Shown here: piece by piece, positions 1 through 64,000 of the stretch
Layout of the letters: each line of letters opens with the position of its first letter
Position numbering within the stretch: the first letter of the stretch is position 1
From: Spirogloea muscicola
Lineage: Eukaryota; Streptophyta; Zygnematophyceae; Spirogloeales; Spirogloeaceae
Reading direction: 5' to 3'
DNA: 64,000 nt
Assembly (NCBI GenBank): GCA_009602725.1
Contig: WELB01000033.1
Span: 506,856-570,855 of the forward strand
Position numbers and translations under genes: made by a program
The notes under the pieces: model-generated
What the model was told of the DNA's origin: nothing
What the model saw: only the letters and a program-made list of their open reading frames with translations
Databases searched by the model: none

Positions 1-211
1 GCAGGGTGCTGCCCTTCCCGGTGGCTCGGTGCCTTTGGGTCTGGTGTCCTGCTACCGTATGCGACTGTCTATGTCCCTGCAGCGCTCCCAAGCGCTTGCT
101 TTGCACCGCCGCGCTGGTCGCGCCCTTGCAGCAGCCTCTGGCTTGCGCAGCGGGGTTGCTCTTCCTCCCCTCAGCTCATCTGACTTCTTACTGCTGACAC
201 GGGGGTATTGA
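1..211 (+). mobile_element. LINE 3' fragment (end of ORF)
   Basis: The 3' end of a non-LTR retrotransposon ORF, cut by the window edge. The reading frame from about 29 to the stop at 211 encodes the family's C-terminus: an RM-L-SLQR-like start, an AGRALAAASG motif, and an ending of LLLTRGY followed by a stop. The same C-terminus recurs at about 4.6, 12.6, 46.5 and 60.4 kb on the plus strand and near 3.0 and 11.2 kb on the minus strand. Only the last 60 or so codons are present, so this copy is a dead 5'-truncated insertion, or the end of a longer one that lies outside the window. Confidence 0.75.
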
Positions 212-354
212 GGGCGCCCTGTCTGCCTAGCCTTTGGCTCCGTCATGAACACCTGTATGCATCTGGCTGGCATTTCACAGCCGATTCTTTCATATCAGCA
301 GCCGCTTTCTCTCCCCGCCACCGCCATCCGGAGCTGCCCGCCGCCGCCCTTGAC

Positions 355-398
<44 letters not shown>

Positions 399-723
399 AG
401 GAGGAAATTGGTGTTGACGGCGGGTGGCTCGGACCAGTTTCTGAGCCGTAGGTGGGAACAGCGGGCGCGCTCGTCGGCGGTGCCGGCGTCGCCAGTGATG
501 GCGGCAGCGGCACCGCCGTGGTGAGGCTCCTCCTCCTGAGCCGGCGGACGGGCGTTCACTTCCGCGAGCTCGCCGAAGTCCGGCGCCAGGAAGTGGTTCT
601 TGGCGCGGAGGGCGGGTGGGAGGTCGGGGGGGGCCCTCCCGCTCGATGCGCGGCAGCGGAGGAGGCGGCGGCGGCGGCGGAGGCGGCGGCGGCGGGCGGG
701 CAATGCGGGCTCAGTGAAGAGCC
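212..723. other. GC-rich 5' flank with CCG/GGC runs
   Basis: No gene was found here. The stretch holds a pure CCG-type triplet run around 354-400 and interrupted GGC runs around 658-700, just ahead of the ATG at 724. It probably contains the promoter and 5' UTR of the downstream gene. Apparent poly-Arg, poly-Gly, poly-Ala and poly-Pro frames on both strands come from the triplet runs and are not evidence for proteins. Confidence 0.5.
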
Positions 724-2068
724 ATGGAGAAAGGCCGGGACGCCAAGCCGCAGCCGCCGAAGGCGGCCGCCGCGGCCGCCGCCGCCAAGAAGGCCAAGCC
801 CGAGGCCAAGCACAAGGTCTGCGCGCCGCCGCCGCTTCTGCTGCCTATGCTGCAGCTCCTCGCTGCCGCGGCATTGCATGTAGGCGGATTTGTGGGTGAG
901 GTCTGCGCACGAGAAGCCGTCTCTGCTGCTGCCTGATGTCCATGTGGAGCTCTCTTCCACAACGGTGAGGCCTCCAGCAAAGAGACGGCGGCAGCAGCAG
1001 CGGCAGCCGTGGCGGCATTACGGTATCGTGGAGGACCACAAAAACAACCACAGTGAGCGCGGCAGCTGCCGCCAAGAAGAAGGCCCCGAGCGCCAAGCCG
1101 GACGGCAAGAAGGAGCGCAAGGTGTACGATTCGCCGGGCCAGAAGCACGACCCTCCTGAGGAGGTGACCCAATGCCCCCCGTCACCAGTGGCTTCGGCAG
1201 CTTTGCTCAGCGGCGAGGTGGGGCTCGTGGAGCTGAGCGTCGCTCTGTGAGGATTGGTGGATGCAGAGGGACCCGTTGCGGCTGTTTTATGAGAGCCTGC
1301 GGCAGCAGAACCCGGCGAGTGAGATGGCAGAAGTCTGGTGAGCGCCCAGCTCTAATTCTTCCCTCTGTTCTCGGAGGTCGTGGTCATGACATGCCACCGT
1401 CACTTCTGTCAAGGCCAGGAAGACCGACGGAAAGCAGTTGTGCAAACTTGCTGCATTCACACGTAAGATTAGCCGCAGATAAACTAAAATTTACTGACAG
1501 CTGCAATTGCACTGTGAGCAAGTCTGCAGCCCGTTCTTCGCTTTAGAGCTTCTCTTGCTGACAGTGTGGCGCGAGTCACCGCTGTTAATCCCCGCTGTGC
1601 AGGCTGCTTGAGCATGGCATGCTGGCTTTGGATCAGGCTAAGAAGGCCTTCGAGAGATACCAGCGGCGCAAGGGCAAGAGCAGCGTGCTGCCTTCGAAAA
1701 AGCCCAAGAGCCCATCAGCAGCAAATGGTGCTGCAGGAAAGGCCGTGGTTGTGCGTGCGACGAAGAAGGTTGAGGTGAAGAGGAGTGCAACGCCCGTGGC
1801 AGCGTCGCCTGTAGCGGCCAGTGCGACCGGGCCTGCAAAGGCGCAGGTGAAAGTGGAGGTCCGGCAGAGCGCGGCGGTGGTCAAGGTGGAGGCCAAGCCT
1901 GCAGCGGTCAAGGTGGAGGCCAAGCCTGCAGCGGCCACAAATGGTGCCACGGCTGCCAATGGGGGGTCGACCTCGGCTGCCGGCCACAAGCGCAGGGCGC
2001 TATTTGCAGAGAGCGACGAAGACGATGACGACGACCTGCCACTAAGCAAGCGGCAGGTGAAGTACTGA
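724..2068 (+). CDS. Conserved plant protein of unknown function (DPLR-FYESL family)
   Basis: Four exons can be read. Exon 1 (724-816) is an Ala/Lys-rich start. Exon 2 has an uncertain 5' edge and ends at 1163, encoding KKERKVYDSPGQKHDPPEE. Exon 3 (1267-1337) encodes RDPLRLFYESLRQQNPASEM. Exon 4 (1603-2068) encodes LLEHGMLALDQAKKAFERYQ, then a long Ala/Lys/Val tail with near-repeated VKVEAKPAA units and an acidic EDDDDD patch before a basic end. Phases agree at the exon 3/4 junction. The block K-VY-PGQK-DPPEE, DPLR-FYESL, SEMAE-W and A-KAFE is one I know from uncharacterised land-plant proteins. I do not know its function. The basic tail and acidic patch suggest a nuclear or nucleic-acid-associated protein, which is inference only. 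Confidence 0.75.
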
Positions 2069-2786
2069 AGACTGCTGGTCACTGTGGACAGGGGGAGAGC
2101 AAATGTGGCCCCTTTGTGAGGTGAGCCGCACAGCGCGGCGTCAAAGATTGGCCCTCCAGATTCTGTGAGGAAATTTTGTCCCTGTTGTTGGATGCAGCTG
2201 CTGGTGCAGGACCTTGCAAGTCGACTTGTGGCTGCAAAAGCTTGGCTGTGGCGGGAGAGTCTGCATGCCCGTACATTCTGGCATTGTGTATCTCACCTGA
2301 CTCCTCTCAATGGCCGAGCTGATCCCATCAGCAGTGGGCTGTCTGAGCTTGGGGGCAAGGGCTGCTTCTTTCTTGTGTTGCCAAGTGACAGGAGCCAGCT
2401 GGGCTTTGTCGAAGCCCCGGGCAACAAATGCAGGGAGCTGCAGTGCCAGATGCTGAACTCCACCACCCGCCTTGAATAAAAAGTTGACTGTGGTAGAGCT
2501 TGGGTCGTTGGCTGTTACTTTGCAAGCTTGTACATCGGACACGTTCTGTGAGCTTTCCATTTGAGCAACACAGAAGAAATGCGTGAAGTGTGATGCTCTC
2601 TACTGGCACGCACTTGAGCACCATTGGCACAGCTTATGGCCATGTTGCTTGGGGTTGGGATGTGTGTGAGAAGGCATGCTCCGAAGGTCGAGCGACAAGC
2701 AGAGCAGATCATAGGATCCTCCTGGCACTTGTCGGGTGCATCAGGTTGGCATGATGGCCTTACTAAGGGTGAGGCCGTGGTTTCGG
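2069..2786. other. Intergenic, 3' flank; no gene seen
   Basis: Balanced-composition sequence between the stop of the upstream gene and the 3' end of a minus-strand LINE copy. It probably includes the 3' UTR of the upstream gene. Only short reading frames without family similarity are present. Confidence 0.4.
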
Positions 2787-3190
2787 GAAAGTGCTCGCCC
2801 ATTGAGAATAGGAGCTGGTAAAACCAGCCCGAAAAAGAATGAACAGAGTACGAGAAGGGGGCCAGGGGAAGCGCTAAGAAACAGAAATAAGCAGCTACGA
2901 ATCACTCAGTAACCTCTGCTAAGCAGCCGCAGGTCGGAGATGCTAGGCTCGTTGAAGTGGGTCTTCTGGCCAAGGCCAGAGGCAGCAGCGAGGGCTCTGC
3001 CGGCACGAAGATGCAACGCCCTGGCCATAGACCTCTGCAGCGAGACGGCCAGGCGCATTCGATACACTTGCGCCAGCGACCCGGCTGCAGGAAAGTCTAC
3101 CGGCTCCCCATGGAAGCGACGGGCGATGGTGTGGCGGGCGAGCTGGGTGAGCAGCTCGAGCCACAGAGCGCCCAGCGCCCCCGGGAGCTC
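2787..3190 (-). mobile_element. LINE 3' fragment, minus strand
   Basis: A reverse-strand copy of the element seen at 4165-4910 and 12459-12820. Read on the minus strand it gives the end of the ORF (HTIARRFHGEPVDFPAAGSL, then RSMARALHLRAGRALAAASG and a final LRLLSRGY stop near 2906). After it comes the 3' tail with the GGGCTGG-type hairpin and the terminal block containing ATGGGCGAGCACTTTC. Similarity to the other copies stops near 3190. It is 5'-truncated and cannot be active alone. Host sequence with a possible MLF-like exon begins about 200 bases further on. Confidence 0.8.
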
Positions 3191-3399
3191 CTGGATGCCC
3201 ACGCTCCTGGCGCTCACGGCCTGCGCCCAGAGACGTGCCAAATTGCAGGCGGTTCCTCCGAGGCGAGCTCCAAGTCCAGAGCGCAAGCCGGGAGTAGACG
3301 ACACAGCGGCGCCGCCACCGACATACATGGCCACGGCTGGAGCGAGCGACTTCGGCTATCGGGGCGGCCAGAGCGCACTTGGCGGCGGTCGAGGGGCGA

Positions 3400-3600
3400 G
3401 GCGAGGGGTGAGAAGGGCGGGGGGCGCGCCGAAGGGCGCGCCGTGAAGAAGGGGTCGGCGAAGGAATCGCGGCCGCCGAAGAGGCCCGCCAGCAGGCCGC
3501 CGTTACCGTCGCCGCCGCCGACAAAGGTCCGACGGCGGCGGCGGCGGCGGCGGCGGGCGGCCGTTGCGCGCCATGGCGGCGCGGCGGCGAGGTCGCACAC
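3400..3600 (-). pseudogene. Possible first-exon fragment of a plant MLF-like protein
   Basis: The minus strand encodes a Gly-rich stretch ending in LLAGLFGGRDSFADPFFT. It resembles the FGGRDPFDDPFFTRP-type motif I associate with plant proteins related to myeloid leukemia factor. The obvious upstream ATG lies in another frame and that frame closes before the motif, and no further exon of such a gene is recognisable downstream, where a LINE 3' end begins. It could be a broken first exon, an exon with a short assembly error, or a coincidence in GC-rich DNA. The function of plant MLF-like proteins is poorly known. Confidence 0.3.
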
Positions 3601-3860
3601 AGCTCCTCGGGGCTACACTGTCGGCAGACACGTGTCCACTACACTAGTCTCAGCGAGAGAGTGGGGAACTGCACTTGAGTGGTGGAGAATAGCAGTTTTT
3701 CCCAATTTCCTCGTGACCGAAAGTCGTACGGAAAAAGCAGGAAAACCCAATATCACGAACCGCCGAAACCCAAATCGACGGCTGACGCCCTGTCAATCGG
3801 ACTGCTGCAAGCTAACCAGATCTCGATCGGACGGCGTAGAAAAATTATTGCGGCCTGAAC

Positions 3861-3932
3861 TGTGGCCGCCGGGAGTCGAGCCCGGGTCTCCACGGCCACA
3901 ACGTGGGATTCTTACCACTAAACTACGGCCAC
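3861..3932 (-). tRNA. tRNA-His (anticodon GTG)
   Basis: The minus strand folds as a full cloverleaf. The acceptor stem GTGGCCG pairs with CGGCCAC and is followed by an A discriminator. The D arm contains GTTTAGTGGTAAGAAT. The anticodon stem CCACG/CGTGG holds the loop TTGTGGC, giving anticodon GTG. The T stem CCGGG/CCCGG holds loop CTCGACT. No intron is present and CCA is not encoded, as expected for a eukaryotic nuclear tRNA gene. It closely resembles plant cytosolic tRNA-His. The G-1 base needed for histidylation would be added after transcription. Confidence 0.93.
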
Positions 3933-4164
3933 TCGCGATTTTACCCGCTCGCGTGGAATGTGTCACAGGTTGGCCGGAGAACCTATAATAACTTTCGGAA
4001 GTGAGCAAGGCGCGCGGTTGCCGTGAGATTCCGAAACGAGAGAGAAGTGCTCCGAAAGGGCGGCCAATCTCGATAATGCCAACACTGTTGTTCGGGCGAA
4101 GAGCTAGTGCAGTGGGGCCACAACGAAGAAGTGGCACTCCCATTGGGGGGAAGGGCTGTGAGAA

Positions 4165-4910
4165 GCCAGATGCGTGGCGATGCATGGCGATGCGGTGCAT
4201 GGCATCCTGTTGGAGGCTGGCTTCTCCATGGCAGTGGAGCACTCACGCATCATGCCGATCCAGGAAAGGGCCGACGGTCTCCACGCCCGGCGTGTAGACC
4301 TGGTGGCCACCCCACAGGCCGGCGGGCCACGTCTTCTCCTGGACGTGGTGACAAGCGACGCATACGACCGCTCACACCCAGCCCAATGTGCCACCAAGGC
4401 TGGGTATGCGGTCGCCTGCGCCGCTCGGGCTAAAGAGCTCAAGTACGCCGACCATCCGCGGGAAGACGAGTTCTTCCCGTTGGCAATTGACACCCATGGG
4501 GCGCTGGGCGCTCGGTGGCTCGAGCTGCTCACCCAGCTCGCCCGCCACACCATCGCCCGTCGCTTCCATGGGGAGCCGGTAGACTTTCCTGCAGCCGGGT
4601 CGCTGGCGCAAGTGTATCGAATGCGCCTGGCCGTCTCGCTGCAGAGGTCTATGGCCCGGGCGCTGCACCTTCGTGCCGGCAGAGCCCTCGCTGCTGCCTC
4701 TGGCTCTGGCCAGGGGACCCACTTCCAGGAGCCCAGCATCTCTGATCTGCGGCTGCTTAGCAGGGGTTACTGAGTGATTCGTAGCTGCTTTGTTTCTTTG
4801 TGTGCTTGTTTTTCTTAGCGCTTCCCCTGGCCCCCTTCGCGTACTCTGTTCATTCTTATTTGGGCTGGCTTTTCCAACCCCCTTCCTCAATGGGCGAGCA
4901 CTTTCTTCTC
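4165..4910 (+). mobile_element. LINE 3' end with endonuclease-like C-terminal domain
   Basis: The longest intact C-terminal reading frame of this element family in the window, with stop at 4771-4773. It encodes about 195 residues: a region matching the VHGILLEAGF segment of related RT proteins, then RVDLVATPQ, LLLDVVTSDAYDRS and ARAKELKYADHP. This layout resembles the PD-(D/E)XK restriction-like domain at the C-terminus of some LINE reverse transcriptases. It is followed by GALGARWLELLTQLARHTIA and the conserved end DLRLLSRGY. The 3' UTR has the GGGCTGG hairpin and ends in CAATGGGCGAGCACTTTC. The reverse transcriptase core is missing, so this is a 5'-truncated insertion. Confidence 0.8.
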
Positions 4911-5960
4911 GACACAACAGCTCTTACCGTGTACAAGCTAGGGGCTGCATACAAGAAAGAAGAAAGACGCTTTGAGGAGAGGGCGGAGGCTGTGAGAGAA
5001 GTGCGCACCCATAGAGAAGAGGCCAACCCAGAAAAGTGTATGGACAAAGTTCGAAGGGGCCAGAAAAAGCGCAGAAAGCCAGCCCAGAACAGGCGAGGCG
5101 ACGCGAGGCGAGGGACAGCTATTTATTGCAATGGAAGGCAATGCTTGTGGGAGGCCAGCCCAAAGGTACGTACACGCCGCGGGCTCTCAGGCCCTGGTAT
5201 GTCAAAAGCTCCTCTCCATCCCCATGCAGCCGCATGCCGTGCCATAGCTGCTGCTTCTGAGTCTCGTTGGGGTGCCTCTATTCCAGCTGCCAGTACTCCG
5301 ACTTGCGGCTGACGACTCGAGAGTACGAAGCTCCCATTCGCTGTAGTCTCTTGCATAGCTGTGGAGTTTTTGGCGGCTTTCGGACCCATAGACTTTGTAC
5401 AATGGGTTGGCCATACACCGCCATTGTCTTACTTTGGAAGAGCTTATTTTCTTGTTCATTCTTTCTGGACTGGCCATTCACAGCTCCCACCCTCTTAGCC
5501 TAAACGAAGAGCTCTTACAAACTAATGCGATGGCTGTGAGGGCCAGCCCAGAAGAAAGAAAGATTGTCCGGAAAAGGCAGCTTCCATATGGGGCGAGGGC
5601 TGTAAGAGGCCAGCCCTTTGCATAGGGTATCCGTTTTGTAGCCCAACTATTCACACTAGCTTTCCTGCACTGTGCATCTGCTCAATGCAGCCTCCGTTTA
5701 TCTCCTGCGCTCTGCGACCCTTCCCCCTTCACGACATTTGCGAGGTCCTGGACATAGGGACCACAGCTAGGACTGCTCGGCAGTGCCGCGGTGTGACGCG
5801 CACTGGCGGCAGGCTGCGGCGGCGTGGCGCAGCGGCAGGATAGGAATGGAACAGCTATTACAGAATGCGGCGATCGCTGTGAGAGGCCAGCCCAGAAGGA
5901 ATGGACAAGGTCCAAAAGAGCCTGAAAGTGCGGACCTACTCACCAGACCTCTGCAAATAG
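4911..5960. repeat. Cluster of decayed LINE tails and hairpin units
   Basis: No host gene was found. Decayed C-terminus remnants (plus strand, about 5200-5345) resemble the 46.4-46.6 kb copy. Several short pieces carry the family's tail hairpin, which reads GGGCTGG, a short loop, then CCAGCC or a variant ending ACAGCC. These are near 5010-5050, 5150-5165, 5465-5490, 5530-5560, 5610-5625 and 5875-5915, on both strands. Some pieces also carry GGACCTTGTCCATTC or its complement. This is nested, repeatedly inserted and eroded repeat DNA. Confidence 0.55.
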
Positions 5961-6220
5961 ACGCCTAATAGAAGAAGAAGTAGCTCAATAACCTCTGATA
6001 AAGTACTGCAGGTCAACGCTCTGCTAAGTCTACAATCTCAGAAAAGGAGTCAGTCGTCGCAACAATGTCAAGTTGGAGACTGCAACGGGCGGCACTGATA
6101 GCACCATCGAAGTCACAAAAGAACCCTTGAATATTTGTCTTGAATGGGGAGCACCCTTTGTCCAGAACCACAGTCTCAGCTTTTTGCATGACCACCAGGG
6201 CTGACGATTACGATATACTG

Positions 6221-6294
6221 TTGGGTGCCGGTTTACTTGTACTAGTAGGCTTTGGAGTTGGGTGCCGGTTTACTTGTACTAGTAGGCTTTGGAG
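6221..6294. repeat. Tandem duplication, 37 bp x 2
   Basis: Two adjacent identical 37-base units, 6221-6257 and 6258-6294, each starting TTGGGTGCCGG and ending GGCTTTGGAG. The surrounding 5961-6970 region has no recognisable gene. Confidence 0.9.
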
Positions 6295-6967
6295 TAGACT
6301 ATCAACCCAAGCAAGCTTGGTATAGGCCTCCGTTGCGAAACTGTAATGCGACCAAGGTTTCAGTGCCATTACTTGTTCGAGGGAACCAGTCTGCTAATTT
6401 TCCGGCACACAGTGGCATGGTTGCAGGTGTGCCTAGTGCACCAGGCAAACCCAAAAGAAATGACAACATGGATTCTAATTCCAGAGACAGGTCAACGCAT
6501 GATGCGTTCTGACAGATCTCTGGTACACGATCTGCAGTCGCGCAATCTTGTGTGCAGATCTCGGCCAAGGAGGATCTGCGGTCCTAATCAAAGGATGATC
6601 TATCACCGCAGGTGAGGAATCCAAAGTATGGCTCAGGAATGTTACTCACCGTATGCCAAGCTGCTCCAGCGCTGCCGCATTACTGGCAGGCATCTCTTGC
6701 TCCTGCATCCTGCCAAGAAGGTGTAGATGCAAAGCAAGATTGCAGTGCAGGTGGAAAGCCTAACCCAAAGACTGTTGTCGCGGGTCAAGAAGACCGGGAT
6801 ACCCTTTGTAAGCCACACAGACCCGACTATAATGGGTGCGTGACATGATCGTGGTCTAGTGTCCTCACTTGCCGCATACAGTCTCAGCATTACCGTGAAT
6901 CGTGACAGTGAGTCCATGTCATTGTTCTTGCTGTTGCCTCATCCTTGCGAGCCACACTCGACGCTTG

Positions 6968-7135
6968 GTGACTGTCACTGAGACCCTTCATTGGGCGACG
7001 ATCGGGTTACTGTCACTAAGACCCTTCTTTGGGCGACGTTTGGGTGACCGTCACTAAGACCTATAATTGGGCGACATTTGACGTACAGTCACTAAGGCCC
7101 TTCATCGGTCGGGTTTTGAGATACCGGTCACTATC
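6968..7135. repeat. Minisatellite, 38-bp unit, about 4.4 copies
   Basis: GTCACT starts at 6974, 7012, 7050 and 7088, an exact spacing of 38 bases, and a degraded fifth copy begins near 7127. Each unit contains GTCACTRAGACC and TTGGGCGAC. Units differ by substitutions only, so the array is fairly old. No coding frame runs through it. Confidence 0.9.
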
Positions 7136-7943
7136 CAGAATCGATTCTGCTACTTGATGCTCGACATTCTGGGTTTCATCCCAGTGTGGCTGGATGCTTG
7201 GATTTTACTTTGCTTGTGTGTGGGATACTCTGAAGAAGACAGTGTCAACTCGCATTGTCTTGTGCTTCCCATATATGCCCACAAATGACTGGTTTGCAAA
7301 ACTTGTCTGGATTTAGGGTGACCCAACTCCACAGCCTCTGCCAGGACTCGCAGTCGGGGCGGCGGGGGGGCGGGGAAGGGGGGGATTAACTAGCTCACTC
7401 CATACAACTCTTTGACTTATGTACCATCTGTTGTTCACATATATCCTATTATGCGGTCACATCTAGAATTCGCTGGCTTCTTCCTATACTTTGTTCTGGT
7501 TTGCTCTACCTACCACGTAGAATGTCTGACCCGTCGTTCGGACCATCTACAGTCTACCCTAACGACGTGGTGCGGCAGTCGACACTGTAAAGCACGACGA
7601 GGGGGGGGAGGGGGGTAAAGAGGCGCGGGGTGCGCACGAGATATAAGGGAGGCCAACTCAAGCCAAAAAAACATTGTTCAAGCAGAAACCAGTGGAAGGC
7701 TACATAATAGCAGAGCCCTACGTTGAGGCGGCCAAGGTGACAGTGTGACAATAGTGCCCAAGAGTGAGCACGTACAAGTCCGACGAGCCAAGTCGGGAAG
7801 CGAAGGAAGAAACAGCTCTCATTGAGAATGGTGAGAGCGTCGTCCACATCGATGGACACGATAGGTAGTGTAAGCAATAACTACGTTATCCGGATCACAT
7901 TCCCAATCGAGTCCCCGGTCTGCATCGACGACTTCTACGTGCA
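7136..7943. other. Intergenic with two G-rich tracts; no gene seen
   Basis: There are G-run clusters at about 7357-7385 and 7600-7617, the second with eight and six consecutive G. They could form G-quadruplexes on the plus strand. A short segment near 7640-7710 (GGGAGGCCAACTCAAGCC, then ACATTGTTCAAGCAG) resembles sequence at about 10090-10125 and 54925-54960, so it is a dispersed repeat of unknown type. No gene is supported. Confidence 0.45.
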
Positions 7944-9926
7944 CTATTTGCACACATGCCCTCGGAGAACATGCGGGTTGTTTGCCGAGCAATCCGACAG
8001 CAAAGCTGCATCAAGCGCAGAGCAGCGCGAAGCTCTGCTGTAACTGAGTTTGGGGCACGAAGAGAGAAGGTCGAGGACTAACTCCATTGTCACACCGTCG
8101 CACTCTCTCAAGCGCACCTCTTGCAAATACGGGGACGCCTTTGCTATCGCAGCCACGTCTTGCCAGTGCACTCTTGTGCAGATAAGAGCTCCCAGGGCCC
8201 CCAGTGGAAGACAGGCGGGCCAGGTATAGGCCCCAACTTTGAGAGTCGCCAGCTGGCTGCATCCCGCGGGCGACGAAGCCAAGATCGCGCTTCCACAATG
8301 TAATAGTGATGGGTTCATCACCAGGGAAGTTAGGTTGGGGCACCATGCACCGAACTTCCAGAAACCAACGGCTGGCTCGATGAGCAGATGACAACACTCG
8401 AGGGAGCGAAGAGATGTCACAGCGGGTGGCACCTGTGTTGTGCCGACCAGCTGGCAAGCCTCCAAGCTCAGTCCCTCCAACAGAGGGGCGTTGAGTAAGA
8501 ATGCCATGAGGATGTGAACCTCATGTCGAACCACGTCAGCGTCGCCACACAAGCGCCAGCATAGGTGGACAGTCCTCCAAGGGGTCGGGCATGCTGACGT
8601 CGGAATGAGGTGTGTGCACATGTAATCCACGCAGCCGTACGCAGCTCGAAGCCAGGGTAGCCATGGCAGTGAAGTTGACACCCGCCTCACGGGGCACGTG
8701 GAGCTCCAGCACCTCCAGCCTCGACATGCTCGCGGTCTTCGAGGGGTGCAGCCAATGGCAGCTCCAGCTCTGTTGACAATGCAGCCTCCTCACCTCGAGG
8801 CACGTGCTCAGAATCTCGCGAGCACATCGCACGGAGGGATTGGGGCAATCCCGCACGCCGAAGCCTTCCAGCAGCGGGCAGCCATGGGCCAACCGCCTGA
8901 TCCCCGCGTCCGTGATGCTGCGGCAGTTTTGCACGTGGAGTCTGCGGAGCTGGGGCATGTGCTCGGAGATCGATCCCAAGCCGACGTCTGTGATGCCGGC
9001 AGACCACTCGTTCCGGAGCCACAGCTCCAGTCCTGTCAGCCATCGGCAGGCAGCAGCTACGATGTGTATGTCTGCATCTGCTTGGGACGAGAGGACATCG
9101 GGTCAGCACTCGGGTATCTGCGACTGCACGTGAAACAGATCTGCGGGGCTCAGACACGGTGGTGCGTGGAACCGGAAGAGTATGCAGCAAGCGAGGTGTT
9201 GGAGGACATGTGATGGCGTGAGGGGAGTACCAGCAGCTCGCGAGTTGGTCACCGCGAGGCTCTCGAGGGCCTGGAAGCCGGCAACTTCGGCCACACACGT
9301 GTCATATAGCGTGAGCGCTCGCACGACGCTGCCGAGCGCGCTGATGGCCTCAAAGGCGCGCTGCGGGTCGCAGACGAAGTACTCGCCATTAATCCCGCCA
9401 GCCTGACTCGCAAGGTGGTGAGCGTCGTGAGGCCGACAGGAGGCTTGAGTCCGGGGGCGTGGGCATGGCCTCGCCCGTAGCTGAAGTCGAGACTCAGGCG
9501 CGTGAGAGAGGGGAAAGCGGCGACCAGCGCGGGGCCCAGCATCGCCGACCCCCCGAGGCGCCAGGGTTGGACCCGACCGCCGGCCCGTTCCCGCAGAGAG
9601 ACCTCCGTGATGGCGGCTCGGGCGAGGCGGCGCTACCGGCGGCATACTCACACGATGGCGGCCCAGGCCGGCGGAGCCCGCGGCCTGGCGGCGGCGCGTT
9701 CCAGCACCGCGGAGAGGCAGGCATCCGGCAGGTCGTCCATGGCGGCGGGCCTGTGGTTCTGCGGAGGGCTCCGCCTCGGGGGGGGCGGCCCCGAGCTGCC
9801 GAGTGCCGTGCATGGACTGCCGCCTCCGGACGTGATTTTGACCCGGACCGTCATATCATCCACGTCCGATTCCTCCTCTTGTGGCCGTCGGATCGCAGGG
9901 ATGAGCATGTGTCCGATCGAGGTCAT
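7944..9926 (-). pseudogene. F-box / leucine-rich-repeat protein gene, damaged or poorly resolved
   Basis: The minus strand starts with an F-box-like segment, MDDLPDACLSAVLERAA (possible starts at 9926 or 9740), followed by a donor GTGAGT. Leucine-rich repeats follow: FPSLTRLSLDFSYG, VGLTTLTTLRV, ALGSVVRALTLYDTCV, MPQLRRLHVQNCRSITDAGI, CPLLEGFGVRDCPN and RLEVLELHVPRE. Then come APLLEGLSLEACQ and YLQEVRLRECDGVT, with the last frame closing at 7944. Such proteins are usually substrate receptors of SCF ubiquitin ligases. The repeats change reading frame by one base near 9390 and again near 8550, without clear introns. The gene is therefore either decayed, or the assembly or consensus has indels here. 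Its neighbours are repeats on both sides. Confidence 0.6.
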
Positions 9927-10039
9927 CTCACGGTTGTCATGGCATCCTGACTCTGCCCCCTCCGACCGTTCGTTCGACGACCAGGCTGTGTGTCTCCGCC
10001 GTCAGATCGGATACGATGAGCCATACGATCAAGGAGATT

Positions 10040-10420
10040 ATCGAACGGACTCCAAGGGCCGAGAGAAGGCGCGCGGGGCGCATGAATTGAAATGGAGGCC
10101 AATTCAAGCCGACACATTGTTCAGGCCGAGAGGGCTCCGGGAGAAAAACAAGCACACAGAGAAACAAGCCCTTCTCCTGGCCCCCTTCTCGTACTTAATT
10201 CATTCTTTCTTGGGCTGGCTTGTCCAGCCCCTATCCTCAATGGGCAAGTCCTTTCTTCTCTCTTCCGGGAGGCCGCTTTTGTCCACTCTTTTGGGCTGGC
10301 TTTTCACAGCCACTCTGTCAATGTGGAAGCGCGCTTTCTTTGTTACGGCTCCTCTAGCGGCTCCAGAAGAAGTGGCACTCCCGATGGAGGCAAGGGCTGT
10401 TAAAAGCCAGCCCGAAAAGA
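10040..10420 (+). repeat. Composite dispersed repeats with LINE tail hairpins
   Basis: Two dispersed units are joined. Bases from about 10050 to 10130 (GGCGCGCGGGGCGCATGAATT, then GGCCAATTCAAGCC) match 54897-54960. From about 10170 to 10262 the sequence matches the LINE 3' tail, with GGGCTGG-CTTGT-CCAGCCC as a perfect 7-bp hairpin and the terminal ATGGGCAAGTCCTTTC block. Further hairpin units sit at about 10300-10320 and, inverted, at 10390-10415. No coding capacity was found. Confidence 0.6.
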
Positions 10421-10734
10421 ATTGACAAAGGTTTAAACGTGCCAAAAGTGGATGAAGGACAGGTCGTCAAAGCCCTCATAGGTTATTCCAACCCTCCTTC
10501 CCCACTCTGCCATCCGTCCTGCCACTCCTGCATCCGCCATGGGTGGCGAGCCCGAAATTTGCCGGTTTTCCTCGCCTGGGTTCGAACTTGCGACCTCTCC
10601 GCGACCTCTCGATTGGAACCGCCGTCTCTCGGCCGGGCCGCCCACTTGCCATCGCTGCAGCAGTGGTCGAGCCGTGTATCATCATGGCACACTGCTCTGA
10701 GTCGCCCGGCTGGCAAAAGGAAGAACAAGGACTC

Positions 10735-11010
10735 GCCCATCGAGGATTCTTTGTGGCTGGGAAAAGCTAGCCCAAAAAAAATACATAAAGGTCGCAAGTT
10801 GATGCCCGAATACCAGATGGCAGACACGAAGCCCTCCTGCCACCAACCAGAGCTCGCCCAGCTTTCTAGTGCAAGAGGATTCTTTGTGGCTGGGAAAAGC
10901 CAGCCCAAAGAAGAATACATAAAGGTCGCTAGGTGATGCCCGAATACCAGATGGCAGACACGAAGCCCTCCTGCCACCAACCAGAGCTCGCTCAGCTTTC
11001 TAGTGCAAAG
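10735..11010 (-). repeat. Tandem duplicated LINE 3' ends, about 133 bp x 2
   Basis: About 133 bases beginning GAGGATTCTTTGTGGCTGGG occur at about 10740-10870 and again at 10872-11006, with high identity. On the minus strand each unit encodes a decayed family C-terminus (KLSELWLVAGGLRVCHLV) followed by the tail hairpin. The same sequence, more diverged, recurs inside the copy at 11194-11340. These look like several 3' ends in tandem, from serial insertion or unequal exchange. Confidence 0.7.
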
Positions 11011-11193
11011 CATGAGCCTGAGCACGCTGCAAACAGGCCGAAATGCGTCGTTTAGAAGGTAGGGGCTGGGAAAAGTGGAATTGCTCGCCCGTGGAGTGGA
11101 CGTGTGTATTAAGAGATGGGGAGGCCATGTGTGGCCAAGTACAGAGGCAAGCACATTGACAAATGTACGTCACCTGCTGCTAAGCTGACCCGC

Positions 11194-11800
11194 TCAGTAA
11201 CCACGAGTCAGCACATAGAGGTCGCTAACTGATGCTCGAATACCGGACGGCAATCGACAAGCTCTGGAACTACCAGCCAAGGCTCGACCAGCTTTCTGAT
11301 GCAACGCATGAGCCTGAGCTCGCTGCAGACAAGCTGACACTCGGCGTCGCAAAAATGACAGATAGGCTGCCGGCATACCCATCTGGGCTGGAAGCATATC
11401 CTCGCGTCGTGCATATCCCAGACTCGCTATGTTCTCAAGTAGGGTATGGAAGCGAGGACCCAAGCAGCCGAGAAGTGTCAATCGCGGCCGGGAGAAGGTG
11501 GTCGCTGCGGGGGTAGTCAGAGTAGTGTCGGAGCTTTCTCTGCTCAGCACCTCCCACTGCGTGGCCAGCAATGTGTGTGGAAGCGAAACTCTTGTATGGC
11601 TCGGACACCACCACATCCACCAAGGCTCGTGGGCCTTCGCCAGGTTGTACACCCACGATGTCCAGGGTGCGACGGTGATGGCGACCCTGGGAATCCGTGG
11701 TGATGGGCATTACATTGCTTACGTCCACAATGGCGTGGTAGCCGACGTCGCGCATCAAGCCCGCCAGGGCGTCTCGTAGGAGATTGTGGACGCCCACCAA
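11194..11800 (-). mobile_element. LINE 3' end with endonuclease-like domain, minus strand
   Basis: On the minus strand this encodes HNLLRDALAGLMRDVGYHAI, RRTLDIVGVQP and RALVDVVVSEPYKS, the same layout as the copies at 4.2 and 17.6 kb. The C-terminus LQRAQAHALHQKAGRALAGS and the end DLYVLTRGY (stop at 11194) follow in a different frame. The shift lies between about 11435 and 11470, so this copy carries a frameshift and is inactive. It belongs to a diverged subfamily. Confidence 0.7.
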
Positions 11801-11951
11801 ACGAGGAATTGCTCGCCCGTGGAGGAGAGAAAGCGCGGCCAGATTGACTGGTGGCTGGGAAAGGCCAGCCCAAAAGAATGGACAAGGTCTGAGGGAGCTT
11901 GAGTGCGAACGACTAGGACTAAGACATCAGCCAGGGAACGCTCAGTAACCT

Positions 11952-12082
11952 CTAGACAGGAGATGCAGATCCGAGTAGCTAGCTGGTGGAAAGACGTCGC
12001 CCTGACGGAAGCCGGAGGCCGCCGCCAAAGCTCGGCCTGCGCGCAAGTGAACCGCGAAGGCGAGGGACCGCTGCATCGAGAC
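11952..12082 (-). mobile_element. LINE 3' end, second subfamily, cut by the assembly gap
   Basis: Minus-strand sequence running into the gap encodes the same C-terminal layout in a variant form that also occurs at 60330-60445. Shared words include GGAGGCCGCCGCCAAAG and GGGCGACGTC-like pieces, and the shared protein end is YSDLHLL(S/T)RGY. Its tail at about 11845-11905 has the hairpin GGCTGGGAAAGGCCAGCCC and GAATGGACAAGGTC. Confidence 0.6.
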
Positions 12083-12458
12083 NNNNNNNNNNNNNNNNNN
12101 NNNNNNNNNNNNNNNNNNNNNNNNNNNNNNNNNNNNNNNNNNNNNNNNNNNNNNNNNNNNNNNNNNNNNNNNNNNNNNNNNNNNNNNNNNNNNNNNNNNN
12201 NNNNNNNNNNNNNNNNNNNNNNNNNNNNNNNNNNNNNNNNNNNNNNNNNNNNNNNNNNNNNNNNNNNNNNNNNNNNNNNNNNNNNNNNNNNNNNNNNNNN
12301 NNNNNNNNNNNNNNNNNNNNNNNNNNNNNNNNNNNNNNNNNNNNNNNNNNNNNNNNNNNNNNNNNNNNNNNNNNNNNNNNNNNNNNNNNNNNNNNNNNNN
12401 NNNNNNNNNNNNNNNNNNNNNNNNNNNNNNNNNNNNNNNNNNNNNNNNNNNNNNNNNN
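12083..12458. other. Assembly gap, 376 N
   Basis: A run of 376 undetermined bases inside nested repeats, between a minus-strand and a plus-strand LINE end. The true gap length may differ. Any reading frame drawn across it is an artefact. Confidence 1.
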
Positions 12459-12820
12459 GCTCGCCCGCCACACCATCGCCCGGCGCTTCCATGGAGAGCC
12501 GGTTGACTTCCCTGCAGCCGGGTCGCTGGCGCAAGTGTATCGAATGCGCCTGGCCGTCTCGCTGCAGAGGTCCATGGCCCGGGCGCTGCACCTTCGTGCC
12601 GGCAGAGCCCTCGCTGCTGCCTCTGGCTCTGGCCAGGGGACCCACTTCCAGGAGCCCAACATCTCTGATCTGCGGCTGCTTAGCAGGGGTTACTGAGTGT
12701 CTCGTAGCTGCTTTGTTTCTGTTTCTTAGTGCTTCCCCTGGCCCCCTTCTCGTACTCTGTTCATTCCTTTTCGGGCTGGTTCTTCCAGCCCTTATTTTCA
12801 ATGGGCGAGCACTTTCTTCT
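12459..12820 (+). mobile_element. LINE 3' fragment
   Basis: Nearly identical to 4540-4910. It encodes LARHTIARRFHGEPVDFPAA through to DLRLLSRGY and a stop at 12694-12696. The tail follows, with hairpin GGGCTGG-TTCTT-CCAGCCC and end ATGGGCGAGCACTTTC. The high identity between this copy, the 4.6 kb copy and the 3.0 kb copy points to fairly recent activity of the family. The 5' part lies in the assembly gap. Confidence 0.8.
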
Positions 12821-13168
12821 CCTGTGAGAGAGGCCGGCCCGGGAAACGAACGACAGGGCTACCACCAGGCGTGGGCTACGACCAGGCCCCCGCAAGCCCG
12901 CAAGCCCGGGCTCGAGAAGCCGTCCGATCAGAGGCTCGGACGGCCGCCCGGCGCCCCGCCGCGGCGGGGCGACGGGAAACGGCCCGGATGGGGCCGGCTC
13001 GCGGGCGGCGGCCCGCCTGCAGTTGGACCGGGCGCCCCGACCACGCCCGCATGCACCACACGTTTCTGCACCGCACCGCACCCCCCCCTCCGCCCCTTGC
13101 CGCCGCCGCCGCCGCCGCCGCGCCCCTCCGAGCTGCCTGCAGTCGCGGCCCGCCCCCCTCCCGTCGAC

Positions 13169-13594
13169 ATGGCCCACCCGTCGTCGGCCCGCCGCACCCA
13201 CCCCCAGGAGGCCGCCAGCAACGAGGCGGTGGCGGCGCGGGGGCTCGAGGAGCGGCGGCGACGAGGACTGCAGAAGGTCCGTGCACCCCGGCCGGAGGGG
13301 GAGCGCCTCCCCTCTCAGCTCCTCGGCCTCCCGCACTCCGGCGATCTCCGCCGCCGCTTCACCGCGGCCAGGCGGCTGGCAGGCCCTGCCCGCCGCCTGG
13401 GCAGAGACGCTGACGCGCGGCAGCCGCGGCTGCGCGAGCTGCATGGCCTCACGCCCTCCGCCATCGAGGAGCTCATGGCGCCGCCCGATCCAGCGCCCGC
13501 CCCGCTGGCCGGCGGGCCTGCGCTGCCGGACGACGCTCCGCGATCGGTCCGAGAGGGCCGTCCCGCGCCGGTCGTCAGTACTCGCGACCTCTGA
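13169..13594 (+). CDS. Hypothetical 141-residue protein in very GC-rich DNA
   Basis: An open frame from an ATG at 13169 to the stop at 13594 encodes an Ala/Arg/Pro-rich protein (start MAHPSSARRTHPQEAASNEA) with no family I recognise. Base composition is extreme and other frames are also open, so length alone is weak support. It contains plausible helical segments (LRRRFTAARRLAGPARRLG, LHGLTPSAIEELMA). It may be a real single-exon gene, a first exon, or chance. It lies between a LINE end and a Copia fossil. Confidence 0.25.
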   Translation: MAHPSSARRTHPQEAASNEAVAARGLEERRRRGLQKVRAPRPEGERLPSQLLGLPHSGDLRRRFTAARRLAGPARRLGRDADARQPRLRELHGLTPSAIEELMAPPDPAPAPLAGGPALPDDAPRSVREGRPAPVVSTRDL

Positions 13595-13681
13595 CCTTGC
13601 CCTCGCCCCACCCTTTCACTCTCCTCTCCTGGAGCCACAGCCCAACCCCCCACGCCGTGTGCGCGCCCGTTCTCCCTGACC

Positions 13682-14550
13682 TGTTGTGAGAAATCCATGA
13701 AACATTTGCTAGCTCGTATGATCTAGGTTCTAGAACGATGTGTGGAGCCGCTCAGTACCACCTCCATGCGCGCAATATAAGGCCCACACACAGTGAAGTG
13801 TTGGCGGGGTACTGAGGGGCTCAGGGTTTATCCCTGAGCTAGGGAGTCCGGTGGTCTCAGCGGTTGGTCGATCGGATCTCCACCGTTGGGGTTGGCGCCG
13901 ACCCGTGAGATCCAGGCTGGCAGCGCTAGGGCGTGCCGCCGGGTTCAGGGTTTGAGGGGCTGGAGGGCTTCGCTCCCTTGCACTCACTAGGGCGTACGCC
14001 ACCGATCCCCGCCGGCCCAGCAGAGCGCACTGCAAGCGCGGCAGTGCAGGGGTCGTGTAGTGAGGTTGCCAGCAGCAGCCGCAGCGGCAGCGGCAGCGAC
14101 AGCGGCGGCGGCGGCAGCAGCTTCACACGGGAGCTGCTGCAAATCCCCGCAAGGCGTGACAGTGGCGGCTGCAGCTTGCAGTAATTCCCTGTGCGCTTCG
14201 TCAATTAAACACCAGCACAGATGGCAGAGCTCAAAACTCTACATGGGATCAGAGGCTTGGTTGCGGGAATCGAACGCTTTGAGGGCAAGGACCGGCGGAT
14301 GTCACGGATGAAGGTCGAGATGACTCTCCGCGCGTACCGGCTCTGGAGCGTCGTGCTAAGGGAAGGACCAGCATCTGATGCGTCGGAGAAAGCCTCTCAG
14401 GAGTGGGAGGAGCACAACGCAGTCGTCCTAGCTTTCTTGATGAATAGCCTGGATCATCATCACCTCTCTCAGATTGTGCCAGCAGGCTCTGCTGCAGAAG
14501 CTTGGGGAAAGCTGGTGGCGTATTGTGAACCTGCAGCAGCAGCAGGCTTG
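13682..14550 (+). mobile_element. Copia-type LTR retrotransposon fossil (leader and gag start)
   Basis: A TGTTGTGAGAAATCC start near 13682 with a downstream AATATAAGG TATA-like box suggests an LTR or leader. Exact LTR borders are not visible. A gag frame starting at 14221 follows, with the UBN2-like segment EWEEHNAVVLAFLMNSLDHH and AAEAWGKLV typical of Copia gag. The element is broken: pol is absent and the gag stops early against an inverted copy of itself. Divergence cannot be dated from one copy. Confidence 0.6.
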
Positions 14551-14559
14551 CTTCTCGTC

Positions 14560-14960
14560 CTCCACACTGCGCAGGCTTGCTTCTCGTCCTCCACACTGTC
14601 CAAGAGGGTGATAACAGTGTTGAACCTGGGAATATGCTTCAAGCTGTTGAGGAGGATCGCCACCTGGAAGCTCTTCAGGCTTGCCTCCATGCTTGCTCCA
14701 ATTGCCTTCATCTCATTGACGAGGCGCTTGAACTCTGCAAGATGCTCTGCCAACTTTGCTCCCTCCTGCATCTGGAAGTTCAGAAGCCTCTGTTGCACCG
14801 CCAGCATCTTCTGTTGGCCTGTTGGTTCACAATACGCCACCAGCTTTCCCCAAGCTTCTGCAGCAGTGCCTGCTGGCACAATCTGAGTGAGGTGATGATG
14901 ATCCAGGCTATTCATCAAGAAAGCTAGGACGACCGCGTCGTGCTCCTCCCAACTCCAGGC
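14560..14960 (-). mobile_element. Inverted Copia gag fragment
   Basis: The minus strand encodes the same gag segment as 14400-14540, extended further into gag (QQRLLNFQMQEGAKLAEHLA, SFQVAILLNSLKHIPRF). The two gag pieces therefore face each other as an inverted repeat with arms of about 135 bases. This is a broken fossil. Confidence 0.65.
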
Positions 14961-15850
14961 TGCAGCGCCCAGACCACTCCTCTCTGTAATCTGATGCCCA
15001 AGGTAAGAAACCTCAGGTAGCGCAAACTGATGGCACTTCAAAGCAGAGTGCTGTATCGGTCTTAGTACAGAGTTAACATATGTCACATGCTCAGCAGACT
15101 CATGACCTATTACCAGGACATCGTCAATGTAACATGAGGCGTATGGAACCTCTCAATACTTGGTCCATCACACGCTGAAACACAGACGGGGCTTTCTTGA
15201 GCAAAGGAAGTTTTACCCATTCATAGAGCCTGTCTACACCCCAACACCCCAGAATGCGGATTCGTGCCAATTGCAAGGCTCAATCTCAATCTGGTGTAGA
15301 CATAGTCGAAGATCTCTTCTGAAATAGGCATAGGATAACCATTCAGCGGCGTATTCGCATTCAGCAAACGGTAATCACTGCACATGCATCTGTCAGTGTG
15401 GTTACCGTGTTCGTCCCTCTTCGCTGAAAGGATGGCAGGCGCTGCAAAGTTACTGCTGGAAGAATCTATTATGCCAATAGCAAGTAATCCTTGACATTAC
15501 TTCTCTACAAAGTGACCCTCGAAGAGAGACAAAGATTACCTCTTCCGGAAGACGGGCTTGTCATTGCTAAGATCGGTTCGGAACTTGGCACCTCTATACG
15601 TACCCAAGTCCGCTGCTGAGACTGCAACACGTGCCATACTTACCTGCAGCATTGTCGTTTGGCTGATGTTGCTGCTCATCACGCAACTGAAGACCCAGCT
15701 GCCACTTGTGCTCAGTGATGTGTTTGTCAGCAGCAAGAGCTGCAAGCTTTGGTTGCTACATCTCGTCTTCCTCTAGAATGTCCTCAAGATCAAACAAAGC
15801 TAACAGACGACTGTCCAAGTCAGTCAGTTCCTTAGCACCTGGTCTCAGGC
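14961..15850 (-). mobile_element. Ty3/Gypsy-like pol fossil
   Basis: Reverse-strand fragments resemble Ty3/Gypsy reverse transcriptase. They include a CYIDDVLV catalytic-site block near 15105-15130, a SYLGHQIT block near 15000-15020, and an N-terminal FRTDLSNDKPVFRKR block near 15540-15590. No LTRs or integrase were seen. The element is broken in several places. It abuts the inverted Copia gag fragment. Confidence 0.55.
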
Positions 15851-16099
15851 TTTTCTCAAAGGCCTCCTGAGTTCCTCGTACTTGGTCCAAAGACGACCAA
15901 ATGACACTGGTCAACCATGTAACGTCCCTGTCCCTGATCACACAGTTACGGTCAGAACCACCTGTTTGGATTTCGGACATAGGGTGTTTCGGAGACCACC
16001 CCCTTACAGAGTGTAACGCCAGCGCACACAGCGCACACGTACGCGCACATAGGGCAGCGGAAGTCTTACTCTGAGGCACCGCCGGAAGGCGGCGACTCG

Positions 16100-17536
16100 A
16101 CCGAGGGTCAGCAGCTGTCCCCGCAAGGGGCACAGCCATGGAACTTACAGACGCCCGCAGCGACGAGCTGCGGCGACGGGCTGGGCAGCAGGCGCCCGAC
16201 CTGGCACAGTCGGTGTGGGTGCCCCTGGTAGGAATGCGTCGACGAGAACGACGTCGAGGAGAAGATGAGGGCCACCGCTCCGGGGGCAGCCACCACATCC
16301 AGACGCCTAAGGTAAGGCCTGCCACGCTTCTGAAGTACCGGCATGATGCCCGGCACCTCCATGGCCGCATGATCAACCTGCCTCGCGCATCAAACCATAC
16401 ATAGCGTCTCTGAGAAGATTGTGGGAGGCATTACATTCACTTCCCTCAACACATTGAAGCATTAGAGCTGCCAGTGAGAACTCATCCTCCGAACGATGGC
16501 CACATCCACATTGTCGAATGCCAGCCAAACGAAGCAAAGGGAGGCCAAGATGGTGGTGGACGGCCGTCCGAAAGAGGTCGTTGGAGAGCCGGAGGGATTC
16601 GTAGATCGGCAGAGCGTTGAGCCACTCTGACGCTCCCGGAGAGGTTATTGAGGGAAGACGAGAGAGCCCAAGCCCATCCTTCTTGAGCAGAGCTTTGAGG
16701 TGGCTCATGGTTTGATCATTGGCTGCGCATGAGTAACGAGCTTGAGCCTTCGGGTCGGAGCAACTTGCCCACGCTGCAACATCGACCTGATCTGCCGCAC
16801 GTGATGGAAAGGAGCGGAGGAGGTCTCTGCGAGCGTCAGAGAGGGAGGTTTGAAGGGCAGGGTCCCATTTGCCACACCAGCTATTGCTGGTGCCAGTACT
16901 GGCTGACCCCTCCTGATGAAGCGCGTTGACAAGGTGGAGGCCACTTGGGCCCAACACCCCAGGTGTGCCGCGCGTGCCAGGTGAGCCAGAGGGCGGCAGC
17001 CAAGGCCGCCCTTTGCCTATTGGGAGCGTCATTTGGAGGAGGGCGGCAGGCGTTGTAGCGAGTGCCGGGTGGTCCAGCAGGCCGAGCAGAGCCTGTTGGA
17101 GGCTGACATCCACAGCGGCAAAAATGTTGTCCACAGCGGTGGTAGGAGGAACTGCCCGCTGCAGGTAGGTTGGGCGTTGGGCCATGTACCGGGTTAGGAT
17201 AGCAGCAGTCAGCTGGGAGTCATGCAACGTGGGAAGGGCTGGGAGAGTCTTAAGATGTCGCTCAAGGGTTGCCTGCACCTCCTGCCCCACATGTGCTGCC
17301 TCGCCCAGAGGGACTCCAAGCACCACCATGTCTGGGGGGGGGGTCTGGCACCCTACCGGAAGCTGACGGGTGGGAGGGTTACCGAGTTGAGGGGATCGCA
17401 GGTTCGAACACGGGCAGAACCGGGCAAAAACCGGGCCGCGGCAGCCCGCGCCGGGGAAAACCGAGTCAGAGGGCCAGCTCCTCCCGGGCCTCGCCGCCGT
17501 GATGCTGCTGCGAGCCCCATGGATGTCAATTGTCAA
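16100..17536 (-). mobile_element. LINE reverse transcriptase C-terminal part
   Basis: One open minus-strand frame of about 385 codons (17536 to 16376) matches the region after the reverse transcriptase catalytic core of this LINE type. It contains VVLGVPLGE, the thumb-like segment SQLTAAILTRYMAQRPTYLQ, then GPSGLHLVNALHQEG and a C-H cluster CGCGHRSEDEF-LMLQCVEGSEC ending NLLRDAMYGLMREAG. The frame then shifts near 16370 and continues toward the endonuclease-like region (RPYLRRLDVVAAPGAVAL) down to about 16150. The catalytic YxDD segment is not present, so the copy is truncated and inactive. Confidence 0.75.
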
Positions 17537-17700
17537 CGGGAAGAACTCGTCTTCCCGCCGATGGTGGCGTACTTGACCTCTTTAGCCCGAGCGGCGCAGG
17601 CGACCGCATACCCAGCCTTGGTGGGACATTGGGCTGGGTGTGAGCGGTCGTATGCGTCGGTGGTCACCACGTCCAGGAGAAGAAGAAGACGTGGCCCGTG
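17515..17700 (-). mobile_element. LINE endonuclease-like fragment
   Basis: The minus strand encodes LLLLLDVVTTDAYDRSHPAQ and AYAVACAARAKEVKYATIGG-like sequence, matching 4330-4480 closely. It precedes the RT part of the neighbouring copy on the same strand, which is the wrong order for one element. It is therefore a separate truncated insertion. Confidence 0.7.
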
Positions 17701-18297
17701 TGTCGCCCCCCTTCTTCTCAGTTTGCTTTCAAGAGCTGCTTGTTCCTTCTCGCCGGCGGACGCATGGGGGCCCGGCGGTATTCGAGTCTGCCCCCCGCGC
17801 GCGTGCACCGCCCAGCCTCGGCAGGCAGCGGAAGGCCTGCCGGCGCTTTGGCCACTCGCCCGCTGGACAGGCCTCTCTTTGCCCGCAGAGGAACCCGTCG
17901 TCACGTGCTGCCGCTGCCGGCAGACGCGGCACGATCTACGGTGCACCGTCCGATGAGCGATGGAGGGCGTTCGAATACATCACGGATCCAACTTTGAATC
18001 AGATCGGCGTTTCTCACAGGCTAGTGGGCTGTAGTCGGAGCTCCGAGCCACCGGAGCCGTCCGATCGCCCGATCTTGGACATTTGCTCACGGAATCGATT
18101 TCGCAACCGCACCGGCAACGGTGCCGCCTTTGGTGAGAGCGCGTCCCGCCAACCGGGCGACGGCATTCCGTTACCACCCCCCTCCTCTACCCCTCTCCCC
18201 GGCCTCCCCTCATAGCACCGGACGGCCCCTCCCTTCTCGGCCCGGCCTCCGCCGAATCCGCCTGGCCCGACCTCACCGCTGCCGCGCGCGGGTCGCC
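17701..18297. other. Upstream flank of the KEA gene
   Basis: No gene is recognised. GC content rises toward 18298. The stretch may hold the promoter and 5' UTR of the KEA antiporter gene. Confidence 0.35.
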
Positions 18298-21200
18298 ATG
18301 GCGGGCGAGCGCCTCCGCGGCGGGCCCCCCGCGGCGGCNGCCGCTGGCGTCGGCGCTGCGGCAGGACCCGCTCGGCGCCGCCGTCCGCGGCGACGGCGAT
18401 GCTGCGGCGGGCCAATTTGATGCGCGCGCCTTCGACGACCCGCCGGCGCTGCCCCGGCGCAGGCTTGTCGACGACCACCACGACGGGGCGGCTGCGGCGG
18501 ACGAGAACCCGGAGCACTACGACGAGGACATCGAGGGCAAGGACGGGGCGGCCAAGGGCGGCGAGGACATGCAGGCCACATTCAACAAGATGCTGGACAG
18601 CCTGGAGGACGTGGAGGAGCAGGTGAGCGCTCCTACAACGCTGTGGCACTTGCTTCGCGCGTGTTGTGGCTTGCGATTCGGAAGCCCCGACGGCCTTTGC
18701 CGCGGCCCGGGAACATCGAGCAGCGCGTCGTCACATGAGGCCGTCCTCCATCTGTGCCGCTGCGTCGCGGCTGGGGCCTCTGGCTGGGCGCACCGGTGAA
18801 GTGCTGACGAAAAGCGGCAGGGCTTGTGGCTTTCGGTCGAGTGGGAGAGTGTCAGCTGCCTGCGGCGACGACGTCGTCGTCCGCTCTCCTCGGCGGACGC
18901 AGTCCCGGTCGTCCTCGCTGCACTCGATCCAGGGCATGGCCAGGGGCAGCTCGTCCATCCGCCGGTCCTGGCTGCGCCGCATCTGACGGCAGCGCTGCCC
19001 GTTGGGGAGCGGCCAGGGAGCTGGCCGCTTCAACGAGACCCTGGAGAAGCAGGAGGCGGTGCTGGAGACCGTGGCGCGCGTTGGGAAGCACCACCACAGG
19101 TCAGCTGCCGTTGTCATGGAGTGACGTTGGCGGTGTGCTCTGACGCCTTCCTCGGGCGACCACGGTTGCATGTCAACGTCGGTGCTCGTACAGTATTTGT
19201 CGTAGTGTTGCAGTGTCCGGCAGGAAGTTCGAGAGCTATGACAAGCTAGTGTGTCACACGAGTGTTGTCAGATGAGTGGCCAGGCAAAACTGGCCTTGGC
19301 TGAGCTTCTTGCTGTGTTCACAGGGTTCCGGCCATGCCCCCGCCGGCAGACGAGGCCGGGAGGGAGGACGATGGCCAGGCTAGGGCGGCTGATGGTGGTA
19401 GCGCGGGAGCTCAGGGGGCTCTCGTGGAGAAGGAGGAGGAGAAGGAGCGTGATGGTGGTCAAGCTGGGGCCGGGGACCACAAGCCGTGGCTGGAGACGTT
19501 CTTCGGGGGGGGCTCCAAGGAGCAGCTGCGGCCCAAGGTTAGCATCCGCTACTAATGTGAAGCGTGCAAGTTGGCGATGTTACTGAGTTTGCTTTGGGTC
19601 TTACCCTGAATTGGTCCGTGGTGACATATGTGACCATAACAAATTGGCTATTACTGTTGTGTGTGCCGCCAGAATGAAACTGCTGTCAATGCTTCTGAGG
19701 TCGCGGTGGCAATGGGCGGCAAGTCTGCCGAGGAGTTGGGCAAGGACCAGGCCAAGGCGAAGGACATGGACGAGGCTGCCAAGCAGAAGCAGAGTGAGAA
19801 GGAGGAGAACGAGGCCGTGGACGACCTCCCCCGCCTCATTGACTCCAAGGTGCACTGATACAGGATGTTTTCAGCAAAACACAGAGGACTTTTCCTTAAG
19901 TGCGAGAGTACGTAATAAACCAGTTCCGTAGTAGCTCAGTGCTTAGAGCAATTGGCTGTTGATCGAGCTGAGTCAATTGATCGAGGATGCTGCAGCAGCA
20001 GCTCCCTCCTCCTTCCAGAAGACATGCCGAGCATCCCATGCCTGTGCATGCTCGTGGAGGCCCTATGCTGCTTGCAAGCTTACGCGCAAGCGTGCTTTGT
20101 TGTTGCCAGGACAATGAGTACGTCATCAGCAACCCCGGCAAAGGCTCCCAGATGCAGCTGCAGGAGGATCTGACACTCATCTCAGACATAGTGAAGGTAA
20201 GTCTTGGACTCATGCTTGTCCGGCAAGTCAGAGGGCTGGGGTTCATCCTGAAGTTCAAGTTGCGATGATATATTGCACTGATAAGAGTTGGCAGGCATGC
20301 ATGATAAAGGAGCTCAGTGATGCAGATAGAGCGCTTGTGCCGGCACCTGCTGCTTGCCCAGGGTCTTAGTCTTCTCAGCTCTTCTGGAGGTGCAGATCAT
20401 TGTGGCAGCAGCTGTCGGCGGCTTGATCTGCGGCATGCTTGGGCAGCCACTAATCTTGGGGTACCTCGCCGCCGGCATGGTCGTTGGGCCCGGTGGGCTC
20501 AAACTGATCCATGAGCTCGTTCAGGTGCGAGTGCAGTCATGCGCCAAGTGCAAGATGCCAGCAGCTTGTAGCTTCTTCACCCGAGGGCTTACCTGGAGTG
20601 TGCGACTCTGCTGTCCATGCGCTTAAAACCTCTGAAGATGGCTTGTTTGCATACTGACTCTTGGCCTTAGATCCCCATCTGAATCAAATTGTTATACAGG
20701 TGGAGACGCTGGCACAGTTTGGAGTCGTGTTCCTCCTTTTTGCGCTGGGGGTGGAGTTCAACATCTCCAAGATGCAGGGTGTGCACAGCGTCGCGCTGGG
20801 CGGAGGAGCGCTGCAGATTGGCTTTGCCATACTCCTGGGTGGTCTGCTGGGGTCCTCGGCTCCTCAGGGCATCTTTGTAGGTACAGTTCAGGCTTTCGAA
20901 TTGGTAACATCAAGCCCCATGCTTTTGTCATGTACTCCTCAGTTACACATAATGGTACATTACATCAAGTCAAGGACAACTTGAAGATGTCAATTGCCTT
21001 GATATTCGCCTGACATGAAGCGTTGAAGTTTATAAGCTACACCTCTGAAGCACAGTCCTCGTTGCAAGCAGGTGCCTTTCTGTCAATGTCATCAACTGCT
21101 GTTGTGCTCAAGTGCCTGATGGATTCCAACATGAGCAACACAGAGCATGGCCAGGTGAGGATTCAACCAGTCCATGACCACAAGCGCCCTAGTATTTGCA

Positions 21201-23653
21201 TGTCAGTTTTCCTATTTAAAGTCGTGTAAGGTATACCTGCCAGCTATGGCAGCTTGGCTGGCATGTTCTGCACTATTTTCATACCTTCATCGTCCCCCAC
21301 AACAGCTTGACATCATGCATTGTGGCAGTGTAACAGAACTTACAATCTAGGCCACTCCTTCACCACTATCCCCTGCTCGGCCTCCATCTGCAGATTATGC
21401 TCGGGACCCTCATCCTGCAGGATTGCGCGCTTGGCATCCTCCTGGCGGTCATGCCGGCGCTGGCATCCAAGACGGGCGGCGTTGTTGCCATCCTGTATGC
21501 CCTGGGCCGGGAGCTTGTGCTCCTCGTTGCCTTCTGCCTCCTAGCCTGGGCGGCGGCAAAGCTCCTCATCCCCCGCTTCCTGCGCACTCTCATGCGGCTC
21601 GTCAAGTGCAACTCGGAGCTCTACCAGATGGCCGTTGTCGCTGTGTGCCTCTCAGTTGCGCTCCTCAGCGAGTGGACGGGCCTCAGCCTGGAAGTTGGGG
21701 CATTTGTTGGTGGCCTCATGCTGTCGGGTACGCACTTGCGCTGCTGCTCTGTGTACAGCATAGCCCTGTTATGTTCTTAGTGCCTGGCATTGTGCACAGT
21801 TGAGGTCAGTGCACACAGATTGCTGCAACTGAAGTTGGGGCTTATGGCACTGTTTGGTACAAGAGCAGATTATGTAGAGCTTGGCATCTAGGGCTGATCA
21901 CCTTACAGTTCTAAACCCTGGATGCTAAGCCTGAAGACCATCTTCTTAATCTTGACGTTCAAAGCCTAAAGTCAGACTATCTTATGGCTGGGATGTAAGC
22001 AGGGAATGCTTACAGCGAGCGGACTCTGCACCAGGTCGAGCCAATTCGCAACATGTTCGCAGCGCTCTTCCTCGCAAGCATTGGCATGGTCATGCACCCC
22101 GTGTTCCTGTGGCAGCACAAGGACATACTTCTCACCGCCCTCGCCGTCGTCTTCTTTGGCAAGGCTCTCCTCATTGCTGTTGTGGTAAGCACGATGTCCT
22201 GACTCATGATACAATTACATGCAATTGCACAAATTCATGCCTCTCCTTACGTGAAGAGAGAATGTACAGCAAATGCATCAGTCTTTGTAGGAAATGGCTA
22301 GGTGAGCAATGAATGGATGGATATTAAAACCATCTCATCGACCTCTGGGATAGCAGCTCTTCATTGCTGCGTGCATATCATTCGTAGGTATGGCTTTGCA
22401 CTGACGCCAACGTTCTCGCACATGTCCATGGAGTGGCTGCTGCCTCATGCCTAATGCTCTTATGCCTTTTCGAGGCCGCAGGTGAAGGTCTTTGGGTACA
22501 CGGCGAGCACTGCGGTGAGCGTGGGCATTGCGCTTGCGCAGATTGGGGAGTTTTCGTTCGTGCTCCTGAGCCGTGCCCAGGCGCTCAACCTTGTGTCTCG
22601 CCAGGTGTACCTCCTCCTCATGGGCACCACTGCACTTTCCCTGGTGCTCACGCCCTTCGCTTTCAAGCTCGTGCCATACATCCTTGCGACCCAGGTATGG
22701 AAGATTGCCACTAGCCTGTAATGCCATTTCGCCCCACGGGCATCGTCTAGCTTGACTGACACTAGCGAACCGTATGCCCTCATTGCTCAATACTGATGAA
22801 GTAGCTGTGGCACAAAGTTGGGCTTCATAGGCCAGTTTGGCAGATCTGATGGGAGCCGCTGGGAGCAGCAACCGTTATTACTCTTGATTGTTATTCTTCA
22901 GAGTTGGGCTTAGCTGGTGCAGCAGAGGTATCGCAAAGCATGTCAAAGTTGAGGTCCTACGCTGCCTTGTTCTGCATTTTGAGCAGAGCCTTGGAGGCGG
23001 CAAGAAAGTGCGCTACAGCGGGAACGAGAAAGACCACCAGATGCTTCCACTAGTTATCACAAACCACCGGGAGGAGGCAGACTCAATGACCAAGCGGCCA
23101 CGTGGCGTCGCCAAGGCTGCTGCGGCACTGGACGGCCTGGATGCCGCGGCATCCCCGCAAACCCCAGTCATGCAGTCCCAGGGGGCCGCGGACTACTCTC
23201 CAAGGTGAGCCTCAGCTTCACTGTAAATCCACTTTGCTGCAAGGTTGGCAGCGTGCTTCACAGATTGCAGATGGGTAGTATTGCTAGAGAAGGCTTGGAG
23301 ACGACTTAGACTCTTGGCATTGAGCTTGATTATCTGGTCCAATATGGATGCACTGCCACACGCACGTATTTATGGATGTTGACGCGCGTTGTTGCAGCGA
23401 CTATGCTTCGTCACTCACGAGGAGGGACTCGGGGAGGGCCGACGAGGGCCGGGAGGAGGAGGCGGAGGAGGTGGGCGAGGAGGCAGGAAGTGGCGGCGGG
23501 GGAGTCGGGAAGGCAGCGCTCCTGTCGCCGACCACACCCAGCCGGGCGATGATGCGGCGGCCCCTGTCGGCGATGCTGGGCATGGGCGGCAGCGGTGGAA
23601 GCAGCGGCAAGAGCTGGCGGGGCGGCTCTGAGAGCGAGCACCATCACAGGTGA
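18298..23653 (+). CDS. KEA: K+ efflux antiporter, KEA4/5/6 type
   Basis: A CPA2-family cation/proton antiporter, in plants an endomembrane K+/H+ exchanger. At least 13 exons can be read, including 19017-19099 (GRFNETLEKQEAVLETVARV), 19324-19537, 19673-19849, 20111-20196, 20390-20524, 20700-20880, 21072-21154, 21394-21727, 22003-22184, 22482-22694, 22987-23204 and 23398-23653. The AVLETVARV block and DNEYVISNP mark the KEA4-6 subgroup. The transporter domain has about 12 hydrophobic segments, with GQPLILGYLAAGMVVGPGGL, SMSSTAVVLK, GTLILQDCALGILLA and IGMVMHPVFLW. The C-terminus is a long Gly/Ser/Glu-rich tail. No RCK/TrkA-N domain is seen, as expected for this subgroup. The first exon (to 18622) contains an N at 18339 in a GC-rich stretch. 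The ATG at 18298 joins the main frame only if that N hides other than one base, so the start is uncertain. Confidence 0.92.
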
Positions 23654-24408
23654 CGTACAGGGGACAGAGTCAACGCATTGGACCATGCTGGACTAGGCGC
23701 CGAAGGCTTCTCAGCCCCCAGGTACATATGTATGCAAGAGTGGGCCATGTGACTGCTGCGTGGAGTACAAGCAGTTGAGCATATTGCTTGTCTTCTGATT
23801 GTGGTACTATGTGCACCAGAATTGACTGCACAAAGCCTGCCATAAGTCCTTAGTCTGCCACCTTCACAAAAGCATGCCCACACATAGTCATCTCCAGGCT
23901 CGCTTGCCTTGTACAGGTCCTTAGCGAGCCCCCCTTGTCAGCGGCCGGACATTCTCTTGCCTTCGCTTTGTCCTGCAGCACCTTCCCCTCCTGCCAGCAG
24001 GACAGAAGGCTCATTTATTCATTGATCTATTTAGCGCTTCCCTTGCCCATTCTGGAGCTTTTCCCTCTGCGAAACCTTCAGGGCAGGCAAATTTGTGATG
24101 CACGCACATTCGCCTAGTGCTGTTAATGAAAAGGAGATATCAGACGAGCCGTCACCAGCGCCAGCAATAACGCACATCTTACTGCCTGCGCAAGTCATGC
24201 GTGTCTACGCTCCCACTTGGTCAACATGTAGAGTTCACTCTCCAGCAGTACTTAAGATGCTCTTGCTGAAAGATCTCGAGATAATTGGACAGGGTCACAT
24301 GCATAAACACAGGGACCGGCACATTTGATTGCACTGATCAACTTAGTTGATTGCCAGATCGCCTCTCCTAGGCTGAAATGACATAGCTCTGAGTATCTAC
24401 AGAAGCAT
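23654..24408. other. Intergenic between convergent genes
   Basis: Lies between the stop codons of the plus-strand KEA gene and the minus-strand DnaE gene. No gene or repeat was recognised. It presumably holds both 3' UTRs. Confidence 0.4.
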
Positions 24409-27400
24409 CTACACTGCCAGAGAATCTGAAAGAGTCTGGCCTGCAACATGTGAGGTACCTGGAGCAGCCTCAGCAGCAAGTGACTGGCTTTCGCAGTTGC
24501 TGTGGATGGGTGGCTTCTGCAGCTTATGAGAACGTGTGGCTGACGTGAGCTGCTTGTCCAATAGCAAGGGCCTAACATCAACCTGGAAACCTGCAGCTCT
24601 AAGTTTGCCTGCTGTGGCGTCTGCATCGTCCTGGGAATAGGAAATAAGGCTGCGTCCATTGTCAGCACAAACGAAAATGAAGACTGCACACAACAATGCG
24701 GAGCATGAGAGCTACAAGTAGCAAGGAAAGGGTCACATGGACGAGCATCAGAGCCATGGAGTATTCTGTGGTATAGCCAGGTAGCCATACTTGCTATGGC
24801 AACGATAGTCTTTGCTTACTGTGTTGGAAGTTGGGCCGAAATAGACGTACTCCAAACAGCCGGCCTCCCCTAACCTGGTTAGGTCAAGTGCCCTCCCTCC
24901 CTCATCCCCGAGCTGCTGTGTGGTGGTAGCACCATCACCCTCCCGAGTTTCTAAGTGGAAGGCGGCCGTGTCATCCAGCCCCAAGGCATTGTCGCCCTCG
25001 GCTTCAGGGATGATTGTGATGACGACAGGGACGGTGTTGATGACCTGGTTCTTCCGCCGCCTGCCTCGCTGCTGCGAGGCCCTCCCAGCCAGCACCCTCT
25101 CCAGGATGTTCTGCTTGCTCACATCGGTTGCCTCGGCGGACGTCAGCTGCACGCACACGATGCGCGCGTTGTCGATCTCCACCGCGCCGCGCACCTTGAT
25201 CTGCATGTCGGCCGGGCTTGCAGCTGCCAAAGCCGAGCCAAGCCCTAGCTCGTCGCCACCGGCCTCCTCTTTCCTCCCGACACTCTTGCGGTCCCCCCGC
25301 CGCTCCAGCTCGCCATACACCAGCAGCAGGGCGTCTTCCCTGAAGAGCTCCTTGATGGCGGTGTACGCGGGGTCAAATATGACGCCCTCCAGCTGTCCCG
25401 TGCAGTCATCCAGCTGCACTGTGGCAAGGTGGCGCCCAGCCTTGGTCACCTTCTCGGTGACCTCCCCGACAAGCACCGCCGTTGTCACAAGCTTCCCTTC
25501 GTTTTCCGGCTCGCCTGCATCGCAAAGCCTCAGTGGCACCGACCACTCCGGCAGGCGCTCCAGCAGAGGGCCTATTGGGTGGTCCGGCCAGTACCCCAGC
25601 AGGTCCTTCTGCTCCTTGCACCGCTCCTCACGGCTCTGCTGCACCCGTGCTGCCTGCCTCCTCTCCTCCTCCTCCTCCTCTAGGCTTGCCGCTGCTTCCG
25701 CGGTGCTTGTCACCGCATCTGCAACGGCAGTTGCTTTCTGAGACCTCCCTTTTCTGTTTGCGCCCTTCTTCATGGCTAAGCCCCCACTATCTTCCCCTGT
25801 GTTGGCCTCCACCACTGACAGGCTCGTGGTGATCTTGGCCAATTGTGAAGCTTCTCCCTCGAGCATCACTGCACCATCCACCTTCTCATCACCTCCGTCC
25901 TCTTGCCTGGTGCATGCACTGGACAAGCTGTTGCTGCTGCTTGCTGCTGTTCCATCTGGCAGGCTGTCCATGTCCTGCTTTTGCTTCTTCTCTTCCTTTG
26001 CCGCTCGCCGTCGTTCCTTCATTGCCTCCTTTGAGCGTCGGCCAAGTTCCTCCTCAAGTACTTTCCACATCCAGGCCCGATTGACACCTGTCCTTCCTCC
26101 ATCACCCTCCTCGTCATCGTCAGGGTAATCAGCGCCCAAGCAGTCCAGTGCGCCGCTGCCAGAGAGGGCTTTGAGAGCCCGCTTTGGCACCACCTTCACA
26201 TCCACTCGCTCGCACAGGTCCATCACTGACTTGAACGGGCCACCTTCATCTCGGATTTTGAGGAGTGCTACCACGGGTCCCTCGCCAATGTGCCTCACTG
26301 CCGTAAGGCCATGCCGTATAGCCCCAGTTGGATATCTGCTCAACATCTCAGCTGACAGTGAGTCGGCCTCCTTCCCTGCTCCATGCCCTACATCTGTGAT
26401 CTCAACGACAGCAGACAATGCACCATTCGTGGAGCTTCCTTGGTCATCATGAAGCCCCTCCAGGTGTCCAGCTGCTGGTCCAACTCGTGCGATGGTGAAG
26501 TCCTCTCTTGATTCATTCAGGCAAGGAAGGAGGAGCTCAATCCCCATGGCTTGACACGCTGCAATGTAGCGCCTTATCTTGTCTGTGTCGCTGGTGGCAC
26601 AGCTCATAAGAGCAGCCATGTAGGCAACTGGATAATTTGCTTTCAAGTATGCTGTCATGTAAGTAATGTACCCATACGCAGCACTGTGGCTCTTGTTGAA
26701 GCAGTACTCTGAAAATTTTACCTATATACCAGAAACTACCAAAAATCATTCAGCAGAATCAAGTACTTGGCCCCTCTGGAAGGAAGATACAAGCAAGTCG
26801 TCTGTGCTCCTGCTATATATGCAACATGTATGCAAAGCAGCCATCTGCGTGTCTTTGTGTCACTTTGTAAAGTTCACCATTAATGTGTCAAGGGCTGAGT
26901 AGGCAACATCTAGCATGAATGCGATGCTCTAGCTCAGGTGCTCACCATGGTTTCGAAAAGCTCCTCAGCAACCTTGGCCTCAACTCCCCTGTCAGTGGCC
27001 CCCCCCACAAACCTCTTGCGCTCCCTCTCCATATCTTCTCGCTTCTTTTTCCCCATAGCTCGCCGCAGTAGATCTGCCTGGCCAAGGCTGTAGCCTGCCA
27101 AGTCCCTGGCCATGCGCATAATCTGCTCTTGATAAAGGAGCACGCCGTAGGTCTCCTTCAGAATGGGCTCAAGCTCTGGAGTGGCATATTCAACCTATCA
27201 GGACAATAATCAGCACCACAATTAGCGGCACTTGACAAAGAAAACTCTTAAGCAATGCACTGCTTTGCTGGGCACGGAGCAGAATATGGAGCTGTCACAC
27301 AATGGCAGGTAGCTTGTTTTAGTAGATCTAGGCAAAATTGGTTGCTACTCAACCAAGGTCAGGGTCTTTGCATGCCTGTTTTACACCGTGCTTGCGATCA

Positions 27401-30400
27401 ATGTACTCCTGCACCAGACCAGCATCCAATGGTCTGCTTGCAGAGCATCAGACATGGCCGCCATCAAGCTACAGCTTTGTAAAAGGGAGAACTTTATCAG
27501 AGGACAGCTGTTGAAGAGAGTAAATAGAGATGCCATACCCAGGACGGTAAAGGGCCAGAATGGCAAAGATGTCCTGAATGCGGGAAGGCTTCAGGTCTCT
27601 CACAACGTGCCGCATGCCACCAGATGTCTCCAGCTGCAGTATCAGCGCCCATTGAGTAACAGGCATAGTTGGTTGAAAGATTACTGATTATAGGTCAGAT
27701 GCAAAGAATGAATAGCCCAGGAGGGCATGAGGTATGGCATCTCTGCGCCTCAAAAAATGCGGGCGGTGGCACTTAGAAACTTATGCATCCAGGAAAGCAG
27801 GGCAATACAACAGACCTGAAAGATACCATCAAGATTGCCTGAAGAAAGGAGCTCAAAGGTCTTCTTATCATCAGTGGGCAGTTTTTCCATGGGAGGCAAA
27901 TTGTCCCCAGAGGACTCTTTAATAAGCTCATAAGCCTTCCTGATCACTGTGAGGTTCTTTAAGCCCAACAGGTCCATCTTCAGAAGGCCCAGGGACTCAA
28001 TGTCATCCATAGCATATTGGGTCACAACTGCCCCCTGGTTACCTAGAGCTCGCTGCAGCGGAACTGCCTACATTGACAAAAGAAGAAAATAGTTGCAAGC
28101 CAAGCATTACCCAAATAGTCCTATCTCTTGTGCCCTCGGAGTGTTACAATTATAAATATGGACAATGTGACCTATCTGTGCAGACCCGAAAGCTTGTCAT
28201 CGCGGCCTACAGGTTTGTAAATATTTTGCGGCAAAGACATCACCCTGATTGAACATTAACAAAAGCAAGAGTATGTGAATGACTGAGTACCTCATTGAGC
28301 GGACGCGCAGCATTTGAGATCACAACACCGGCAGCATGGACCCCAAAAGATTTGTGGGTTCCTTCCAAGCATATGGCCATGTCGACCCATTTCTTGGTCT
28401 ATGTTGCATAACAGAGGGGTATGTCAATGGAATGCATCTGCTGCATCTGCTAGTTGCTGCAGGTGAGCAATTTCAAGTTTGTCAGCTTGTGTCCTTTTCA
28501 CAAGCAACTGCTGGATGTTCTTTCTCCAATTCAACTATGAGAGCGTTCTGATCAGATTTAAAGCATTTGCGTACCTCTGGGTCTTTGTATTTGTGAAGGA
28601 AGTCCTTGGAGGGTGAATTGTCCGACACCATAGCCTCTAGTCTGGTTGCCTTGCCCCTCACAGTTGGCACCTAAGACCAGGGAGCAACAATGTGTGCCTC
28701 TTGCAAATTGTGGGAGATGACCATTTGCTGATCCGAGGTCTAAGTTAGTACATACCCTGACACATGTGACATAGATCTACTGGATTCACCCATAAGAGCA
28801 TCTCCCTTTATAGCCATGGCAATCTATTGTAGTATTACTATTACTTACAACCACACAACTCTACAAATAATATTCAGGGCACGAAAGTATCTCTTAATTG
28901 GGTGTAATACATTACGAGAATAGATACTCACCATCTTGGCAATTGAGTTGGTCTCAGCATAGGACAGGCCCATCACTCTGCCAACATCTTTCAGTACTGC
29001 TTTTGAAGTGAGCCGATTGAAAGTTGCAATTTGAGCAACTCTCTCTCTCCCATACTTTGTGGTCACATACTCAATAACCTGCACCATCATCCTCAGTTAT
29101 TACCATGACCATCTGGCAGTACCTTGGTATCAAGGCCACTGGGGATCCCAAAGTATGCCCTTACAGCGTTAGGGCCCAGAGCTACTAACACAACCCCCTT
29201 TCCACTTGGATGCAAGCCTTATTAACCAATTCAAGACTATCATAAGTGGTCCTACTAAGAACGAACCGTCTGCCATGATATTCCACGCCTAGCCCATTGA
29301 ATATCATGTCATACTGGCACTCGATCGAGTTCGTTGATACCTTGTCTCGTTGTTCTGGACAAAAGTCGGTATCAATATCTGGCAATGAACGCCTCTCCTC
29401 ATTCAGAAAACGCTCAAAAAGGAGCCCTAGCATAGAATGTCCAGTGTATAGTCAGACAGGCATTAGAAGCCCACACCTGCAGAAAGGCCAGCAGGACATC
29501 TGCGCAGCAATAGACAGCATAAGGTCCTTGTAGTATGTCAATGAGTCCCCAAGATCTGACATACCGTGCTTCACAGGGTCGATGTTGATGATGGATAAGG
29601 CATAAGCGACCAAAGATCCAGCAGCTGAACCCCTGAAGATAAGTGGCCCGTAAAGTTGAGCAATGTCACATCATCTGGCAAGCACAAAACTCACCTCCCC
29701 AAAAGCAACAAGACATTGGAGGCAGTTACAGCACCTGCCAGGTCCAACCGGAATGTTGCAGTCATGAGCATACTTGATAATGTCCCACACCACCTGGAGA
29801 GAGCAAGGGGCTTGCTTCTCAGCTGCAGCTCCTCCAGTCTCTTATCGATGCACTGCGCAAGTGACTGAAAGACTGCAACCTGAGCAACTATGTCACAGTA
29901 CTAGACTTGTCAGGTAATAAGCAACAATGCAACTTTGACACCAAAGAGGAACAGACGAGCCCCTACTAAGAGATTGGCTTGCGTCATGACAGCCATCACT
30001 ACAACAAGGGCCAAGTTGATATGGTAGGCAATCACACAAGGAAATACGCTGAGAAGCCTTGAGAAGCGATGACTGCCAACTCCATTCTCAAGCGGTCCAA
30101 GTACGCTGCAGGTACATCTACCATAGATTCCACCTCTAATTTCTTGCACAGCCCCTCCTGAGCAACAAGCTGGCCAAGTGACAGAACACCAGAAAGGTCA
30201 CAGATGCTTTATACTACCAATCTTGTCATTCATGCAGATTGTTGTGTATCAGATGTTGGCTTCAACGCTCCAATTTCTAATTTACTCCAGTGTTGTGCTG
30301 CTGGATGCTGTGAACCCATCCCAATCAACTTACTTCTAGAAATGAGCTTTCGTCATGGCCAGGTGGTACATCAAAATTAGGCAGTTGAGGTGCTTTGAAG

Positions 30401-33400
30401 AGTTTGTAATCTGACACCTGAAGACATTGCAGAGGCATATTCAATAATTTTCAATCTAGTAACGTCAGTGTCACAAAGTGCACCTCTCAGAAACACCACT
30501 TTATAGGCGTTTAAGAAGTTTACAGCATCCCTGTCAATTCAACCATGCAATGCTCTACAAGTACAAGACCTCTGAAGCAACACAAGGTGCATGTCAAACA
30601 CCTTGGAGGCAATAACGGCAGTGTTGGCAATTGCAGATCGAACAACTTCTTGAGGCAATGTCCTGAATGATGCTAGCATCTCGTCCCTTGACTTCAGGTA
30701 TTCTTGCCCACTGCCACAAACATGATCCCCATATCTCAGATTGCATGAGCATAGCTTTTAGAGGTGAACTGATGCATACAAGCTTGTTGCACCTGCTTAT
30801 GGTGTCACAGACCTGTATGGTAGGTTTGGCTTCTCGGTCAATTTTGAGCCTGTCTGCCAGTGAGGAGAAATGACACCACAATCTGTCAAGAAGGTCAGCT
30901 TGTTGAAGGTTCATATGACGATTATGTTGGGTCTTGTAAGGGAGCATTCTTTCAGCGTGCTGTTCACCAAAAAACAGGACTGGTGGGCTTCACAAGAGTA
31001 GCTGCTCAATGTGAGGTTAGCAACACATGATGTAAGCCCGACAGTCACTGAAGATGCACCTTGATGCAAATGAGGGCCTTGTGAGAATCAAAATCACTGC
31101 AATGAGTGAAGTGAGAGTCATTGGTAGCAACAACATCTATATCCTGAGAATCACAGACACAAAAGTAGTCATATATTGGCATACGTCTGGAATGATAATG
31201 AGAATAGAGGATGTGCAGATGGCTAAGGAGCTTGCTCAAGTTGGTGGTTGACCTATCTTGCAGCCACAATTGTTAAGTGTGCTCTTCATTATAGAATGCA
31301 ACGTACCAGTTGTTGGGACAATTTGAGAATGCCGTTGTTGATGGTTTCATTCTCATCCCTGCTGTGGTCCATAATTTCCAAGTAATAGTCTTCCCCAAAT
31401 ACTTTCTTGTGCCTAAAGTCACATACAATGCAGCAGCCTGCATCAAGTAGTGCTTCACCAATGTACAGAAGAGATAATCTTCGGATAAGTGAAGATACTG
31501 GCAAGGACATGTGCTAAAAACGCACCAGCTTGCAATCGCCTCAGCCCTAACCATGTCTTGATCCAGTAGCGCTTGAGCCAACTGATATCACCAGCATGTC
31601 ATTTGTAAATGGCAGGTGCAACTCTCAGTAAGTGCAACTTGCAGTAAGTACTATACATGCTCCAGCCATTGAGCTCAGACAATTACGACAAGATCCCTTT
31701 CCAAATTAAGACCAACTAACTTGGCTCTGCAATATTCAATAACTGCTCTCTGATATTAGACATACTGCAGGGAAGGAGTGACTAGCACTTACCTCTCCCA
31801 ACTTGCAACCGGAACAAACAATAAGGCCCTCGCTGTGACTCTGAAGTAGCTCTCTGCACGTCATCCACATCAGTCAAAATCACGGTACATAGTGATCAAA
31901 GACTAGACAATGACAAGATGAAGCTTTAAGGTGATTGTTCATGGCATCAGTGTGGACAGTATATGACAGAGTATCTACACTTTTCTGCACAAACACTGCC
32001 ACCACCTTTCTTTGCGTCACTACTTGAGAACAAGAGCAATCTGCAAGCCTGGCTAGGAGGAGAAAGTATCTGCCAAATGTACGCATTGCGACCAACAGTA
32101 ATTGCTACACGTGTGGAGCGGAAGTTGCCTGCTGATGCAAGGCCGAGATTTACTGCCATGCCCCTGCAGAAGAAAACTAAAATGAGGACCACAATTTCAC
32201 TCGGTGCAATTTGACCATAATTTTAACAAGATTGGTTGTGAGACTTGACCTTGACAATGCAAGCATTCCAAATTCAACAGACAAGGTTGCCATGAGGTGC
32301 CATGAAATGTGCATGTCTCACAACTCAAAAGCAAGCATTCACTCTAATGTAGAGGTGACAAGCTGACACCTACCTCCATGCCTTGCAAGTGGGATTCACT
32401 GGTTAGCCTAACAAGGTTCTTGTAACCGTTGTCATCCTTTGCAAGGACTGTCAAATGGTATCTACAAGCAGATGCATGAAGTTTGTTAGCTCTGCCAATA
32501 CCAAAGACGTCTCCAAGATCTGCATGCAACCACGTGTTGGCCTTCTTATGACGGCCTTAGAGAGTGCACAGCAGCCAGTACACTTTCTCTGACCTTTTAC
32601 GTTCCTCCTGCTGCGCTCCATTGTTTCCATGTGCTATGTACATCTCATTTCCAATTATAGGCTTAATGCCAGCTGCTTTACAAAGCTTCACAAGCTCTAT
32701 TGCTCCATACATAACTGCGAACATGGGCAACAGTGATGACGTGTCCATCATGAAATCTGCAGTATGGCAATGATCTACGGTTGAAGTACCAAGAACACGT
32801 AATAAAGAGCAGAGTGACAAGAGCCTGCCCAACAATACAACAATGTGGCCTGCTGCAGCAGTATCTTAGTGCTCCAGCTGACTGCATCACCAGAGGAACC
32901 TGCACTACCAAGTAGGGGTAAGGATCACTCCAGACTCACCTCCATGGTCTGTAAGGGCCAGAGCTTTCATCCCCAGCTCCTTGGCCCTCTCCACCAGAGC
33001 AGGCAACTGTCAGATTGTTAAGGCAACAAACACTCTTAGCAGGTCAATCGGGTTCACAAAGAGCAAACTGATGATGCTGACAGTTAAAAAGAGGAGTGCA
33101 GAAGGTCAGCAGCTATCTTCTAAATCAGTGTTCAGTGGTTGTCCTTACTATACATCCTGAAAGCAATTTAGTTCACACTCTTGTCCTGATAGTGACCGAG
33201 CAATACATTCAGGCAGCACACCTGGCTCGCACCATCAAGTAGGCTGAAATCGCTGTGCACATGGAGAGGGACAAAATCCAGCCATGTTGCCACCTCTGAG
33301 GAGGGGCCCTCTGCCGTAACCTCAGTTGCTGCTGCCGTTGTCAAAGTCGTGTATGGCCCTGAGCTGCTTGATTGCATGGCAGCTGACAAATGAGGCCTCC

Positions 33401-33641
33401 TGAGCAGAGCCGGAGTGCCAGGTAGCGCCGCGGATACGAATGAGTATCCTCGAGGCAGGTAATGCCTCGGGAAAGCGCCTGCACCGGCGAGGCAGCGGCT
33501 GGCCGGTGGGACGCCCTTGCGGACGGTCAAATGAAGCACGACCGCGACCCTCGCCCCGAGAGCGTGAAGGCCTCCACGCCACATGGCACGGCACCCCGCG
33601 CCAGCTGCGGCGGTGGCGCCGGGCGGGCCGCCGAGAGACAT
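24409..33641 (-). CDS. dnaE: Bacterial-type DNA polymerase III alpha subunit (DnaE), predicted organellar
   Basis: A C-family replicative polymerase split by about 20 or more introns. Exon 1 (33641-33222) has an Arg/Ala-rich, acid-poor leader like a transit peptide, then the PHP start [21 protein letters not shown] blocks follow: [17 protein letters not shown] (about 32940-33000), [20 protein letters not shown] (32.7 kb), [15 protein letters not shown] (31.8 kb) and [12 protein letters not shown] (31.1 kb). The palm has [17 protein letters not shown] (29.6 kb) and [17 protein letters not shown] (29.35 kb), with two catalytic Asp. The third Asp is in [15 protein letters not shown] (27.95 kb). 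[20 protein letters not shown] is at 27.1 kb. A long exon (about 26658-24820) carries the HhH region ([20 protein letters not shown]), a charged insertion and an OB fold ([19 protein letters not shown]). The tail ends at the stop at 24409. Known plant organelle replicases are POP-type, so this is unusual. Confidence 0.93.
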
Positions 33642-34371
33642 GATGCCGCCGCGAACGCATGGGCTAGCTCAGCCGTCGGCCTGCACCGACGGCTGGGCCC
33701 CCGGTGTCACTCGTTGCCACGGCACTCGTCGCCGTGAGACGGACGGGACGGCGCGGCTGCTCGTGCAGCAGCTGAGCGCGGGCGAGCATCCTGGCGCGTC
33801 TCAGCGGGCGCTGCCCCGCCGCGGCCCGCGCCGCGCGTCGCGGCGCGCCGGCTGGAGCTGCGGCAGCGGCGCCTTGGGGTAAGTGTAGTGTGTATTGATG
33901 AGCAATGGAGGGCCGGAGTGGCCAAATACACGGCAGGGGAGCGAGGCAGCCGGCAGGCCCTTAACGGCGGCCGCTGGCATGCAGGCGGGAGGGGGGCCTA
34001 GCAATTAATTAGATCGTACAATGCGGCTGCTTATGTATGGTCTGCGGTTGGGATAGCCCAGGTAGGTGAATATAAAGAGGGTGTTCATGATTATATAAGC
34101 GGCGCGCTAACGGGGGCCTGTCAGGCTCCGCTTCCTGGCACACACCTTCCGTGGCCGCCGACTTGGCAGCCACGGTGGCGCGCGGCCCGGGTCGCCGCGC
34201 GGCCAGCCTCCTCCACATCTGGCGGCAGGCCCCCGGGTTGGCGGCGAGTGGGGCGCCCGGGGCGGCGGAGCCTCCTNGGGCGCCGCGCCCGCCGCTAGCG
34301 GCGCTGCGGCGCGGCCAGGCCATCGCCGGCGTCGGCAAGGCGCTCTCCCTCTCCGGTGCAGCAGCGACGAG
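33642..34371. promoter_or_regulatory. Divergent intergenic region between DnaE and NYN-LOTUS genes
   Basis: About 730 bases separate the two predicted start codons. The sequence is GC-rich at both ends and AT-richer around 34000-34100. It should hold two back-to-back promoters and 5' UTRs. A single N sits at 34277. No specific promoter element is claimed. Confidence 0.5.
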
Positions 34372-37128
34372 ATGGCTCTCGCTGGAGGCTCCGCGGCGGC
34401 TGCTCCGCTTGCCGCCGTCGCCGCCGGGCCCATGGCGATCCTCTGGGACATGGAGAATTGCGGCGTGCCTGGTGAGCCCGGACGCTGGAAACCGTCTTGC
34501 CAGTCGTCTCGTCGTTAAGGTCCCCTTCGATTGTGAGGAAGTCATGCTTGCGGCTGATGGGCGCGGCTGGCTGGTCCGTCGGTGGAGCCCGGCAGGGCAG
34601 GTGCCGCCCGAGGACGTGGCCGGCAACATCCGCGGCGCGCTGCGCGGCCACCCCGCGGTGCGCGGCGCCGCCGTCACGGCCTTTGCCGCGTACGGCGACT
34701 TCAACATGTTCCCCAAGAAGCTCCGCGAGGGCTGCCAGCACACCGGCGTCAGCCTCATCGACGTCCCCAACGGCAAAAAGGACGCCGCAGGTCAGCCGGA
34801 AACTGTTAATCATCAACTCTGATAATAGCGACCTCCCTTGTGGCAGCAAGCAGCACATTGCCACTAAGTGCTTGTTGTGACACCGTCCTCCATTGGCGGC
34901 CGAGTGTAGACAAGGCCATCCTTGTGGACATGTTCCTCTTTGCGCTCGACAACCCGCCGCCGTCCACCATCCTCCTCATCACCGGCGACGGCGACTTCTC
35001 CCCCGCGCTGCACAAGCTCGCGCAGCGGGGCTACGCGGTGCTGCTGGCGGTGCCTGCAGGCGTTGGCATCTCGCCGGCGCTCGTCAGGCATGATCCCACC
35101 TCCAGATCACGACACAGCCTTATGCACAGAACCCATATCTCGATTGACGTACAAAGCGTCCTGAGGCCTTGTAATCAAAGGCAGTGTCAAGAAGTGCGCC
35201 CGATCTTCCGGAGGCACCTGCAGCTTGATATCACTTAGCAGGCAGCTGACTACGCTTCTTAAGCTCACAAAACCTGCCTTGTGGCTATCCTTCCTGGCCG
35301 CAGAGCTGGCAGCTACGTGTGGGACTGGCCATGCCTGGCAAGGGGGGACGGCTTAGTCCCGGCCAAGTGCTCGGTTCCGTACCGTCTCAGAACGGCCTCA
35401 ACACTTGGACCACCCCACGGCACGCTGCCACCCCACCAGCCGCCACCGCACCTGTCACAGCGCAGTGAAGGGGGCCACCCGGTCTGCGTCAATGGTCAAG
35501 TAGGTCAAGAGAGGTTGTGTGTCTACGCCTCAGCACGCAGCAATGCGATCGCGGCAGATTACAGCTTGGAGTCAGGCCAACACGATCGCCGCCAGCCACC
35601 CAATGATGGCCATTCTTCGGTCCACAGAGGTGGTCACGGGTGGTCTCCTCCTGCCGTAGAGGGTGGAGCGTTTCAAGATGTCAGCCCAAAGAGCCTGGCA
35701 GCCTATCTTGCAGGAGCCCCCATGACAGGCCTTGCCGGCGTACAGGACATTGCACGCACTGCGAGCAATGGTGCATCAGTGGGCACGCCAGCGCCAGGTG
35801 GAGTCTGCGATGATGGAAGAGGCGGTGGCCACGAGGCCGCCCCGACATCCTGCGTAAGGTACAGCCAGCAGTCCGTGCAGCGGATGTTCCAGGCCTGGGA
35901 GATGCACCCCAAGTACCACCCCCTGACCAGCACTGGCGCTGGAGGTGCCGCAGCAGCAACCCCTCCTGCTGCTGGTGGCATCGGGCTCGAGGGAGACCCA
36001 ACTGACAGACAGCGCAGAGTCGACAGCACCTTCGTCCAGCCTGGGGACCTGCAGGGCCTGAAGCGTCAGCTGGTCGAGCTGCTGCAGCTCCATGGCGGCC
36101 GGCTGGCACTCGTGCGGGTGCCGACCGAGTATCGGCGGCACTACCAGCGGCCGCTGTACCTCACTGAGTACGGCGTCCCTAAGCTCAAGTACCTGCTGGA
36201 GCGGATGAGGGACGTGCTGGACGTGCAGGGCATTGGCGTCCGAAAGTTGTTGGTTCTCAGAAACCCAGCTGCGAGGCAGCAATTGCTGAAGCTGCAAAAG
36301 AACGGGGCGGTGGACGATGGCCACCAAAGGGTGGTCAAGGAGACAGCCGATGTGGAGGCGCAGACGAGTGGGACTGAGGAGGAGAGAGAAGTGGCAGCAC
36401 CCCCAAGTGCAGAAGAAGTTGACATGAAGTTGAGCAGGATCGGTGACCCGTCCCAGGTTGTCCTCGCGAACACGACGCTGCAGGATACGACCTCCGACCC
36501 AGAGGAGACAGAGGAGAGCGAGGTAGAGGACCTGGACGCATTTGCAGCGACCGAGGCGTCCTTGGCAGCAACATCTGAGCAGAAGCTGCTACAAGCTGGA
36601 AGTGGGCTGGAGGAGGCAGCCAGCTTGAGCTACGGGGTTGAGGAGGCGAAGAGCTCAGCTTCGTTGAAGCTTGTGGAGCTACCGAGCGGCGGGGACGGCG
36701 TGAGTGAGATGCCTCCCACCTGTGCACCAGTGCAGCACTCACACCCCCCCAGCATTCCTTCTGAACCGCCACCGGCAAAGCTGGTCGATGAAGGCGACTC
36801 CGCAGAAGATGACCGCAGCATGATCAAGCGGGAGCAGCTGGAACAGGCACGGGGGGAAGGCACTGTGGCGGATGGCATAGGCCTGATGCCTAGCGGACAT
36901 GAATTGGATGCGTTTGCGTGGGACCTGATCGAGCTGCTCGTGAGCTTTGGAGGTTTCCTACCCATCCAGGCCTTCGAAGACCTCTACCTGCAGAGGTACT
37001 CCCGGCCCGCGAGTCCGGTGTCGCTTGGTGCTAGTGACCTAGTCAGCTTGTTTCACATGTACAGCAAGGTGGTTCGGTTGGAGACAATTGACGGCATCCA
37101 GTTTGTATTTTTGAGAGCCTACGATTAA
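34372..37128 (+). CDS. NYN-domain protein with two LOTUS (OST-HTH) domains
   Basis: Four exons with agreeing phases (34372-34471, 34596-34790, 34910-35087, 35304-37128) give about 765 residues. The NYN (PIN-like RNase fold) domain spans roughly residues 20-230: MAILWDMENCGVP, PEDVAGNIRGALRGHPAV, FAAYGDFNMFPKKLREGC, KAILVDMFLFALDNPPPS and ILLITGDGDFSPALHKLAQR, with the acidic residues of the family present. RAGSYVWDWPCLARGDG is a plant signature. Two LOTUS domains follow, at about 405-485 (LKRQLVELLQLHGGRLALVR) and 690-765 (LDAFAWDLIELLVSFGGFLP), separated by a long acidic linker. This is the MARF1/limkain-b1-like layout, linked to RNA binding and turnover in other eukaryotes; the role here is inference. 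Intron 3 uses a GC donor (35088). Confidence 0.9.
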
Positions 37129-37362
37129 AAATTGTACATACATGTCATTTCCTTGCAGCCGATTAGGCCAGCACATTGCTGGCACGCCTGACTATCCAGG
37201 CAATCATGCCAGCCTGGTGGAGCAATTGTTCACATCATATTATTATACAGAGCCGTCATGCCAATAAGCTCGGCCGAAATTGTATTTATCATTGTGACCA
37301 TCACGACTGAATCCTATGCACACGCGCATCTCACCAAGTTTCTGCAATGTACTTAAATCATA

Positions 37363-40235
37363 TCAGATAATGCCAAGCTCTTTGCCTGTATACGTGAACG
37401 CCTCCACAGCCTTCTCGAGCTGCGCCTCTGTGTGATCTGCAGAGAGCTGCACACGTATCCTTGCGGCCCCCTTGGGCACAACCTGTGGAATGACTTGCCG
37501 TGCTGGATAAGTCTCAGCTTAAGCATTCACTTGCATGGCCATCAGAACACTTTGTCTCCACTCAGCCCACTTGGCTTTTAGTCGTCAAGTGCAGCAAACT
37601 GAAGTGCAGGCCTCTAAGTTTCTCGACGGCAGCAGACACTCCTATTGCAGACCATCGACCTTGCAATCCTATGATGTACAAGCAAAGCTGGAGAGGGGGG
37701 TGGGGTAAAGGTATGCATTTACCGGATAAGAGAAGCCAACCACATAGACGCCCCTCTGGAGCATCTTCTCAGCAACCTCGTGGGCCAGCCTAGCGTCCCC
37801 AAGCATGATTGGCACAATTGGGTGATCACCCTCCTTGATCTGGAATCCTGCCTTCGTCATCTCTCGCCTAAAGTAGGCCGTGTTGGCTGCCAGTCTGTCA
37901 CGCAGCTCCGTGCTGCATAGGAGAGATGATGATGATGTTATGCATTTAAATGCTGATGAAGGCATGTCTGACCCTGCTTCAGGTGCAAGACTAAGGATAG
38001 ATGATTCCATATAGCAAAAGCCGTCTGCTGACCTCTCCATTAGGAGCTCAAGGGCGGCAATGCTTGCGGCTGCAACTGGGGGTGCAAGCGTGTTGGAGAA
38101 GAGATAGGGCCGGGCTTTCTGCCGGAGCAGTTCCACCACCTCCTTCTGCCCCGTCGTGTATCCGCCCGTCGCGCCCCCCAGCGCCTGCACTCAACTGACT
38201 CGACCAGCCCACCAGTGAGCAGCCAGAGACAGCAGAAATTGTCCTAGTCCTGACAGCAAAGCTAAGCATCATAGCCCAGGTCCTGCACGCAACCAGACTT
38301 GTCCGCTTGAAAGAACACGCAATGAAGCTCACACCCATTGCTGGAATCGTTATGATGCAAAGATTATTCTCATACTCAACCCGATGATTGCAGGCTTGCC
38401 ATTTACGTACTGGAGCAATTGGACGGGTTTAAGTGAGGCTCTCAAAGTGAGGCTCAGTCGTTTGCCGAGCACCAAGAGAGGTAGGGATGTGAAATGCAAC
38501 CTTGCCCAAGGTCGAGTTGATGATGTCCATCTGGCCAAACACGCCGCAGTGCTCGTCCGTACCCCTGCCAGTCCTGCCGAGGAAGCCTGTCGCGTGGCAG
38601 TCGTCTACAAAGACCGCGGCATTGTATGCATCCGCTAGCTCCCGGATCCTGGCCAGCGGGGCCACGTGGCCATCCATGGAGAAAACGCCGTCAGTGGCTA
38701 TCTGCAAGAGCAACATGACTAGGAATGAGCTCCAGCTTTGCTTTGCCAGTAGGTTCAAGAGCAACAAACCTGCTCAAGGCATCCAGTTCGATGCTGAAGC
38801 TAAAGAAAGTGAGGTTAAGATGGTGCAGTATTGCAAAGTACGCATTGTTGGGTACAGCATTCACACTGGTTTGCCATCTAGAGGAGAACAGAAATATTAC
38901 CATCTACAGCTTCTCAATCAGGCAGAGTGCACATAGGCACATGATTTCGTCAGTTCAAGCAGCTTGTTGAGCCATTGCAACTGCAGGGTGATGCTTCTGT
39001 CAACGGGGATTGCAGGTTCACCAGCCGCAATCGCTCTCCTTGGGTCTCGGCTAGGCAGCGCTCAAGATCGGCCATGTCCAGGTGCTTATAGCGCAGCCGC
39101 TTGGCCTTGCAGAGGCGGATGCCATCAATGATCGATGCGTGATTGAGCTCGTCACTGATCACTGCATCCTCGGCAGTAAGGAGCGCCTCAAAGAGGCCGC
39201 CATTTGCATCGAAGCAGCTGCATGGGAGATGTTCAGGCAACCAATCAAGGAAATATTCGCTTTTAAGCCGACAATGCGTCCGCAATGCGACTTGAGTGCG
39301 TGGACAATAAGCAGCTGCTCTTGTTGGGGCTCAGCATTTGCAAACCAAGTCTTGGGCTTGCCTGGGGAAGAGAATGGTGTCCTCGGTGCCGTGGAACTCA
39401 GACAGCTTCCACTCCAGCTGCTTGTGCAGGTCCTGCTCGTGGAAGGAGGGAGATGGACGTACATCAGCTGCAGAGCTGCTGCAGCTTTCTCCGACATGGG
39501 CACGTACTGAAGACAGTCCTTTTCTCACCGCAGTGGCGGGACCCTCAGCCGGTCAGCTGAAAGTCAGGGTCGGGCACGCCCACCTGCGTGCCGCAGATGA
39601 AGCGCACGGAGGAGAGGCCGAAGCCGCGGGCATCGAGCGCCTCGCGGGCGGCGGCCACCAGCCGCAGGTGGTTGCTCAGCCCCAGATAGTTGTTGGCGCA
39701 CAGGTTGAGCACCTCGCCTTCGCTGCATCAAGAGGCGAGCATGGCGCAGGCCACGTGAGGCTGGCCTCTAGGGGCCGGCGCCGCTGCCTCCTTACAGCTC
39801 GCTGGCCATGAGCTAATTGACACTTGGCTGAGCTTTGATAAGGCGTATGGCAATCACAACATCAGATTTTTAGACAATTGTAGCTCAGCTCAGCTCAGCT
39901 CAACACGGCTCAGCTTAGCGCAGCTCAGCTCAGCAGCGAGCGCTGGCGGGGACGCACATGCCTCTGCGCGACGGCGACGGACGAGCCCTGCGGCGACGTG
40001 ATGACGCGCTCCGCCTTCCACGTCCCCGCGCCGCGCACCTCCTCCAGCTGCCGCCGCACCACCTGCACGGCGGAGGCGGCGGCGCTGGCCGCCGGGTCAG
40101 CACAGCCGCCACCGGCATCTCCGCGCCCGCCGCCGCCGCCACCCTGAGAGGCGGCGCCTCCTGCGGGCGTCTGAGGGGCGGCGCACTTCGACGAGGGCCT
40201 GNCCTCGCCGCCGCCGCCGCCGCCGCCGTCGCCAC
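37363..40235 (-). CDS. KBL: 2-amino-3-ketobutyrate CoA ligase (glycine C-acetyltransferase)
   Basis: A PLP enzyme of the alpha-oxoamine synthase family that cleaves 2-amino-3-oxobutyrate with CoA to glycine and acetyl-CoA in threonine breakdown. It is usually mitochondrial. Minus-strand exons give, in order, [94 protein letters not shown] and [20 protein letters not shown]. Then come [59 protein letters not shown] (the PLP lysine) and [20 protein letters not shown]. The last exon (37482-37363) ends [11 protein letters not shown]. These match bacterial KBL nearly block for block. The N-terminal exon is Gly/Ala-rich and open up to an N at 40202, so the start codon and any targeting peptide are not resolved. 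Confidence 0.93.
39882..39935. repeat. CAGCT-type pentanucleotide repeat
   Basis: Imperfect CAGCT/AGCTC repeat of about ten units, inside an intron of the KBL gene near its 5' end. Confidence 0.85.
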
Positions 40236-40666
40236 TGCGGCCGCCGCGGCCGGCGCGGGCTGCTCAGGACAAAGAGTGTGAAAGAGAGGCCTTCACGCGA
40301 ACTTATTTAACACTCTCTAACCCATTTCCTAATCAATAAATCGAACTCCTCTCCTCGGGCCGCTCGACGGCACCTCGATCCGGCGCAGGCGCGAGGCGGG
40401 CTTGAGGATTTCCCTGCCGCAGAAGGAAATCCTGGCAGGCGAGGCTGCCGTTTCGATGCCGTTGCGTTGACGGTGGCCGGCTGCCGGCCCTCAACGCGAG
40501 CTCGGTAAGTATGCCACAACACTTCCCCCCCCCGCCGCCCCGCTCCTCGCGCCGCCATCCGCGCCGCAGTCCCCGCCGGCTGCGCCGCGCCCGCCGTGCG
40601 GCAGGCCTCCCTGCGGAGAGGGAGAATGGTCGTGGCGGTGGCGGCGGCGGCGGCGGCGGCGGCGGC

Positions 40667-41359
40667 ATGCCTTCGTCCTGCAAGGGCCTGGCGCTGGAGC
40701 TCGTCAAGTGCCTTGCTGACAGCGACTGCGTCAAGGCGAGGCTCCTCAGCTCCTCGCCCGCGTCGCCACGACGAGGCTGCTCCGCTGGCCGCGGCGAGGC
40801 TATGCCGCGGACGGTCGCGTCCATGGCATCCAGGCTCCGCGGCCGGCCGCGGCTGCCATACCGTGAGCTGATCCGGTGTCGGCTCCTGCCATGCGCTGCG
40901 GCCATCGCCAGGTAGAGAAGCGGAGCTACAAGGAGTGCGCCGGGGAGGCTCCGCCGGCCGTGCCCGCGCGCTGCGTCGGCCTCCGTGAGACCTACTTCAA
41001 CTGCAAGCGTGGCCAGGTGCCCCCGCTGAGGCCGCCCGCCGGCCCTGCCCTGCCGCCAAAAACTGCCTGCAGCACAATGGTGGCTGCAGACAATTGCCAT
41101 CGATCGGGGGCCCGCCTGAGAGCAACCTGGCAAGCGTCTGCTGTGTCGTCCTGCCGCTGCATGGACTTTAGATCAGCATGCAATGCTGCAAAGATCAAAG
41201 CCTTGGCTAACATCCAGGCAGCCTTACCTTACAGAGGGGCTGCACGCTGTATATCACAGGAATGTGCTCCTCTTGACTTTCCATCAGTAAATACCGCTTC
41301 TGCACTGGTGGTTGCAGGTGGACATGCGCACGCGTATCAAAGGGAACAAGGGTTACTGA
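40667..41359 (+). CDS. COA5: Cytochrome c oxidase assembly factor 5 (PET191-like)
   Basis: A small mitochondrial intermembrane-space protein with a twin-CX9C fold needed for complex IV assembly. Three exons give 71 residues, the same length as the plant protein. Exon 1 (40667-40735) encodes MPSSCKGLALELVKCLADSD with CX9C. Exon 2 (40912-41016) encodes VEKRSYKECAGEAPPAVPAR, then CVGLRETYFNC, a second CX9C. Exon 3 (41318-41359) encodes VDMRTRIKGNKGY and a stop. Intron 1 appears to use a GC donor (AAG followed by GCGAGG). A GT donor three bases after the Cys codon is also in frame but would drop two conserved positions (Val-Lys). The gene lies just upstream of pyruvate kinase on the same strand, with 107 bases between stop and start. 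Confidence 0.92.
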
Positions 41360-41466
41360 GCTCACAGTAGTTAGCTCGCAGCTGAGTCGCAGTGGTCGGC
41401 GGCCCTCGGTCAGCACAGGCTGACAGCAGCCACGTCCGAGGGGTGGGGCCACCTGTGAGGGCCAAG

Positions 41467-44206
41467 ATGTCGATCACGCAGGCGGGCCACATTCTGCTGC
41501 AGGAGCCCATCAAGCTGGGCTCCATCCTGCAGCCGTCCCCGCCCACGCACTTCACGTCGCTCACCAAGGTCATGTGCACGCTCGGCCAGCAGTCCCGATC
41601 CGTTGAGGTCATCGAGGACATGCTAAAGGCCGGCATGTCAGTCGCCCGCTTCGACTTCTCCCAGGGCGATGCCGCATATCATCAAGAGACCATCGACAAC
41701 CTGCGCAAAGCTGTCCAGAACACCGGCAAGATTTGCGGGGTACTTACCTAATCATAACCTGGCTCTTGTAGCTTGGATTCATGCAGTGGCTTCAGCTGCA
41801 AATGTGTTGTCACAGTCTGGTTGTCACTGCAAGGTGTGCTGTTTCTACTTACCTGTATTGTGCATGTATTACCTACAAGTACCTGATCTGAATTGCATTA
41901 CTACGTCATGAATTTGTCGCAGGTGATGTTGGACACCATTGGTCCAGAGTTGCTCGTGATGAACAAGGCGGCAGACAAGCCTATCGACTTGGCAGCAGGA
42001 GCGGTGGTCCGCTTCACTCCCGACCTCTCGCAGGCTGCCTCTACGGAGGTGCTGCCAGTCAATGCCACGGGACTGGCACAGTCGGCCAAAATTGGCACCA
42101 CCATCTTCGTCGGCCAGTATCTCTTCACTGGCAGCGAGAAGAGCTCAGTCTGGTTTGAGGTACGTTGACATTGACAGTGTGCTGGCACTCCTTGTTTGGA
42201 TTGTCTCTCAGTTGCCTTTGCCTCAATGAAGTCGTGCAGCCTGTTGTCCTTTGTCCACGAATGACGTGGAGGTCAAGTCACTGCAGTAAGTAGCAAGAGG
42301 CGATGTTCGTTGATAACTATTAGTCTACCAGACTGATTGTGCACTGTTGGATTCTGTAGGTGCTGGAGATACAAGGCGATGACGTTATATGTCGGGCAAA
42401 GAACAGCACAACACTGGCCGGTGCGCTCATCACTGTCTTTGCTGCTGGAGTGCACATGGACCTCCCCACCCTGAGTGAGCAAGACAAGGATGTCATATTC
42501 TCCTGGGGCGCACAGAACTGCATCGACTTCTTGTCACTCTCCTTCACACGGAATGCGGAGGACGTGAAGATAGCACGGAACGCCTTGAAGGATAATCCTC
42601 TGCTAGCGAGCACCCTCATATTCGCCAAGATTGAGAGTGCGGAGGGCCTTGCAAAGTTTGACGAGATCCTTGAGGAGGCTGACGGCATCATTCTTGGACG
42701 TGGCAATCTTGGCATTGATGTTCCACCAGAGAAGGTACAACTTTGCCATCTCATGTTGGAATCCGTGTGTGACTAGTGTGCATCTACTGCTTCAATTCTT
42801 ACACCGACAATGTACAGATGTGTGGACAGGCTTAATACCAGCAGGGAGATTCATTCTTACCTGTGCAATCCACAACTTTATATCCTTCAATGCCACTCTT
42901 CTTCCACTGTTTCTGCAGGTGGTCTCCCTCCAGAAGATGGCTCTCACGAAGTGCTGTATGGTGGGCAAGCCAGGGATCATTACCCGAGTTGTTGACACAA
43001 TGACTGACACTCCCCGTCCTACACGGGCAGAGGCAACTGACGTTGCAAATGCTGTTCTAGATGGTAATCACTTAGGAGTCTCTCTGCTGCTGTAGTCATT
43101 CTGATCTCGTGGCGCTTGCCAAGGAAAGGACAAAATGAGAAAAACAGATGGATTCTACTTCTCACAATGGCTTTATAGCTCGCTGACTTGTACAGCTTAA
43201 CTCTGACTTTCGCCCAACTTGTGTATACCTCACTGCGCCTAACTGCAGGAGCCGACGGCATAATGCTTGGGGCAGAGACCTTGCGGGGCTTGTATCCAGT
43301 CGAAGCAGTTGCCACAGTTGTGCGCATCTGTTCTGAAGCAGAGAAAGTGTACAATCATGGGCAGCACTTCAAGAAGGTCCTCAAATTTGTGGGCGAGCCC
43401 ATGACTCACCTGGAGTCTATTGCATCGTCAGCGGTAAGTTTTACAAACGATGTTGTAGGTTGGCCCCTCCATCAGAGTCTGTGTTGTTGTGCCTTGATCG
43501 TCTTCCTGTGCAGTCTTTGCTTTAGCAAGTCTGCAGGCTCTGTCATTGCTGCTACTTCTGCCAATGTGATAGGCAGCGCCGACTAAGCTTGAGCCCCTGG
43601 ACCTGTCACGACCAGGTGAGGGCGGCTGCCAAGGTGCTGGCATCAGTAGTCATTGTCTTTTCGTACTCCACTCGAACGGCACGCCTCATTGCCAAGTACC
43701 GGCCCTCTATGCCGGTCATAGTCGTTGTGATTCCTCGGCTGGTCACCAACCAGCTCTCTTGGACTCTCCTTGGACAGACTCAGGTGAGGTTGTTTCCTGT
43801 ACTAGTATGCTCTAACAAGCCATAGACTGCTTGATACAGTAGCGACTGCAGTCAGATTGCTTCTAGACAGATATGGATGCAGTCAATGACAGCACATCTT
43901 CTAATAAGATCACACACAAAGAAACGCAACGCTGAATCTAGTAAGAGGAGACCATGGCTTCTCTGACTTCTTGGTCCTTGAGATGGGCTGCAGGCCAGGC
44001 AGGTCAATGCAAATAGGGGCCTCTTCCCGCTTCTTGCCGATCCCAAGGTGCAGGCGCCGGGGTCCACGCACTCCAATGAGTCCATTCTCAAGGGAGCAAT
44101 CATGCACTGCCGCTCCGTGGGCATCGTGCAGCCCAATGACCGGGTGGTTGTCTGCCAACGGCTTGGAGGTCACCAGGTCATAAAGATCGTCGAGCTAAGT
44201 GGCTAA
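41467..44206 (+). CDS. PK: Pyruvate kinase, cytosolic plant type
   Basis: Catalyses phosphoenolpyruvate + ADP to pyruvate + ATP in cytosolic glycolysis. Seven exons in phase (41467-41739, 41923-42159, 42360-42734, 42919-43063, 43249-43433, 43616-43783, 43994-44206) give 531 residues, close to plant cytosolic enzymes. Signatures are [32 protein letters not shown] (cytosolic plant forms also lack the usual Lys here), [38 protein letters not shown] with the catalytic Lys, [52 protein letters not shown] and the C-terminal [20 protein letters not shown]. There is no transit peptide before [15 protein letters not shown], which supports a cytosolic location. The ATG fits the start of plant homologues. 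Confidence 0.96.
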
Positions 44207-45830
44207 ATAATTTTCCGCGTGGCCCAGAGGCTCACACCACGTCTTAGGATCTCAGAGGCCTTATGATAAGCGCATTCAATGCATTGGCCTGCAGCAGGCC
44301 AATGTAAAAGTCCACGTCTGCGCTTGTCCAAATTGCAGCCACTGCCTGCACGTGTGTGCAGCGCCTGCGGCCAAGGATGTGTATAGTTGGCATCTGTACA
44401 TGATCTCACTTGCATCTCCATTTTCTTGGTCAGGGCCAATTTGGCCAATCTCAATGTCAGCTCATATTCCTGTCTTATGTCAACATTGAATCTAACCTAC
44501 ATGCTGCAGCACAGCAGGGGGTATGACATTGATGTGGGCTGCTGCAAACCTGCTACATGATCTGGCAGATCTGGCAAAATGTAATGGATGTAACAGCCCT
44601 GTCGTAATTCAAGACTAAGACAAGCGTAGGGAAAACTGCGTGGACTACCCTATAAATTTCTGGGCCAGCACAATGTGGGCAGGCATGTGCAGGTTTCTAG
44701 TTTTGCTATGCCTTTCTTTTGTCTAAACCACGAGGTTTGCCTAAACCCGAGGAAAGGCATGCCCTGGAGTAGGCCGCATGCCGCCCACCACTTGACTGCC
44801 TTCGGACATAGATTTCAGTATGCCGTTGCCTTGTATGTGCTCACTTGCGCCACTTTGTACACTAGGCACTAATGAAACAACATGTAAGTGCCGGTGAAGC
44901 CGGGTTGATTACTTGCCGTCCCTGAGTTGATCTACTGCAAAGTGGACAACTGAAAGCGCTTGCCAAGAAGTTGTGGTAGGTCGAGAGGGAGGCTGCAGAG
45001 AATGCCACTGAGGCCAAGGCAGGCACCAAGCAGGCCACCAGAGGCCACCAGGCAAAAGTCGAGCAGGACATGTACTTTCAGAGGATGAATCAGGATGTCA
45101 GTAAATGGCTGCAAGCGGTCAAAGCGATGGCAGGGCAATGAATGCTGAAAGGACGAGGTGATTCTGAAGCTCTCAGGATATTATGTGTTGATGCCTCCCT
45201 GGCGGTACCAATCTTGGTAAGCCGTACCTCGGACAGGAACGAGGCACAAAGCGTGAAGCAGCTTGACGGGCAGCTGAGCCACTTGAGGAGCTTTTTGTGC
45301 TTCCCCAGTGCATGTGGGAGGTCGCCGTCAAACGGGTACATGCAACAACAACATCAGAATCAAGCATCTGTTGACACTGCACTGCTGTACTTGGTCATAC
45401 TCAATAAACTTTGTCAGGAGGACGCACCTCCAGAAGATTCATCTCACGACATGGTCACTCGACGACGCTATGCAGGTGCTCAAATGAGATCTACATGGAA
45501 CATGCAAAGTGTGCATGCCTAAGATAGGAAGCTCCTGCATATCAATGTAAGGCTGCATGTCATCGCCGGGACACTGAGGGGGCTGAGAACGTCGATGGTA
45601 CTCCGTCCCGCAAGCCTAGCGCCGCTTCTGTGCATAAAAGACGGAAGAGACTGTTACTACTGCAAAGCCAGCAGCAGGAGAACAACAAACATTAAAACGA
45701 TAATCAGGAGAAGCATAATACGACCTGCCACGTGGTTTGTATAAAGGGGATGACGATCCTGTTGGAGCTTCTTAAGGCCTGAGGCCTGAGGCTGGGATGG
45801 CGCTTAGGTGGGCCAGCTTCACAGCAGTTG
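44207..45830. other. Intergenic; one coding-like segment (44974-45141, +)
   Basis: No known gene was found. After a possible acceptor (GTGGTAG) a frame at about 44978-45141 reads EREAAENATEAKAGTKQATR, then HQAKVEQDMYFQRMNQDVSK, WLQAVKAMAGQ and a stop. It is amphipathic, charged and helix-like, and could be a final exon of an unrecognised protein or a decayed gene. No upstream exon was found. The rest, including the 3' flank of pyruvate kinase, shows nothing I can identify. Confidence 0.3.
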
Positions 45831-46059
45831 GAAGGTTGGTTGACACTTATCTACCAAGGAGCTGCTACCAAAATTCCTAGAAGGAATTTGGCTGGTTCCA
45901 CTCGCATTCGGTCTCCAGCCATGGTCAGTCTAGCTGCCACCACAGCTGGAAGCTGCCAGCTCCAGCCAGCTCCAGCCAGTACAAGAAGACCGTGGCTGTG
46001 CCTGATGCTGCCACCATGGCCGGTCAAGCAGCCGGCGACGGTAGCCGTGTGTTTTCAGC

Positions 46060-46700
46060 GCCTTTCCTTGTTCATACTTCTGGGCTGGCCACTCACAGCC
46101 TTCGAAAGAGCTCGCTCGAATGTTTCGGCCCTTTTGGACCTTGTCCACGACGAGGCCCACCACGGCCCCACCACGGCCCCACAGCGGCGGCGGCTCCGAC
46201 GTGGGAGCGGCCGCTGCGCCGTCTCGGGCCCGTCCCTTCGCCTCGCCCACGTGGGCCCGGCGCGAGCCACTAGTCGCGCTCCACGTCGGCGAGCCGGGAG
46301 CCCCACTGCTCGAGCGGCCGGCCCGACCGGCCGACGGGATTTTCCGACGCTCTCTGGCCATCTGGCCATCATTCGGCGGCCGGGTCAGCAAGGGGAGCTG
46401 CCCAGCTTCAACGCTGCCGGGTCGCTTGCCCAGGAAATCCTAATGCGGCTGTCTTATCTCCTTGCAACGCTCCCTGTCTCACGCCGTGCCCTTGCGGGCA
46501 GGCCGCGCTATGCTGCTGCCTCTGGGTCTCGTCGGGGTGCCTCCTTTCCAGCTGCACATCACTCCGACTTGCTGCTGCTAAGTCGGGGTTACAAAGCTCC
46601 ACTCCGCTGTAATCTCGCGCATAGCTGTGTGGTACGCGCCTGTCGGCTCTTGGAATTTGTCCATTCATTCTGGGCTGACCTCTCCTAGCCACTGCCTTAC
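46060..46700 (+). mobile_element. LINE 3' end, diverged copy
   Basis: Encodes the family C-terminus in decayed form: FNAAGSLAQEILMRLSYLLA, then RRALAGRPRYAAASGSRRGA and SDLLLLSRGY. Tail pieces with hairpin units lie at about 46080-46100 and 46670-46690, and GGACCTTGTCCA near 46137. It is more diverged than the 4.6 and 12.6 kb copies, so it is an older insertion. It is 5'-truncated. Confidence 0.6.
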
Positions 46701-46769
46701 ATTAGAAGAGCGATTCCTTCTCTGACCTCGTCCATACAGTCGGAGCCAGCCTTCCACTTTCCGATCCCT

Positions 46770-47075
46770 ATGGACCTTATCCAGTCTTTTCGGGCTGGCT
46801 GTCACAGCCTTCGCCCCTTTCATATGAGCTTCCTTTCACAGCAAGCAGCCTTCAACGCCCAAGCCCAGGTGAATAATATGCGGCTTGTTGATTCCCTGTG
46901 TAATGCGGCTTCGCTTACTTTGCAGCGCTCCCAGGATCTGGCTATTCATCAGCATGCCGAGCGCGCTCTAAGTCAGGCTACTGACTTCCGTGGCCGTGCT
47001 CCGGCTCTCCATTTTAACCTGTCGGTTTCGTATGTGCTCACTCGTACTAACGTCATACTGTTTCCTTAGTTACCT
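46770..47075 (+). mobile_element. LINE 3' end, further subfamily
   Basis: A single frame from 46770 to the stop at 47069 contains AFNAQAQVNNMRLVDSLCNA, SLTLQRSQDLAIHQHAERAL and SVSYVLTR. This matches the layout of the family C-terminus (RM-L-SLQR, A-HQ-A-RAL, S-LLTRGY). A hairpin unit GGGCTGGCTGTCACAGCC sits at about 46790-46808. 47076-47480 may hold a further eroded copy (LPHLQLLTR near 47385). Confidence 0.5.
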
Positions 47076-47866
47076 TAGCGTAGGGTTTCGTCATATATGA
47101 AGCCCCACTCTTTGCACTAGCTATTGGCCGAACAGTGCAGTCTAACAATGGCCACCCTTTCATGTCATGCGCACCGCGTGCCTTCTTCCCTTCCCTGCAG
47201 CGTGCTCTGGCAAACGCCTTGCACTGCGTGCTGGTTGTGACCTGGCGGCCGCTCAGGCTCTAGGCGGTGCGACTCCTCTTCGGCTTACTTCTCGCTTTTT
47301 CCGCCTTCATGAGCTGGCCAACGCACAGCCGCTGACCCTTTCGGAAAAAACTTCCTTTCAGAATGGTATTTTGCCACATTTGCAGCTGCTTACCAGGCTT
47401 CTCTTCCCGCCGGGTACAATAGCCTGCTTATCCGTGCTCCTTGCTCTCGTAACTCCGGGTTTTCGCTTTGTGTAGTCCCATTCTTGCAAGCACTTCGCGT
47501 TTTGCATGAACAGTCTATGAGCTTCGTCTTATTTTTTACGTCAGCGCACCGCGCGGATCCTCTTTTCGACAGTGCGTACGTCCAGCTTCCCCACCGTCTT
47601 GGGAGCCCACGCGGCGTGGTGGCTTTCGGCCCAATCTCCCGTCGCGATAGCGATCGGCAAATGGCGAGCTGCAGGCCGCGGGCCACCCCCCTCGGGCGCC
47701 ACGACCAGCCATGGCCGCCGCCAGAGGCCCGCCCCCGGTTCGACGGCGCCATCGATGGCGGCCGCGCCGCCAGCCTTGTTGCCGCCGCTCGTGGTGCGGG
47801 CTCTTGGCTTCGTTGCGGCACTCGCCGCCATTGCCGCAGCCGCCGCCGCCGCCTCCGCCGCTGGCC

Positions 47867-50800
47867 ATGAGGCGCTCCACGTCGCGGCGCAGCAGCGCCA
47901 GCGCCGGCCCCGCNCCCGGCCTAGCGCCGCTGCCGGCCACCGGTGGCGGCGGCGGCTCGGACCGCCACGGCCGTGCGCTGCAGGAGCTCGATGAGCAGGA
48001 GTGCCTCTACATGGACGGCGCCGCCGCTGCCGCCGCTGCGCTGCGCCGCGGAAACGACGGCTGTGACGGCGGCATGGACGTTGCCACCAGCAGCCTGCTC
48101 AGCATCCTGAGCTGCGCGGAGCAGCACCATCACTTCCGCGTGCACCTCGACGCGCAGATGCAGCAGGACGGCCAGCCGCCGCCGCCGCCGCCGCAGGAGC
48201 TGCAGCATCAGGCGGCCAGCACCTCGCATGGTGGGGCCAGCGACGAGCTCTCGTACCACGACGACCAGCTGCACAGCCTCGGCTTGGGCGGCGCTGCCAT
48301 GGATCCGGACCAGGAAGACATGGCGTCCATCCTCGAGGCGTTCTACGTGGCCGACCCCGGCCAGTCTGAGGGCAACAGCCGCGTCAGCACCACCTCGGCT
48401 TCGGCAGCCACAGACCCCGCAGGTCGGCTAACTGCAATGTGAAAAGATGAGAGCGCCAGGCGCGTGCTCGGGGAGGACACACGGAGGACACGGGAGGAGT
48501 CAGATTATGAAGTACTCCATGATAGATCTATAACTTGATGAGGCTTTAGCATAGAACATGACCTTAATCGGATTAAAAAATACTCCATAGTACACATTCG
48601 CGAGTACAAACAGAGGAGCGCCGGCGAGATAAACTTACCAGAATGTGTCTAGGCTGACAACCTCTATGGCTCCACCGTGACTGCGCTGAATTATATCGGG
48701 CTCCTGCCATGCTTTAAATGCCCAGTTCCCAAGCCTGCCTCTGAACACAATAAGATTGACATATTCTTACGTGGAGGTGGTGCCGCAGACTCAGGCCTTG
48801 ATCCGCCAAGGCTGGCCCGCCGCCGGGTGTCCGAGAGGAAGCGGCCAGCGAACAGCACGAGCTGCTTCAGGGGCGTCACGCACCACTGCCGCACAGGGAG
48901 GTGGGAGAGTCATATCTGGTGAGCCACTTCAAGTCTACTCTTCTCCGCACCAGCTGAAGTTGGCCGGAACTGCTCGATGTAATGCCGTCACAGCCCGTCT
49001 CGAAGAACTTGACTACTTTGTCACAAGGTCGTTGTGGATGCTGATAGGGGGTACGCACAGTTAGCACAGTAGTCAATACGCGCTCAGTCAGTACCTCCAT
49101 GTGTAGGGAAAACGGAAGGCAGCTCTACCTCGGCGGCTTTGACTCTGGTATGCTTGAGTTTCAGACATCTCAAGAGCTACTGTAGACCAGCATGTCCAGC
49201 AGCAGCACTTGCTCAATATCGATAGTGAGAGTGACATGAATTGAGCAGCATCGAGGCCCAACTGGTTCTGGGATTTTGACAAATCGCTGTTATGTAGAGG
49301 GACATGTTGTCTTGGCAAAGAGACTGCCAGGTCGGCAGGTCCTGTCTATCTCTGCTGTGGGGCTCCCTTATTTTGTCCATGTGCAGAGGAGCAGGCTGCT
49401 CTTGCCTATGACATAGCTGCCATCAAGTGCAGGTAGGCAAGCTGCCCATTCTGAGTCCCCTTGCAGCAATACATCAGCAAGTTGCTCGTGCATGTGGATG
49501 AAAATTGTGGAGTTGAAGCGATGTATGAGTGCAAAGTGCTGAGACTGGCATCTCTCTAAGTGTGCATTTGCGGTCATGCTCAGCTGTCTTCACTGTCACT
49601 CACATGTTTGAAGACCTTCGCATTCAACAACTGACAAGGCAGGCATAGCCACCTTGGAATCATCTACCGTTTGTATGCAGAGGAACTGGTGCTGTCACGA
49701 ACCTGTCCATTGACAACTACCGCCCCCACTTTGCTGAGATCTGTGAGCATCCTGGAGCACCAATGTGCAACCCCTGCTCTAGCCGTGTGAGCCAATAGCA
49801 TCGAGCTGTGCGTGCCCCACTGCGGAACCAGATCTCTGGGGTATCCTTGTCAAGTCCTTCACGCAGAATAGGTGACAGGACAAGCATCAAACCTGCTGGT
49901 AGCTGCGGTGTCAAAGGAGGAGCTGGTCATATCCCTTCGCCGACACAGCAAAGGCTTCTCGCGGGGTTCCTCACGCTATCGTGGAGTCACACGCCATCAG
50001 AAGGTCGATTCAGAGTTTTTGCTCAAACAGATTCAGTCCTTGACTTGCCAGCTTCTTCAGCACTAGAACATGCAAGTCTTGCTTGCATTGATTTGCTCAG
50101 TGCAACTGGACAACTATTATTTACTTTGACGCAAGCACATTACTGATTCTACTCCTCATCTAGCTGGTAAAGAACTGGACTCATCCTCTGCTTATCAGGC
50201 GACAACCGGAGATACCCTCTGATCGCCATTGCCATCTGTACAGGGCAAATGGGAGGCAAGGATTGGGCAGCTTCAAGGGAAAAAGTATATGTACTTAGGC
50301 CTACATGACACCGAAGAGGAGGCTGCAGCCGCCTACGATTGCGAGGCCATCAGGTATCATCAGCATGCCAGTGCAGCTGCAGCATACCTGGCCCGTGCCT
50401 GCAACTCTGATTACCGACAGTGCAGTCAGATTCTTCACTGTGTGACTCACGGATGAATTCCACGTCGAGCAGGCAAAAAGGGCAACAAGCGGTCACCAAT
50501 TTCGACATTGCCCTGGTCAGCTGCTGATATTCAGCTCTAGTAGCTTGTGTTGCTTCTTACGGGTTCTGGCTGCGCAAGCTACTGCTGAGTGCTGCAAAAG
50601 GAAGAATGATGTAGCCATATCGCGCTCATCAGTATTGATCCTACATTCTCTTCAATATTGTTGAATCAGAACAGTCATGGTGCCACTCCAAACGGCCTTG
50701 GAGGCAAACAGGTAGTTGTAACCCTTGTATATGCATTTTGCTGTGACCGCCAATGAACAGTACTCGGCGGCGCCCAGCAGCCAGCACCAGCGACCACAGG

Positions 50801-51111
50801 AGGAACCTGCTCTGCATCATCACCTCCAGCACCAGGAGCAGCTCCTTGGTGAAGCCCAGGGTGAGATACCGGGAGACCACCCCTCCTTCGGGCAGCCCTC
50901 GGACCAAGGGGGCGGGAGGCAGAGTGAGAGCGACAGCCCACCATTCCTCTCAGCCTGCTTCGAGAGCCGACCCTTGGGCCTGGCAGCCAAGAGGCGGATG
51001 CTGAGGATCCAGAAGCAGCACCTGCGATGGCCATCCGTTGAGCAGCGTGCGAGGCCACGGCATAACACCTCCTCTGCTGGCAACTCAAGAGCTCTGAGTC
51101 ACCCAGCTTAA
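47867..51111 (+). CDS. Double-AP2 transcription factor, AINTEGUMENTA/PLETHORA-like
   Basis: Nine exons in phase (47867-48422, 48789-48918, 49107-49147, 49387-49432, 49681-49784, 49903-50003, 50244-50353, 50473-50515, 50761-51111) give about 493 residues, with an in-frame N at 47914. The first 185 residues are Ala/Gly/His/Gln-rich. The first AP2 repeat reads [40 protein letters not shown] and [10 protein letters not shown]. The linker has [14 protein letters not shown] and [20 protein letters not shown], the linker typical of the ANT group. The second repeat is [32 protein letters not shown] and [17 protein letters not shown], then AVTNFDIAL. The tail is Gln/His-rich. Such factors bind DNA through both repeats and control growth in land plants. 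The two very short exons in repeat 1 are typical of this family. Confidence 0.92.
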
Positions 51112-51818
51112 AGAGAAATTGTCTTTCAAGTGATTTGCAGCTACTCTGTGCATCGCCAGTTGTGGTCATCAGCAGGAATCAATTGCACTTGCCATCATTT
51201 GTACTCTTGAGCTGATCTCAATATGGCATGGTGCATCAACTTCCACCCATGGTCCTGACTACGGGAGGCTTCCTGCAGCATGTGCTGCAATTTTGTTGAC
51301 GAGTTTAAATGAGGGTTTGGAATGCATCAAAACGTAGGCATATCTGCAATATCCTGCTTCACAGAAGCCTCCCCGAGGCTCGACTTGAACCCCTTAGCTA
51401 TAAAGTGCAGAATGATGTCAAGTTGTTGGCAAACATCGTGCAAAGTCTTATGTCTTAATGTCCTAAACCAAAGAGCAGAAGTCATGGACGCAATAAGAAG
51501 CTTCCTGCAGACATCTCAAGGATGGCTAAAGACCTCATTGGAAGCTGATATATTTACATGAACAAGTATGCGGCAACGTGAGAATTGGTCTTACAGACGG
51601 CGATAATTTGTGCCTGTGCTGGTTCATACAGAGACACCAATGAGAGCGACTTTGCGAATCCCAAAAGAGGAACTACGAGCACGCCTCAGTGCACAGTAAA
51701 TTTCCATCAGAGATTGTGCAAGCTCGTCCAGACCGCAGGTGCTTTAGGAGCACAGCAAACCACATAAACCACAGTGCCATCGATCCTAGCTGGACCTGCT
51801 CACATGCACACAACAACT
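51112..51818. other. Intergenic, AP2 3' flank; no gene seen
   Basis: Lies between the stop of the AP2 gene and the distal TPP aptamer of the convergent THI4 gene. No gene was recognised. It probably includes both 3' UTRs. Confidence 0.4.
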
Positions 51819-51907
51819 TGGCACACTCCCTACGCAGGAATTATCCTGATCAGGTGACAGGGTATGATCTCAGCCCGAGCAGTGGTGCTCGAGCACCCCT
51901 GGTGCCA
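51819..51907 (-). promoter_or_regulatory. TPP riboswitch aptamer, THI4 array copy 1 (distal)
   Basis: On the minus strand this is a complete thi-box. The P1 ends TTGGCAC and GTGCCAA pair. P2 begins ACCAGGGGTGC. A short P3 (CTCGAGCACC/TGCTCGG) leads into the invariant CTGAGA, then TCATACCC. P4/P5 follows with ACCTGATCAGGATAAT and CCTGCGTAGGGAG. All the conserved ligand-binding blocks of the THI element are present. It lies downstream of THI4 and in the same sense, 555 bases past the stop codon. It would bind thiamin pyrophosphate and probably acts on 3'-end splicing or processing, as known for plant THIC. Confidence 0.93.
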
Positions 51908-51994
51908 AAAGTAAGTCAGTACAGGTGTCAAAGACATCAAAGAATGACAGAGGCAGCCTGTTTCCTGGTCACACAAAAACCGAACACGACCCAT

Positions 51995-52086
51995 TGGCAC
52001 ACTTCCTTCGCAGGCATTATCCTGATCAGGTCTTGGGGTATGATCTCAGCCCAAGCAACAGATTTGCCTGAGCACCCCCGGTGCCA
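51995..52086 (-). promoter_or_regulatory. TPP riboswitch aptamer, THI4 array copy 2 (middle)
   Basis: Minus strand, with P1 ends TGGCAC and GTGCCA, P2 start ACCGGGGGTGC, a P3 arm of medium length, then GGGCTGAGATCATACCCC and the P4/P5 blocks ACCTGATCAGGATAATG and CCTGCGAAGG. All core positions are kept. The gap to copy 1 is 87 bases and to copy 3 is 75 bases. The repeats are similar only within the aptamer, so the flanks have diverged while the folds were retained. Confidence 0.93.
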
Positions 52087-52161
52087 GATGGTTGTACGTC
52101 AGTATCAGAACAGACACCACAAGCAGCATAGACCACCAGACGATGACATTTAGACAGACAA

Positions 52162-52269
52162 GGCACTTCCCTCCGCAGGCATTATCCTGATCAGGTGGTA
52201 AGGGTATAATCTCAGCCCGCATCATGCAAAGGCCAAAAGCCTTGCAGTATGCCGGGCACCCCCAGTGCC
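52162..52269 (-). promoter_or_regulatory. TPP riboswitch aptamer, THI4 array copy 3 (proximal)
   Basis: Minus strand, starting 192 bases after the THI4 stop codon. P1 ends GGCACT and AGTGCC pair. P2 begins CTGGGGGTGCC. P3 is extended and can fold (GCATACTGCAAGGC with GCCTTTGCATGATGC). The core has GGGCTGAGATTATACCC, ACCTGATCAGGATAATG and CCTGCGGAGGGAAG. Of the three copies it has the longest P3 arm. Confidence 0.94.
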
Positions 52270-52461
52270 AACCAACCAAAGCAAGCACACTGACAACGAG
52301 GACAATGCTTGTCCGCCTGTCTGCCAGGCTCACGTCTAGCACTCCTCACATCCATCACTGTGCACACAATAGCTAGTTGTTGCTACTGATGCAAGCAATG
52401 CAAATCATCAGTCTGGCAAGAATCAGTGCAGCACAGGAGGAGGGGTGGGCAAAGTTGGCTG

Positions 52462-54136
<1,675 letters not shown>

Positions 54137-54176
54137 GGATGAGTGCAAGCGAGAGGGAGGGCTGAGAGCGGCAGGA

Positions 54177-54177
<1 letters not shown>

Positions 54178-54215
<38 letters not shown>

Positions 54216-54222
54216 TGGAGCT
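54178..54222. repeat. GGC triplet run in the THI4 5' leader
   Basis: An uninterrupted GGC run of about 12 units just upstream of the THI4 start codon (read as GCC on the THI4 strand). It is probably in the 5' UTR. Confidence 0.85.
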
Positions 54223-54731
54223 GAAGAAAATGGTGGCTAAGAGCGACTTGGCACCGCAACCGCAGAATCAAGGGGCAAGCAGGTGCCTGCTGCCGGTGCC
54301 CCATCGCGGCCCGTGTCCATGAGCTGCCTCTCACCATCCCGCGTGCTTTCCGCGCTGTGAAAGGCCAGCCCGATGAGAAACTTGAGTGGCAATCTCCACC
54401 TAACGATGCAGACACGGGACGGCCCTCCGGCTAACGTGCTTGGCCCCCTTCTGCCAAGACCGGCCCCCCGGGTGCATGCGCGACAGTGACGTGTCGCGGT
54501 GACAGCGGATGCCGTTGTCGTCCCGTCGGTCGTCGTCGCGACCGCTGGAGATGGGATCCGAGCCCTGCGCTGATCCCTCTCGAAGGGGGCCCTTCGCCTC
54601 CCGCCGTGGTCGTGGCTGATGCCGCCTCACGCCGTCACAGTTGGGCTCGTGCTCGCCGCGGCGATGCCGACCGCCTCGTCTCACTGGTGGGAGCGGGTCT
54701 ACTGATGACAACAAACGGGCTCCGACGAGAG

Positions 54732-54882
54732 AGAAAGTGCTCGCCCATTGAGAATAGGGGCTGGAAAAGCCAGCCCAAAAAAGAATCAACAAAGGACGAG
54801 AAGGGGGCCAGGGAAGCGTTAAGAGAAACAAGCACACTGAGGCACAAAGCAGCTACGGATCACTCGATAGCTCTCTTCTAAG
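54732..54882 (-). mobile_element. LINE 3' tail in the THI4-THIC intergenic region
   Basis: Matches the reverse strand of 4740-4910. It contains GAAAGTGCTCGCCCATTGAG, hairpin GGGGCTGG-AAAAG-CCAGCCC, and then the tail up to the first bases after the ORF stop, but no ORF sequence. It is a severely 5'-truncated insertion between the divergent THI4 and THIC starts, so it sits within or near both promoters. Confidence 0.8.
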
Positions 54883-54990
54883 TGAGAGAGAGAGAGAAGG
54901 CGCGCGGGGCGCATGAATTGAAAGGGAGGCCAATTCAAGCCAATACATTGTTCAGGCAGAGTCGAGTGCAGACTAAACAATGCTACATAA
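54883..54990. repeat. Dispersed repeat, type unknown
   Basis: The segment GGCGCGCGGGGCGCATGAATT, then GGCCAATTCAAGCC and ACATTGTTCAGGC, recurs at 10050-10130, and in part at 7645-7700. It lies directly next to the LINE tail here, as it does at 10.1 kb. It is preceded by a (GA)n run at about 54883-54897. It could be a separate small element or an extra part of one LINE subfamily. Confidence 0.6.
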
Positions 54991-55090
54991 TACGAAGTGA
55001 GAAAGACCACCCCCCCCTTCCACTAGGGGTCCCGTCTGAGGATGACGAACGTCGAGTAAGCATCACTGCGGCCCCGCCTCCCTCCGCGCA

Positions 55091-59065
<3,975 letters not shown>

Positions 59066-59469
59066 TTGGACTACTAAGCACGTGAGTGGCCTATAACCAC
59101 CCTTTTACATGAGTGCGTGCAAATCCGGTACGTCTCCTTCTGCGTTCCAGAAATGGGCAGTGTGCATACTTCAAGCGTCTGTTGTGCTGTAATCAAGAAT
59201 TCTGCAACTTGCAGTAATCTCCTTCGGCGCTACGTTCTCAGTCGTCTCTACTATGGGCTTTTGCAGGTACCAGAGCATCACGCATAGGCAGCTCAGGGTT
59301 TATTTGAGTTGGATGCTCGTTTTCAGAGGCTGCTGTAGTCTGCATGCTAAGTCGTACTGGTCATAGACTGCTCTTGGATGCGCCACAGCAGGCTTGTTTG
59401 CCCTAGACCTTGGAACAGCAGGTTGCATTGGATTGTTTTCCATTTGTGAAGAGTTGTGGCTAACTATTT

Positions 59470-59589
59470 CGGCACCGGGGGTGCTTGCTCGAGGTTCACC
59501 ATCCCCAATACAGGGGGTGGTGACTGAGAGCAGGCTGAGAGAGTCCCTTACAACCTGACCAGGTTAAGACCTGCGGAGGGAGTGTGCCG
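59470..59589 (+). promoter_or_regulatory. TPP riboswitch aptamer, THIC 3' region
   Basis: A thi-box in the sense of THIC, in the 3' UTR or 3' flank as in land plants. P1 ends CGGCAC and GTGCCG pair. P2 begins CCGGGGGTGC. A long P3/P3a arm (TGCTC to GAGCA, with inner CACCATCCCC and GGGGGTGGTG) leads to GGCTGAGA, then GTCCCTTACAACCTGACC and CCTGCGGAGGGAGTG. The GTCCCTT form is like plant THIC elements, whereas the three THI4 copies have ATACCC. The L5 loop reads TTAAGA where the THI4 copies have ATAATG. In plant THIC, TPP binding changes splicing in the 3' UTR and lowers expression; the same mode is likely here but not shown. Confidence 0.95.
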
Positions 59590-60179
59590 AATGTTCGTTG
59601 TGGTTTGTGCTGTGCAGGACTTTGCAGACGTTCATGTGCAGGTCGTAATTAAGTGGAGGAGTGCAATCACTGTTTCACATGTCAGGCATCTTGCATTTAT
59701 AGCTTGCTATGCTCACTTTCTTTTTGTTGCATCGTTGTGCTCTTGCATGCAAGTGCGTCCTTCACTAGTAAGGTGGTTGCATCGTATCAGATCAAGCATC
59801 TGGCCAATTGTAAAGCGTGTGGTCAGTGGGCGTGGTTTTAGTCTAGTGGCAAGGATAGCTGGATGGGCTGACTGCACCTCCATTTTGTCAAGTGGATGGG
59901 ATGCAGTGTCCCTCTTGCTGCTTGTTATGAAACCAAAATGAGACAACCGCTTTGGCTTTTGTGAGACTTAGTTGGGCGTAGGCTGGGTTGTTGTCTGCGC
60001 TGCAGCGCAGGAAGTACTTAGCTTCATGGAAGAAGCAGCGTGGATACTTGTGTCCATTACTGCCTCTGTACAAGTCTATCCTCTGACCAGCCTTGCAAAG
60101 AGGAACAGTTACTGGTGCTGTGATACTGCCGCCGAATCCTTGCACCTGAAGAAGAGGCAGTTGTGGCCTTGGTTGACTG
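59590..60179. other. Intergenic; no gene seen
   Basis: The 3' flank of THIC beyond the aptamer. No gene, repeat or RNA was recognised. Confidence 0.4.
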
Positions 60180-60540
60180 GCCTCTCCCACAGCCACCGCC
60201 CTCTCCTGGAAGCGTCTTTCTTCCCCCCCTTTCATAGCCTCCGTCCCCTTTGGAAGAGCTCGGTTCATCTGATTACCACTTCTCACAGCCCGACGCCTAA
60301 CTGTCGAGGAGCCCTTTCTTGGCGAGGACGAGCCAGTGGAAGGCCGAGCTTTGGCGGTGGCCTCCAGCTCCGTCAGCTCTGTCAGGGCGACATCATTCCG
60401 CCGGCTAGCTACTCAGACTTGCATCTCCTAACTAGAGGTTACTGAGCGTTCCCTGGCTGACGTCTTAGTCTTAGTCCTTCGCACTCCGGCTCCTTCAGAC
60501 CTTGTTCATTCCTTTGGGCTGGCCTTTCACAGCCACCAGT
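60180..60540 (+). mobile_element. LINE 3' end, second subfamily
   Basis: Ends with a frame encoding SFGGGLQLRQLCQGDIIPPA and YSDLHLLTRGY with stop at 60443-60445, the same variant C-terminus as the minus-strand copy at 11952-12082. The tail contains CCTTGTTCATTCCTTTGGG and the hairpin GGGCTGGCCTTTCACAGCC at about 60517. It is 5'-truncated and lies just upstream of the GOS1 gene. Confidence 0.65.
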
Positions 60541-60736
60541 CAATCTGGTATGGAGTGTGTTGTGAGTGATGGCGGTCTGGGTACTAAAATCCAGTGGGCT
60601 CCAGTGGTGGGAGCCGACGGCGAGGCACCGTCGGGGACGTTGGCGGCTAGGTCTCAGTCCCGGAACGAGGGGCGGAGTGCTGTGCCCTCCCGCGCGGTGC
60701 GCCGCGCGGCGCGCCCGCCGGGCCCGGCGGCCGGNC

Positions 60737-62389
60737 GAGGCGCGGAGGCTGGAGGGCGACCTGGACGTCAAGCTCTCGTCTTACGCCAAGCTCGGCGGCA
60801 TGCTGGCCCACGGCGGTGCGGCGGCGCGCGCCGCGCTCACCCCCCTTCTGCTTCTGCTCGCGCCGCCGCCGCTGCCATTGTCGTACCTTTGCCGCCTGCG
60901 CGGGCGCTGACGGCGAGTGGCTGGCGGCGGCGGCGCCGGGGGCTTAGGCAGTGTACGTGGAGTCCGGGCCCGGCGGCGGCGGGCCAGGAGCCGGCGGCGG
61001 AGGCGGCGGCGGCGGCGGCGGCGAGGTGGGGTCTTGGAAGAGCATGGAGATGGAGATCGAGGCGCTGCTGGAGAAGCTGCTGGACGTAAACGACGCCATG
61101 GGCCGCTGCGTCGCCGCCACCACGTCCACCACGTCCGTCACGCAGAAGCTCGCCCGCCACCGCGACATCCTCCACGAGTTCACGCAGGTCTGTCCCAGCA
61201 CTCCCCATGCCGCTGTGCTTGCCTCTGCTGCGGCCATGGAGACTGCGGCGACGACGACTGCCCATGTCTCATGGGGTGCCCATGAAGGAGGCCGGTGATG
61301 GAGGCCTCCGTGGTGATAAGGGTGTTGGGCGCTCGGTGCTGGAGCCGACTGCAGGAGTTTCGACGGACCAAGGGTAACATCCGCTCGCAGAGGGAGCACG
61401 CGGAGCTGCTCGTCTCGGTCCGGAACGACATCAGCGAGTACAAGGTCGCTCCTTCCGCCTGGCTCGCATATACCGACCTTTAGCTTGCCCTGCTTTCCAG
61501 ACTGCCGAATGCCAAACCCACTGCAGCGGCCTTGGCTGTTGATGGTGGCTTGCCGAGCGTCCTTGAAGTTCCATATTGAGCTAGGCCAGCCTTTGAGCCT
61601 GACCTCCTCCTCGTCCGCCGTTTTGTAAAGTTTTCATAGCATTTTAAAGACAGGTCATTCTCGTAGTCCATAGCAAGATCTTGCGCCAACTGTCGGCTTG
61701 AGCACCAGCTCCGTGCATTCCGCTATCTACAGCAACTTTGTGTGGTTTATCGTTACTGTCAGCAGGCCTCTGCAGGGGGTGCATCTCCCATGCCCGGCCT
61801 GCTCCGTGAGCGGGGCGCCATCCATGGTAACATTGCGCAGGTACTCTCCAGGGCGATGGATGGCACGCAGCACTATGCGCAAAGATAGACATAATTGCAC
61901 CACTAGAGTAGGATTATGTCACTGATTTTGAATCACTTGTTCTGCAGATTGACGAGGTCATCAGCCAGGCGGAGGCCACCAAGGGGGCGCTGGCGGCACA
62001 GAAAACCCTGTTCCTGGATGTCCAGTCCCGGCTTAAGGTTCTCGGGGACCGTTTTCCAGTTGTACGAGATATTCTAGGCAAGGCCCTTGACTTGCCTACC
62101 ATGATGGTCTCTTATCCATCCTCAAGGTGCTGCCTTTCTAGTCCTCAGTCCTCAGTCCAGAATCAGCATCACATTGTCTAATCCAACCCTCACCTTATGC
62201 TCGCCCGTCAGGCAACTTGTATGACCCACAGCATCAGCTCAGAACCTGGTCCTGGTCAAAACTCAGCCTGCATCTGCAACGAGTGGTGCAGGTGCGATTC
62301 GGAGACGACGGAACAGGGACACGATCATCCTTTCGGCTGTCATCACTGCATGCACGCTCTTTCTGATCATCTATTGGTTATCGAAATGA
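60737..62389 (+). CDS. GOS1: Golgi Qb-SNARE GOS1-like (membrin/GS28 group), 5' end unresolved
   Basis: A tail-anchored SNARE of ER-Golgi and intra-Golgi vesicle fusion. Exons 60737-60815 (EARRLEGDLDVKLSSYAKLG), 60952-61187 (SWKSMEMEIEALLEKLLDVN, TTSVTQKLARHRDILHEFTQ), 61355-61444 (EFRRTKGNIRSQREHAELLV), 61763-61840 (GLLRERGAIHGNIAQ), 61948-62077 (IDEVISQAEATKGALAAQKT, LKVLGDRFPVVRDIL) and 62292-62389. The last encodes RRRRNRDTIILSAVITACTL and FLIIYWLSK, a C-terminal membrane anchor. Every block matches plant GOS11/GOS12. A poly-Gly insert lies in exon 2. The start codon is missing because of an N at 60735, directly before the readable coding sequence. The last intron uses a GC donor (62078). 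Confidence 0.94.
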
Positions 62390-62987
62390 CACTCTTGCCT
62401 TTCTTGCTACGTCCACCAATGCCATCTGCCTGTGGCTGTAGTGGCAACCATGGCCACTCGTGAATTATCATGGTCAAGCACCACATCATACAGTTCGTGT
62501 ATAGTCTGTGAAATCTCAACTGTCAGCTCCATATACGTGCAGACACTATGAACCCCGTTCTAGACAGTGTCTGAGCGGAGCATGTGTCAAACGAGCAGCT
62601 TTTAGGAGCTGAAGCCCTTGAAAGCTTCTGCAGGGCAATCCCAACACCTGACCAAACTCAAGTGCAAGCTTATCAAAGGTTCTCAGCTTAGTCATTATTG
62701 CAAAGTGCTAAATGGACACGGCGGTGCTGACTGATGGATGGCAATATTAGTAGGTGCCAAAGGCAGGCAGGATATGGCAGGCATAATCAAAATGACTTGC
62801 ATAGCCAATTATGTAAATCCGTGACCTCACAACTCGAAATGGTTGTCTTGGCAATTTGTGTGCAACATCGGGGCCGAGATAATGACTGCAGAGCTTTGAA
62901 AGCAGAAAAAAGCAGACCTTTGGGACTTGAACATCCTTGCCCCTGCTTGGTAATTGCAGCGTGCCTCTGCAAGGGAGTGCTGGTTGA
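62390..62987. other. Intergenic between convergent GOS1 and INH3 genes
   Basis: Holds both 3' UTRs. No gene or repeat was recognised. Confidence 0.4.
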
Positions 62988-63800
62988 TTATGCCTTAGCA
63001 GGGACCCCATCCCCACGCCGTCCGTCCTCGCCCTGGCTCCAAGTGGAGCAGGAGCCGTTGTGGTGGTCGCGGCTGTCGCTGCTGCCCTCCTCGCCTTCGT
63101 CTTCTGCAGAGCTGGACTCGTCGCTGCTACTCTCGCCCACCGGCTTATCCTTGTGAAAGATGCAGCACTCTGCAGCAAGCGCAGGCGAGCATCAGTCGCT
63201 CAGCTTCCGCAGATCATCAGCTGAGGCCTGTTCATGCTAGCGCAAGTCGCCCAGCTTGTCATTGCCGGCAGAAGAACAAGTAAAGGTGTAGGTGGACCAT
63301 GTCAGGATCCTGGAGGAGCAAGAATTCCCACAAGGATGGCCACTCTACCCTCGGTGGGCCTCCACAAACGATATCACCGTGCACGGTCTCCGGTCCTCAC
63401 TCTTGGAGCTCTTGCGTCCGAGGCTCTCGTTGTCGATGGTGTCCGGCTGCCACGTCACGCGCTTCTTGCGGCGTGGCCGCAGTCGCAGCACGACGCGCTC
63501 CTCTGCACGCCACCACCGCGGTGGCGTCGGGGATCAGCAGGCCGCCACCGGCGTGGTAGCCGGCAGCGGCGTTGCCGCGCGACGTCCCAGAGACAGTCGG
63601 AGTGGAGCCGCAGGCGAGACGCCGTACCGGCGGTGGCATCAGAAGCTCCACGGCTTCGAGGCTCCGGAGCCGGCGCGCTCACCTGGCGGCTTGTCCCCCA
63701 CCACGCAGGTGAGCGTGGCGCTGACGCTGCCTGCGGCGGCGGCGGCGGCGGCGGTGGCAACGGCGGGGACGAGGCTGCCGCGGCCTCCCGCCTGCGCCAT
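62988..63800 (-). CDS. INH3: Protein phosphatase 1 inhibitor-3 (PPP1R11/YPI1-like)
   Basis: A small disordered regulator that binds PP1 catalytic subunits. Three exons in phase (63800-63683, 63502-63401, 63169-62988) give 133 residues. Exon 1 encodes [20 protein letters not shown] and SATLTCVVGDKPPG. Exon 2 encodes EERVVLRLRPRRKKRVTWQP with the RVxF-type docking motif KRVTW at residues 53-57, then DTIDNESLGRKSSK. Exon 3 encodes KCCIFHKDKPVGESSSDESS and an acidic Ser-rich tail. The family signature (L-L-KKKV-W, VDNE-GRK-SKKCCIFHK) is clear. The gene is short enough to be missed by length filters. An N at 63827 lies 27 bases upstream of the start. Confidence 0.93.
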
Positions 63801-64000
63801 GCACCGAGGCGGCTCCCGGCGGCGGCNCATGGCACTCGTGCTAGCATGGACGTGGCGGCGGCGCTGGCGGCGGCGGTGGCGGGGTGGCGGCGGCGGCGGC
63901 GGGCGGTCCGGCCTCGCAGCTGGTTGCCCGGCCAGGCGCAGTTACCTTGGTCGTGGAAATTAGCTGACTCGATGTTACGGGGCGGACTTGTCGAGACAGC
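63801..64000. other. GC-rich flank upstream of INH3
   Basis: Contains GGC/GCC runs and a single N at 63827. It is probably the INH3 5' UTR and promoter, or the edge of a neighbouring gene outside the window. Confidence 0.35.

Follow-up and report, generated by a model that had tools for sequence, protein, structure and literature searches.

The THI4 and THIC genes

The window, by which we mean the whole 64,000-nucleotide stretch of DNA analyzed here, carries an intact THI4 gene of Spirogloea muscicola on its minus strand. Five exons, joined by hand into an open frame (exon 1, 53888..54136; exon 2, 53364..53735; exon 3, 53093..53188; exon 4, 52779..52991; exon 5, 52462..52626, with the stop codon at 52464-52462), encode a protein of 364 residues that is 99% identical to EukProt sequence SM000017S02789 (s17:253227-254896), fitting a homeologous locus on contig C17. 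The homeolog protein matches the Pfam family Thi4 at 379.4 bits. The best solved relative of the THI4 protein, aligned at residues 61 to 341, is 1rp0, which we take to be the Arabidopsis enzyme. The protein retains the cysteine motif QSCMDP, as seen in its Cys-type relatives, including 1rp0, and the cysteine of this motif is presumably the sacrificial one. Plant-like THI4 proteins are also labeled Citrobacter portucalensis and Hirondellea gigas (presumably an amphipod) in public records, and these labels probably reflect contamination.

THIC is the divergent neighbor of THI4, head to head with it on the plus strand, and has its start codon at 55091 and its stop codon at 59063-59065. It matches SM000285S10800 (s285:29400-33363), fitting contig C285, where the annotated homeolog has ten exons. 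An aptamer for thiamin pyrophosphate (TPP) follows the gene at 59471..59588 (plus strand; RF00059 match 59467-59599), with a score of 55.1 bits that is just above the gathering score of 54.3 bits, a long P3 arm, and a folding z of -4.51. The distance from the THIC stop codon to this aptamer is 405 nt in the window and 407 nt in the C285 homeolog, and the latter distance, together with the ten annotated exons, places the aptamer in the THIC 3' UTR. This element was absent from the initial annotation of the window, which had described only the aptamers of THI4.

Three complete TPP aptamers in series downstream of THI4

Five matches exceeded their gathering scores when the window was scanned with Rfam 15: four TPP aptamers and one tRNA gene (3861-3932, minus strand, 60.6 bits), the last of which is not part of the finding. 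Three of the TPP matches lie on the minus strand, each across the full RF00059 model (1-105). Aptamer 1, which has a long P3 arm, has P1 ends at 52269-52162 (match 52273-52151, 69.4 bits, E 1.5e-11), aptamer 2 at 52085-51996 (match 52089-51985, 62.1 bits, E 8.9e-10), and aptamer 3 at 51906-51820 (match 51910-51809, 63.4 bits, E 4.3e-10). A more permissive scan found no extra TPP elements at 50500-64000, and sub-cutoff Rfam matches such as SNORA70 (20.7 bits versus a cutoff of 40) were disregarded.

The array starts approximately 190 nt past the THI4 stop codon on the same strand as THI4. The initial annotation had proposed three minus-strand thi-boxes at this place, in the sense of THI4, with paired P1 ends, CTGAGA, and CCTGCG, and had named the RF00059 covariance model as a check. 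All three scores clear the gathering cutoff, the named features are present in each aptamer, and the ends given there fall within one base of the P1-to-P1 limits. CUGAGA, the core ACCUGAUC.GGAUAAU.CCUGCG, and paired P1 ends occur in all three. By model match and sequence features, the elements are thus members of the TPP aptamer family sited on the THI4 strand in this order, each complete, of one class, in series, and linked in sense to a thiamin gene. They would lie within one THI4 transcript, and each would be expected to bind TPP.

Separate single-strand folds recovered the expected helices, with z scores of -2.82, -2.36, and -3.21 for aptamers 1, 2, and 3, respectively; 2, 4, and 0 of 200 shuffles folded as well. 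Base pairing was counted on the nine THI4 rows of the genome only (eight of them distinct) because the THIC rows were misplaced in P2 of the alignment. Standard pairs made up 97.0% of 168 cells, and the last P4 pair was nonstandard in five of the eight distinct rows. Double changes were seen in two pairs, one at the inner end of P1 (CG/UA) and one at the outer end of P2 (AU/GC/GU). Of 500 shuffled alignments, 6 reached the real covariation score, 42 the number of double-changed pairs, and 489 the number of further pair types. Covariation gives modest support since most pairs never vary.

Some RNAs classified as TPP riboswitches prefer thiamin or thiamin monophosphate (TMP) (PMC9481103), and three aptamers that sensed different thiamin-related ligands could act as a logic gate. 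This is very unlikely, however, as CUGAGA and CCUGCG are identical across all nine THI4 aptamers of the genome.

Triple arrays at three homeologous loci

A search of the whole genome assembly (153 Mb, 471 contigs) gave at least 12 RF00059 matches, all over the cutoff, among the best 49 of 3764 first-look candidates. Contigs C33 (which holds the window), C17, and C285 contribute four matches each, three at THI4 and one at THIC, so that nine of nine THI4 aptamers at the three homeologous loci are above the cutoff; the THI4 and THIC aptamers lie on opposite strands at every locus. At least 18 Thi4-family matches were found when 33 of 53 candidates were scored, and eight of these are exons at the three loci. 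The other ten reach at most 30.4 bits and extend no further than position 57 of the 235-position profile; although eight of them pass the family cutoff, we take them as a shared nucleotide-binding motif. Among the candidates scored, therefore, the three THI4 genes of the genome all carry the triple array. Each of the three arrays has a contig of its own, and their sequences are not identical; the array is neither a chance occurrence nor an assembly fault.

A genome triplication has been reported for S. muscicola (PMC7994812), and the three copies of the locus are consistent with it. Between homeologs, aptamers at the same position are 97 to 100% identical, whereas aptamers at different positions are 75 to 85% identical. 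By this comparison of identities, the tandem array predates the genome triplication. Units 2 and 3 are most alike by BLAST, with similarity from the motif TACTGAC onward, but the tree grouping of aptamers 2 and 3 has a support of only 46, and we therefore do not claim an order of duplication.

Constraint on the array was assessed from the variable columns of a three-way alignment of the three homeologs of this one species. The aptamers together vary at 9 of 288 columns (1/107, 4/92, and 4/89 for aptamers 1, 2, and 3, respectively), and the coding exons vary at 34 of 1092. Introns vary at 67 of 515 columns, the leading 3' UTR (52461-52294) at 26 of 167, and the downstream DNA (51779-51480) at 60 of 298, and the aptamers are less variable than all of these (Fisher p, 1.1e-6 versus introns, 4.1e-6 versus the leading UTR, and 2.8e-11 versus the downstream DNA). 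Since they vary like coding sequence and less than introns or downstream DNA, all three aptamers look to be under selection. The spacer between aptamers 1 and 2 (52161-52087; 5/75 columns variable) does not differ significantly from the aptamers (p 0.18), whereas that between aptamers 2 and 3 (10/87) does (p 0.004), and the 20 columns directly before aptamer 1 (52293-52274) are invariant among homeologs. Both 52293-52274 and 52161-52087 may consequently belong to the switch.

The reading that we favor, and consider moderately probable, is that the array is a 3' UTR TPP riboswitch of the land plant type on THI4 that was duplicated in tandem to three aptamers before the triplication, with all three kept, and that TPP represses THI4 through it. 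The differences in constraint bear on several alternatives. One aptamer could do the switching, with the others as backups or lightly used, and aptamer 1 is both the most conserved and the highest scoring; we regard this as unlikely, given that aptamers 2 and 3 are near coding-level constraint and above the cutoff in all six of their copies. The aptamers could also belong to another transcript, for example, as the leader of a downstream minus-strand gene. In the C17 homeolog, the locus as annotated indeed ends near the THI4 stop codon, and the array is thus missing from the public annotation. The downstream DNA is highly variable, however, and the four reading frames tested thereabouts had no Pfam match (which covers Pfam-matching genes only), making this alternative highly improbable.

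Another possibility is that the aptamers bind or once bound TPP but have lost control of THI4, as reported for diatom THIC. Diatom genes with conserved or predicted 3' UTR TPP aptamers are described as unresponsive to thiamine (PMC9544697), and by analogy we treat this as the main warning against a regulatory reading of the THI4 array. Nonetheless, constraint on the Spirogloea aptamers is well above that of the introns, and plant relatives are reported to use 3' UTR TPP riboswitches (PMC10226581), so that loss of control appears improbable compared with the TPP-repressed riboswitch that we favor.

Candidate splice and processing signals

Plant 3' UTR TPP riboswitches are described as acting on splicing and 3'-end choice (PMC10226581). 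In the plant THIC plan given there, the aptamer without TPP pairs with a 5' splice site upstream and a stable short mRNA results; with TPP, the 5' splice site is freed and the processing site is spliced out, leaving a longer, less stable mRNA. The Spirogloea THIC 3' UTR matches this plan in part. The sequence CTTTTGCAG|GTACC at 59258..59271 (plus strand), a putative 5' splice site, is complementary to the 3' strand of P5/P4 of the aptamer (duplex, -17.3 kcal/mol), is the best upstream complement of the aptamer, and is invariant in the three homeologs, with a donor score of 8.5 and an acceptor score of 12.9. A fraction of 0.21 of 200 shuffled targets paired as well (0.11 for a shorter target), and the match to the plan is suggestive only. 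A second CAG|GT, near 59641 and downstream of the THIC aptamer, had a shuffle fraction of 0.04.

No sign of this plan was found for the THI4 array. No strong donor was found between the THI4 stop codon and aptamer 1, where the best GT shared by the homeologs scores 2.4 versus 6.8 to 10.4 for real donors, and no THI4 stretch paired with P4/P5 beyond chance, either upstream (0.105 to 0.635 of shuffled targets as good) or in the spacers and downstream (0.52 to 0.74). One stretch, 52308-52299, matches the P5 region of aptamer 1 over 10 bp, but its pairing energy of -16.8 kcal/mol weakens to -11.6 kcal/mol in each of the other two homeologs, and this candidate was rejected. TGTAA sites after the array (51595 and 51558) were considered as poly(A) signals; this reading was dropped because neither site is common to all three homeologs and UGUAA is reported as absent from the streptophytes studied (PMC1868727).

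Signals of another kind lie around aptamers 2 and 3. The branch-point-like motif TACTGAC precedes aptamer 2 at 52098..52104 and aptamer 3 at 51915..51921 (both minus strand), identical in all three homeologs, and no further CTRAC motif occurs among 978 positions of the THI4 3' UTR. The THIC stretch has three CTRAC motifs, one of which (CTAAC, 59460-59464, invariant among the homeologs) closely precedes the THIC aptamer; a fraction of 0.054 of 25-nt windows contain CTRAC. Putative acceptors on the minus strand include a CAG between aptamers 2 and 3 (51965..51967; score, 5.6 to 7.9), with its AG in all three homeologs, CACCAG|GGG inside P1/P2 of aptamer 3 (last base, 51899; score, 6.9 to 7.5), and a CAG past aptamer 3 (51796..51798; score, 6.2 to 8.1) that is directly followed by a GT at 51795 (donor score, 4.5 to 6.8). 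An upstream acceptor-like site at 52386 (minus strand; score, 6.3 to 6.8) is also common to the homeologs.

These motifs allow a more specific form of the favored reading, in which a TPP-folded aptamer loops out between a branch point and an acceptor and brings the acceptor into reach, while the unfolded RNA would turn to an alternative acceptor, for instance, that within aptamer 3. A CTRAC on the upstream side and an acceptor on the downstream side flank each of aptamer 2, aptamer 3, and the THIC aptamer, and the branch-to-acceptor distances of 134, 120, and 154 nt, respectively, shrink to 44, 33, and 36 nt without the aptamers (90, 87, and 118 nt), so a folded aptamer could bring the acceptor into range. 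Regulation at the 3' splice site or branch site is, moreover, a stated eukaryotic riboswitch arrangement (PMC10043782). Several observations weigh against this form. The pattern was noticed after the fact, and the two TACTGAC motifs do not count as independent, since units 2 and 3 arose by duplication and resemble each other by BLAST from TACTGAC onward. The 25 nt preceding aptamer 1 contain no CTRAC, and no acceptor of the scored list lies between aptamers 1 and 2. The acceptor-like sites near the aptamers score 5.6 to 7.5 in the window, below 12 of 13 real acceptors (at least 8.0), and forcing P1 of aptamer 3 left predicted pairing and access at nearby acceptors unchanged. We therefore hold this form only tentatively, as a doubtful refinement. 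Candidates for an aptamer's own expression platform are thus the motifs at aptamers 2 and 3, with none at aptamer 1. The larger proposal of a multistep eukaryotic riboswitch, in which at least two of the three serial 3' UTR aptamers would gate 3' splice-site choice by looping out and TPP would control several processing decisions per transcript, is likewise possible but rather unlikely.

Proposed mechanism and relation to known systems

In the favored reading of a triplicated, TPP-repressed riboswitch, an ancestral THI4 3' UTR aptamer would have given rise to three tandem copies ahead of the genome triplication, with all copies retained and each binding TPP. At high TPP, ligand binding to the aptamers would alter splicing and/or 3'-end processing of the THI4 3' UTR, yielding a less stable mRNA and less THI4 through negative feedback, and three sensors in series could make repression deeper or steeper than a single one. 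The initial annotation had suggested that three sites might sharpen or widen the response or govern several splice or polyadenylation choices, all of which would be compatible with such an array. THI4 encodes a costly vitamin B1 enzyme; the Cys-type enzyme is described as single turnover (PMC9544697) and is spent in that one turnover. Tight control of THI4 may be needed since each protein works once, and, with three sensors compared to the one reported in related plants, the cell may switch THI4 off unusually tightly.

Among riboswitch classes, only that for TPP is described as convincingly demonstrated to function in eukaryotes (PMC10043782). Outside the angiosperms and some of the gymnosperms, plants are reported to have a TPP riboswitch on THI1, the equivalent of THI4 (PMC10226581), and single ones are reported on THI1/THI4 of nonvascular plants and chlorophytes (PMC4260697). 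A THI4 riboswitch was thus to be expected in Spirogloea, but its copy number was not. The Spirogloea aptamers share with the land plant 3' UTR riboswitches of THIC and THI1/THI4 their class, their thiamin genes, and their position past the stop codon, and Spirogloea has them on both THIC and THI4. In contrast to the land plant type, the Spirogloea THI4 gene has three aptamers instead of one, and the sequence preceding them yielded no strong 5' splice site.

The initial annotation took eukaryotic TPP riboswitches to be normally single. More than one per gene has, however, already been reported, for Saprolegnia NMT1, where two TPP aptamers in 5' UTR introns are thought to have arisen by duplication (PMC5882874). 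NMT1 likewise has more than one TPP aptamer per eukaryotic gene, but with two copies, in 5' UTR introns, in an oomycete, and on another gene. Tandem TPP riboswitches in bacteria number 213 representatives in one survey, with one triple (PMC9481103), and triples are reported as 2 to 8% of contiguous arrangements for thiE, thiD, thiM, and thiC of Bacillota (PMC12452182). The bacterial tandems also consist of same-class aptamers in series; however, they occur in the leaders of operons and have expression platforms of their own, whereas the Spirogloea array is in a eukaryotic 3' UTR. Three complete aptamers of one class per transcript are also found in a bacterial 5' UTR system for another ligand.

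The initial annotation knew of no triple array in a eukaryote, and among the matches listed for the literature on TPP riboswitches in tandem or in plants and algae, we also found no report of one. A search for literature naming both riboswitches and Spirogloea returned nothing; in both cases, most subscription papers lie outside the coverage. The only multiple eukaryotic array found reported is the double array of Saprolegnia NMT1, and a triple eukaryotic array has likely not appeared in print. A retained triple array would provide a natural test of whether serial sensors sharpen eukaryotic control of RNA processing. With three aptamers on THI4 and one on the adjacent THIC, the gene pair forms an internal comparison.

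S. muscicola belongs to the Zygnematophyceae, the algal group closest to land plants. The presence of 3' UTR TPP aptamers on both genes in a zygnematophyte is consistent with the plant arrangement having arisen before land plants did. The start codons of THI4 (54136) and THIC (55091) are 954 bp apart, and the region between them (window 54136-55091) is a possible shared promoter for the two thiamin branches.
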